Part shown: positions 1-36,343 of the stretch, piece by piece | Position numbering within the stretch: the stretch's first letter is position 1 | Layout of the letters: every line of letters starts with the position of its first letter | Assembly: GCA_017379935.1 (NCBI GenBank) | Contig: JAFNVC010000008.1 | Span: 1 to 36,343 of the forward strand | Origin: Clostridia bacterium | GTDB lineage: Bacteria; Bacillota; Clostridia; Oscillospirales; Acutalibacteraceae | DNA length: 36,343 nt | Direction of reading: 5' to 3' | Program-made: the position numbers and the translations under genes | The notes under the pieces: generated by a model | Databases searched by the model: none | What the model saw: the letters and a program-made list of their open reading frames with translations, nothing else | Told to the model about the DNA's origin: nothing

Positions 1-1
1 C

Positions 2-55
2 CTGGATATCGGCGTTGCGCACCTGGAACAGACAGAGAGCCTGAGGATCAGGTAA
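2..55 (+). CDS. C-terminal tail of an unknown upstream ORF (partial)
   Basis: An open frame enters from the left edge and ends at a TAA at 53-55, encoding 17 residues that end LRIR. An AAGGAGG ribosome binding site at 54-60 follows at once and leads into the next ORF at 65, so this looks like the end of one gene in a tightly packed operon. The packing and the next gene suggest phage or plasmid DNA. Too little is present to name a product. Confidence 0.3.
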   Translation: MDIGVAHLEQTESLRIR

Positions 56-64
56 GGAGGGAAT

Positions 65-220
65 ATGGCTAAAGTAATTGGCTGCATGGGTGAGTCCGGC
101 AGTGGCAAGACAACCGCCCTATTATATCAAACACATTCCCCATTGTCAACACTTTTTTTAAACTTTTTTTACTTATTTTTTCTCTCTTTCAACCCTCCCG
201 CGTGTTCGGTGGATATTTAG
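65..220 (+). pseudogene. Truncated P-loop ATP-binding protein (phage-like), only N-terminus present
   Basis: The ATG at 65 follows an AAGGAGG site at 54-60. The first 18 residues begin MAKVIGCMGESGSGKTTA, a beta strand followed by a Walker A motif (GESGSGKT), as in small phage AAA-type ATP-binding proteins. After about position 118 the frame enters AT-rich DNA and yields a low-complexity Leu/Phe-rich tail before a TAG at 218-220. No Walker B or other ATPase motif follows, so the gene is broken. The break falls beside a leftward consensus promoter (121-149), which marks a recombination or assembly junction. The phage origin is an inference from the start sequence. Confidence 0.55.
121..149 (-). 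promoter_or_regulatory. Consensus sigma-A promoter pointing left
   Basis: On the minus strand TTGACA (144-149) is separated by exactly 17 bases from TATAAT (121-126), a perfect match to the housekeeping consensus. Transcription would start near 114 and run antisense into the truncated phage-like ORF. Its natural target gene is not in the window, which suggests the DNA left of about 120 does not belong with it. Confidence 0.6.
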
Positions 221-330
221 CTGTTTTCGCCCCTTTTGTATACTATATGTTGATTTTATCCTTACTTTCGTCTTTTTTGTCTATATGTAGATCCGAGAAA
301 AACACAGAGAACATTATATATATGTATACA

Positions 331-360
331 AAAACTCCGGGAACCTTCGCTCCCGGAGTT
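331..360 (-). terminator. Intrinsic terminator of the leftward HAD/GH38-like operon
   Basis: A stem of about 10 bp (AACTCCGGGA paired with TCCCGGAGTT) with an 8-base loop lies 11 bases past the GH38-like stop codon. On the minus strand a short T run follows the stem. About 110 bases of AT-rich DNA without a gene lie between it and the truncated ORF. Confidence 0.8.
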
Positions 361-370
361 GATTTTTTTA

Positions 371-3229
371 TCAGCCTACAAACTTGATTGTAAGAATCTT
401 TTTGCCTGTGATTTCGAAATCTACGAATCCGTCCTCTTTCATTGTAAGAGGTGCAACGTCCTTCTCCTCAAGGCTGACGAGCTTAACCTCGCTCCACTTC
501 TTGCCTGAGTATGCGGGAAGCTCGAATTCTGCACGCTGTCTCTCAACGGGTGACTGTGCCTTCTCAATCGGAGCCATACCGCCGTTGAGACGGATAGACG
601 TATTAACTGTACAATCTGACGGATTGAAGATACGTACAACATAGCCCTCGCCGTCCTCGCTGAGCTTAACTGCGCTGACATTGAGCTTATCGCTCTCGAG
701 CTCAAGGAAGGAGTGAACGAGACCGTTCTTACCGTGCTCTGTCGGTGCAAGCTGTGCGATGCCGAATGAAAGATTGAAGCGCTCGGACTCGCCCCATACA
801 TTGCCCTCTTCCCAGTCGCCTGCGTGTGGCATAAATGCATAGCGGTATGTGTTAACACCGATGCACTGTGAGCCCTTATCAACGCGGCTGTAGTCCTGCA
901 TATCTGATGTTACGCAGATGCGGAGCGGGAATGCGCGGAGAAGTGAAAGATAAACCGTGCCGCACTCGTCATCGCTTGCCTCATAAGCCTTGAGGCCTGT
1001 GTTGAGAAGAGCAACGCCGTGTGTACCGTCCGTTACGTCAACGAAGGAGTTCATCGGATGCTCGGTCATCGGGATTTCATCATAAAGTGAGTAGTCGAGC
1101 TTTGCAACCTGACGCTTAACAACGTCAAACTGACCCTGAGCGTAGGAGAACTCTGACTTGATATCTGTCGGGAATGCAACCTGAAGGTAGTGATCCTCGG
1201 ACTGATTGTCGATTGTTGTTTCAATCTCAAGATACTTTGCGCCCTTGCGGAGAGTCACGATGCTGACAATCTTGCAGGGATTGAGGTGCTTTGAACGAGT
1301 CTTTTCGTCCATATTACGTCCCTCGGGAAGTGCCCAGTCAATTTCAATCTTATATGAAACCTCGAGCTCACCCTCGTGGAGAAGTGTAATCTTTGCACGC
1401 TCATTAAGAGTTGTGAAGGTCTCGTCGTTTTCGGGGATGATGTGCTCCCAGGGATTACCGATTTCGCCTGTATCCTTGAAGTAGCCGAGTCCCTCATAAG
1501 ACTTGCCGTTCACCTTATCGAGTACGTTGTATGTACCGTTAGCGTTGAATGAAACGCGGAGATATTCGTTCTCCATAACCTGTGCTCTCTTGAGCATTGT
1601 CTTCGGAGTATTTGCACGAACGTTATAAAGCGGCTGAAGCTTGAGTGTTCTGTAGCCGAAGCCGGGGATATCCTTAACGTCAACGACAATCTTATACTGC
1701 TGGGTATGAAGAACATTTGCAACGTCGTTCGGATTCTGGATAATCTGTGCAACGTGCTTGTTTGATGCAAGAATCTGATATGTGAGTGCTGTGCCGTCAA
1801 CATCAGTGATCTTGAATGAATCCGCCTTCCACTCTGCGGGAAGCTCGATTGTCATCTGAACGCTCTCGCTTCTCTTGAAGGGTGCGGGGTTGTAAACAAC
1901 GATAGCAGCATCGTCGCGTGTGAAGCCCTCGAGCTTGATGTCACCTGCAACGTCCATAAATGCACGCTCGTAAACGCAGTTTGAAAGCTCCTTTGACTGT
2001 CTGTAACGTGAAACAACATCCTCGTAAACGATATCACGTCCGCAGGCACCGATGCTGTCGTGGCCGTGGTTCTGAAGAAGATAGTTGTAGGAAAGGTCGA
2101 TGAAATTCTTCTGGAACGGTGCGCCTGCAAATGCAGAGAATACTGCGAGAGGCTCAGCGTAGTTCATAAGCTGAGTTTCTGTCTTGAAGTTATCCTGCTT
2201 GATGTATGTTCTTGCAGAAAGAATCCAACCCATAACGGGGCTTACGCTGCCCTTTGTGAACGGCTCACGCATCTCGCCCTTGAGTACGGGTGAGTTTTCG
2301 TCGAACTCGTCGATGATGCCCTGCTCCATCTCCTTAAGAGTGCTGTGGAATACCTCAGCGTTCGGAAGAACCTCGTCGAGATCCTTGATCATATCAACCT
2401 CACGGATATCCGGGCAGGATGAGTCGTGGCCGAGTGACCAGAAGCGGTGAGATGTTGTCCAGTCGCCGTCCTGCTCGCGCATAGCCTGCTCTGCACGCTC
2501 CTTGATGTTCTCCTTATGATACTCGAAGAACGGATGTGTATACTGATAGTCGAGCTTCTGATTCTCGTTATCCACAAACTTGAAGATACCGTTGTTATCG
2601 TTCCATACCATATCACGGTTGTTCTCGTTAGACTGATTGTAGTAAACGGGACGCTGAACGATATACCATATATTATAACGAGGACGCTTTGCAAGACGTG
2701 ACGCGTAGATGCGTGTTCCGTCGGGGCTTTCCCAATAGAATTCCGAACGGGGTGCCGTGTACTCGTTAACACCGCGGTAGAATGATGCAAAGTGAATATC
2801 AAAGCCTGCATAAATCTGCGGAAGCTGTGAAATCTGACCCCAGCCGAAGGGTGAATAGCCGGTCTTGCTGATGCCGCCCATTTCCTTGCCGATCTTATGA
2901 CCTAGGAGAAGGTTTCTGATAAGAGCCTCGCCGCCGACGGTGAACTCGTCGGGAAGACAGAACCAGGGACCTACACCGATTTTGCCCTCTGAAACAAGCT
3001 TCTTGAAAAGCTCCTTCTTCTCGGGATAAACCTCAAGGTAATCCTGAACAGGCATTGTCTGTGAGTCAAGGTGGAAATGCTTATACTCGGGATTCTTCTC
3101 GATGATGTCGATGAGCATATCGAGCATATAGCCGAGCATATACTGTGTTCTTCTTGCAGAGAAGCGCCACTCTCTGTCCCAATGAGTGTTGGATATAAAG
3201 TGACAGCTGATCTTCTTGTTGTTATCCAT
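371..3229 (-). CDS. GH38-like glycosyl hydrolase lacking the usual nucleophile Asp
   Basis: 952-residue cytoplasmic protein (no signal peptide) related to glycoside hydrolase family 38, which removes alpha-mannosyl residues using a Zn-bound Asp. The N-terminal motif THWDREW (His16, Asp18) and NHGHDSIG (about 386-393) match the metal-binding motifs of the family, and RIYASRLAKR and GEMREP lie between. In place of LPDSFG, which holds the nucleophile, the segment at 124-137 reads GYSPFGWGQISQLP, so Phe128 stands where Asp is expected. The protein may be a divergent hydrolase or have another role. The start was chosen for the AAGGAG site just upstream; a longer frame would add 22 unlikely residues. 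It is the last gene of a leftward operon, overlapping the small ORF upstream by 8 bases. Mannose-glycan metabolism is inferred from the family and the neighbouring GH38. Confidence 0.85.
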   Translation of the reverse strand: MDNNKKISCHFISNTHWDREWRFSARRTQYMLGYMLDMLIDIIEKNPEYKHFHLDSQTMPVQDYLEVYPEKKELFKKLVSEGKIGVGPWFCLPDEFTVGGEALIRNLLLGHKIGKEMGGISKTGYSPFGWGQISQLPQIYAGFDIHFASFYRGVNEYTAPRSEFYWESPDGTRIYASRLAKRPRYNIWYIVQRPVYYNQSNENNRDMVWNDNNGIFKFVDNENQKLDYQYTHPFFEYHKENIKERAEQAMREQDGDWTTSHRFWSLGHDSSCPDIREVDMIKDLDEVLPNAEVFHSTLKEMEQGIIDEFDENSPVLKGEMREPFTKGSVSPVMGWILSARTYIKQDNFKTETQLMNYAEPLAVFSAFAGAPFQKNFIDLSYNYLLQNHGHDSIGACGRDIVYEDVVSRYRQSKELSNCVYERAFMDVAGDIKLEGFTRDDAAIVVYNPAPFKRSESVQMTIELPAEWKADSFKITDVDGTALTYQILASNKHVAQIIQNPNDVANVLHTQQYKIVVDVKDIPGFGYRTLKLQPLYNVRANTPKTMLKRAQVMENEYLRVSFNANGTYNVLDKVNGKSYEGLGYFKDTGEIGNPWEHIIPENDETFTTLNERAKITLLHEGELEVSYKIEIDWALPEGRNMDEKTRSKHLNPCKIVSIVTLRKGAKYLEIETTIDNQSEDHYLQVAFPTDIKSEFSYAQGQFDVVKRQVAKLDYSLYDEIPMTEHPMNSFVDVTDGTHGVALLNTGLKAYEASDDECGTVYLSLLRAFPLRICVTSDMQDYSRVDKGSQCIGVNTYRYAFMPHAGDWEEGNVWGESERFNLSFGIAQLAPTEHGKNGLVHSFLELESDKLNVSAVKLSEDGEGYVVRIFNPSDCTVNTSIRLNGGMAPIEKAQSPVERQRAEFELPAYSGKKWSEVKLVSLEEKDVAPLTMKEDGFVDFEITGKKILTIKFVG

Positions 3230-3440
3230 TTGCTGTATCTCCTTCTGTATTTTCCTGCTCAGCCACGTCGCCGATTGTTGCGACGGACTGTGCATTCTCT
3301 GTTGGTTTTAAGGTTGTTTTAAGTCTTACTACACTTTTGTCGATATCCTTCTTATGATCAAGATATGCATCAACAAGCATAAGTGCGAAAAGAGTTAATG
3401 ACATTACGCTGATTACGGTTTTTGCCGAAAACTTTTTCAT
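3222..3440 (-). CDS. Small single-pass membrane protein, unknown function
   Basis: 72 residues beginning MKKFSAKTVISVMSLTLFAL: a basic start, one hydrophobic segment at about residues 8-24, then a charged, low-complexity tail rich in Glu, Thr and Asp. It reads as a type II membrane anchor or uncleaved signal sequence with a short tail. It sits between the HAD phosphatase (stop at 3448) and the GH38-like gene, and its stop codon overlaps the GH38 start (ATGGATAA), so translational coupling is likely. A TTG at 3443 is an alternative start. I do not recognise a family. The gene is supported by operon position and spacing only. Confidence 0.5.
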   Translation of the reverse strand: MKKFSAKTVISVMSLTLFALMLVDAYLDHKKDIDKSVVRLKTTLKPTENAQSVATIGDVAEQENTEGDTANG

Positions 3441-3447
3441 CAACCAA

Positions 3448-4443
3448 TCATCCCTTTATAATTTTTAAGATATCCTCAAAGCTGTCCTCGAAATAATTAC
3501 AAACAGCCTTTGTTCCGCTTTCAACAATGTTACCGCCTGCGATACCGATTGTTGTATAGCCTGCAAGACGTACCGAGCAAGCACCTGCGCCGCTGTCCTC
3601 GATGCCTACAACGTGGTTGCGGTCTGCAAAAGCCTCGCCGAGACCGACGATCGATGTCTCGGAGTAAAGCCACGGATGCGGCTTGGGTGAAAGCTCACCG
3701 AGAGTACCTACAGAGCCCTTGCGGAGCGGGAAGCCCGCAGAGATGATTGCATCGTAGAAATCCTTCGGATCGCCCATACCGAGAGTCTTGAATGCGGAAA
3801 GAATTTCAGGCCATGCCTTCTCATAAAGACCTGATGTAACAAGACCGATCTTGACACCCATATCCTTAAGCTCGTAGAGGAAATCCTTAACGCCGACTGT
3901 CGGAGTGAACGCGCCGTCCTTGCCTCTGCCGGCCATAATCTCTTCCATCTCTCTGTGAGTATGCTCGAAATAGAAATCGCGAGCCTTGTCGAGTGATGCA
4001 CCGGGGCAGTATTTATCGATACAGTACTGAAGATGCTCGGAAACCGAATGGCCTGAAACGAAGGGCATATCAGCCTCTTCAAGCTCAAACTTCGGATTGC
4101 CGAGAAGGCTTGCAATACTCATCTGAATAATCCAGATCCAGAACTCCTCACTGCGTACTGTTGTGCCGTCAAGATCCATAAGAACAGCCTTTACGGGCAT
4201 ATCAAGCTGTACGGGGTGAACGGGATAATATGTCGGATATGCGATTGCAGATTTTACGCAAGCGAGAGTGTGTGAGCCGAAGGAAACGAACTCAACCTTC
4301 TGGTCGCCTGTTGCAAGGATATCCACAACGCCGTTCTTGCCGACGGAGAACTTGCCGTCCTCTGTTGTCTCAAGCACGTGGAAGCCGCTGTCTGCACCGA
4401 TATCACCGAGATCGGGAATGTGAATTGTCTTATCAAGTAACAT
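3448..4443 (-). CDS. HAD-superfamily phosphatase/phosphomutase-like, with N-terminal extension
   Basis: 331 residues. Residues 1-83 form an extension of unknown fold. From about 84 on it is a HAD hydrolase of the beta-phosphoglucomutase-like subgroup: motif I VLMDLDGTTV (Asp90, Asp92), an alpha-helical cap, motif II in GLVTSGLYE, motif III Lys in SPKPHPW, motif IV VGIEDSGAGACS. Asp90 should form the phospho-aspartate, with Asp92 as acid/base. The substrate is probably a sugar phosphate, inferred from the family and from the adjoining GH38 genes. First gene of a leftward operon with a strong promoter at 4484-4512. The ATG at 4443 has an AGAGGA site 8 bases upstream and gives a more natural start than the frame that begins 11 codons earlier. 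Confidence 0.8.
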   Translation of the reverse strand: MLLDKTIHIPDLGDIGADSGFHVLETTEDGKFSVGKNGVVDILATGDQKVEFVSFGSHTLACVKSAIAYPTYYPVHPVQLDMPVKAVLMDLDGTTVRSEEFWIWIIQMSIASLLGNPKFELEEADMPFVSGHSVSEHLQYCIDKYCPGASLDKARDFYFEHTHREMEEIMAGRGKDGAFTPTVGVKDFLYELKDMGVKIGLVTSGLYEKAWPEILSAFKTLGMGDPKDFYDAIISAGFPLRKGSVGTLGELSPKPHPWLYSETSIVGLGEAFADRNHVVGIEDSGAGACSVRLAGYTTIGIAGGNIVESGTKAVCNYFEDSFEDILKIIKG

Positions 4444-4483
4444 AAAAAACATCCTCTTTTTTCCTAATATAGTCAATCACTTT

Positions 4484-4512
4484 ATATTAACAAAGCGTGC
4501 AAAAAATGTCAA
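4484..4512 (-). promoter_or_regulatory. Promoter of the leftward HAD/GH38-like operon
   Basis: On the minus strand TTGACA (4507-4512), a 17-base spacer, then TAATAT (4484-4489). The start site would be near 4477, leaving a leader of about 35 bases before the ATG at 4443. It lies 55 bases from the divergent promoter of the second mannosidase, so one regulator could control both. Confidence 0.75.
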
Positions 4513-4567
4513 TCGGATTTTCGTAAAAAAACTGTGTTTTTTCTGCAATTTACGATGTCATAATTTG

Positions 4568-4596
4568 TTGACTTTTGGTTGATTTGTAAGTATAAT
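4568..4596 (+). promoter_or_regulatory. Promoter of the rightward alpha-mannosidase operon
   Basis: TTGACT (4568-4573), a 17-base spacer, TATAAT (4591-4596). The start would be near 4603. It overlaps the upstream part of an open frame that begins at 4579, so that upstream start cannot be used and translation must begin further in, at 4678. Confidence 0.8.
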
Positions 4597-4677
4597 TACT
4601 TTATCTATTCTGTTTTTCCGACGGCTCGGAAAACACGGAATATGCAAAGAAAAATTAACGATGCGGAGAGTCAGTCT

Positions 4678-7600
4678 ATGGATAAATTACTCGACAAAAG
4701 AATACGCACGATGATAGAAGCTCTGGAAGGCTTTGTTACACCCGTCCGTCTTGATATGACAGGTTGGAAAACGCTTCCCTGCGACTACAAAAAAGATAAC
4801 ACGGTACCCTCACCCGACCTTGACAGCTGGCAGGATTTCGGCGTAACCCAGACATGGGGCGAAAATCCCGAGGAGCACCGTTGGTTCTATAAGCATATTG
4901 AAATCCCCGAGGAGCTTAAGGGTCAGGACGTTGAGCTTTACGTTTCTTCAACAGATCCGCACGGTCAGCAGTGGGATCCGCAATTCATCGCTTACCTTGA
5001 CGGTAAGGAAATCCGCGGTCTTGATTCCAACCACCGTTACCTCAAGCTCGACAGCAGCAGGGACGGCTATGACGTTCACATATATGCTTATTCAAAGCCT
5101 CACGGCGAAAGAGCATATTTTTACAGCCAGCTTTGCACCTTCAACAGAGATGTTGAAAAGCTCTACTATGACTTAAAGGTTCCGTACGAGGTTATAGAAT
5201 ACCTCGACGATATGGATAAGAACCGCGGAGATATCATCCTCCGCCTCAACGAGGCACTCAATCTGCTCAACTGGTGCGCTCCGATGAGCGAGGAATTCCT
5301 CGAGTCCGTCCGCAAGGCCTGCAAATATATGGACACCGAATTCTACGGTAAATTCTGCAAGGAGCAGGATATTCAGGTAAGCTGTACGGGACATACTCAT
5401 ATCGACGTTGCATGGCGATGGACGCTCGAGCAGACACGTGAGAAGGTTCAGCGTACCTTCGGCAGCGTTATTGAGATGATGAAGAAATATCCCGACTACC
5501 GCTTTATGTCCAGCCAGCCGCAGCTTCTTAAATACCTTAAAGAGGATGCTCCCGAAATGTACGAGGAGGTAAAGCGCCTCGTCAAGGAAGGCCGTTTCGA
5601 GCTCGAGGGCTCAATGTGGGTTGAGGCTGACTGTAACCTTTCAAGCGGTGAATCGCTCGTGCGTCAGATTATGCACGGCAAACGCTTCTTCAAGGACGAG
5701 TTCGGCGTTGATAACAAAACCGTATGGCTTCCCGACGTCTTCGGTTACAGTGCCGCTATGCCTCAGATTATGAAAAAGAGCGGTATCGACAAGTTCGTAA
5801 CCTCAAAAATCGCCTGGAACGAAACCAACCGTCTCCCCTACGACACCTTCACATGGCAGGGCATCGACGGCTCACAGGTTTTTACATATTTCCTGACAGC
5901 AATCGAAAGAACAAAGAATTTCGAGAGCATGTACTGGCGTTCAACCTATACCCCCGACACAACTCCCTCCTACGTTCAGGGCACATGGGACAGATATGAG
6001 CCCAAGGCTCTCAATAAGGAGCTTCTTATGCCCTTCGGTCACGGTGACGGAGGCGGCGGACCGGCAGACAACCATATTGAATATTTTAACCGTCTCAAGC
6101 ACGGCATCAACGGCTGTCCGCAGGTCAAGTGGGAAAGCGCCGGCGATTTTCTCGAAAGACTCCGCACGAAGCTCGAGGGCAACAAGCGTCTCCCGAAATG
6201 GGTGGGCGAGCTTTACCTTGAGTTCCACAGAGGCACCTACACCTCACAGGCAAAGAACAAGAGAAATAACAGAAAATCCGAGTTCCTTTATCAGAACACC
6301 GAGCTTGTATGCTCGATGGCTGACAAGCTTCTCGGTGCAGAATATCCTCAGGCTGAGCTTAACGAGGGCTGGGAGGGAATTCTTCTCAATCAGTTCCACG
6401 ATATCATCCCCGGCTCTTCAATCCGCTCCGTTTATGAGCGCTGCGACGAGGATTACAAAAAGATTATCGGTTCCGCAACAGAGCTTGAAGGCAAAGCTTA
6501 TAAGTCACTCCTTGCTAACATAGGCACAAACGGAGGCGTTGCTGTATTCAATCAGAACTCCTTCGAGTCGAACGGCTATGTTGACTACAACGGCAGAACA
6601 TACCGCGTCAACGGCATCCCCGCAAAGGGCTACAAGGTCGTTGACCTTGCTGACGCTGAGCCCGTTGTTTACGTCCGTGACGGCAAGCATCTCGAAACAA
6701 GCAACTATATCGTTGAATTCAACGACGAATATGTCATCACCCGTCTTTATGATAAGGTGAACGAGCGTGAGGTTCTCCGCGAGGGCGGCAGAGCAAACTA
6801 CATTGAGGCATTCGAGGATTACCCGTACGAATACGATGCATGGGAAATCTCCAAATACTATACTGAAAAGAAATACGAAATCAACGACGTAAGCGACGTT
6901 CAGTTTATCGACGAGGGCGCACGCTTCGGCTTTGAAATCACAAGAAAGTTCTACAAGTCCGTTATCAAGCAGAAGATTTACTTCTACGACGGCTCAAACC
7001 GAATCGACTTCGACACCTATGCTGACTGGCATCAGGAGCATCTCTTCCTCAAGGCAGCATTCGATGTTGACGTCAATTCCGACAAGGCAACTTACGAAAT
7101 CCAGTTCGGCTCGGTTGAGCGTCCCGTTCATAAGAACACAAGCTGGGAATCCGCAAAGTTCGAGGTCTGCGCTCATAAGTATATCGACTATGCAGACTAC
7201 GGCTACGGCGTATCACTTCTCAACGACTGCAAGTACGGTCACAACATCGAAAACGGCACAATGAAGCTTTCAATGTTCAAGTGTGCAACTCATCCGGATC
7301 CCGAGGCGGACAAGGGTGAGCATATCTTCACATATTCACTCTTCCCGCACGCAGGTAACTTCCGCGAGAACGGCACCGTACAGCTTGCTTACGAGCTCAA
7401 CTGTCCGCTCAGGGCTTTCGGAATCGGCAAGCAGGACGGCTCTCTCCCCGAGGAGTATTCATTCATCACAACAAGTGCAGACAGCTTCATCGTCGAAACC
7501 GCAAAGAAGGCAGAGGCTGACGATGCACTCGTTGTCCGCGGCTATGAAGCATACAACAAGCGTACAAAGGTCAGACTCGATTTCGGCTACGATATCACAA

Positions 7601-7713
7601 AGGCTTACATCTGCGACCTTCTCGAAAACAACCTCGAGGAGCTTGAGGTTAAGGATAACGGCGTAGAATTTATTGCAAAGCCGTTTGAAATCGTTACCGT
7701 CAAAGTATACTAA
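4678..7713 (+). CDS. Alpha-mannosidase, GH38
   Basis: 1011-residue cytoplasmic enzyme expected to hydrolyse alpha-linked mannose. An N-terminal beta-rich region (about 1-230, with EHRWFYKHIEIP and the Y-W-DPQF stretch) is followed by the GH38 catalytic domain: TGHTHIDVAWRW with metal ligands His241 and Asp243, nucleophile Asp353 in WLPDVFGYSAAMPQIM, and NQFHDIIPGSS with metal ligand His574. C-terminal beta domains end at HAGNF...KPFEIVTVKVY. All key residues are present, unlike the neighbouring leftward GH38-like protein. The ATG at 4678 is preceded by GGAGAG at 7 bases, and earlier starts fall in or near the promoter. First gene of a rightward operon with the surface protein, AroE/AroK-like fusion and glycosyltransferase. 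Confidence 0.93.
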   Translation: MDKLLDKRIRTMIEALEGFVTPVRLDMTGWKTLPCDYKKDNTVPSPDLDSWQDFGVTQTWGENPEEHRWFYKHIEIPEELKGQDVELYVSSTDPHGQQWDPQFIAYLDGKEIRGLDSNHRYLKLDSSRDGYDVHIYAYSKPHGERAYFYSQLCTFNRDVEKLYYDLKVPYEVIEYLDDMDKNRGDIILRLNEALNLLNWCAPMSEEFLESVRKACKYMDTEFYGKFCKEQDIQVSCTGHTHIDVAWRWTLEQTREKVQRTFGSVIEMMKKYPDYRFMSSQPQLLKYLKEDAPEMYEEVKRLVKEGRFELEGSMWVEADCNLSSGESLVRQIMHGKRFFKDEFGVDNKTVWLPDVFGYSAAMPQIMKKSGIDKFVTSKIAWNETNRLPYDTFTWQGIDGSQVFTYFLTAIERTKNFESMYWRSTYTPDTTPSYVQGTWDRYEPKALNKELLMPFGHGDGGGGPADNHIEYFNRLKHGINGCPQVKWESAGDFLERLRTKLEGNKRLPKWVGELYLEFHRGTYTSQAKNKRNNRKSEFLYQNTELVCSMADKLLGAEYPQAELNEGWEGILLNQFHDIIPGSSIRSVYERCDEDYKKIIGSATELEGKAYKSLLANIGTNGGVAVFNQNSFESNGYVDYNGRTYRVNGIPAKGYKVVDLADAEPVVYVRDGKHLETSNYIVEFNDEYVITRLYDKVNEREVLREGGRANYIEAFEDYPYEYDAWEISKYYTEKKYEINDVSDVQFIDEGARFGFEITRKFYKSVIKQKIYFYDGSNRIDFDTYADWHQEHLFLKAAFDVDVNSDKATYEIQFGSVERPVHKNTSWESAKFEVCAHKYIDYADYGYGVSLLNDCKYGHNIENGTMKLSMFKCATHPDPEADKGEHIFTYSLFPHAGNFRENGTVQLAYELNCPLRAFGIGKQDGSLPEEYSFITTSADSFIVETAKKAEADDALVVRGYEAYNKRTKVRLDFGYDITKAYICDLLENNLEELEVKDNGVEFIAKPFEIVTVKVY

Positions 7714-7737
7714 TTACATAGTAAAGAGGGTTGTCCC

Positions 7738-8559
7738 TTGAATAAGTTGAAGCAAACAGCAGTTCTTCTGATCATCCTTGCATCCGCACTCTTGTCACAG
7801 ACAGCCGCAACTGCAGCCACGGACAAAATCGATCTGGCAGAATGGAATACGCAAAGCTCTCTGTATACCGTTCTCAACGATGAGGATATCCATTCGAATT
7901 CAGCGGTGGTTATGGCCTTTCTCCGTACAGACTATGACCGCCCGTCGAACAGAATCCGAATGCTTTTCAGTCTTGAGCTTGATTCGTTCACGGACGAGAG
8001 TAAATCCGGGGTATGTATGCGCGTCAACGGCGGTGAGGATATCATCCTGCGCGCCGACGGCACGGCTGAATATAACGAAAACGAATATTTCGCGAGTCTC
8101 ATAAGCGATTCCGATCCGAGAACAAAAACGCTTTATCTCGAGGTCACACTCGGCATCAAGAAGGGTATCTCCGATTCCGTTGTGCTCGATTTCAATTTTT
8201 ACGATACCGAGGGACTTGCATCCAACACCTACAGTGTTGATATTTCCGAGCGTGCTGAGCCCTCAACCTCTGCTGCTGAAAGCAAAGTCACGGCACAGAC
8301 AAAGAAAAACAACCCTTCCGCAGGCCGGAAGCCTGCTTCACAAAAAACCGAAACCTCCTCAACTGAGGAGAAATCAACTGATATTCAAAGTAAAACGCAT
8401 ATAACCGCACATCAGGAAAACCAAGGCGGTGAGGTTATAAGCGTCACAAGAAAAGACCGTGCATTTGCAGTTCTGCTGGTACTCGGCACGGCAACGCTCT
8501 GCAGTACGGGCGTTTTCTATCTGATACGGCGTCGCAATGATCCGAACAACGGAGGCTGA
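7738..8559 (+). CDS. Secreted, membrane-anchored protein of unknown function
   Basis: 273 residues. A signal peptide at 1-27 (hydrophobic core AVLLIILASALL, then AATA before the likely cleavage) precedes a beta-rich domain at about 28-175. Next comes a Ser/Thr/Lys-rich linker at about 175-240, a transmembrane helix at 243-264 and a basic RRR stop-transfer end. This is the plan of a surface protein held by a C-terminal anchor. It starts at TTG, 7 bases after an AGAGGG site and 24 bases past the alpha-mannosidase stop, and ends 5 bases before the AroE/AroK-like gene, so it is in the operon. I do not recognise the domain; carbohydrate binding is possible but only inferred from context. Confidence 0.75.
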   Translation: MNKLKQTAVLLIILASALLSQTAATAATDKIDLAEWNTQSSLYTVLNDEDIHSNSAVVMAFLRTDYDRPSNRIRMLFSLELDSFTDESKSGVCMRVNGGEDIILRADGTAEYNENEYFASLISDSDPRTKTLYLEVTLGIKKGISDSVVLDFNFYDTEGLASNTYSVDISERAEPSTSAAESKVTAQTKKNNPSAGRKPASQKTETSSTEEKSTDIQSKTHITAHQENQGGEVISVTRKDRAFAVLLVLGTATLCSTGVFYLIRRRNDPNNGG

Positions 8560-8564
8560 TATTT

Positions 8565-9809
8565 ATGAAAAAATACGGTTTGCTCGGTCGGAAGCTTCTT
8601 CACAGTCTTTCCCCCGAAATTCACAGAGAGCTCGGCAACTTCAGCTATGAGCTTTTTGAGGTCGAGCCCGAAAATCTCGAAGCATTCATAACAAAGAAGG
8701 ATTTCGCGGGTCTCAGCATCGTTTTTCCTTATAAGAAAGATGTTGTAAAATATTGCGATATTCTCACGGATACCGCAAAAAAGCTCGACTGTGTTGACAC
8801 GATCACTGTTGATGAACAGGGCAGGCTTGTCGGCGATAACTGCGAATATGACGGCTTCTGCCATATGATCACCAAGTGCGGTATCGACGTAAAGGATAAG
8901 AAGGTGCTTCTCCTCGGCAAAAACGCATCGGTTATCCGCTGTGCTATCGAGGATATGGGCGCAAAGGAAATCGTTGACGTTACCGTTGACGGCGAGGTCA
9001 ATTTTGAAAACATCTATGAGCATACTGATGCTCAGGTGCTCGTCAACACAACCCAGACGGGTATGTATCCGAATAACGGCGATAAAATTGTCGACGTCAA
9101 GCGCTTCCCGAAAATCGGCGGCGTTCTTGAAGTAATTTATAACCCGAGAAGAACAAAGCTCATCTGTGATGCAGAGGATCTCGAAATCCCGAACTCTGAC
9201 GGTCTTTCGATGCTCGTTGCGCGCGAATATATGGCTGAAATCCGCTTCGGCAGAATTGAACCCGACGAGGAGCTTTTCAAGGCGACCTATAAGACGATGA
9301 GCGACCGCAGAAAGAACATCATTTTTGTCGGCCTTCCCGGATGCGGAAAGACGACAATCGCAAAGGTTGTTGCCGCAAAGCTCGGCAGACCCTGCATCGA
9401 CGTTGACCGACTTATCGAAATGAAGGCGGGTATCCCCGTTTCATCAATTTTCACAGCCTACGGCGAAAAATATTACCGCGAGCTGGAAACGGAGACTCTC
9501 CGCAAAATCACACGCAACGGCGGTCAGGTTATCGCTACGGACAGCGGTGCTGTTATGAGTCTTGAAAACCAGTATTATCTGCGCCAGAACGGCTACATCG
9601 TCTGGCTTTCACGCGACCTTTCCGAGCTTAAGCTCAACGGCGTTCATCTCGCAAGAAACCGCGAGGCACTTGAGCGTATCCACGCCGAGCGCTCCCCTGT
9701 TTATAAATTCCTTGCCGATATCAATGTCGAGGTAACCGATAACGCAGAAAAGACTGTTTTCGAAATCATCAAGAAGATGAACTTCAAGCAGATTCCGACC
9801 GTTTATTAA
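8565..9809 (+). CDS. Shikimate dehydrogenase-like / shikimate kinase-like fusion protein
   Basis: 414 residues in two parts. Residues 1-235 resemble shikimate dehydrogenase: HSLSPEIH (substrate Ser pair), catalytic Lys57 in VFPYKK, Asp96 in NCEYDGF, NTTQTGMYPN, YNPRRTKLI. The NADP loop is altered, with LLLGKNAS instead of a GAGG pattern. Residues 250-414 resemble shikimate kinase: Walker A GLPGCGKT (256-263), Asp279/Asp281, GEKYYRELE with Arg305, and the lid segment ERIHAERSPVY. The conserved GGG that binds shikimate is replaced by TDSG (325-328). With cofactor and substrate loops both changed, activity on shikimate is uncertain; a related substrate or a regulatory role is possible. It is the third gene of the mannosidase operon, with no other aromatic amino acid gene nearby. 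Confidence 0.85.
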   Translation: MKKYGLLGRKLLHSLSPEIHRELGNFSYELFEVEPENLEAFITKKDFAGLSIVFPYKKDVVKYCDILTDTAKKLDCVDTITVDEQGRLVGDNCEYDGFCHMITKCGIDVKDKKVLLLGKNASVIRCAIEDMGAKEIVDVTVDGEVNFENIYEHTDAQVLVNTTQTGMYPNNGDKIVDVKRFPKIGGVLEVIYNPRRTKLICDAEDLEIPNSDGLSMLVAREYMAEIRFGRIEPDEELFKATYKTMSDRRKNIIFVGLPGCGKTTIAKVVAAKLGRPCIDVDRLIEMKAGIPVSSIFTAYGEKYYRELETETLRKITRNGGQVIATDSGAVMSLENQYYLRQNGYIVWLSRDLSELKLNGVHLARNREALERIHAERSPVYKFLADINVEVTDNAEKTVFEIIKKMNFKQIPTVY

Positions 9810-9826
9810 AAAGAAAGAAGATATAT

Positions 9827-10735
9827 ATGGATAAGCTTGTCTCAATAGTTATCCCCACACATAAAAGAGAGGTTGAGTGCCTTGCCAACGCGGTCAACTC
9901 CGTACTCAACCAGACATATAAAAATACAGAAATCATCATCGTCGATGACAGTCCGTCCGATTATGAGAAGCGCGGCGAGGTCAAGGCTTATGCCGAAAGC
10001 ATCGGACACAACAAGGTAATTTACCTTCAGAACGAAAAAAATCTCGGCGGCTCGCTCACGCGTAACAGAGGTATCGACGCCTCAACGGGCGATTACATCT
10101 CCTTCCTCGATGACGACGACGAGTACACGCCCGACAAAATCGAAAAGCAGCTGAAATATATGCTCGAAAACGATTGCGATATGACTTTTTCGAACACGGT
10201 TATGTGCAAAAACGGAAAAAGTGTTGAGGTCAGAGATTTTAAGGACATCCCTGCCTTTGATAACGAATCGCTTCTGCACTACCACCTGCTTTATCACCTG
10301 ACAGGCACCTCCACCTATATGTTCAGGGCGGAAAAGCTCCGCAAAATCGGAGGCTTCGATAACGCTCTCTGCGGTCAGGAATTCATCCTTATGCTCAAGG
10401 CAATTGAGGGCGGTCTGAAAATCCGATATATGGACGTCAACGACGTGCTTCACACAATCAGCGCCGAGGGAAGCATCTCCTTCAGCAGAAACAAAATTCA
10501 GGGTGAAAAAAATCTTTACGAAATCAAGAAGCGCTTCTTCCCGAAGCTCTCAGGTAAAGAAATAAAATACATCAACTTCCGTTACCACGCGATTATGGCG
10601 ATTGCATATAAGCGCAATTCGATGTACGGCAAAATGCTTGCAGAGGGCATAACGGCAGTTCTCACCGCACCGACGGTGTTCATCAGCGAATGCCTCGCAC
10701 TCGCTAAAAATATGCTCGAACAAAGGAAGAATTAA
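9827..10735 (+). CDS. Family 2 glycosyltransferase
   Basis: 302 residues with the GT-A fold of family 2: VSIVIPTHKRE at the N-terminus, EIIIVDDSPSD (nucleotide-binding Asp), NLGGSLTRNRGID, the metal-binding acidic run FLDDDDEY at 94-100, and an acceptor-side GGFDN motif. It should transfer a sugar from a nucleotide-sugar donor to a glycan or lipid at the inner membrane face. The C-terminal 50 residues carry a weakly hydrophobic helix that may attach to the membrane. It follows the fusion gene by 17 bases with an AGAAAG site and closes the operon before a terminator. Donor and acceptor cannot be told from sequence. Confidence 0.88.
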   Translation: MDKLVSIVIPTHKREVECLANAVNSVLNQTYKNTEIIIVDDSPSDYEKRGEVKAYAESIGHNKVIYLQNEKNLGGSLTRNRGIDASTGDYISFLDDDDEYTPDKIEKQLKYMLENDCDMTFSNTVMCKNGKSVEVRDFKDIPAFDNESLLHYHLLYHLTGTSTYMFRAEKLRKIGGFDNALCGQEFILMLKAIEGGLKIRYMDVNDVLHTISAEGSISFSRNKIQGEKNLYEIKKRFFPKLSGKEIKYINFRYHAIMAIAYKRNSMYGKMLAEGITAVLTAPTVFISECLALAKNMLEQRKN

Positions 10736-10736
10736 C

Positions 10737-10766
10737 AAAAATCCTGCTCAGCCCTGAGCAGGATTT
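10737..10766. terminator. Bidirectional intrinsic terminator
   Basis: A 13-bp perfect stem (AAAATCCTGCTCA with TGAGCAGGATTTT) and a 4-base loop, with A runs on one side and T runs on the other, between the converging glycosyltransferase and DNA-repair genes. It overlaps the last codons of the leftward gene. Confidence 0.85.
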
Positions 10767-11449
10767 TTCAGCTTTTTCAGATATTCTTTTTGCTCTGCTG
10801 TCACACGATAGCTTTCCACTGCCTTTTGTATTGCTTTGTTGTGTGTCCATTCGTCGAGGACATTATTTTCAATAAACGGCAGAATTTGTTCATACTGATG
10901 CGCCAGCGCCGTCGCAAAATACCACGCCTGCATCATTCTGACATAATACATATCCGAACGGATTTTTGCTACCCTCTGAGGGAAATCAATATCAAAGCTG
11001 TCATCAAGAAAATGTATCATCAGCATTTCAATGCCGAAGCGCACGGTATACGGCTGCTCACTGCTCATCCATTTTTCGATTTCGGGCAGAAGCTTTTCTT
11101 TATTTTTCGAAAAAATCTTCGGCCGCATCATATCGCAGGTAGCCCAGTTATCAACAAAGGGCAGAAATTCATTCAGCCTCGTTATCAGTCTGTCGAAATC
11201 CTTTATTTCACAAATCAGAAACGCGTGCAGATTATTTTCCTCATAGTATTTGTGCGGTAATACGCTTAGAAAAACCTCCGCCATATCAGTTTTTGAAAAT
11301 TCTTTTGCAAATTTTCTGAGCTCGGGTGTGCGCACTCCGATAACAAGCTCCTTCTCCACCGTCGGCATCAGCCTTGAGTGAAAGTCCCTGTATTTCAGAT
11401 CCTGCATTCCGGAAAGCCGGTCGCGGACATATTTTTCGACGCTTGTCAT
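10748..11449 (-). CDS. DNA alkylation repair (AlkD-like HEAT repeat) protein
   Basis: 233 residues, helical throughout, matching the DNA alkylation repair family. Recognisable segments are IGVRTPELRKFAKE near residue 37, the motif FVDNWATCDM in the middle, YTVRFGIEMLMIHFLDD, and the C-terminal MMQAWYFATALA with WTHNKAIQKAVESYR. Relatives of this family flip out or excise alkylated bases through a concave surface of HEAT-like repeats. The start ATG at 11449 overlaps the stop of the ArsC-like gene (ATGA), indicating coupling in a two-gene leftward operon. The specific lesion cannot be deduced. Confidence 0.85.
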   Translation of the reverse strand: MTSVEKYVRDRLSGMQDLKYRDFHSRLMPTVEKELVIGVRTPELRKFAKEFSKTDMAEVFLSVLPHKYYEENNLHAFLICEIKDFDRLITRLNEFLPFVDNWATCDMMRPKIFSKNKEKLLPEIEKWMSSEQPYTVRFGIEMLMIHFLDDSFDIDFPQRVAKIRSDMYYVRMMQAWYFATALAHQYEQILPFIENNVLDEWTHNKAIQKAVESYRVTAEQKEYLKKLKNPAQG

Positions 11450-11793
11450 ATCAGCGCTTCCCATTCTTTTTCGCGGAAGCCTGTGGTGATTCCCTTTTCC
11501 GTAATCAGTATCGGACGCTTGACGAGCATTCCGTCACTTGCGAGCAATTGAAGCTGTTCTTCCTCACTCATCGTCGGAAGCTTATCCTTAAGCTGCATCG
11601 ACTTGTATAAAAGTCCGCTGGTATTGAAGAATTTCTTCAGCGGCAGTCCGCTTTTTTCGTACCATTCCTTCAATTCCCCGTAGGACGGCTTTTCATCTTT
11701 GATGTGTCTTGTTTCAACTGCAGCCCCCTTGCCGTCGAGCCAGCTTTTCGCCTTCTGGCAGGTTGTGCATTTCGGGTACCATATCAATAACAT
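11446..11793 (-). CDS. ArsC/Spx-family thioredoxin-fold protein
   Basis: 115 residues, full length for the ArsC/Spx/YffB family. The N-terminus LLIWYPKCTTCQKAKSWL places a redox Cys9-X-X-Cys12 pair after the first beta strand. HIKDEKPSYGELKEW, LPLKKFFNTSGLLYK and the cis-Pro region VKRPILI follow. It could be an arsenate reductase-like enzyme or an Spx-type regulator; the CXXC and short length leave both open. Start ATG with AAAGGAGAG 8 bases upstream. It is the first gene of the operon with the AlkD-like protein, so a stress-protection role is plausible. No other arsenic-resistance gene is adjacent. Confidence 0.85.
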   Translation of the reverse strand: MLLIWYPKCTTCQKAKSWLDGKGAAVETRHIKDEKPSYGELKEWYEKSGLPLKKFFNTSGLLYKSMQLKDKLPTMSEEEQLQLLASDGMLVKRPILITEKGITTGFREKEWEALI

Positions 11794-11856
11794 TTCAATC
11801 TCTCCTTTTCATTATATATAGTATCATTTTTTCTTGAAAACAGCAAATAATTTTTA

Positions 11857-11885
11857 TTGAATGTTTTTTATGTTTGTGATAGAAT
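11857..11885 (+). promoter_or_regulatory. Promoter upstream of the AI-2E-family permease operon
   Basis: TTGAAT (11857-11862), a 17-base spacer, TAGAAT (11880-11885). The start would be near 11892, about 30 bases before the ATG at 11921. It would drive the permease and the two chromate transporter genes, which are tightly packed. Confidence 0.6.
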
Positions 11886-11920
11886 GTTTTCGATTTCAAA
11901 AAGCTTCTCTGAGGTGTAAT

Positions 11921-13081
11921 ATGTTGAAAAAAACAGATTGGAAAACGATTTTAAAAATCGCGGTGGGCGTTATTGCCGTTTACCTCGCTATACATTACTG
12001 GCCGAACATCTCGGGAATTATCGGAACAGTTTTTTCTGCCTCCACACCCGTTATTCTCGGCGCTGTATTCGCTTATCCGCTGAATATCCTGATGTCCTTT
12101 TACGAGCGTCACTACTTTCCTAAATCGGATAAGCCTGCCGTTGTAAAAAGCCGCAAGGCTGTCAGCCTCGTCGGAGCAGTCATCACGGTGCTCGGTATAA
12201 TTTCACTCATTATCGGTCTTATCGCTCCGCAGCTTGTGACCTGTATCCAGATGCTCATCAACGAAATTCCGGGTGCGATGGATATGCTTATCGTCAAGCT
12301 CAAGGAAAACGAGTTCATTTCAAAAAATCTTATCGATTCACTCGCTTCGATTGATTGGCGGTCACGCCTGACAGATATTATGCAGACCGTCACGAGCGGT
12401 ATCGGCGACTTTGCGGGAGTTGCGGTCAGCGCAGTTACTTCGGTGTTCTCTGTTGTATTCAATGTTATACTCGGTGTGATTTTTGCACTTTATATTCTTA
12501 TCGACAAAAAGCGTCTGGGCAGACAGCTCAACAAGGTTTCGCAGAAATATGTTCCCTGTGAAATTCTTGAAAAGATTTCTCACGTTATCGGTATTCTTGA
12601 CGATTGCTTCCACCGTTTTATCGTCGGTCAGTGTACGGAGGCGATTATCCTCGGAGTGCTGTGCATCATCGGTATGTCGGTACTGCGCATCCCCTACGCG
12701 CTTATGATCGGCACACTTATGGGCTTTACGGCACTTATTCCGATCGTCGGCGGACTCATCGGTGCGGGTGTCGGCGCATTCCTTATTCTTATGGAGTCTC
12801 CCGTCAAGGCATTGATCTTTCTGGTTTTTGTTATCATACTTCAGCAGATTGAGGGTAACCTCATTTACCCGAAGGTTGTCGGCTCCACAATCGGACTTCC
12901 CGGTCTGTGGGTGCTTGCCGCGGTTACTGTCGGCGGCGGTGTTTTCGGCATTGCGGGTATGCTTGTCAGCGTTCCGCTTGTTGCGACGGTTTACAGACTT
13001 GTGCGTGAAGATATTGCAGGTAAAAATGAACTTTTACGGTCGGTGGCTGCAGATGCGCCGACAAAAGATAAAGAGGTGTAA
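11921..13081 (+). CDS. AI-2E family transporter (UPF0118 type)
   Basis: 386-residue integral membrane protein with about eight hydrophobic segments and the family pattern: an N-terminal pair of helices, a long soluble stretch at about 130-220, then GQCTEAIILGVLC, IPIVGGLIGAG and the C-terminal signature QQIEGNLIYPKVVGSTIGLPGLWVL. Members are called autoinducer-2 exporters, but many transport Na+ or unknown solutes, so the substrate is open. The ATG at 11921 has a GAGGTG site; the frame could open 20 codons earlier only within the promoter. Its last codons carry the ribosome binding site for the next gene. Confidence 0.9.
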   Translation: MLKKTDWKTILKIAVGVIAVYLAIHYWPNISGIIGTVFSASTPVILGAVFAYPLNILMSFYERHYFPKSDKPAVVKSRKAVSLVGAVITVLGIISLIIGLIAPQLVTCIQMLINEIPGAMDMLIVKLKENEFISKNLIDSLASIDWRSRLTDIMQTVTSGIGDFAGVAVSAVTSVFSVVFNVILGVIFALYILIDKKRLGRQLNKVSQKYVPCEILEKISHVIGILDDCFHRFIVGQCTEAIILGVLCIIGMSVLRIPYALMIGTLMGFTALIPIVGGLIGAGVGAFLILMESPVKALIFLVFVIILQQIEGNLIYPKVVGSTIGLPGLWVLAAVTVGGGVFGIAGMLVSVPLVATVYRLVREDIAGKNELLRSVAADAPTKDKEV

Positions 13082-13083
13082 TT

Positions 13084-13644
13084 TTGGAAAGTAAAACAAA
13101 AAAGATTTTTCAGTTGTTTCTCGTCTTTCTGAAAATCGGTGCATTCACCTTCGGCGGCGGTTACGCGATGATTCCGATTATTCAGAAGGAGATTGTTGAA
13201 AACAAAAAGTGGATTACGGACGACGATATCCTTGAGATTATCGCGATTGCAGAATCCACACCGGGCCCGATAGCAATCAACTCCGCAACCTTCGTCGGCT
13301 ATCGTGTTGCAGGCTTTTTCGGCGCAATGCTCGCAACTCTCGGCGTTGTTCTGCCGTCATTTGTGATTATTCTTCTCATTTCTTTTGTGTTAAGAGAGTT
13401 CCAGGACATTCCCGCCGTGCAGTATGCATTCAACGGCATCCGTGCAGGTGTTCTTGCGCTTCTTATCAAGGCACTCGTTACTATGTACAAGAAGGCTCCG
13501 AAGGGGCTTGTCAGCTACATTGTTATCGGCGCATCCTTCCTTATTACCGCGTTTTTCGATATCAACGTGCTTTTCGTTATCATCGGCTGTGCGGTGTTCG
13601 GACTCGTTACTTCTCTTATCGCTGAAAGGAGGAGTAAGAAATGA
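13084..13644 (+). CDS. Chromate transporter, short-chain half (first subunit)
   Basis: 186 residues with the CHR-domain signature FLKIGAFTFGGGYAMIPIIQKE near the N-terminus and ESTPGPIAINSATFVGYRVAG in the middle, and about five or six membrane helices. Two such half-size genes side by side replace the single fused ChrA of other bacteria, and the two subunits act together in chromate efflux. It starts at TTG with GAGGTG just upstream, overlapping the permease stop, and overlaps the next gene by ATGA. Whether it moves chromate or another oxyanion in this organism is not known. Confidence 0.92.
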   Translation: MESKTKKIFQLFLVFLKIGAFTFGGGYAMIPIIQKEIVENKKWITDDDILEIIAIAESTPGPIAINSATFVGYRVAGFFGAMLATLGVVLPSFVIILLISFVLREFQDIPAVQYAFNGIRAGVLALLIKALVTMYKKAPKGLVSYIVIGASFLITAFFDINVLFVIIGCAVFGLVTSLIAERRSKK

Positions 13645-14225
13645 ACATTTTTCTTGACCTTTTCCTTACCTTTTTTAAGATAGGTGCATTCACCTTCGGC
13701 GGCGGCTACGCGATGCTTCCCCTTATGCAGGAGGAGGTGCTCGCGCACAAATGGATGCCTCTCGAGGATGTTGTCAATTTTATCGCTGTCAGCGAGAGTA
13801 CACCCGGCCCGTTTGCAATCAATATGGCAACCTATGTCGGCTCGGAGGTCGGCGGTGCATTCGGACTTGCAGGCAGTCTTTTCGGCTCGTTCTGTGCAAC
13901 GTTCGGTGTCGTTCTTCCGTCGTTCATCGTAATTCTTATTGTTGCAAAATGCTTTGAGCGCTTCAAGAACAGCAAGGTTGTAAAGGGCTGTATGACAGGA
14001 CTCAAGCCCGCAGTTGTCGGACTCATCGGCTCGGCAATTATTTCTGTATTGCTGACGGTTTTTATTCCTAACGGATTTTCACTCGGCATTTTTACGGACG
14101 CTTCGTTCTACGTTTCACTTGCAATTTTTGTCATCTGTACCGTGATGGCATTCAAAAAAGTTCATCCTATTATTATCATCGTCCTTGCCGCCGTGCTCGG
14201 CATTGTAACGGGATACGTGCTGTAA
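13641..14225 (+). CDS. Chromate transporter, short-chain half (second subunit)
   Basis: 194 residues with a second CHR domain: FFKIGAFTFGGGYAMLPLMQEE, ESTPGPFAINMATYVGSEVGG and several membrane helices. It starts at the ATG that overlaps the stop of the first subunit, so the pair is translationally coupled and likely forms a heterodimer. The two halves are clearly similar in their motifs, consistent with an ancient tandem duplication. A terminator follows 6 bases after the stop. Confidence 0.92.
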   Translation: MNIFLDLFLTFFKIGAFTFGGGYAMLPLMQEEVLAHKWMPLEDVVNFIAVSESTPGPFAINMATYVGSEVGGAFGLAGSLFGSFCATFGVVLPSFIVILIVAKCFERFKNSKVVKGCMTGLKPAVVGLIGSAIISVLLTVFIPNGFSLGIFTDASFYVSLAIFVICTVMAFKKVHPIIIIVLAAVLGIVTGYVL

Positions 14226-14230
14226 AAACT

Positions 14231-14263
14231 AAGACACTTTCGACAACCGAAAGTGTCTTTTTG
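14231..14263 (+). terminator. Intrinsic terminator after the chromate transporter genes
   Basis: A 12-bp perfect stem (AAGACACTTTCG with CGAAAGTGTCTT) and a 5-base loop, followed by a T run. It ends the permease/chromate transporter operon. Confidence 0.85.
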
Positions 14264-14336
14264 CAGTTTTTAAATTTGTATTTCGCACTAAAAAACTTTG
14301 AACAGCAAATATTCATCAAAAATGCGGTTTAAACGC

Positions 14337-14365
14337 TTGCTATAAATTTTCTTCAATGTTAAAAT
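14337..14365 (+). promoter_or_regulatory. Promoter upstream of the ECF sigma factor gene
   Basis: TTGCTA (14337-14342), a 17-base spacer, TAAAAT (14360-14365), about 30 bases before the ATG at 14395. It looks like a housekeeping promoter. Confidence 0.5.
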
Positions 14366-14394
14366 ATCTAAAAAATTCAAAAGGAGAGATTGAT

Positions 14395-14949
14395 ATGATT
14401 TTATTTGTCATCAACAGTCTTGAAAATGAAACGGACAGGCAAATTATTCTTGATATCTATGAACAATATGCACCGTGGATGCGAAGTCTTGCTTACAGCA
14501 TGACCGAAGACTATGATGTCAGCGATGATCTGGCGCAGGATTGTATAGTAAATCTTATAAAACACGTTGACACCCTGCGCAATATGAACGGCCGCCAGTT
14601 GAGGTCATATATCGCAACCACCGTTAACAACACAACAATAAATTATATGAAGCATTCTTCACGAACCTGTCTTGTTCCGGAAAATGAAGAATGTTTTTTT
14701 GATGAAATTCCCGCCGAGGACAATGTTGAAGAGGATGTGGAAAAGAAGCTGAATATCGAATTGGTCAGGGAAAATATCAACTGTCTTGCATCGCGAGACA
14801 AGGATCTGATTATCCTTAAATATAACCACGAGCTGAGCGACAGAGAGATTTCGGATATCATCGGCATCAAAGAAAACAGCGTAAGAATGACTATCCGCCG
14901 AAGTGTTGACAGGCTGGGTAAAAAGGTAGAAAGAGGGGCTGCAAAATGA
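14395..14949 (+). CDS. ECF-type RNA polymerase sigma factor
   Basis: 184 residues. Region 2 lies at about 20-80 (IYEQYAPWMRSLAYSM, DVSDDLAQDCIVNLIKHVDTLRN, then LRSYIATTVNNTTINYMK), matching the sigma-70 region that binds core polymerase and the -10 element. Region 4 lies at about 125-178 (INCLASRDKDLIILKYNHELSDREISDIIGIKENSVRMTIRRSVDRL), an HTH for the -35 element. The ATG at 14395 follows AAAGGAGAG; the frame is open for 13 codons further upstream without a good site. The next gene overlaps by ATGA and encodes a membrane protein with the plan of an anti-sigma factor, so this is likely an envelope-signal regulator. Confidence 0.9.
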   Translation: MILFVINSLENETDRQIILDIYEQYAPWMRSLAYSMTEDYDVSDDLAQDCIVNLIKHVDTLRNMNGRQLRSYIATTVNNTTINYMKHSSRTCLVPENEECFFDEIPAEDNVEEDVEKKLNIELVRENINCLASRDKDLIILKYNHELSDREISDIIGIKENSVRMTIRRSVDRLGKKVERGAAK

Positions 14950-15647
14950 CAGAGTATAACAAGCATATTTTAAAGATAGTCACGGACGATATCCTCGACG
15001 AGAACGACGAGCTGTTCTTAAAAGAAATTGAAGCGGCGAAAGCCGACCCTCGCTTTGCGAACAACAAGGAGCGCGACGAAAAATTCAGAAAGGCGCTTGA
15101 TGAAGCTTTTGCGGTGAAAAAGCCGCGCCGTAAAGCGCTTGTGCGTGCCGCGTCCGTCTTTCTTGCACTGATTCTCGGACTTTCCGTAATGACAATAACC
15201 GTCAAGGGCTTCCGTGAGAAGCTTTGGGAATTCCTGAATAATCTGGGCAATCATTCGTATTCGTCAATGCTTTCCTCAAAAAATTCGAATGATAATAAAT
15301 TGTTGGAATATGAGGGAATGTATATCCCGAAATATATACCTGAGGGGTATGAGGTTTTCAAAATTGTTAATGAGGAAACCTATAACACCGTTAAATTCAG
15401 AAATCTTGCAGGAAACATCATTTCCTATACTGAACATACTCAAAATGTTGAAAAGAAATTCAATTTGGATAAAGAAGCCTACGACAGTTATGAAACTCAT
15501 ACTATAAAGGGTAAAGAAATTATCATTACCACAAAAGAAAATGTTATTTATCTTACCATTAAAACAAATGATGCGATTATTTATGTGATTTTTAATGATA
15601 ATAATGTAGATTTTTTAGGGTTTGCTACACATATTGAGAAAAAATAG
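14946..15647 (+). CDS. Membrane anti-sigma-like protein with DUF4367-type extracellular domain
   Basis: 233 residues. A charged cytosolic part (1-60) includes a helical region suited to holding the sigma factor. One membrane helix follows at about 64-84 (ALVRAASVFLALILGLSVMTI), then an external domain at about 100-233 with GMYIPKYIPEGYEVFK, typical of DUF4367. The gene overlaps the sigma gene by 4 bases. The external half is much richer in A+T than the first part, suggesting a mosaic or fast-evolving sensor domain. That it inhibits the neighbouring sigma factor is inferred from order and topology; no zinc-finger ASD motif is seen. Confidence 0.75.
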   Translation: MTEYNKHILKIVTDDILDENDELFLKEIEAAKADPRFANNKERDEKFRKALDEAFAVKKPRRKALVRAASVFLALILGLSVMTITVKGFREKLWEFLNNLGNHSYSSMLSSKNSNDNKLLEYEGMYIPKYIPEGYEVFKIVNEETYNTVKFRNLAGNIISYTEHTQNVEKKFNLDKEAYDSYETHTIKGKEIIITTKENVIYLTIKTNDAIIYVIFNDNNVDFLGFATHIEKK

Positions 15648-15712
15648 TGTTACATTTCTTCAACTCAGTTGTTTAATATAGCGTACAGCTTAAAGCAAAG
15701 GAGGTCAGAAGA

Positions 15713-16165
15713 ATGAAAAAAATACTGGCGTTTATGCTGTCGCTCGTTATGATGAGCATGTGCTGTATTTATGCTTCAGCGGAAAGTAATACAGAAACCT
15801 TTGAGTTGATGTCTGATTCTGAGGCTAGCCCAAGATACACACATCTAGGAGCGGTCAGTGCAGGAATCAAAGAAAAGGCATTGGGTTTTGTGCTTTGCGA
15901 GTCTACATATGCTTGTATGCACGAAAATTACACCTTTGTGCTTACGTGTACGCTTCAGCGCACAGACGGAAGTGCCGCCGGCTGGCAGACCTATAAAACA
16001 ACAACGGAAACGTTTTTGGAACTCGGTACGAACGGCATAACAGAAACCTGGTTCGCGCCTGCAGGCTACGCGTATAGAACGTTTACGACAATCGTAATCA
16101 AGAATTCGCGTACAGGCAAGGTTGTTGAAACAGCTACCTGCGACAGCCCCGTTATTTACAAATGA
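15713..16165 (+). CDS. Small secreted protein, unknown function
   Basis: 150 residues. Signal peptide MKKILAFMLSLVMMSMCCIYASA is followed by a mature part of about 127 residues with a predicted beta fold, three Cys (CESTYACMHENY, TCTLQR) and repeated Thr-rich strands. A strong AAAGGAGG site sits 6 bases before the ATG. It lies 65 bases after the anti-sigma-like gene, and the gap contains AAC and CGT blocks spaced as in many ECF promoters, so it could be a target of the sigma factor. I do not recognise the family. Confidence 0.75.
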   Translation: MKKILAFMLSLVMMSMCCIYASAESNTETFELMSDSEASPRYTHLGAVSAGIKEKALGFVLCESTYACMHENYTFVLTCTLQRTDGSAAGWQTYKTTTETFLELGTNGITETWFAPAGYAYRTFTTIVIKNSRTGKVVETATCDSPVIYK

Positions 16166-16199
16166 CAGAACACAAATTTTCAGAAGAACGGTTTTTAAT

Positions 16200-16349
16200 G
16201 TGAACAGCGAAAAGAATCAGAATATTCCCGAAATAATTGAAAGAGAAAAAGAATTGATAAAAAAACTCCGCGAGCTGCCCGAAGATTTCAGACGGCAGAT
16301 CTTCGACGGAATTATGAACGCAGAAATCGCTGAATTTGACAACGATTAA
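16200..16349 (+). CDS. Possible 49-residue soluble helical protein
   Basis: Frame from a GTG at 16200, coding for a charged helix-rich peptide containing REKELIKKLRELPEDFRR and ending MNAEIAEFDND. Codon use is like its neighbours, and a terminator follows 23 bases later, which supports it as the last gene of the sigma-factor operon. The ribosome binding site (AGAAG) is weak and other starts are possible upstream. No family is recognised. Confidence 0.4.
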   Translation: MNSEKNQNIPEIIEREKELIKKLRELPEDFRRQIFDGIMNAEIAEFDND

Positions 16350-16372
16350 CTTAAGCTGTTCCCCAAAAGCCA

Positions 16373-16407
16373 AAAGACCTTCCCTCGCGGAAGGTCTTTG
16401 TTTTTTT
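16373..16407. terminator. Bidirectional terminator between the sigma-factor operon and cotJ operon
   Basis: An 11-bp perfect stem (AAAGACCTTCC with GGAAGGTCTTT) and 5-base loop, followed by GTTTTTTT on the plus strand. On the minus strand a shorter T run serves the end of cotJC. Confidence 0.85.
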
Positions 16408-17002
16408 ACTTATCAAAGCTCGGGTTGAACGCGTAGAAGTTTTTACAGTCCATTTTGTCCGTTGCAAGTCTGAGTCCTTCGCCGAAGCGCTGGAAGTGAA
16501 CGATTTCTCTTTCGCGCAGGAACTTTATAGGCTCGCGCACATCAGGATCGTCAACAAGGCGGAGAATGTTATCATAAGTAACACGAGCCTTCTGCTCAGC
16601 CGCCATATCCTCTGAAAGGTCGGTAATAAGATCGCCCTTCGACTGCATGCTTGCTGCCGTCCACGGTAATCCGCTAGCCGCTGTCGGATATACACCCGCC
16701 GTATGGTCAACGAAGTAGGTGTCAAAGCCGCTTCGCTTGATTTCCTCAGGTGTGAGATTTCTTGTCAGCTGATGAACGATTGCGCCTATCATTTCAAGAT
16801 GGCCGAGCTCTTCGACTGCAATGTCCGTCAGTAATCCCTTGAGCTCGGGGTACGGCATCGAATAACGCTGGCTGAGATATCTCAGCGATGCGCCGAGCTC
16901 TCCGTCGGGTCCGCCGTACTGAGAAATGATGATCTGAGCATATTTCGGATTGGGGTTGGCAATTTTTACGGGATACTGTAATTTCTTTTCATAGACAAAC
17001 AT
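16406..17002 (-). CDS. cotJC: Spore coat protein CotJC (manganese catalase-like)
   Basis: 198 residues, full length for CotJC. Ferritin-like helices carry the di-metal motif residues: GGPDGELGASLRYLSQRY, DIAVEELGHLEMIGAIVHQL (Glu and Glu-X-X-His), KARVTYDNILRLVDDPDV and LREREIVHFQRFGE. Relatives are Mn-catalase-type proteins of the inner spore coat. It starts with ATG overlapping the cotJB stop (TGATG), within a three-gene operon cotJA-cotJB-cotJC. Its presence shows that the organism forms, or descends from organisms that formed, endospores. Confidence 0.95.
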   Translation of the reverse strand: MFVYEKKLQYPVKIANPNPKYAQIIISQYGGPDGELGASLRYLSQRYSMPYPELKGLLTDIAVEELGHLEMIGAIVHQLTRNLTPEEIKRSGFDTYFVDHTAGVYPTAASGLPWTAASMQSKGDLITDLSEDMAAEQKARVTYDNILRLVDDPDVREPIKFLREREIVHFQRFGEGLRLATDKMDCKNFYAFNPSFDK

Positions 17003-17247
17003 CAGCAGCTACCTCCTAAATCCCACGGCCACGGATTTTTAAGCCACATTGCGCCGGGGTCGCCGTTGGAATACAGGGGGCCGAACTGCTCCTCATATTC
17101 GCAGATAAGTTTTTCGTTTTTCTCTTCGTATTTTTTGTAAAGCGAAAGTGCGGTAAAGTCATCGGGGTGGGTGTCGAGATAAAGGTGAAGCTCCCACATC
17201 GCAAACTGAACGGCATCAAGACTTTGTAAAAGCATTGCTCTTGTCAT
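17002..17247 (-). CDS. cotJB: Spore coat protein CotJB
   Basis: 81 residues: a helical protein with LLQSLDAVQFAMWELHLYLDTHPDD and the C-terminal PWPWDLGG typical of CotJB. It overlaps cotJC by one base and cotJA by four (ATGA), the usual arrangement. In known spore formers the CotJ proteins are made in the mother cell and act in coat assembly. Confidence 0.93.
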   Translation of the reverse strand: MTRAMLLQSLDAVQFAMWELHLYLDTHPDDFTALSLYKKYEEKNEKLICEYEEQFGPLYSNGDPGAMWLKNPWPWDLGGSC

Positions 17248-17474
17248 CTGTTACCACTTCCGAGGAAGGGCTTGTTGAGAACGGGGAACAACGTTCCGCA
17301 CCTGAGCGCCTGCATTTCGTCGTAGGTGGTAAAATCCGTCTGAAACGGCACATAAGCCATTGCGACCTGCGGACATTCGGGCAGAGCCGTCATTTCACCC
17401 GAATAGCTTTGCGCAAAATGCGGTTTATGATAACCCATCGGCTTGACGTGATGGGAATATGAAGGGTTATTCAA
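17244..17474 (-). CDS. cotJA: Spore coat-associated protein CotJA
   Basis: 76 residues. The C-terminal half carries the family signature: MAYVPFQTDF, a mid-helix, then LRCGTLFPVLNKPFLG. The start is TTG at 17474, 10 bases after an AAGGAG site; an ATG 12 codons inside is an alternative but has no good site. First gene of the leftward cotJ operon; a sigma-E-like promoter candidate lies upstream. Confidence 0.9.
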   Translation of the reverse strand: MNNPSYSHHVKPMGYHKPHFAQSYSGEMTALPECPQVAMAYVPFQTDFTTYDEMQALRCGTLFPVLNKPFLGSGNR

Positions 17475-17517
17475 GTCAAACTAACTCCTTTTCAGATTTT
17501 TGGCATACGCCTAATAC

Positions 17518-17546
17518 ATTCTATGCACCTGAAGAGTTAATGTTAA
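17518..17546 (-). promoter_or_regulatory. Candidate sporulation (sigma-E-like) promoter of cotJ
   Basis: On the minus strand CATAGAAT (17518-17525) matches 7 of 8 bases of the sigma-E -10 consensus CATACAAT, with an ATTA-containing -35 candidate near 17537-17546, about 44 bases upstream of the TTG start. Sigma-E control of cotJ is established in Bacillus subtilis; here it is only inferred, and the -35 match is weak. Confidence 0.35.
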
Positions 17547-17664
17547 TTTCCCGAAAATCTCGGTTCGTCGACAAGCGCCGAACCCTACAAAATAAATTTT
17601 AGTTTGCTCGATAATTTGGGGTTTGTCGGGATGTTAATTTTTGATTGAATTTAAGTATAGCAAA

Positions 17665-17811
17665 GCCTCCCTTGCCTAAAGGGAGGTGGATTTTGCGTAG
17701 CAAAAGACGGAGGGATACATTAACAAGATTTATTTTCTGATGTGTTTTCCTCTGTGTATCAAACTATCCCTCCACCACTTCGTGGTCCCCCTCCCTTTAG
17801 GCAAGGGAGGC
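17665..17811. repeat. MITE-like inverted-repeat element
   Basis: A 22-base sequence at 17665-17686, itself able to fold on its CCTCCC and GGGAGG ends, recurs as an exact reverse complement at 17790-17811. Inside, GGAGGGATA (17709-17717) pairs with TATCCCTCC (17765-17773). The 147-base element has no ORF. It resembles short palindromic repeats scattered through gut Clostridia genomes; its flanks are AT-rich. Confidence 0.75.
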
Positions 17812-17907
17812 TGGGTTTCTGCGACATTTCATCTCCTCGACAAATTAAAATTTGAACCTTCGGCGGGGATGAAATTTATACCCTCACACAACTTTCGCAA
17901 CAACCTC

Positions 17908-17936
17908 TTGATTTTTACATACAATTATAGTATAAT
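17908..17936 (+). promoter_or_regulatory. Promoter of the T-box leader and cysE-cysS operon
   Basis: TTGATT (17908-17913), a 17-base spacer, TATAAT (17931-17936). The start would be near 17943, exactly where the T-box leader begins. Confidence 0.8.
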
Positions 17937-17941
17937 AACCT

Positions 17942-18180
17942 AACTTAAATGCGATTATCGGGAGAAGTAGCTCTTCTTCGTCATATCAGAGAATGAGGCG
18001 CTTTGGTGAAAGCCTCTTATGACGCGATTTGTGAAATGCACCCGCCAGCACGCAGGGGGAAAGGCAGACGCCGAGTATCCCTGTGCGGAAGCCGCCGTTA
18101 CAGGGCTAAAAAGTAATAAGTCGGAGTGGAACCGCGGGATACCGCCTCCGTCGCCATTGGCGATGGGGCGTTTTTTGTTG
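17942..18180 (+). ncRNA. T-box leader (tRNA-Cys sensing) ahead of cysE-cysS
   Basis: The region holds Stem I with a GGAGAAGTAG block at 17961-17970, a distal hairpin (GAGGC...GCCTC) and the likely specifier triplet TGC (18037-18039, in GAAATGCACC), which is a Cys codon. The invariant T-box AGTGGAACCGCGGGAT is at 18125-18140. A GC-rich terminator hairpin ending in TTTTTT follows at about 18142-18177. Uncharged tRNA-Cys should bind and favour antitermination. The Cys assignment agrees with the two downstream genes. Confidence 0.92.
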
Positions 18181-18211
18181 TCTCTGACTGCTTTTGAAAG
18201 TGAGTGATAAT

Positions 18212-18841
18212 ATGTTTGAAAGAATGCGGGAGGATATCAGGTGTGTCCTCGACCGCGACCCTGCCGCGCATTCGGCAATCGAGGTTATGCTTCTGTATCC
18301 CGGCTTCAAGGCTATAAGAAGCCACAGAAAAGCACATTGGTTTTACAACAAAAAGATGTTTTTTATCGCGCGTTTGATTTCGCAGATAAACGTCCGCCGA
18401 ACGGGTATCGAAATTCACCCCGGCGCACAGATCGGCAGACGCTTCTTCATCGACCACGGCACGGGAATCGTTATCGGTGAGACGACAATCATCGGCGACG
18501 ACGTTACAATTTATCAGGGCGTTACCCTCGGCGGTACGGGTAAGGATACGGGCAAGCGACATCCGACAATCGGCAACAATGTGCTCATCGGTGCAGGCTC
18601 AAAGGTGCTCGGTCCGATAACCGTCGGTGATAATACCAACATCGCATCGGGTGCGGTTGTGCTTGACAAAATTCCCAAAAATTCAACAGCCGTCGGCGTG
18701 CCCGCAAGAGTTGTCCGCCGTAACGGAAAAAGGGTGCAGGATCTTGACCAGGTTCATATTCCCGACCCGATTTCTCAGGAGCTTTGCAAATTAAGAGCAG
18801 AAATAGATAAACTAAAGAAAAAGATGGAGGAACAAGAATAA
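18212..18841 (+). CDS. cysE: Serine O-acetyltransferase
   Basis: 209 residues. It makes O-acetylserine from serine and acetyl-CoA, the first step of cysteine synthesis. An N-terminal helical part (EDIRCVLDRDPAAHSAIEVMLLYPG) is followed by the left-handed beta-helix of hexapeptide repeats: GIEIHPGAQIGRRFFIDHGTG, the catalytic-loop His in IDHG, IIGDDVTIYQGVTLGGTG, then IGAGSKVLGPITVGD and the C-terminal VGVPARVV. It is the shorter, EpsC-like form. ATG at 18212 was chosen over an in-frame TTG 6 codons upstream. It overlaps cysS by one base (TAATG) and is under the Cys T-box. Confidence 0.94.
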   Translation: MFERMREDIRCVLDRDPAAHSAIEVMLLYPGFKAIRSHRKAHWFYNKKMFFIARLISQINVRRTGIEIHPGAQIGRRFFIDHGTGIVIGETTIIGDDVTIYQGVTLGGTGKDTGKRHPTIGNNVLIGAGSKVLGPITVGDNTNIASGAVVLDKIPKNSTAVGVPARVVRRNGKRVQDLDQVHIPDPISQELCKLRAEIDKLKKKMEEQE

Positions 18842-20232
18842 TGAAAGTATTTAACACTCTTACCCGTCAGAAGGAAGAACTCAGAACAGTCGAGGAGGGC
18901 AAGGTAAAAATTTATGCCTGCGGCCCGACAGTTTATAACTTTATCCACATCGGCAACGCAAGACCGCTCTGCGTTTTTGACGTTCTCCGCCGTTTCCTTG
19001 AGTATACAGGCTACGACGTGCGCTTCGTGCAGAACTTCACCGATATCGACGACAAAATCATCAAGCGTGCCAACGAAGAGGGCGCAACCTATAAGGAAAT
19101 CAGCGAGAAGTATATCGAGGAGTTCTGGAAGGACGTCAAGGGTATGAACATCCGCGAGGCTACCGTTCACCCGAAGGCAACCGAGAACATCGACGAGATT
19201 ATCGCTATCGTGTCTTCTCTTATCGAGAAGGGCTACGCTTATGCAGTTGACGGCGACGTTTATTTCAGTCCGAAGAAGTTTGACGAATACGGCAAGCTTT
19301 CGCATCAGCCGCTTGAGGACCTTGAGGCAGGCGCAAGAATTATGGTCGGCGAGGTCAAGAAGGAGCCGATGGACTTTGCTCTCTGGAAGAGTGCAAAGCC
19401 CGGCGAGCCCTACTGGGAGTCACCGTGGGGTCACGGCAGACCCGGCTGGCATATTGAATGCTCCGCTATGGTCAGACGCTACCTCGGCGAGACAATCGAC
19501 ATCCATTGCGGCGGTCAGGACCTTATCTTCCCCCACCACGAGAACGAAATCGCACAGAGCGAATGCTGCAACGGCTCACCCTTTGCAAACTATTGGATGC
19601 ATAACGGCTACATCAACGTTGACAACGTGAAGATGTCGAAGTCACTCGGCAATTTCTTTACCGTCCGCGACGTTGCTGAGGCTTACGGCTACGAGCCCAT
19701 CCGTTACCTTATGATTTCTTCACATTACAGAAGCCCCATCAACTACAGCACAGATGTTATCGAGCAGTGCAAGGCTTCGCTCACGAGACTTTACACCTGC
19801 CGCGACAATCTTGATTTCGCACTCAAGAATGCGGCTGACGGTGAAGTAAGCGAGGAAATCGCAGCAATGCTCGAGAAGCGCCGTCAGCAGTTCATCGACG
19901 CTATGAACGACGACCTTAACACAGCCGACGGTATTTCCGCAGTGTTCGAGCTTGTCCGTGATATCAATACAAACGTAATCACCGATGCACCCGTCAAGGG
20001 TAACTGCGAAGCAGCGGCTAAGCTCTTCGACGAGCTGACCGACGTGCTCGGACTTGTTTATAACAGAAAGGCTGACGACCTCGACAGCGAGGTTGAGGCT
20101 CTCATCGCACAGCGTACTCAGGCAAGAAAAGACAAGAACTGGGCAGAGGCTGACCGAATCCGCGACGAGCTTAAGTCAATGGGCATCGTCCTCGAGGACA
20201 CCGCTCAGGGCGTCAAGTGGCACAGGGAATAA
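18841..20232 (+). CDS. cysS: Cysteinyl-tRNA synthetase
   Basis: 463 residues, full length for class I CysRS, charging tRNA-Cys with cysteine. Motifs: YACGPTVYNFIHIGNARP near residue 28 (HIGH-type motif and Zn-binding Cys), GWHIECSAM and the HCGGQDLIFPHHENEIAQ block (metal and cysteine binding), KMSKSLGNFFT (KMSKS), then a DALR-type helical anticodon region and the final WAEADRIRDELKSMGIVLEDT. The start overlaps the cysE stop; GGAGG lies 7-12 bases upstream. With cysE it links supply of cysteine to its charging under the same T-box. Confidence 0.97.
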   Translation: MKVFNTLTRQKEELRTVEEGKVKIYACGPTVYNFIHIGNARPLCVFDVLRRFLEYTGYDVRFVQNFTDIDDKIIKRANEEGATYKEISEKYIEEFWKDVKGMNIREATVHPKATENIDEIIAIVSSLIEKGYAYAVDGDVYFSPKKFDEYGKLSHQPLEDLEAGARIMVGEVKKEPMDFALWKSAKPGEPYWESPWGHGRPGWHIECSAMVRRYLGETIDIHCGGQDLIFPHHENEIAQSECCNGSPFANYWMHNGYINVDNVKMSKSLGNFFTVRDVAEAYGYEPIRYLMISSHYRSPINYSTDVIEQCKASLTRLYTCRDNLDFALKNAADGEVSEEIAAMLEKRRQQFIDAMNDDLNTADGISAVFELVRDINTNVITDAPVKGNCEAAAKLFDELTDVLGLVYNRKADDLDSEVEALIAQRTQARKDKNWAEADRIRDELKSMGIVLEDTAQGVKWHRE

Positions 20233-20250
20233 GATCTGATTACAACACAC

Positions 20251-20294
20251 AAAAAGCAGAAGAAGCAATCGCTCCTTCTGCTTTTATCTTTTTT
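20251..20294 (+). terminator. Intrinsic terminator of cysE-cysS
   Basis: Inverted repeat AAAAGCAGAAG ... CTTCTGCTTTT with inner AGC/GCT pairing, then a T-rich stretch. It lies 19 bases after the cysS stop. Confidence 0.8.
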
Positions 20295-20388
20295 AAATTA
20301 TTTCGACAGGACAGCTTTTCGGGACGGGCAACCCGTCGGATGTTGTACAAATTTTAATTTGTCGGGATAACGGTTGCGTTACAACCCA

Positions 20389-20458
20389 CACCTCACCACC
20401 GCCTACGGCGGAGCCTCCCCTCGAGGGGAAGGTGCCGAGGAACGAGGCGGATGAGGTG
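20389..20458. repeat. Short GC-rich palindromic dispersed-type repeat
   Basis: Ends CACCTCA (20389-20395) and TGAGGTG (20452-20458) are inverted. Inside are two hairpins, around CCGCCTACGGCGG (20399-20411) and CCCCTCGAGGGG. No coding potential. A 17-base sequence just left of it (20348-20364) is the exact reverse complement of 17838-17854, next to the other repeat, so both seem to be fragments of related repetitive elements. Confidence 0.65.
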
Positions 20459-20493
20459 GCAAAAGCCCCCTACAACCCCAATTTATTCAACAA

Positions 20494-20523
20494 AAACCAG
20501 CCTGCCGTTGCGGTAGGCTGGTT
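20494..20523 (-). terminator. Terminator of the leftward membrane-protein gene
   Basis: A stem of about 11 bp (ACCAGCCTGCC with GGTAGGCTGGT, one G-T pair) around a short loop, followed on the minus strand by TTTTTG. It lies 8 bases beyond the stop of the gene at 20531. Confidence 0.75.
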
Positions 20524-20530
20524 GAATTAG

Positions 20531-21025
20531 TTATATTATTGATCCTAATACAAACAAAACAAGCAGACTAAGTATTAAAAATCCTACTCCCCCTGCTATT
20601 GTCCATCGAAAACAACTCGCCCAATCAATACGCGGCTTCACTGTTCTCGTTGATACATAGGCTTCCGAGTGTATAATTCCCGTACCCAAGCCAAAAATAA
20701 TCGCAGGCAGATAAAATGTTATAGCCGGCGACATATCGTCTTTAAAAAACAACATAGTTATTATCGGCACACAAGCTGCTGCAAGCATAAATATTATACC
20801 GATAGTTTTTCTTATTTTAAAATTCTTTTTCGCCTTATCTTCTTTCGTTTTATACTCTACCGTTTCTTGAATTTCATACGCATCCTTTTTTGCATGATAA
20901 AGGTCAAGGACTTCTTTTTTTCTTTTTTCTTCTCTTTCTTTCTCGGTGAATACGTCATAATTCTCCCAAACCTCACCGACCTTCTGATTACCTAAATATA
21001 CGTTGTGCGTTTTTCTTTGCGGCAT
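20531..21025 (-). CDS. Membrane protein with charged N-terminal half, unknown function
   Basis: 164 residues. The first 70 are highly charged and helical (EKEREEKRKKEVLDLYHAKK), probably cytosolic and perhaps coiled coil. Three hydrophobic segments follow, near 74-92, 99-117 and 141-163. The start ATG has a GAGGTG site. It diverges from the small XRE regulator at 21139, and the short shared promoter region suggests that the regulator controls it. I do not recognise a family. Confidence 0.7.
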   Translation of the reverse strand: MPQRKTHNVYLGNQKVGEVWENYDVFTEKEREEKRKKEVLDLYHAKKDAYEIQETVEYKTKEDKAKKNFKIRKTIGIIFMLAAACVPIITMLFFKDDMSPAITFYLPAIIFGLGTGIIHSEAYVSTRTVKPRIDWASCFRWTIAGGVGFLILSLLVLFVLGSII

Positions 21026-21068
21026 AAAATCACCTCATAAATTATTGAAATCACATACCTTCAAGGCA

Positions 21069-21097
21069 ATCATATATCAAAATGGTTTATATGTCAA
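21069..21097 (-). promoter_or_regulatory. Promoter of the leftward membrane-protein gene
   Basis: On the minus strand TTGACA (21092-21097), a 17-base spacer, TATGAT (21069-21074). It lies 20 bases from the -10 element of the divergent regulator gene, close enough for one bound protein to affect both. Confidence 0.7.
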
Positions 21098-21116
21098 TAT
21101 ACCAAATCGGTTTGCA

Positions 21117-21122
21117 TATAAT
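21117..21122 (+). promoter_or_regulatory. -10 element of the XRE regulator gene
   Basis: TATAAT 17 bases before the ATG at 21139; the -35 region is poor, overlapping the divergent promoter. An imperfect palindrome (GGTTTATATGTCAATATACC, 21085-21104) spans the leftward -35 and could be an operator. Confidence 0.4.
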
Positions 21123-21138
21123 GGTTATGGTGATTTTT

Positions 21139-21360
21139 ATGTATAAACAAATCCGTAATCTTCGAGAGGACCGCGACCTTCTGCAAAAGGATGTTGCGGA
21201 ATATCTCAACTGCTCGCAGGTCTGCTACTCGCGCTATGAGCTCGGCACGAGTGATATTCCGACAGAAGCACTGATAAAATTAGCGCGATTCTACAACACA
21301 AGCATCGACTATCTTTTGGGTATGACCGACGAATCGAAGCCTTACCCTCAGAAGAAATAA
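21139..21360 (+). CDS. XRE-family HTH regulator (small)
   Basis: 73 residues, one HTH_3 domain: IRNLREDRDLLQKDVAEYLNCSQVCYSRYELGTSDIPTEALIKLARFYNTSIDYLLGMTD, the usual five-helix Cro/C1 fold ending with the YLLG signature. No effector domain. The start at 21139 was chosen because it begins the domain; upstream frame codons lie in the promoter. It probably represses itself and/or the divergent membrane protein. Confidence 0.88.
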   Translation: MYKQIRNLREDRDLLQKDVAEYLNCSQVCYSRYELGTSDIPTEALIKLARFYNTSIDYLLGMTDESKPYPQKK

Positions 21361-21361
21361 T

Positions 21362-21401
21362 CCCCGTAATTTCGGCTGTTGTCCGAAGTTGCGGGGTTTT
21401 T
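21362..21401 (+). terminator. Intrinsic terminator after the XRE regulator
   Basis: A 14-bp stem (CCCCGTAATTTCGG with CCGAAGTTGCGGGG, including G-T pairs) followed by TTTTT. It begins right after the regulator's stop codon. Confidence 0.8.
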
Positions 21402-21402
21402 A

Positions 21403-21431
21403 TTGCTTTTACAGCAGAAATATGATAGAAT
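21403..21431 (+). promoter_or_regulatory. Promoter of the metallophosphoesterase operon
   Basis: TTGCTT (21403-21408), a 17-base spacer, TAGAAT (21426-21431), about 20 bases before the ATG at 21451. Confidence 0.55.
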
Positions 21432-21450
21432 TTCAGCAGAGGTGGTTCCG

Positions 21451-22695
21451 ATGAGCCTTAAGGATAAAATCAGATTTAAAAACGGGAAACTGAAGGTTAT
21501 GCAGATTTCTGATCTGCAGGACACTAAAAACACAAGTGTTGACACCTTGCAGTTTGTAGATTCCGCGATTGAAAAGGTTAAGCCCGATTTCATCATACTG
21601 ACGGGCGACCAGCTCGATGTTGTCGGACTCTGGGGCAAGGGCGAAAAGGCGGAAAGGAATGTTGAAACCGCAATCCGCAGACTTTTCAGCGTTATTGAAA
21701 AGCACAACATCCCCTACGTCCTCACCTTCGGCAATCACGATCGTGAGACGGGCGTTTCCAACGAGAAGCAGGCGGAGATTTACAAAACACTCAGAAACTG
21801 CATCTGCTTTGACGGCCTCAACGACGGCAGACCTGACGTCGGCACGTTCAATGTTCCCGTGCTCTCGACGGACGGCGAACACGTTGCGCTCAACTTTTTT
21901 GTTATGGATACTCATTCAAAAACAAAGGGTGTCGGCTTCGAGGGCGTGAACGATAAGCAGCTCGACTGGTACAGAAGCGTCGGCGAAAAGCTCAAGGCTG
22001 AAAACGGCGGTGAGCTTGTACCGTCAATGGTTTTTCAGCACATCCCCGTCAGCAATATTATGGAGCTTTTCAAGGAGGTGTCCAAGGGAACAAAGGGTGC
22101 GGAATGCGACTTTGTGAAGGGCAACCCGAAATACTGGATTTTGAACGAAGAAAAGCTTTTCCACAGCTATACATACGGCGAAACACCGTCAATGACACTC
22201 GGCACAAAGCAGTTTGATGCAATGAAGGCTCAGGGCGACGTTTTTGCGATGTATTTCGGACACGACCACTACAACTCCTTCGCGGGCAAGGTGGACGGCA
22301 TTGACCTCGGCTACTGCCCCGGCATGGGCTATAACTCCTACGGCTCCAAGTACAGAGCGTTCCGCGTTTTTGAATTCGACGAGAATGATGTAAAGAATTA
22401 CAAGACGTATTCGCTCAATTATAAGGATTGCTGCGGTAAGCTTTACACCGCTCCGCTTAAGAACTCGCTGACCTATTGGTCGCCGTGCAATCCTTCCGCG
22501 GCAGGCCCGTTTGCGGTTAAGATTTTATCCGTTCTCATTCCGCTAATCGTCGCACTTGTGCTTCTTTACAATTTTGTCAGTGCGGATTTTATAACGGGAC
22601 TTCTTACAGGTCTTGCAATAGTAACGGCAATTTATTTCCCGACAGGACTTGTTTATAACAGAATATTGAGAAATAAAATTATAAATAAAAAATGA
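21451..22695 (+). CDS. Calcineurin-like metallophosphoesterase, membrane-anchored
   Basis: 414 residues. The fold carries the metal-binding set: MQISDLQD near 17, ILTGDQLD, TFGNHDRE, FQHIPVS and FGHDHYNSF. This pattern resembles purple-acid-phosphatase-like and Dcr2-type enzymes that hydrolyse phosphomonoesters or diesters. After about residue 350 there are two hydrophobic segments (FAVKILSVLIPLIVALVLLYNF and ITGLLTGLAIVTAIYFPTGLVY), a C-terminal membrane anchor. No signal peptide is seen, so the catalytic domain is likely cytosolic. ATG at 21451 follows AGAGGTGG. First gene of an operon with the nitroreductase, GH16 protein and DUF4177 protein. Confidence 0.88.
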   Translation: MSLKDKIRFKNGKLKVMQISDLQDTKNTSVDTLQFVDSAIEKVKPDFIILTGDQLDVVGLWGKGEKAERNVETAIRRLFSVIEKHNIPYVLTFGNHDRETGVSNEKQAEIYKTLRNCICFDGLNDGRPDVGTFNVPVLSTDGEHVALNFFVMDTHSKTKGVGFEGVNDKQLDWYRSVGEKLKAENGGELVPSMVFQHIPVSNIMELFKEVSKGTKGAECDFVKGNPKYWILNEEKLFHSYTYGETPSMTLGTKQFDAMKAQGDVFAMYFGHDHYNSFAGKVDGIDLGYCPGMGYNSYGSKYRAFRVFEFDENDVKNYKTYSLNYKDCCGKLYTAPLKNSLTYWSPCNPSAAGPFAVKILSVLIPLIVALVLLYNFVSADFITGLLTGLAIVTAIYFPTGLVYNRILRNKIINKK

Positions 22696-22705
22696 GGTGT
22701 CTACT

Positions 22706-23248
22706 ATGAACGAGGTAATGAAAACAATTCTCAAAAGACAGACAATCCGCGAATACAAGCCCGAGCAGATTACGGACGAGCAGTTAGAGGCACTCAAACA
22801 GGCGGCTCTTCGTGCGCCGAGCGGAAGAAACGGTCAGCCGTGCCATGTACGATTTGTTCAGAACGCAGAAATGCTTAAGGAAATGAACACGGATTTCAAG
22901 GAGCTTGTCGGCTACGACACTCCCGCTTACACCCGTTGGGACACCAATCCCGTTTACCACAACGCGCCGACGTTCATCGTGCTTTTTGCTGAGGGTGAGA
23001 GCTATATGGACGGCGGAATTATGTGCGAAAACATCTGCATCGCGGCAGAGGGTATGGGACTCGGCACCTGCATAATCGCAAGCGTCGGCGCACTCTTTGC
23101 AGACGGTAACGAGCATGGCAACAAGTGGAAGCGCGCATGGGATATTCCCGAGAAATATAAATTCCTTATCGCAATCGCAGTCGGCTACCCCGACGAAAAG
23201 CCCGAAATGAAGCCCCGCTTCGAAGACAGAATAAAGGTTATCAGATAA
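22706..23248 (+). CDS. Nitroreductase-family flavoprotein
   Basis: 180 residues. FMN-binding pattern: ILKRQTIREYKPEQITDEQLEALKQAALRAPSGRNGQP at the N-terminus (RxSxR-like start), then GGIMCENICIAAEGMGLGTCIIAS and a C-terminal AIAVGYPDEKP. Members reduce nitro compounds, quinones or enones with NAD(P)H; the physiological substrate is unknown here. ATG at 22706, with GAGGTG 6 bases upstream, 10 bases after the preceding stop. Confidence 0.9.
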   Translation: MNEVMKTILKRQTIREYKPEQITDEQLEALKQAALRAPSGRNGQPCHVRFVQNAEMLKEMNTDFKELVGYDTPAYTRWDTNPVYHNAPTFIVLFAEGESYMDGGIMCENICIAAEGMGLGTCIIASVGALFADGNEHGNKWKRAWDIPEKYKFLIAIAVGYPDEKPEMKPRFEDRIKVIR

Positions 23249-23260
23249 GGAGGGTCACTT

Positions 23261-24112
23261 ATGTTCAGATCAATCATCTCATTCCTGGCATCAATCCTCA
23301 TTTCTATCTGTATCACGCTCGATATCCCCTGCTACCCGATGGGTAAAAAGGTCGATATGGATAAATTTGAAATCACCTATGAGGAAGAATTTGAGGGTGA
23401 GCTTGACCGCAGCGTATGGTCGGGTCACTATCAGTACGGCAACACTACCGTAGCAAGAAGAGGAAGCTACTGGAATCAGTATCTCGCCGAGACAAAGGAC
23501 GGCAACCTCGTCATTCCCGTAACCTATCTTGAGGACGGTATGGGCGGTAAGGGTGCAGGCTGGTACACCGCCGGCATCGACACGGACGAGGATTCCGAAA
23601 ACGGCTTCAGCCAGAAGTTCGGTTACTTTGAGTGCAGATGTATTCTTCCCGAGGGCGCTGACCTCTGGAGTGCCTTCTGGCTTATGAACAGCGGTGTTTA
23701 CGACGAAAACGGCGACGGCAGAGACGGCACGGAAATTGATATTTTTGAAAGCAACTGCTACGGTGATCTGTTTAACAAGGCGATCACATCCAACCTTCAT
23801 ATTGACGGCTACGGCGACGCTCATCAGAAGCACGGCGCAAGAAAGTTCTTCATCAAAAACAATCCCTACGAGGAATTTAACACCTACGGACTCGAGTGGA
23901 ACGAGAACGAGTATATTTTCTATATCAACGGTGTTGAGACCTTCCGCACAGATTTCGGTGGAGTCAGCCAGAACGAAGAATACATTGTTCTTTCGGTGGA
24001 AATGGACGGCGAGGACGGCGTTACATCAGGCAGAGAAAATGCACCCGCAGAGGGAACGGAATTCATCGTTGATTATGTAAAGGTTTACCAGTACAAAAAT
24101 CTGATGGAGTGA
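23261..24112 (+). CDS. GH16 glycoside hydrolase (beta-glucanase-like), secreted or anchored
   Basis: 283 residues. An N-terminal hydrophobic segment (3-22) forms a signal or anchor. The GH16 catalytic domain runs from about 38: YEEEFEGELDRSVW, GYFECRCILPEGADLWSAFWLM, the active-site motif GTEIDIFES (nucleophile Glu158, Asp160, acid/base Glu163), HIDGYGDAHQKHG and the C-terminal FIVDYVKVYQY. Such enzymes cut beta-1,3- or beta-1,3-1,4-glucans or related polysaccharides. RBS AAGGAGGG is 6 bases before the ATG. It is followed closely by the DUF4177-like gene. Confidence 0.92.
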   Translation: MFRSIISFLASILISICITLDIPCYPMGKKVDMDKFEITYEEEFEGELDRSVWSGHYQYGNTTVARRGSYWNQYLAETKDGNLVIPVTYLEDGMGGKGAGWYTAGIDTDEDSENGFSQKFGYFECRCILPEGADLWSAFWLMNSGVYDENGDGRDGTEIDIFESNCYGDLFNKAITSNLHIDGYGDAHQKHGARKFFIKNNPYEEFNTYGLEWNENEYIFYINGVETFRTDFGGVSQNEEYIVLSVEMDGEDGVTSGRENAPAEGTEFIVDYVKVYQYKNLME

Positions 24113-24116
24113 TTTT

Positions 24117-24323
24117 ATGTTCAAGTACGAATACGAATCGGTAAGCTGTGAAATGGACGGCTGGGGAATGTTCAACGGCAATTCATACGGCATTGATGAT
24201 TATAAATCGATTATCGAAAAGCGTGCAAACGACGGTTGGCGTTATGTCGGATATATCCCGACAAGACAGCGCGGAACAGGTCACATTCAGGAGCTTGACC
24301 TGATTTTTGAAAAGGAAGAATAA
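24117..24323 (+). CDS. DUF4177-like small protein
   Basis: 68 residues: FKYEYESVSCEMDG at the N-terminus, then IEKRANDGWRYVGYIPTRQRGTGHIQELDLIFEKEE, the compact beta-alpha-beta pattern of DUF4177. It starts 4 bases after the GH16 stop (GGAGTG site) and ends the operon. Function unknown. Confidence 0.75.
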   Translation: MFKYEYESVSCEMDGWGMFNGNSYGIDDYKSIIEKRANDGWRYVGYIPTRQRGTGHIQELDLIFEKEE

Positions 24324-24328
24324 AATTT

Positions 24329-24360
24329 AAGGGCGTTGTGCTTTTGACACAGCGCCCTTT
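24329..24360. terminator. Hairpin between converging genes
   Basis: A 12-bp stem (AAGGGCGTTGTG with CACAGCGCCCTT) with a 7-base loop. The T run is short on both strands, so strength is uncertain. It separates the DUF4177-like gene from the leftward XRE regulator. Confidence 0.6.
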
Positions 24361-24362
24361 GC

Positions 24363-24863
24363 TTATTCATTTATAATCTCATTATATTTTTCAAGATTGA
24401 TTTTCTTGTCCGCGAGCATCTGCTCAACCCAGAGCTGAAGGCTTTCAATGGTGATCGAAAGCTGCTCGAGCTTTCTCTGGATAGAAACGAAATCCCGGAT
24501 TTCGTCATCGTTTATCTGACCGTTCGAGGTTATTTCGATAAGACGCTCCTGACTGTTTTTCATTGAATTCAGTGAAAAAAGCATTTCGAGAATAATCTGT
24601 GAAAGGTCCTTGACCTCAACCTCGGGAACGTACTTTTTACCGATGGGACATTCGTTTGCGCAGAAGTGATTGCAGAGTGTCGGCTCGCCGTAAATTTTCG
24701 AAAGGAGCATAATCTCTTCGGGAGTGATGCTGAATTTTCCGTTTTCAATACGCTCAAGTCTCTCCGGCTGAAGCGGAAAATCCAGCTCCGCCGCCTTGTC
24801 GCATACCTCGTCACGGGTAAGCCCGTGCCTTTTTCTTGTTTCCTTATAAATTGTGTCCGCCAT
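24363..24863 (-). CDS. XRE-like regulator with Cys cluster and coiled-coil tail
   Basis: 166 residues. An N-terminal HTH (about 1-60: YKETRKRHGLTRDEVCDKAAELDF...RLERIENGKFSITPEEIMLLSKIYG) is followed by a cysteine cluster, Cys64-X3-Cys68-X3-Cys72 in LCNHFCANECPIGKKYVP, and a helical tail (about 85-160) that is likely coiled coil. The three Cys in this spacing could hold a metal or FeS cluster, making a redox or metal sensor, an inference. RBS AGGAG is 9 bases before the ATG. Its own extended -10 promoter is upstream. No target is identified; the aldolase operon stops just upstream of it. Confidence 0.75.
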   Translation of the reverse strand: MADTIYKETRKRHGLTRDEVCDKAAELDFPLQPERLERIENGKFSITPEEIMLLSKIYGEPTLCNHFCANECPIGKKYVPEVEVKDLSQIILEMLFSLNSMKNSQERLIEITSNGQINDDEIRDFVSIQRKLEQLSITIESLQLWVEQMLADKKINLEKYNEIINE

Positions 24864-24894
24864 TTTTATTTTCTCCTCTTTCCGTAGTAGAAAA

Positions 24895-24900
24895 ATTATA
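24895..24900 (-). promoter_or_regulatory. Extended -10 promoter of the Cys-cluster XRE gene
   Basis: TGATATAAT on the minus strand, with TATAAT at 24895-24900 and a TG dinucleotide one base before it, 31 bases from the ATG at 24863. The -35 region is weak, as often with extended -10 promoters. Confidence 0.5.
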
Positions 24901-24937
24901 TCACACTTCTGAGAATAAATAAAGATATAAAAGAAAA

Positions 24938-24973
24938 AAGGGAATGTAAAAACAAAAGCTTTTACATTCCCTT
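24938..24973 (-). terminator. Terminator of the aldolase/aminotransferase operon
   Basis: A 14-bp perfect stem (AAGGGAATGTAAAA with its complement) around an 8-base loop, followed on the minus strand by a run of T. It lies 13 bases after the aldolase stop codon. Confidence 0.85.
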
Positions 24974-24986
24974 GATTTATTGGATT

Positions 24987-26195
24987 TTACTCAGCCTTCT
25001 TGGAGTACTTTGTCTGATAGATAACTCTCATTATCTTTGCATCGATCGGGCTTAATGCCTCACCTGCGCCGAAGAATACTGAGCCGATGTGAGTCTGACA
25101 CTCTCTTGACATAATAAGCTCAACCGCGTCAAGGTCACTTTCCTTTGTGCCTGTGCAAAGAGCACCTGCACCGCGGATAAGAACAGCGTTACTGCCCTTT
25201 ACAGCCTTTGCCGCCGCCTTCGCGGAAGCACGTGAGCCGTCCCACTTGAAGGAATTGATCTTTGTGCCTGCAATCTGTGCAAAGTCGTCAAGACGCGGCA
25301 TAATCGTCGGCTGTGCAACGCTCACTGCAACCATTTCGCTTGCTGTGAGATGCTTGATAAAGCCTGCGTTTGTCTTTGCATAAATTTCAGCGTGAACCAT
25401 TGCTGTTGCGGGAACATCGTCAGCCTCTGCTGATTTTGCGGTCTTGATATCAACTGTAAAGCTCTTGCCGTTCTTGTAACGGATTTCGAACTTTGAGCCG
25501 ATTCTTGCGCTTTCGCCGAAGTCTGCAATCTCCTTGGGCATCTTTCCTGCACCGACAGTCTTGATGTAGCTGTTAAGCATACCCTTATAGGAATATTCTG
25601 AAGTACCTTCATAAAGAAGGTAAGCCTTCTGAATCTTTTCCTCGCAAAGGTTTTCAAGCTCTGAAACAACCTCAAAAGCCTGCTCGAAGCTGTTACCCGT
25701 AACAACAGCACCGTGCTGCTTCATAAGAATAGCCTTGCTGTTCGGATACTGTGCATAAGCTGTCTCGACAGCCTTGCGGAGCTTTGAGGTTGAGGGCATA
25801 CCATAATCTGCAACGGGAACGCAGTCTCCGAAGAGAGCCGCATATTTTTCGGGAACGTCAATGTTCTTGCCCGCCGCACCGACAACGGAAGCCTTTATCT
25901 GATGAGTGTGAATAACGAAATTTTCTTCGGGGCGGAGTCTGTAAGCATCAGCGTGAACACCCTTTTCACTCGACGGCTTGATATCTCCCTCGTATGAGCA
26001 GTCAGCAATATTGACAACAACGATATCGTCGGGAGTGAGCGTTTCATAAGCTCTGCCGCTCGGAGTGATAACGAACTGAGTGTCAGAAATCCTTGCACTT
26101 ACGTTACCCCAAGTACGTGCGATAAGACCTGTCTCGAGAAGCTTTTTGCCTGCTTCAACAACAAGCTCTTTTGCTTCCTGAATATTGTAAGCCAT
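24987..26195 (-). CDS. Class II aldolase/adducin-family protein with duplicated, degenerate second lobe
   Basis: 402 residues, about twice the usual length. Residues 1-200 form an intact fuculose-phosphate-aldolase-like domain: ARTWGNVSARI, SGRAYETLTPDDIVVV, Glu77 in SSEKGVHADAY, Zn ligands His96 and His98 in VIHTHQIKAS, and His161 in MKQHGAVVTG. Residues 230-402 look like a second copy: VHAEIYAKTNAGFIKHL aligns with the VHADAYRLRPEENFVIHTH region and VLIRGAGALCTG with the MKQHGAVVTG region, but the second His and the Glu are lost. So only the first lobe should cleave substrate, presumably a ketose phosphate to DHAP plus an aldehyde. RBS AGGAG, ATG at 26195. Downstream of the aminotransferase by 29 bases in one operon. 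Confidence 0.87.
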   Translation of the reverse strand: MAYNIQEAKELVVEAGKKLLETGLIARTWGNVSARISDTQFVITPSGRAYETLTPDDIVVVNIADCSYEGDIKPSSEKGVHADAYRLRPEENFVIHTHQIKASVVGAAGKNIDVPEKYAALFGDCVPVADYGMPSTSKLRKAVETAYAQYPNSKAILMKQHGAVVTGNSFEQAFEVVSELENLCEEKIQKAYLLYEGTSEYSYKGMLNSYIKTVGAGKMPKEIADFGESARIGSKFEIRYKNGKSFTVDIKTAKSAEADDVPATAMVHAEIYAKTNAGFIKHLTASEMVAVSVAQPTIMPRLDDFAQIAGTKINSFKWDGSRASAKAAAKAVKGSNAVLIRGAGALCTGTKESDLDAVELIMSRECQTHIGSVFFGAGEALSPIDAKIMRVIYQTKYSKKAE

Positions 26196-26224
26196 AACTA
26201 TATCTCCTAAAAGATGAAATATGA

Positions 26225-27703
26225 TTAACCGATACGGCCGCAGTTATCGAATACTCTGTCGAAGCGTGCGATTGCATCGTCGATATCTTCCTCAGTGTAA
26301 GCAGCACTTGTGTAAAGACGGCTGCCTGCAAGAGTAACCATACCCTCTGCCATATATGCAGCACCCATATGCTCCATTTCCTTCTTACGAGCGCTTGTCT
26401 GCTTGAGAACATCGGGAATCTGCCACGGCTTTGACCAGTCGATTGAATAATGCATTGTACCAACTGTATCAAGGTGACAAATTGAGCCCTGGTTGAATGC
26501 TACGAAGGGAAGATTGTGCTTCTCAATGGACTTCTGGAGACCCTTTGTGAGTCTGTCGCCCATTTCGCCTGCCTTCTGGCAAGCATTTGACTCTTCGATT
26601 TCGCAAAGAGTATAGTAACCTGCAACGCATGAAAGCGGAGTAGCAGCCATTGTACCGCCGCACATTGCCTTCTTAACCTTCTTGCCTGAGCCGTCAAGAC
26701 CTGCGCCGAGGTGAGCCATAACATCCTTATGACCGCCGATACCGCCGGCACCGGGATATCCGCCTGCGATGATCTTACCGAAGATTGTGATATCGGGATC
26801 TACGCCGAAGTAGCCCTGTGCGCCTGAAACGCCGATACGGAAGCCTGTAACAACCTCATCGAATACGAGGAGTGCGCCGTACTGACGGCAAAGCTTCTCA
26901 ACGCCCTTAACGAATGCCTTGCTGAGGGGACGTGTGCCGCTCTCGGGGCCAACGGGCTCAAGGAATACAGCAGCTGTACCGCCGATGAGCTGATTTTTCT
27001 TAAGCTTCTTCTCGAGGTCTTCAAGATCGTTCGGGAAGAATTCGTCTGTATGCTTGAATACGAACATCGGAACGCCGGGAGACTGGAGGTTCTTTGTACC
27101 CGGAACTCTCATACCGTAAGCGAGCTGATCCGACCAGCCGTGGTATGCGCCGCCCATCTTGAGGATGTTCTTCTTACCTGTTGCAAGACGAGCAACACGG
27201 ACAGCACACATACAAGCCTCTGTACCTGAACCGAGCATACGGAACATTTCAACTGAAGGAACACACTCTGCAATCTTGTTTGCGAGCTTGTACTCGTACT
27301 CGTGGAAAAGACCTGTTGAAGGACCGCAGTCATTAAGGAGCTCGATAACCTTGTTACGGATCTTCTCGGGATTGGAGCCTACGATTGTCGGGCCGCCTGC
27401 CTGAAGGAAGTCGTAATACTCGTTACCGTCGATGTCATAAAGCTTGTTGCCCTGTGCCTTTGTGAAAACAAGGGGGAACGGATAGTTGAATGCAAGGTTG
27501 TGCTGAACGCCGCCGGGGATACGTCCCTTAGCAACATCAATCATTTCCTTGGATTTAACGCATTTCTTTGCGAAGTACTCTTCCTCGTACTTCTTGAGAG
27601 CCTCGGGCTTAACGCTGTAAATCGGCTTTTTGATGAGCGCGTCGAGCTGTTTTGTAACAGCATCAGCGTCAAGATACTTGGTGATAGCAAAATTTTCAGC
27701 CAT
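26225..27703 (-). CDS. Class III aminotransferase (glutamate-1-semialdehyde aminomutase-like)
   Basis: 492 residues. PLP fold type I of the class III type: N-terminal extension of about 50 residues, GRIPGGVQHNL, YDIDGNEYYDFLQAGGPTIVG, RMLGSGTEACMCAVRVAR, GGAYHGWSDQ, LLVFDEVVTGFR (Asp282) and the Schiff-base Lys310 in IFGKIIAGGYPGAGGIG. The order and motifs resemble HemL, but no heme gene is near and the protein is longer, so a substrate-specific transaminase acting on a sugar-derived aldehyde or ketone is more likely. The start ATG at 27703 has CGGAGGAA 4 bases upstream. First gene of the leftward operon, divergent from the FGGY kinase. Confidence 0.88.
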   Translation of the reverse strand: MAENFAITKYLDADAVTKQLDALIKKPIYSVKPEALKKYEEEYFAKKCVKSKEMIDVAKGRIPGGVQHNLAFNYPFPLVFTKAQGNKLYDIDGNEYYDFLQAGGPTIVGSNPEKIRNKVIELLNDCGPSTGLFHEYEYKLANKIAECVPSVEMFRMLGSGTEACMCAVRVARLATGKKNILKMGGAYHGWSDQLAYGMRVPGTKNLQSPGVPMFVFKHTDEFFPNDLEDLEKKLKKNQLIGGTAAVFLEPVGPESGTRPLSKAFVKGVEKLCRQYGALLVFDEVVTGFRIGVSGAQGYFGVDPDITIFGKIIAGGYPGAGGIGGHKDVMAHLGAGLDGSGKKVKKAMCGGTMAATPLSCVAGYYTLCEIEESNACQKAGEMGDRLTKGLQKSIEKHNLPFVAFNQGSICHLDTVGTMHYSIDWSKPWQIPDVLKQTSARKKEMEHMGAAYMAEGMVTLAGSRLYTSAAYTEEDIDDAIARFDRVFDNCGRIG

Positions 27704-27738
27704 GGTAATTCCTCCGATATATGTATTGTTTTTGTAAA

Positions 27739-27757
27739 TATAGCGATAACGCTTTAT
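27739..27757. promoter_or_regulatory. Candidate operator palindrome in the divergent region
   Basis: AGCG-ATAA-CGCT (27742-27753), flanked by a TATA-like arm on each side, is a short dyad between the aminotransferase start and the leftward -10. It sits in the leader just downstream of that promoter, a common repressor site. No regulator gene is adjacent. Confidence 0.3.
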
Positions 27758-27768
27758 ATCCAATATGC

Positions 27769-27777
27769 AGTATAACA
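27769..27777 (-). promoter_or_regulatory. Extended -10 promoter of the aminotransferase/aldolase operon
   Basis: On the minus strand TGTTATACT, a TGn motif followed by TATACT (27769-27774), about 66 bases before the ATG at 27703. The -35 is AT-rich and weak. Confidence 0.45.
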
Positions 27778-27845
27778 CATATAATAAAAAAATTAAATGT
27801 TTTTTTGTATTTTTTAAAAAATTTTTACAAATTTATACATTTTTA

Positions 27846-27854
27846 TGTTACAAT
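27846..27854 (+). promoter_or_regulatory. Extended -10 promoter of the FGGY kinase operon
   Basis: TGTTACAAT (TGn plus TACAAT, 27849-27854), 29 bases before the ATG at 27884. TTTACA at 27824-27829 is a possible -35 with a long 19-base spacer. The divergent pair of promoters lies within about 80 bases. Confidence 0.45.
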
Positions 27855-27883
27855 GTCATTAACACAAATTGGGGGTATTTAAA

Positions 27884-29479
27884 ATGGCTATCTATGTTAT
27901 CGCTTACGATGTCGGTACAACCGGTATGAAAACCTGTCTTTTCGAGATTGATAAGACAATCAGACCCATCACAAACGCTTACGGCGCATACAACCTTTAT
28001 ATGGTCGGCGACGGCGGTGCAGAGCAGGATCCCAACGAATGGTGGGGCGCGATGTGCTCAACCACAAAGGAGCTTTTCAGCAAAACTGATATCAAGCCTT
28101 CGCAGATCGCAGGTATCTCCTTCTGTTCTCAGGCGCAGGGTCTCGTCCTCGTTGACAAGGACGGCAACCCCGTCCGAAGAGCGATGAGCTATATGGACCA
28201 GCGCGCAAAGGAAGAGCTTAAAAAATATATGGCATACGGCTTGCAGATTGCAGGCGCAAACATTGTTCCGCTTCTCAAGTCCCTTATCGCTACGGGTGCG
28301 GTTGCCTGCAGTGTCAAGGACCCCGTTTACAAATATAAGTGGGTCGAGGCTCACGAGCCTGACGTATACAAGAAAATTCACAAGTGGCTCGACGTTAAGG
28401 ATTTCCTCATCAGCCGTTGCACGGGTGAGTTCGCAATGACAAAGGATTCAGCCTTCGCAACCCTTCTTTATGACACCAGAAAGGGCAAGGAGGGCTGGAG
28501 CAAGAGCGTTACGGGCATTTTTGACGTTAATATGGACCATCTCCCGAAGATTCTCGGCTCAACCGACGTTGTCGGAACAGTTACCGCAAAGGCGGCTGAA
28601 CAGCTCGGACTCGCAGAAGGCACGCCCGTATTCGGAGGAGGAAGCGACTCCTCACTCATCGGTGTCGGCGCAGGCAGCGGCGCTGTCGGCGACACTCATA
28701 TCTATCAGGGTACATCAGGCTGGGTCGGCACGGTTGTTGAAAAGCAGCTCGTCGATACATCGGCTATGATTGCGGCTATCGTCGGCGCAGATCCCGATTC
28801 CTTCGTTTACTTTGCAGAGCTTGAAACCGCAGGCAAGTGTCTTGAATGGGTGCGCGATCACCTCTGCCTTGACGAAATCGGCATCTTCAAGCAGAAGATG
28901 GACGTTGCCGAGGATCCCGAAACAGAGTACACAAGCCTTTACGATTATATGACAAAGGTTATCAGCGAGGTGCCCGCAGGCTCAAACGGTGTTATTTTCA
29001 CTCCGTGGCTTCACGGCAACCGCTGTCCGTTCGAGGACCCGAACGCATCAGGTATGTTCTTCAACATCAGCATTGATACAGGCAAATCCGAGATGCTCCG
29101 TGCAGTTATCGAGGGCGTTTGCTTCCATCTTAACTGGATGCTTGAGGCTCAGAACAAGAAGATAAAAACATCTGACGTTATCCGCTTTGTCGGCGGCGGC
29201 GCACTTTCGGATGTTACAAGCCAGATTCTCGCAGATATCACGGGCAAAACCGTCGAGGTTGTCGGCCGTCCGCAGGATATCGGTGCTGTCGGTGCCGCGG
29301 CAATGGTCGGCATCGGTCTCGGAGTTATCGAAAGCGTCAGCAAGGTAAAGGAATTTGTCCCCGCTGTCAAGACCTTCAAGCCGAACACAGCCAACAGAGC
29401 GGTTTACGACAAGAACTTTGCCGTATTCAAGACTCTTTACAAGAATAATAAAGACAGCTTCAAAGCGTTGAACGGATGA
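27884..29479 (+). CDS. FGGY-family carbohydrate kinase (xylulokinase-like)
   Basis: 531 residues. FGGY kinase fold with the ATP and substrate motifs YVIAYDVGTTGMKTCLFE (N-lobe phosphate loop), AEQDPNEWW, GISFCSQAQGLVLVD, RAMSYMDQRA, PVFGGGSDSSLIGVGAG (Asp of the active site), IYQGTSGWVG, and C-lobe RFVGGGALSDVTSQILADITGKTVEVV...DIGAVGAAAMVG. It phosphorylates a sugar or polyol with ATP. The ATG at 27884 with GGGGG 8 bases upstream is preferred to the TTG at 27869, which falls in the leader. First of four rightward genes and divergent from the aldolase/aminotransferase pair, so they likely act in one route. Confidence 0.92.
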   Translation: MAIYVIAYDVGTTGMKTCLFEIDKTIRPITNAYGAYNLYMVGDGGAEQDPNEWWGAMCSTTKELFSKTDIKPSQIAGISFCSQAQGLVLVDKDGNPVRRAMSYMDQRAKEELKKYMAYGLQIAGANIVPLLKSLIATGAVACSVKDPVYKYKWVEAHEPDVYKKIHKWLDVKDFLISRCTGEFAMTKDSAFATLLYDTRKGKEGWSKSVTGIFDVNMDHLPKILGSTDVVGTVTAKAAEQLGLAEGTPVFGGGSDSSLIGVGAGSGAVGDTHIYQGTSGWVGTVVEKQLVDTSAMIAAIVGADPDSFVYFAELETAGKCLEWVRDHLCLDEIGIFKQKMDVAEDPETEYTSLYDYMTKVISEVPAGSNGVIFTPWLHGNRCPFEDPNASGMFFNISIDTGKSEMLRAVIEGVCFHLNWMLEAQNKKIKTSDVIRFVGGGALSDVTSQILADITGKTVEVVGRPQDIGAVGAAAMVGIGLGVIESVSKVKEFVPAVKTFKPNTANRAVYDKNFAVFKTLYKNNKDSFKALNG

Positions 29480-29483
29480 TTTT

Positions 29484-30212
29484 TTGAAAAAGGCTATCCT
29501 GACAATTACATTAGCTTCCGCAATAATTTTCTGCCTTGTGTCTGCGATTTTACCGCGGCACAAGGCGGACTTGTATAGTGCGCTTTATGAGCAGAACATA
29601 ACGATAGAAAAATCACAGGAAAATGAAATCGAGCTTAAAAAAGGAGACTGTTTTGTACTCGGTGAAATTTACGGTGAGCCGATAGTATGGGAGATTATCG
29701 AGGACGGTGATTCCCCTCTCGCGTGGTCGCTTAATACAATCTGCTTCAGAGCGTATGACGAAAAATCTTCCGATTGGGAAACAAGCGACCTGCGGGAATG
29801 GCTCAACAGCGGAAACGGATTTTTGTCGGAGGAAAATTTCGCTTCAACCGAAATCATATCATCAGATAAAGACTGTGATAAAATATTTTTGCTTTCCAAA
29901 AATCAACTTCAGAAATTTTCCGAAGCTGAAAGAGCAAAGGCTCCGACCGCTTCGGCAGTCAGAAATGACGGCTCGGATAAATTAGTTATCCGTAAAAACT
30001 GCTGGTACTGGACAAGCAGTCCGATAGAAACAAATTCCTCGAGCGTGACGGCTGTCACAAGCTCAGGCGGATTTTACAAAACCCTCCCCACGGATACACT
30101 GATGGGCGTCTGCCCCGCATTTTACCTGCAAAGCAAAACCGTAACCGTCCTCGGCGGTAACGGCACAGCAGAAAAGCCGTATGTTATTGCAACGGGAGGT
30201 GAACCCCGATGA
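29484..30212 (+). CDS. Membrane-anchored DUF6273 protein
   Basis: 242 residues. An N-terminal hydrophobic segment (3-22) anchors or exports it. The remaining domain has the DUF6273 pattern: KKGDCFVLGEIYGEPIVWEIIEDGD, WETSDLREWLNSGNGFLSEENF, DKIFLLSKNQLQKFSEAER, WYWTSSPIE, and GVCPAFYLQ before the final strands. The domain is related to formylglycine-generating/SUMF1-like folds but its role is unknown. TTG start at 29484, 4 bases after the kinase stop. Overlaps the next gene by ATGA. Confidence 0.75.
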   Translation: MKKAILTITLASAIIFCLVSAILPRHKADLYSALYEQNITIEKSQENEIELKKGDCFVLGEIYGEPIVWEIIEDGDSPLAWSLNTICFRAYDEKSSDWETSDLREWLNSGNGFLSEENFASTEIISSDKDCDKIFLLSKNQLQKFSEAERAKAPTASAVRNDGSDKLVIRKNCWYWTSSPIETNSSSVTAVTSSGGFYKTLPTDTLMGVCPAFYLQSKTVTVLGGNGTAEKPYVIATGGEPR

Positions 30213-31561
30213 AGAAAAAAGAAAGTTTTCCGCTGATGATTTTTACAGCAATAACCTTCACCTTTTTCCTTTTTTTCACGCATCTGATAATCAAAACGGA
30301 TGACGGACATTTTCTCGGAATAATGAGCGAAGAGGGCTTCCGTCTGACAGAGTGGCTCCGCGAGAGATACCTCACCGTTTCGGGACGTACGGCAAGCGAA
30401 TTTCTGATGATGAGCTTTCTGAAAATCAATCCGGTTTTCTGGAAAATTTTCGCCTCACTTTCGTTTGTTTTTATCGCGTGGTTTCTGCAGAAAATCTGCA
30501 CGGCTTTTTCGGGAACGCTGACACAGAATCAAAAGAATATTTTTTGTTGCTGTGTGCCGTTTCTTGTTTTTATCGGTGCACTCAATTCGGGTGCATTCTG
30601 GTTTGCGGGCAGCTTTACGTTTCTTTTTCCGTTCACAGCGTTTTTGCTGACAGTTGCACCGCTGACTTTTGACTTTTTTGAAATCAAATACAACAAGTCT
30701 TTGAATGTTGTTACGGTTCCCACCTCACTTCTCGCCTGCTCTCAGGAACAGACAGCCGCACTGACGATTGCATTTTTGTCAGTTTTATTCATAGCTGCAT
30801 CATTTAAAAAGAAATTGAGATTCTACCACGTACCGCCGATGTTTTTCGGCTTTGCAAGCGCAGTATGGCTTTTCACCTCGCCGGGTATGAGAGGCAGAAT
30901 CGTTATGGAGGGCAGTAGCTTTCCGAGATTTGAGGAAATGGGCTTCTTTGAAAAAATCCTATGCGGTTTTTCAAATTACTTCGGCTATTCCTTTTTTATG
31001 TCAATCATAGTCACGGGACTTTTTGCCGTGCTGATTTACTTTACGGTCACACGCCTTTATGAGAGCAAAAAAGCAAAGGTCTTTGCAAAATTCTTTATCT
31101 CGTTTTTTGTTCTTGTTGCGGCGGGAGTTAACGGATTTTATATTGCTTTTAACAAAACAATTCCCGACAAGGGCTTTGAAAGGCTTTTCAAAAACGGTGG
31201 CTATGATTTGGTAAGCATCATCACGCTCATCCTCTGCTTTGCGCTTCTTGCTCTTTTCGCTGTGATGCTGTTGCTTGTTATTAAAAAGGATAAAAAACTC
31301 GGATTTACGGCATCACTTTTATTTGCCGCATCGGTGGCAAGCGCGGTTGTGCTCGGTTTCAGCTCGTCAATCTACGCTTCGGGACAGAGAGTGTTTTTCT
31401 TTACCGACCTGCTTATGCTTTTCGCCTGTGCCGTGCTGATTTCTGCCGTCAAAGAAAATAAAGCAAGAATAATTTACAACACAGCAATTATCCTTGCTTT
31501 GATAATGTTTATTCTTAACTGCTTTAACTTTGCATTACTTGAAATTCCGATAATGGGGTGA
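30209..31561 (+). CDS. Polytopic membrane protein, DUF6056-like
   Basis: 450 residues with ten or more hydrophobic segments. An early extracytoplasmic Asp-Asp (IIKTDDGHF), SGRTASEFLMM and NSGAFWFAGSFTFLFPF resemble the DUF6056 family of GT-C-like membrane proteins, which suggests a glycan- or lipid-linked transfer role. It is coupled by overlap to the DUF6273 gene, and the GDPD gene starts 4 bases after its stop. The family match is by eye. Confidence 0.65.
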   Translation: MKKKESFPLMIFTAITFTFFLFFTHLIIKTDDGHFLGIMSEEGFRLTEWLRERYLTVSGRTASEFLMMSFLKINPVFWKIFASLSFVFIAWFLQKICTAFSGTLTQNQKNIFCCCVPFLVFIGALNSGAFWFAGSFTFLFPFTAFLLTVAPLTFDFFEIKYNKSLNVVTVPTSLLACSQEQTAALTIAFLSVLFIAASFKKKLRFYHVPPMFFGFASAVWLFTSPGMRGRIVMEGSSFPRFEEMGFFEKILCGFSNYFGYSFFMSIIVTGLFAVLIYFTVTRLYESKKAKVFAKFFISFFVLVAAGVNGFYIAFNKTIPDKGFERLFKNGGYDLVSIITLILCFALLALFAVMLLLVIKKDKKLGFTASLLFAASVASAVVLGFSSSIYASGQRVFFFTDLLMLFACAVLISAVKENKARIIYNTAIILALIMFILNCFNFALLEIPIMG

Positions 31562-31565
31562 TTTT

Positions 31566-32468
31566 ATGAACAAGGAACAGATAAAAAGAAAGCTTCGCAT
31601 AATGAAGCGCAAAAAATGGCCGTTCATTCTGATTGCACTTGCAATTGCTGTTGCGGTGGCTCTGCCGCCCGTAATTTCGGCGGTGATGACAGGCGACCGG
31701 CTCGATGCCAAAACGCCCATTCCCCTTACGGACGTTATCATCAAGCAGACCGAGCGAGAAAAAATCACGCTCGTCGCCCACCGCGGATATTCGGCCCAGG
31801 CACCCGAAAACACCTTGCCCGCTATTCAGAAGGCGGCGGAATACGGCTTCGATTATGTCGAGATTGACGTCCGTCAGACTAAGGACGGCGTATGGGTACT
31901 GCTGCACGATGAGGACATCGGCTCAATGTGTGATAAATCCGGCAAGCTTTCGTCCTATACCTATTATGACCTTGTGCCGTGCAACGTCGTCAAGGGTGCA
32001 AACATACAGGATTACCCCGGACTTAAAATCCCGACCTTTGAGCAGGCACTCAAGACCTGCCTCGAATTCAACGTCAAGCCGATGATTGAGATTAAGGATT
32101 ACACTCCCGAGGGACTCGAAAACCTTCTCAAAATTATTGAAAAATACGGCTTTACAAAAACCTGCTCCGTTATTTCCTTCCACCGCAGAGCAGTTGAAAT
32201 TGTGCGCGAATTAAACAGTGAAATTACAATTTACAAGCTCGTTTCAAAGCTAGATACTGACGAGATGGAATACTGCCTCGGCAATCCCGATATGGGCGTC
32301 AGCTTCAATGCAAATCAGAAGGCAAACACTCCCGAAAAAATTGCCGAGCTGAAAAAAGCGGGCATCCCCCTAGCCTGCTGGACGGTCGATACCGCCGAAA
32401 CGATGCAGAAATGGGTGGATGAAGGCATAACAACCTTCGTTACGAACCAGATATATTTCCATAACTAA
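31566..32468 (+). CDS. Glycerophosphodiester phosphodiesterase, membrane-anchored
   Basis: 300 residues. One N-terminal membrane helix (about 19-42) places the catalytic part outside. GDPD motifs: VAHRGYSAQAPENTL (His72, Arg73), VEIDVRQTKDG (Glu99, Asp101), VLLHDEDI (His114), MIEIKDY, and the C-terminal ACWTVDTAETMQKWVDEGITTFVTN. It should hydrolyse glycerophosphodiesters (from lipids or teichoic acid) to glycerol phosphate and an alcohol. Last gene of the kinase operon, followed by a terminator. Confidence 0.93.
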   Translation: MNKEQIKRKLRIMKRKKWPFILIALAIAVAVALPPVISAVMTGDRLDAKTPIPLTDVIIKQTEREKITLVAHRGYSAQAPENTLPAIQKAAEYGFDYVEIDVRQTKDGVWVLLHDEDIGSMCDKSGKLSSYTYYDLVPCNVVKGANIQDYPGLKIPTFEQALKTCLEFNVKPMIEIKDYTPEGLENLLKIIEKYGFTKTCSVISFHRRAVEIVRELNSEITIYKLVSKLDTDEMEYCLGNPDMGVSFNANQKANTPEKIAELKKAGIPLACWTVDTAETMQKWVDEGITTFVTNQIYFHN

Positions 32469-32474
32469 AACAAA

Positions 32475-32506
32475 AAACGCTACTCAGTCCGAGTAGCGTT
32501 TATTTT
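32475..32506 (+). terminator. Intrinsic terminator of the kinase/GDPD operon
   Basis: An 11-bp perfect stem (AAACGCTACTC with GAGTAGCGTTT), 5-base loop and a T run. Also suits the converging DivIVA-like gene on the other strand. Confidence 0.85.
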
Positions 32507-32510
32507 CGTA

Positions 32511-33146
32511 TTAAAGCATTTTCTGATATTTTTCTTTCGCCCTGCGAATCATTTCCATTGCTTCCTCCACATCCCGGTGCGGTGCAGAATTTTCATCCTG
32601 CTCCGCATCAAGTGGATCTGCCTGCGGCTCGTCCTCAACGGCTGTTTCCTCATCCTCAGCTAGGTAAATATCGGACGAAGCGGGGGTGTCTTCACCAAAC
32701 GAGTCGTATTCGGCTCTGAGCTCAGTCAGGCTTGTATACAATGCAAGAACATCCTCGGATATTCTTGTAATGTCAAGAAGAAGGTCGTTGACGGTCTGCT
32801 TTGCGCTGTTGATTTTCGCATTGGTAAGGCTTGAAATATCCTCCGCGAGAATACGTGCACTTTCCACATAGTGGTCGGCATAGTCAACAGATTCGCGCAT
32901 CAGCCTTGCCGATGCGGCAGAAGCACGGGAATTGTTCTGCGCCTCGGCAGAAAGTCTGTCGATTTCAGCATCCTTTTCGGCAACGACAGCCTCAAGCTCG
33001 GCAACAGTGCGGTTAAGACGCTCGATTTCCTCGCGTTCACCGCGATTATCAAGAGCCTGCGCCTGCAGCTGTGCGATGCAGTTGATGACCTCGTTACGGT
33101 CAAAGCCGCCGATTATAGCTTTTTTCAGAACAATTTCCTTTTCCAA
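32511..33146 (-). CDS. DivIVA-like coiled-coil protein
   Basis: 211 residues. The N-terminus KKAIIGGFDRNEVINCI matches the DivIVA-type membrane-recognition start. A long coiled coil follows (about 30-145) with EREEIERLNRTVAELEAVVAEKDAEIDRLSAEAQ, then an acidic, Asp/Glu-rich linker (about 150-190) and a short C-terminal helix. Such proteins mark poles or septa and organise cell wall growth. TTG start with TAGGAGAT upstream. It follows mscL by 15 bases. Confidence 0.8.
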   Translation of the reverse strand: MEKEIVLKKAIIGGFDRNEVINCIAQLQAQALDNRGEREEIERLNRTVAELEAVVAEKDAEIDRLSAEAQNNSRASAASARLMRESVDYADHYVESARILAEDISSLTNAKINSAKQTVNDLLLDITRISEDVLALYTSLTELRAEYDSFGEDTPASSDIYLAEDEETAVEDEPQADPLDAEQDENSAPHRDVEEAMEMIRRAKEKYQKML

Positions 33147-33161
33147 GAAAACATCTCCTAA

Positions 33162-33599
33162 TTACTCTACGTCAGAAGTACAGTTCGGGCACTTAACAGC
33201 CTTGATGTCGATTTCAGAGCAGCAATACGGGCACTTCTTTGTTGTGGGCTCTGCTTCGGGCTCCTCGTTTTTCTTTGAAGCCTTTTCCTGAATCTTGTTG
33301 ATAAGCTTGATAAAGCAGAAGATTACGAAGGACATAATAAGGAAGTTGAGAACAGCTGTTACGAAGTTGCCCCATGTAACTGTTGCCGCAAACTCGCCCT
33401 CGCCGATTTTCCATACGCGCTGTGAAAAATCAATGTTACCTGTAATCATACCTACAAGGGGCATTACGATATCGTCAACCAAGGACTTAACGATAGCCTG
33501 GAACGCGCCGCCGATGATAACACCGACTGCAAGATCGATCACGTTACCTCTTAAGATAAACTTTTTAAATTCATTAAAGAAGCCTTTGCCTTTTTTCAT
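33162..33599 (-). CDS. mscL: Large-conductance mechanosensitive channel with C-terminal zinc ribbon
   Basis: 145 residues. The MscL core (1-108) has FKKFILRGNVIDLAVGVIIGGAFQAIVKSLVDDIVMPLVG (TM1), the periplasmic loop and TM2 (FVTAVLNFLIMSFVIFCFIKLI). It opens under membrane tension to release solutes on osmotic downshock. An added tail carries a zinc ribbon: Cys123-X2-Cys126 and Cys137-X2-Cys140 (CPYCCSEIDIKAVKCPNC). The ATG at 33599 has AGGAGAGGTG upstream. In an operon with the DivIVA-like gene. Confidence 0.93.
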   Translation of the reverse strand: MKKGKGFFNEFKKFILRGNVIDLAVGVIIGGAFQAIVKSLVDDIVMPLVGMITGNIDFSQRVWKIGEGEFAATVTWGNFVTAVLNFLIMSFVIFCFIKLINKIQEKASKKNEEPEAEPTTKKCPYCCSEIDIKAVKCPNCTSDVE

Positions 33600-33631
33600 T
33601 TCTGAACACCTCTCCTGATAATATTTAGTTG

Positions 33632-33660
33632 ATTTTAACATATATGTGCACCATTTTCAA
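33632..33660 (-). promoter_or_regulatory. Promoter of mscL and the DivIVA-like gene
   Basis: On the minus strand TTGAAA (33655-33660), a 17-base spacer, TAAAAT (33632-33637), about 33 bases before the ATG. Confidence 0.7.
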
Positions 33661-33852
33661 TATCCAAACGCAAAAATATGACGCAAAACCCGATTTTTTG
33701 CCAAAAAATAACAAGATATTGTGGCAGAGTCAAAATTACAAATGTGCTTCATTCGTTCGGGCCTCTCTCCTCCCCTCTTTTTGCTTGCATAACCTTCGTC
33801 AATCTGCCAAAAATAATCGCAAAAAAAGTGTTGCATTTTACCGTAAAAAATA

Positions 33853-33881
33853 TTGATATTCAAAATACGTTGTGATATAAT
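33853..33881 (+). promoter_or_regulatory. Promoter of guaA
   Basis: TTGATA (33853-33858), a 17-base spacer, TATAAT (33876-33881). The leader of about 60 bases contains a small hairpin (TCGAG...CTCGA near 33904-33918) but no purine riboswitch core. The rest of 33661-33852 shows no gene. Confidence 0.8.
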
Positions 33882-33947
33882 TTTCTACATTAAAAAACCG
33901 AAATCGAGTTTTCTCGAGGGATTATACATTTTCAGGAGGTCAGTATT

Positions 33948-34949
33948 ATGGATCAGAACAAAAGACCCGAATCTATGCAGAGAATCACCACACCCGAGCT
34001 TGCTCAGGCTTTCATCGCCGAGCAGGTAAAGGCAGTTCAGGAGCAGGTCGGTGACAAGAAGGTTCTTCTTGCGCTTTCAGGCGGCGTTGACTCATCCGTC
34101 GTTGCGGCATTGCTCATCAAGGCTATCGGCAAGCAGCTCGTTTGCGTTCACGTTAACCACGGCCTTATGCGTAAGGGCGAGAGCGAAAACGTTATCGAGG
34201 TTTTCAGAAATCAGCTTGACGCTAACCTCATTTATGTTGATGCAACAGACCGTTTCCTTGACCTTCTTGCAGGTGTAAGCGATCCCGAATCAAAGCGCAA
34301 GATTATCGGCGCAGAATTCATCAAGGTGTTTGACGAGGAGTCTGCAAAGCTTGACGGAATTTCATTCCTTGCACAGGGCACAATTTATCCCGACATCCTT
34401 GAGAGCATCAAGCAGGCAGAGGGCAAAAAGGCTGTTAAGTCTCACCACAATGTCGGCGGACTTCCCGAGGATATGGAGATGCAGCTCGTTGAGCCGATTA
34501 AGCTCCTGTTCAAGGATGAGGTAAGAGTTGTCGGTGAAGCACTCGGACTTCCGCACGCTATGGTATACCGTCAGCCGTTCCCGGGTCCGGGACTCGGTGT
34601 AAGATGCCTTGGTGCAATCACACGAGACAGACTTCACGCTCTGCGCGAGGCAGATGCAATTCTCCGCGAGGAATTTGACCTCAACGGTCTTGCAGAGAAG
34701 GTATGGCAGTATTTCATTGCAGTGCCCGATATCAAGAGTGTCGGCGTTAAGGACGAAAGCCGTTACGAGGGCTGGCCCGCAATCATCCGCGCAGTCAACA
34801 CAACCGACGCTATGACAGCAACAATCGAGGAGATCCCCTACGCAGTTCTTCATAAGATCACTGCAAGAATCACAAGCGAGGTTGAAGGTATCAACCGCGT
34901 CCTCTTCGACCTCACCCCGAAGCCGACAGGCACGATAGAGTGGGAATAA
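33948..34949 (+). CDS. guaA: GMP synthase, ATP-pyrophosphatase and dimerisation domains only (no glutaminase domain)
   Basis: 333 residues; usual bacterial GuaA is about 510-520 because a class I glutamine amidotransferase domain is fused in front. Here the sequence begins just before the synthetase domain: SGGVDSS P-loop at 44-50, VNHGLMRKGESENV, ESKRKIIGAEFIKVF, AQGTIYPDILES, SHHNVGGLPEDM, KDEVRVVGEALGLP and the PFPGPGLGVRCLGAITRD block. The C-terminal dimerisation domain ends in GTIEWE. It makes GMP from XMP, ATP and ammonia; the amidotransferase subunit would have to come from elsewhere, as in archaeal two-subunit enzymes. The upstream 300 bases hold no glutaminase remnant. RBS AGGAGG, ATG at 33948. 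Its 3' end looks like an insertion target for the downstream element. Confidence 0.93.
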   Translation: MDQNKRPESMQRITTPELAQAFIAEQVKAVQEQVGDKKVLLALSGGVDSSVVAALLIKAIGKQLVCVHVNHGLMRKGESENVIEVFRNQLDANLIYVDATDRFLDLLAGVSDPESKRKIIGAEFIKVFDEESAKLDGISFLAQGTIYPDILESIKQAEGKKAVKSHHNVGGLPEDMEMQLVEPIKLLFKDEVRVVGEALGLPHAMVYRQPFPGPGLGVRCLGAITRDRLHALREADAILREEFDLNGLAEKVWQYFIAVPDIKSVGVKDESRYEGWPAIIRAVNTTDAMTATIEEIPYAVLHKITARITSEVEGINRVLFDLTPKPTGTIEWE

Positions 34950-34965
34950 GAAACGAAAAGTCCAC

Positions 34966-35039
34966 AAAGCCTTATATATCAAGGGTTTTGAGACTTTCAG
35001 AAAGCCTCGTGATACAAAAATGATACTGTATAAGGCTTT
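34966..35039. repeat. 11-bp inverted repeat flanking a possible attachment region
   Basis: AAAGCCTTATA (34966-34976) is repeated as an exact reverse complement, TATAAGGCTTT, at 35029-35039. Between them are GACTTTC/GAAAG and two copies of the motif TGATAC (35010-35015 and 35021-35026). It could be an attachment core with recombinase sites, or a loose hairpin that ends guaA transcription. Confidence 0.5.
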
Positions 35040-35066
35040 CCCACATTAATTTCATACAAGAGAAAA

Positions 35067-35112
35067 CCTCTCTCGTTTGAACACTTAGTTCATTCGAGAG
35101 GGGTATTTTTTA
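35067..35112 (+). terminator. Intrinsic terminator downstream of guaA
   Basis: Stem CCTCTCTCG (35067-35075) with CGAGAGGGG (35095-35103), an inner GAAC/GTTC pair and a following T run. It is the last guaA-distal signal before the tandem repeats. Confidence 0.7.
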
Positions 35113-35149
35113 TGCCCATTTTTCGGCAGCGTGATACTATGAATTTTGT

Positions 35150-35690
35150 TGTGCAGATTTTACAAACTTATGCATTTTGAAAAGTTTTTTCGGCAAACTA
35201 CCTTATTTTTACCCTTTCCCAGTCATTACAAGTAGAGGGTTGTTTTTTCGGCAGATTTAACAAATTTTCAAATTTTAGAAACTTTTTTCAATTTTAGGGG
35301 TGATAAAGTGCCATTCTCTGTCCCAACTAGTGAGGGGTATTTTTCGTCAGTTTCTACAAACTTGTAAATTTTAGAAACTTTTTTCAATTTTAGGGGTAAG
35401 AAAACGCTATTCTCTGTCCCAACTAGTGAGGGGTGTTTTTGCACAAAGAGTAATACACCTATTTGTGCAAAGCTACAAAGTTTTAGATTTTGAAAAATTT
35501 TTCTTCAATTTCTTTTCGTTTTGGCCTTTCTAAACCCTTACCCCTTGAGAGGGTAAAAACAGCCAAAACCAAGGCATTGGTTTTATGCAAAGCTACAAAG
35601 TTTCAGTTTTTTGAAAATTTTTTCTCAATTTGGTTTATTTTTGGCCCTTCTAAATCCTTACCCCTTGAGAGGACTTTTTAAGTAAGACAT
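35150..35690. repeat. Five diverged tandem repeats, AT-rich, about 96-120 bases each
   Basis: Units begin near 35150, 35251, 35346, 35462 and 35582. Each holds a (C)TACAAA-like block, then a TTTTAGAAA or TTTTGAAAA block with a T run, and ends in a GAGGGGT- or GAGAGG-like stretch with a T or A run. Units 2 and 3 are offset by 96 bases and near identical over much of their length; units 4 and 5 are offset by exactly 120 bases. No real ORF is seen. Possible roles are recombinase arm sites or a series of decayed terminators between guaA and the element genes. Confidence 0.7.
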
Positions 35691-35717
35691 AAAACGCAGG
35701 AAATTACAGTATTCAAT

Positions 35718-35731
35718 GTCGGTCAACCGAC
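35718..35731. promoter_or_regulatory. Perfect dyad upstream of the excisionase-like gene
   Basis: GTCGGTCAACCGAC, a 6-bp inverted repeat with a 2-base centre, lies 36 bases before the ATG at 35767, and ATTACA/GTAAT blocks flank it. It is a good size for an operator or a small RNA hairpin in the leader. Confidence 0.45.
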
Positions 35732-35766
35732 TTGTAATAAATACTAACCGAAAGGAGGCAAATCAA

Positions 35767-35949
35767 ATGGCAGTTTTAATGAACGCAAAGGAAATCAGCG
35801 AAGAGCTCGGTATTTCCAAAACACTTGCTTATCAGATTATGGAAAAGCTCAACAAAGAGCTTGAAGCCAAAGGCTTCTTCGTAATCAAAGGCAAAGTCAG
35901 CCGCCGTTATCTCTCTGAGCAGATTTACGGCATGCCCGAAAAAGAATAA
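35767..35949 (+). CDS. Excisionase-like small HTH DNA-binding protein
   Basis: 60 residues: MAVLMNAKEISEELGISKTLAYQIMEKLNKELEAKGFFVIKGKVSRRYLSEQIYG, a winged-helix/MerR-like fold as in excisionases of Firmicutes integrative elements. AAAGGAGG lies 8 bases before the ATG at 35767; an open frame further upstream is not needed. It precedes the integrase by 20 bases, the usual xis-int order. It likely steers the integrase toward excision and may regulate the operon. Confidence 0.85.
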   Translation: MAVLMNAKEISEELGISKTLAYQIMEKLNKELEAKGFFVIKGKVSRRYLSEQIYGMPEKE

Positions 35950-35969
35950 TTAAAGAAAGGAGATTGCGA

Positions 35970-36343
35970 ATGGCAGTCTACAAGGACAAAAAACGCGGCA
36001 CATGGTATGTTTCGGTTTACTACACCGATTGGAAGGGTGAAAATGCCCGCAAATTAAAACGAGGCTTCAAAACCCGTAAGGATGCAGTTGCCTGGGAGAA
36101 CACGTTTCTGAACAAAAACACAGGTGACTTGAATATGACCTTTGAGGAGTTTTACGACATCTACAAAAGTGACCTTGAAGAAAGACTTAAGGAAAACACG
36201 TGGGTTATGAAAACTAGTGTAATCGAGCTTAAGATTCTTCCTTACTTCAAGAAAAAGAAGATGTGTGAAATCAAACCTCCAGATGTACTAGCCTGGCAGA
36301 GAGAAATGAGGGCATACCGGGATAAGGACGGTCAGCCTTATGC
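35970..36343 (+). CDS. Tyrosine-type site-specific integrase (N-terminal part, runs off the window)
   Basis: 124 complete codons are present and the frame is open to the edge. Residues 1-55 form an AP2-like arm-binding domain (VYKDKKRGTWYVSVYYTDW...RKLKRGFKTRKDAVAWENTFL). From about 57 a SAM-like core-binding domain follows (MTFEEFYDIYKSDLEERLKENTWVMKTSVIELKILPYFKKKKMCEI). The catalytic domain with the R-H-R-Y residues lies beyond the window. RBS AAAGGAGA, ATG at 35970. It should carry out integration and excision of the element, with the core site presumably at the guaA 3' end. Confidence 0.9.
   Translation, partial: MAVYKDKKRGTWYVSVYYTDWKGENARKLKRGFKTRKDAVAWENTFLNKNTGDLNMTFEEFYDIYKSDLEERLKENTWVMKTSVIELKILPYFKKKKMCEIKPPDVLAWQREMRAYRDKDGQPY

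Follow-up and report, generated by a model that had tools for sequence, protein, structure and literature searches.

The window, the whole stretch of 36,343 nucleotides analysed here, which comes from a gut bacterium of the Clostridia, carries between positions 24987 and 29479 a class II aldolase (ALD), a class III PLP enzyme (AT) and an FGGY kinase (KIN), arranged in two divergent units. We tentatively propose that this trio serves to break down a long-chain 2-amino-1,3,4-triol, with phytosphingosine (4-hydroxysphinganine) as the most likely substrate. The proposal draws on the enzyme families, their intact catalytic residues, their co-conservation, the partner genes and a stereochemical match. 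The open reading frames recognised in an earlier note on this DNA were confirmed at their positions, and the locus is organised as follows:

24938..24973, minus strand: inverted repeat (16 pairs, 5 GC) with a T-run, 3' of ALD and probably a terminator
24987..26195, minus strand: ALD, two-domain class II aldolase of 402 residues, downstream of AT and in its unit (PF00596, E 6.3e-53)
25071..25514, minus strand: degenerate second class II aldolase domain of ALD, about residues 228-375, located by profile-profile alignment
25626..26195, minus strand: catalytic N-terminal domain of ALD, about residues 1-190
26225..27703, minus strand: AT, class III PLP aminotransferase of 492 residues with a conserved ATG at 27703 (PF00202, E 1.7e-53)
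27704..27883, no strand: AT-rich KIN/AT intergenic region, with no TetR gene here, unlike many relatives, in which one sits between KIN and AT
27884..29479, plus strand: KIN, FGGY carbohydrate-type kinase of 531 residues from its ATG, divergent from AT (FGGY_N, E 3.3e-48; FGGY_C, E 1.2e-29)

AT and ALD are separated by a gap of 29 bases, and the divergent start codons lie 180 bases apart. The palindrome that had been described between the divergent genes was rejected as a regulatory element, the region giving nothing past AT-rich short or imperfect matches and no clear operator. The promoters claimed within about 80 bases were not confirmed either: a consensus scan of 24700-29700 found one weak minus-strand match and zero plus-strand matches in the intergenic region, with 10 sites in all vs 5.3 +/- 2.4 in shuffles.

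AT belongs to the class III aminotransferases by its PLP lysine and aspartate (Lys310 and Asp282, as the earlier note had it, both invariant in 11/11 aligned sequences) and by its match to PF00202. Of the three proteins it shows the strongest conservation. Its identity is 72-98% in other Bacillota, 56% on a Butyrivibrio plasmid and 54% on a Burkholderia plasmid. Judged on sequence, it is GSA-aminomutase-like and of a distinct subfamily. AT does not reach the threshold of any of the 25 NCBIfam models listed, including those for hemL (272.3 vs 527.3 for TIGR00713 and 287.6 vs 398 for NF000818). In the alignment to 3bs8, its closest solved relative, the Arg of the HemL SPVRAF motif faces a gap, and the Glu of FEGLF is replaced by Ser461; both are, we assume, substrate-binding residues in HemL. 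QHNLA is present in 11/11 sequences, and position 461 is Ser in 10/11 and Thr in 1/11. A plain HemL, the GSA aminomutase that had been kept in view as the alternative identity of AT, was therefore rejected on scores and residues alike. AT shares class III PLP chemistry with HemL and its relatives GntE, D-phenylglycine aminotransferase and the aminopentol aminotransferase 6hbs, differing from them in an N-terminal extension of about 45 residues and in the replaced HemL Arg and Glu. The 6hbs structure, which we take to be FumI, an enzyme acting on a sphingoid-like amine, matches AT at E 2.7e-24.

In its N-terminal domain, ALD shares the fold of the L-fuculose-1-phosphate/ribulose-1-phosphate aldolases (FucA family), together with their residues for catalysis, for zinc and for the phosphate site. 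Equivalents of FucA N29, S43, G44, S71, S72, E73, H92, H94 and H155, to which we ascribe these roles as an assumption, are found in 36/36 rows of one alignment (A4) and 14/15 of another (A2); in the latter, the Burkholderia ALD keeps the zinc His and the catalytic Glu, while two residues of its phosphate site are Ala and Val. The (3R,4R) chemistry of the FucA family would be expected of ALD. What sets ALD apart from that family is an added domain, which aligns with its own N-terminal domain profile (hhalign probability 99.3, E 1.4e-20) and is devoid of the catalytic Glu and of two zinc His out of three. Behind this domain comes a YxxKYSK tail, which is conserved. The earlier note had remarked on the extended length of both the aldolase and the aminotransferase; that of the aldolase is explained by this degenerate second domain. 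ALD scores 90.3 vs 400.25 (TIGR01086), 109.9 vs 264 (NF005302) and 112.4 vs 300 (NF053831) against L-fuculose-1-phosphate aldolase models, and its best NCBIfam score, 121 bits, is far under the cut-offs.

The assignment of KIN as an FGGY kinase was borne out by both FGGY domains and the catalytic Asp, with D9, G11 and T12 (the D-G-T motif) and D255 present in 14/14 sequences. It has both domains and Asp255 in common with xylulokinase-like kinases, but scores under the cut-off of its best model, xylulokinase (294.6 bits vs 380.25), and under those of the 12 other models listed. To our knowledge, FGGY kinases act on sugars and polyols.

The three genes belong together. In a sample of 80 related loci, 48 have more than 3.5 kb on both sides, and among these the aldolase is present in 47 and the kinase in 39; furthermore, 16 of 17 genomes without a kinase at the locus carry one elsewhere. 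A genome-neighbourhood search, suggested in the earlier note as a check, therefore revealed strong co-conservation, extending across distant taxa (cultured carriers include Evansella tamaricis and Paenibacillus glycanilyticus), and supports the joining of the aminotransferase to the kinase-aldolase pair as one pathway. KIN copies away from AT mostly lie beside TetR, GH3 or housekeeping-looking genes, and no new constant partner was found for them. The neighbours fall into 30 clusters recurring in at least 3 of the 80 loci, one representative of each being compared with Pfam or read from a homologue; 4 gave no match, and no sugar isomerase or PTS part was found among the 30, in line with the lack of a linked isomerase already reported for the window. 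Ordinary fucose, rhamnose or arabinose use accompanied by a stray GSA aminomutase, to which the enzyme families alone would point, is thus rejected as highly improbable: KIN and ALD lie under the FucA, FucK, RhaB and AraD model cut-offs, no isomerase recurs, AT has neither the scores nor the assumed substrate residues of HemL, and the trio is conserved as a set in distant taxa.

Amine removal together with a kinase and a DHAP-type aldolase, and no isomerase, would fit what a 2-amino-1,3,4-triol needs. Thus, AT would first transfer the C2 amino group of phytosphingosine onto a keto acid. The ketone left behind, 1,3,4-trihydroxy-2-octadecanone, is in chemical terms a lipid ketose. KIN would then phosphorylate the only primary hydroxyl of this ketone, at C1, and ALD, as a FucA-type zinc aldolase, would split the C3-C4 bond, releasing DHAP, which would enter glycolysis, and pentadecanal, to be taken by an aldehyde dehydrogenase or reductase. 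We infer the substrate, the order of the first two steps and the phosphorylated position. D-ribo-phytosphingosine has the 2S,3S,4R configuration, and a hand-coded check, which also returned these descriptors, gave a (3R,4R) 2-ketone on its deamination. Fuculose-1-phosphate aldolase is described in PMC11274987 as making (3R,4R, D-erythro) diols, and this match was counted for phytosphingosine, which fits both the chemistry and the stereochemistry. The habitat was counted likewise: ruminant or horse gut or rumen sites are given in 17 of the 80 locus titles and Lapin (rabbit) in 6 more, and PMC10140171 reports that the stomach and both the small and the large intestine of mice are rich in phytosphingosine ceramides.

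Several partner genes point to an amphipathic amino-alcohol. A class 3 aldehyde dehydrogenase lies three genes past the last gene of the trio in Burkholderia (L085) and directly 3' of KIN in Hydrogenispora (L083/L122); its presence in two unrelated loci was counted as aldehyde removal in the proposed route. These enzymes also match 4qgk, a fatty aldehyde dehydrogenase from humans, at E 3.3e-94 and 2.7e-113, their best NCBIfam model being benzaldehyde dehydrogenase, under its cut-off; relatives of the Burkholderia copy occur among the 80 loci in L083 and, as a fragment, in L025 only. An Mpo1-like gene (PF06127, E 2.8e-23) adjoins the Burkholderia set, at this one locus only and next to an IS5 element. 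An FLVCR-like MFS carrier belongs to the set in L025, L043, L046 and L113-L117, the L043 copy matching FLVCR1/2 at E 3.5e-34. TetR genes are found in 44/80 loci. Together with an SCP2-like module and, in essentially one lineage, a ceramidase-family gene, located elsewhere in the genome and treated below, these partners argue for the amphipathic class. All this evidence applies equally to other amino-alcohols with a 2-amino-1,3,4-triol head, such as variant sphingoid bases from bacteria or plants, t18:1 bases with a branch or a double bond, or another amino-lipid, since chain length and unsaturation are unconstrained; no particular variant is specifically supported, and we hold such a substrate to be rather improbable. 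A GtrA membrane protein, counted with the carrier and TetR on the side of the proposal, was observed in 10/80 loci and on the Butyrivibrio plasmid. An EEP-domain gene 3' of KIN (L037/L039) was considered as a sphingomyelinase and is unsupported as such, its best PDB match being TDP2 at E 0.035 and its only Pfam match Exo_endo_phos.

Other neighbours favour a soluble substrate, a 2-amino-2-deoxy polyol, amino sugar or iminosugar, from which AT would produce a ketose, KIN a ketose 1-phosphate, and ALD DHAP and a short aldehyde. KIN and ALD come from sugar families, and symporters of the MelB/GPH type, which usually carry sugars, are the next gene 3' of KIN at L055 and L074 and the next but one at L037 and L039. 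At L032, 15 bases separate AT from the end of a PfkB kinase gene, ahead of which stand genes for two FBP-type class II aldolases and another FGGY kinase (a comparable set is present at L024, at a greater distance), and a GH3 gene stands beside TetR-KIN in L081, L140 and L141. However, the absence of a sugar isomerase or PTS part among the recurrent clusters speaks against such a substrate, which would also leave the class 3 aldehyde dehydrogenase, the Mpo1-like gene, the FLVCR-like carrier, TetR and the ceramidase correlation unexplained. We consider it a real but lesser possibility, next to our preference for phytosphingosine. The amino-substituted sugar or polyol route put forward in the earlier note is therefore retained as to the aminotransferase acting with the kinase and aldolase, whereas a sugar or polyol as substrate is less supported by the partner genes.

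The pathway might also run with the amination reversed, KIN and ALD degrading an ordinary ketose and AT aminating the freed aldehyde to an amino-alcohol exported by the FLVCR-like carrier. These carriers are related to choline/ethanolamine carriers, and a kinase and an aldolase are the normal ending of sugar pathways; but no ketose-making isomerase recurs nearby, the aldehyde dehydrogenases at two loci would compete for the freed aldehyde, and the position of AT as the most conserved member fits a first committed step. This arrangement is thus judged quite improbable.

As to a genomic link with ceramidase, full-length proteins of the neutral ceramidase family were found, in one order, in 4/6 AT-positive genomes vs 1/240 AT-negative ones. 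The four carriers are closely related, with 92-98% identity between their AT sequences, and Fisher p is 0.025 when they are collapsed. Their motif is GDVTPN, vs the usual GDVSPN, whose Ser is presumably the catalytic residue. Within the 299 genomes sampled from the window's own phylum, the sole strong ceramidase match is in an AT-positive genome (G160); a second phylum sample (that of G398) drew on the same positive genomes and is not independent. Among 40 AT-positive genomes, PF04734 gave no match in 32, and in the other 8 weak, N-terminal matches only, compared with 19/299 in the phylum sample; four of the 8 are the genomes most closely related to that of the window, and these weak matches carry little weight. 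Against the phytosphingosine route stand the sugar-type family of the kinase, the sugar-type neighbours at some loci and the 32/40 carriers without a ceramidase match, and GDVTPN together with the sugar-type set of L032 lowered our confidence in phytosphingosine and in the two-module reading given below and raised that in a soluble substrate.

A second module co-occurs with the trio, formed by another class III aminotransferase (AT2), an SCP2-like protein, a split transketolase and a second small protein with no family match. AT2 is present in 27/40 AT-positive genomes and in 5/299 sampled genomes; three of these belong to the AT-positive genomes, of which the sample has six at most, and two are others. 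The SCP2 match of the protein in the window genome is at E 0.14, and no match was found for it in the PDB; it is named SCP2-like because a G160 homologue (30% identical to the L064 copy) passes the Pfam SCP2 cut-off (26.8 vs 21.3). Gut Clostridia may, speculatively, use two modules for sphingoid-base catabolism without S1P lyase, the trio for 4-hydroxylated bases and the second module for 3-hydroxy-only ones, an arrangement that we think unlikely. In it, deamination would yield a 1,3-dihydroxy-2-ketone, a transketolase-type donor, and C2-C3 cleavage would release a fatty aldehyde, the two-carbon unit being passed to a sugar. No transketolase was found beside AT2 in G160 and G219, which weakens this reading.

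Eukaryotes degrade the same base through LCB kinase, S1P lyase, fatty aldehyde dehydrogenase and Mpo1, the lyase cutting the C2-C3 bond and giving phosphoethanolamine. The route proposed here for phytosphingosine would have no S1P lyase step; deamination would precede C-C cleavage, the C3-C4 bond rather than C2-C3 would be cut, and DHAP would be formed instead of phosphoethanolamine. The class 3 aldehyde dehydrogenase and Mpo1-like partners are common to the eukaryotic route and one bacterial locus, that of Burkholderia. Among bacteria, SphBCD of Pseudomonas aeruginosa handles sphingoid bases including phytosphingosine, using a periplasmic oxidase and cytochrome c (PMC11893366) in contrast to the aminotransferase proposed here; the main text of that paper does not mention an aminotransferase. 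An aminotransferase-kinase-aldolase route for sphingoid bases was not found in a search of the open-access literature.

Phytosphingosine is a lipid that occurs in plants and fungi and in the lining of the gut. If the proposal is true, anaerobic gut bacteria would turn it into an aldehyde of odd chain length and DHAP for glycolysis, with enzymes of sugar pathways instead of S1P lyase. The trio could then serve as a set of marker genes by which the use of sphingoid bases is recognised in metagenomes. It would also offer a possible origin for odd-chain fatty acids and allow the removal of sphingoid bases by the microbiota to be tested directly. Whatever the substrate, a strongly conserved pathway exists in distant bacteria to which the libraries searched assign no function.

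The trio considered here comprises a class III PLP aminotransferase (AT), a class II aldolase (ALD) and an FGGY kinase (KIN). The locus is divergent, as the earlier note had observed, with AT and ALD on one strand of the window and KIN on the other:

23261-24112, forward strand: glycoside hydrolase family 16 (GH16) protein, near the trio
24363-24863, reverse strand: HTH_3-like protein, 166 aa, slightly under the Pfam cut-off, adjoining ALD
24987-26195, reverse strand: ALD, 402 aa, 29 bases after AT
26225-27703, reverse strand: AT, 492 aa from the conserved ATG
27884-29479, forward strand: KIN, 531 aa
29484-30212, forward strand: DUF6273 protein, immediately 3' of KIN

Beyond the 3' end of ALD is an inverted repeat of 16 pairs, with a T-run. 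The palindrome and close promoters previously placed between the divergent units were not upheld, as no convincing example of either was found in the AT-rich AT/KIN intergenic region.

A scan of public genomes gave 278 relatives, and the best 80 of these 278 loci were analysed. ALD is present in 76 of the 80, KIN in 59 and a TetR gene in 44; in the 48 with more than 3.5 kb on both sides, the counts are 47, 39 and 28, respectively. Where more than 1 kb is available to the right, ALD starts at most 700 bases downstream of AT on the same strand (68 of 73 loci of the best 80). Thus, the genes are kept together, and the first refuting condition set in the earlier note fails. The proposal that the trio serves one unusual pathway is well supported. 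KIN is out of view in 21 of the 80 loci; 17 of these genomes were searched, and 16 encode it elsewhere (61-68% identity), that of L079 being the exception, although AT lies near a contig end in several of the 17, and its unlinking from KIN is not proven for all. In an eighteenth genome (L063), KIN is cut by contig ends. No TetR gene adjoins the trio in the window. Among the same best 80 of 278 loci, the GH16 protein has no counterpart at the thresholds used, the HTH_3-like protein appears in L004-L006 only, and the DUF6273 protein in L004-L007 only.

The AT subfamily is unusually conserved. Its identity across Paenibacillus, Evansella, Hydrogenispora and gut Clostridia is 72-98%, whereas the ALD and KIN copies of these loci show 36-96% and 57-96%, respectively; the second, unrelated FGGY kinases of L024 and L032 are left out of the KIN range. 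The subfamily is sparse: in the own-phylum sample it occurs in 5 of the 397 other genomes (in one as two contig-edge pieces), and in a Paenibacillus order sample in 6 of 246, centre genome G399 counted. Among 72,556 records (E limit 1e-60), AT was found on two plasmids, Butyrivibrio fibrisolvens pNP243 (L084; KIN, ALD, GtrA, AT) and Burkholderia ambifaria CF3 plas1 (L085). On both, the trio is located near IS elements, and it may therefore move between bacteria. A contig titled Bacteroides sp. (L030) carries an AT 78% identical to that of the window, and its genome (G400) has a second locus, L121, ordered AT-ALD-TetR-KIN; the title may be a binning error.

The closest named relatives of AT are GSA aminomutases, but AT reaches only about half of the hemL cut-off (272.3 vs 527.3) and lacks an Arg and a Glu of HemL which we take to be substrate-binding. 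The PLP lysine, Lys310, and Asp282, both already noticed in the window enzyme, do not vary among the 11 aligned sequences. The window's own genome (completeness 84.84%) encodes two further class III enzymes, one scoring 203.6 against the 527.3 hemL cut-off; the other, whose match to the general Aminotran_3 model is the strongest (337 bits), may be ArgD-like.

In ALD, the first domain conserves the equivalents of the FucA residues presumed to serve catalysis, zinc binding and the phosphate site. In one alignment they are present in all 36 rows, and in another the set is complete in 14 of 15; the exception, from Burkholderia, retains His and Glu, with two of its phosphate-site positions occupied by Ala and Val. 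The extended length remarked on earlier is due to a second class II aldolase domain (C-terminal against N-terminal half in profile-profile comparison, probability 99.3, E 1.4e-20). In the window copy, the catalytic Glu of this domain and all but one of its three zinc His are missing, and it is therefore probably structural. The Burkholderia plasmid ALD has just one domain (217 aa), and a gene two places downstream encodes a protein of 215 aa weakly matching the aldolase fold (in hhalign, E 1.8e-5 and probability 78 with the N-domain, E 1.1e-4 and probability 57 with the C-domain), so that the degenerate domain may be a separate subunit there. In L115 and L116, ALD consists of the catalytic domain and a YxxKYSK tail like that of the window ALD.

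With regard to the substrate, transamination would convert a 2-amino-1,3,4-triol to a 1,3,4-trihydroxy-2-ketone. Once phosphorylated at C1, this ketone is the product of aldol addition between DHAP and an aldehyde, which would be pentadecanal if phytosphingosine were the substrate. Such a route needs no isomerase, which would explain why none is present. A hand-coded CIP check reproduced D-ribo-phytosphingosine as (2S,3S,4R) and gave its 2-ketone as (3R,4R), as in D-ribulose. According to the available text of PMC11274987, four DHAP aldolases each yield one of four complementary C3/C4 configurations, the Fuc-1P aldolase products being (3R,4R, D-erythro); on that account, the natural configuration of phytosphingosine is the one that the ALD family expects.

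In two unrelated loci, a class 3 aldehyde dehydrogenase accompanies the trio. The Burkholderia plasmid has the order TetR, KIN, ALD, AT, degenerate-aldolase-like protein, SDR and aldehyde dehydrogenase, followed on the opposite strand by an Mpo1-like gene (PF06127, E 2.8e-23) adjoining an IS5 element. This aldehyde dehydrogenase groups with class 3 (best PDB match 6k0z; benzaldehyde dehydrogenase 5ucd, E 3.9e-97, slightly closer than human fatty aldehyde dehydrogenase 4qgk, 3.3e-94). In Hydrogenispora (L083/L122), AT-ALD-KIN precedes a class 3 aldehyde dehydrogenase 40% identical to that of Burkholderia (4qgk, 2.7e-113; 5ucd, 2.1e-98). For both, the top NCBIfam model is benzaldehyde dehydrogenase MdlD, under its cut-off, and therefore their sequences show the class, a hydrophobic-aldehyde enzyme, and do not fix the exact substrate. 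The Butyrivibrio plasmid also encodes an aldehyde dehydrogenase, at some 5 kb from AT and on the far side of an IS66 element; it shares 33% identity with the Burkholderia enzyme.

A further module comprises an SCP2-like protein, a second class III aminotransferase (AT2, the other GSA-like enzyme of the own genome), a split transketolase and a second small protein of no known family:

L120 8810-13654; own genome G000, contig C24, 25630-26892: SCP2-like protein, AT2, transketolase-N, transketolase-C, second small protein

This set adjoins AT-ALD divergently in L064, L028 and L038; it is seen in L158 and L160 as well. AT2 occurs in 27 of the 40 AT-positive genomes searched and in 5 of 299 of the phylum sample: three AT-positive genomes of different families (G000, and G130 and G160 at 46-49% identity) and two others (G159 and G219, 61-63%). 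Taking at most six AT-positive genomes, this co-occurrence has a Fisher p of 4.5e-5. SCP2-like protein and AT2 are adjacent in 4 of 4 other genomes examined. In G159 and G130 transketolase comes next, but neither G160 nor G219 has it there, and G219 has an adjoining amino acid permease. The G160 homologue exceeds the SCP2 Pfam cut-off. Deaminated sphinganine would be a transketolase-type donor; on a speculative and rather unlikely reading, this further module would use it as such.

The distribution of ceramidase-family proteins (PF04734) is mixed. In the Paenibacillus order sample, matches of any kind occur in 50 of 246 genomes, and a full-length protein (E <1e-160, 509/509 positions) in five (G410, G418, G423, G427, G478), that is, in 4 of 6 AT-positive and 1 of 240 AT-negative genomes (Fisher p 5e-7; the four carriers are close relatives, AT 92-98% identical, and counted as one lineage give p 0.025). 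These four have the motif GDVTPN and AT-negative G478 GDVSPN, whose Ser we assume to be the catalytic ceramidase residue; the activity of the four is therefore uncertain. In the own-phylum sample, 19 of 299 genomes have a match, weak or better, the sole strong one being in AT-positive G160 (E 2.6e-60, GDVSPH). Against a sphingolipid link, 32 of 40 AT-positive genomes searched have no match, and the other 8 have weak, N-terminal ones. The window's own genome has four weak Ceramidase_alk-like matches on contigs C27, C33 and C34; they cover just the N-terminal part, and two exceed the Pfam cut-off.

A soluble amino polyol or sugar, in line with the earlier note, is a possible, somewhat less likely substrate. 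Against a lipid stand MelB/GPH-type symporters, which come straight after KIN in two loci (L055, L074) and after one intervening gene in two more (L037, L039), and the sugar-type set of L032 (FBP-type aldolase, second FGGY kinase, FBP-type aldolase, PfkB kinase, AT, ALD, TetR, KIN, GtrA), where PfkB ends 15 bases upstream of AT. Such sets of FBP-type class II aldolases, second FGGY kinase and PfkB kinase are located upstream of AT:

L032 1212-5858: sugar-type set
L024 1297-7088: sugar-type set

These sets are possible but uncertain parts of the pathway. Among 30 neighbour clusters recurring in at least 3 of the best 80 of 278 loci (four had no Pfam match, and homologues served to identify the SCP2-like cluster and two of transketolase), no sugar isomerase or PTS part was found. 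Further partner genes encode an MFS carrier (L025, L043, L046, L113, L114-L117), whose closest solved relatives in L043 are FLVCR1/FLVCR2 (E 3.5e-34; one entry named choline/ethanolamine transporter), and a GtrA-family membrane protein, which is present on the Butyrivibrio plasmid and in 10 of the best 80 of 278 loci. In three genomes (L081, L140, L141), TetR-KIN has as its neighbour a GH3 enzyme whose domain order is swapped and which could be a glucosidase feeding the pathway.

The literature searched gave no account of such an aminotransferase-kinase-aldolase route for sphingoid bases; the Pseudomonas sphBC system differs, using, in the available text of PMC11893366, a periplasmic oxidase and cytochrome c. 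In the mouse, the stomach and the small and large intestine are rich in phytosphingosine ceramides (PMC10140171, available text). Of the titles of the best 80 of 278 loci, 17 refer to the gut of a ruminant or horse or to a rumen site, and 6 more contain Lapin. Every line supporting a phytosphingosine-type base is circumstantial. The strongest are the stereochemical match, the class 3 aldehyde dehydrogenases of two unrelated loci and the finding that the AT2/SCP2-like module co-occurs with the trio. Such a base is ranked ahead of soluble amino polyols and sugars as a tentative choice, short of an even chance, for the substrate of the trio, which would turn phytosphingosine into DHAP and a fatty aldehyde.
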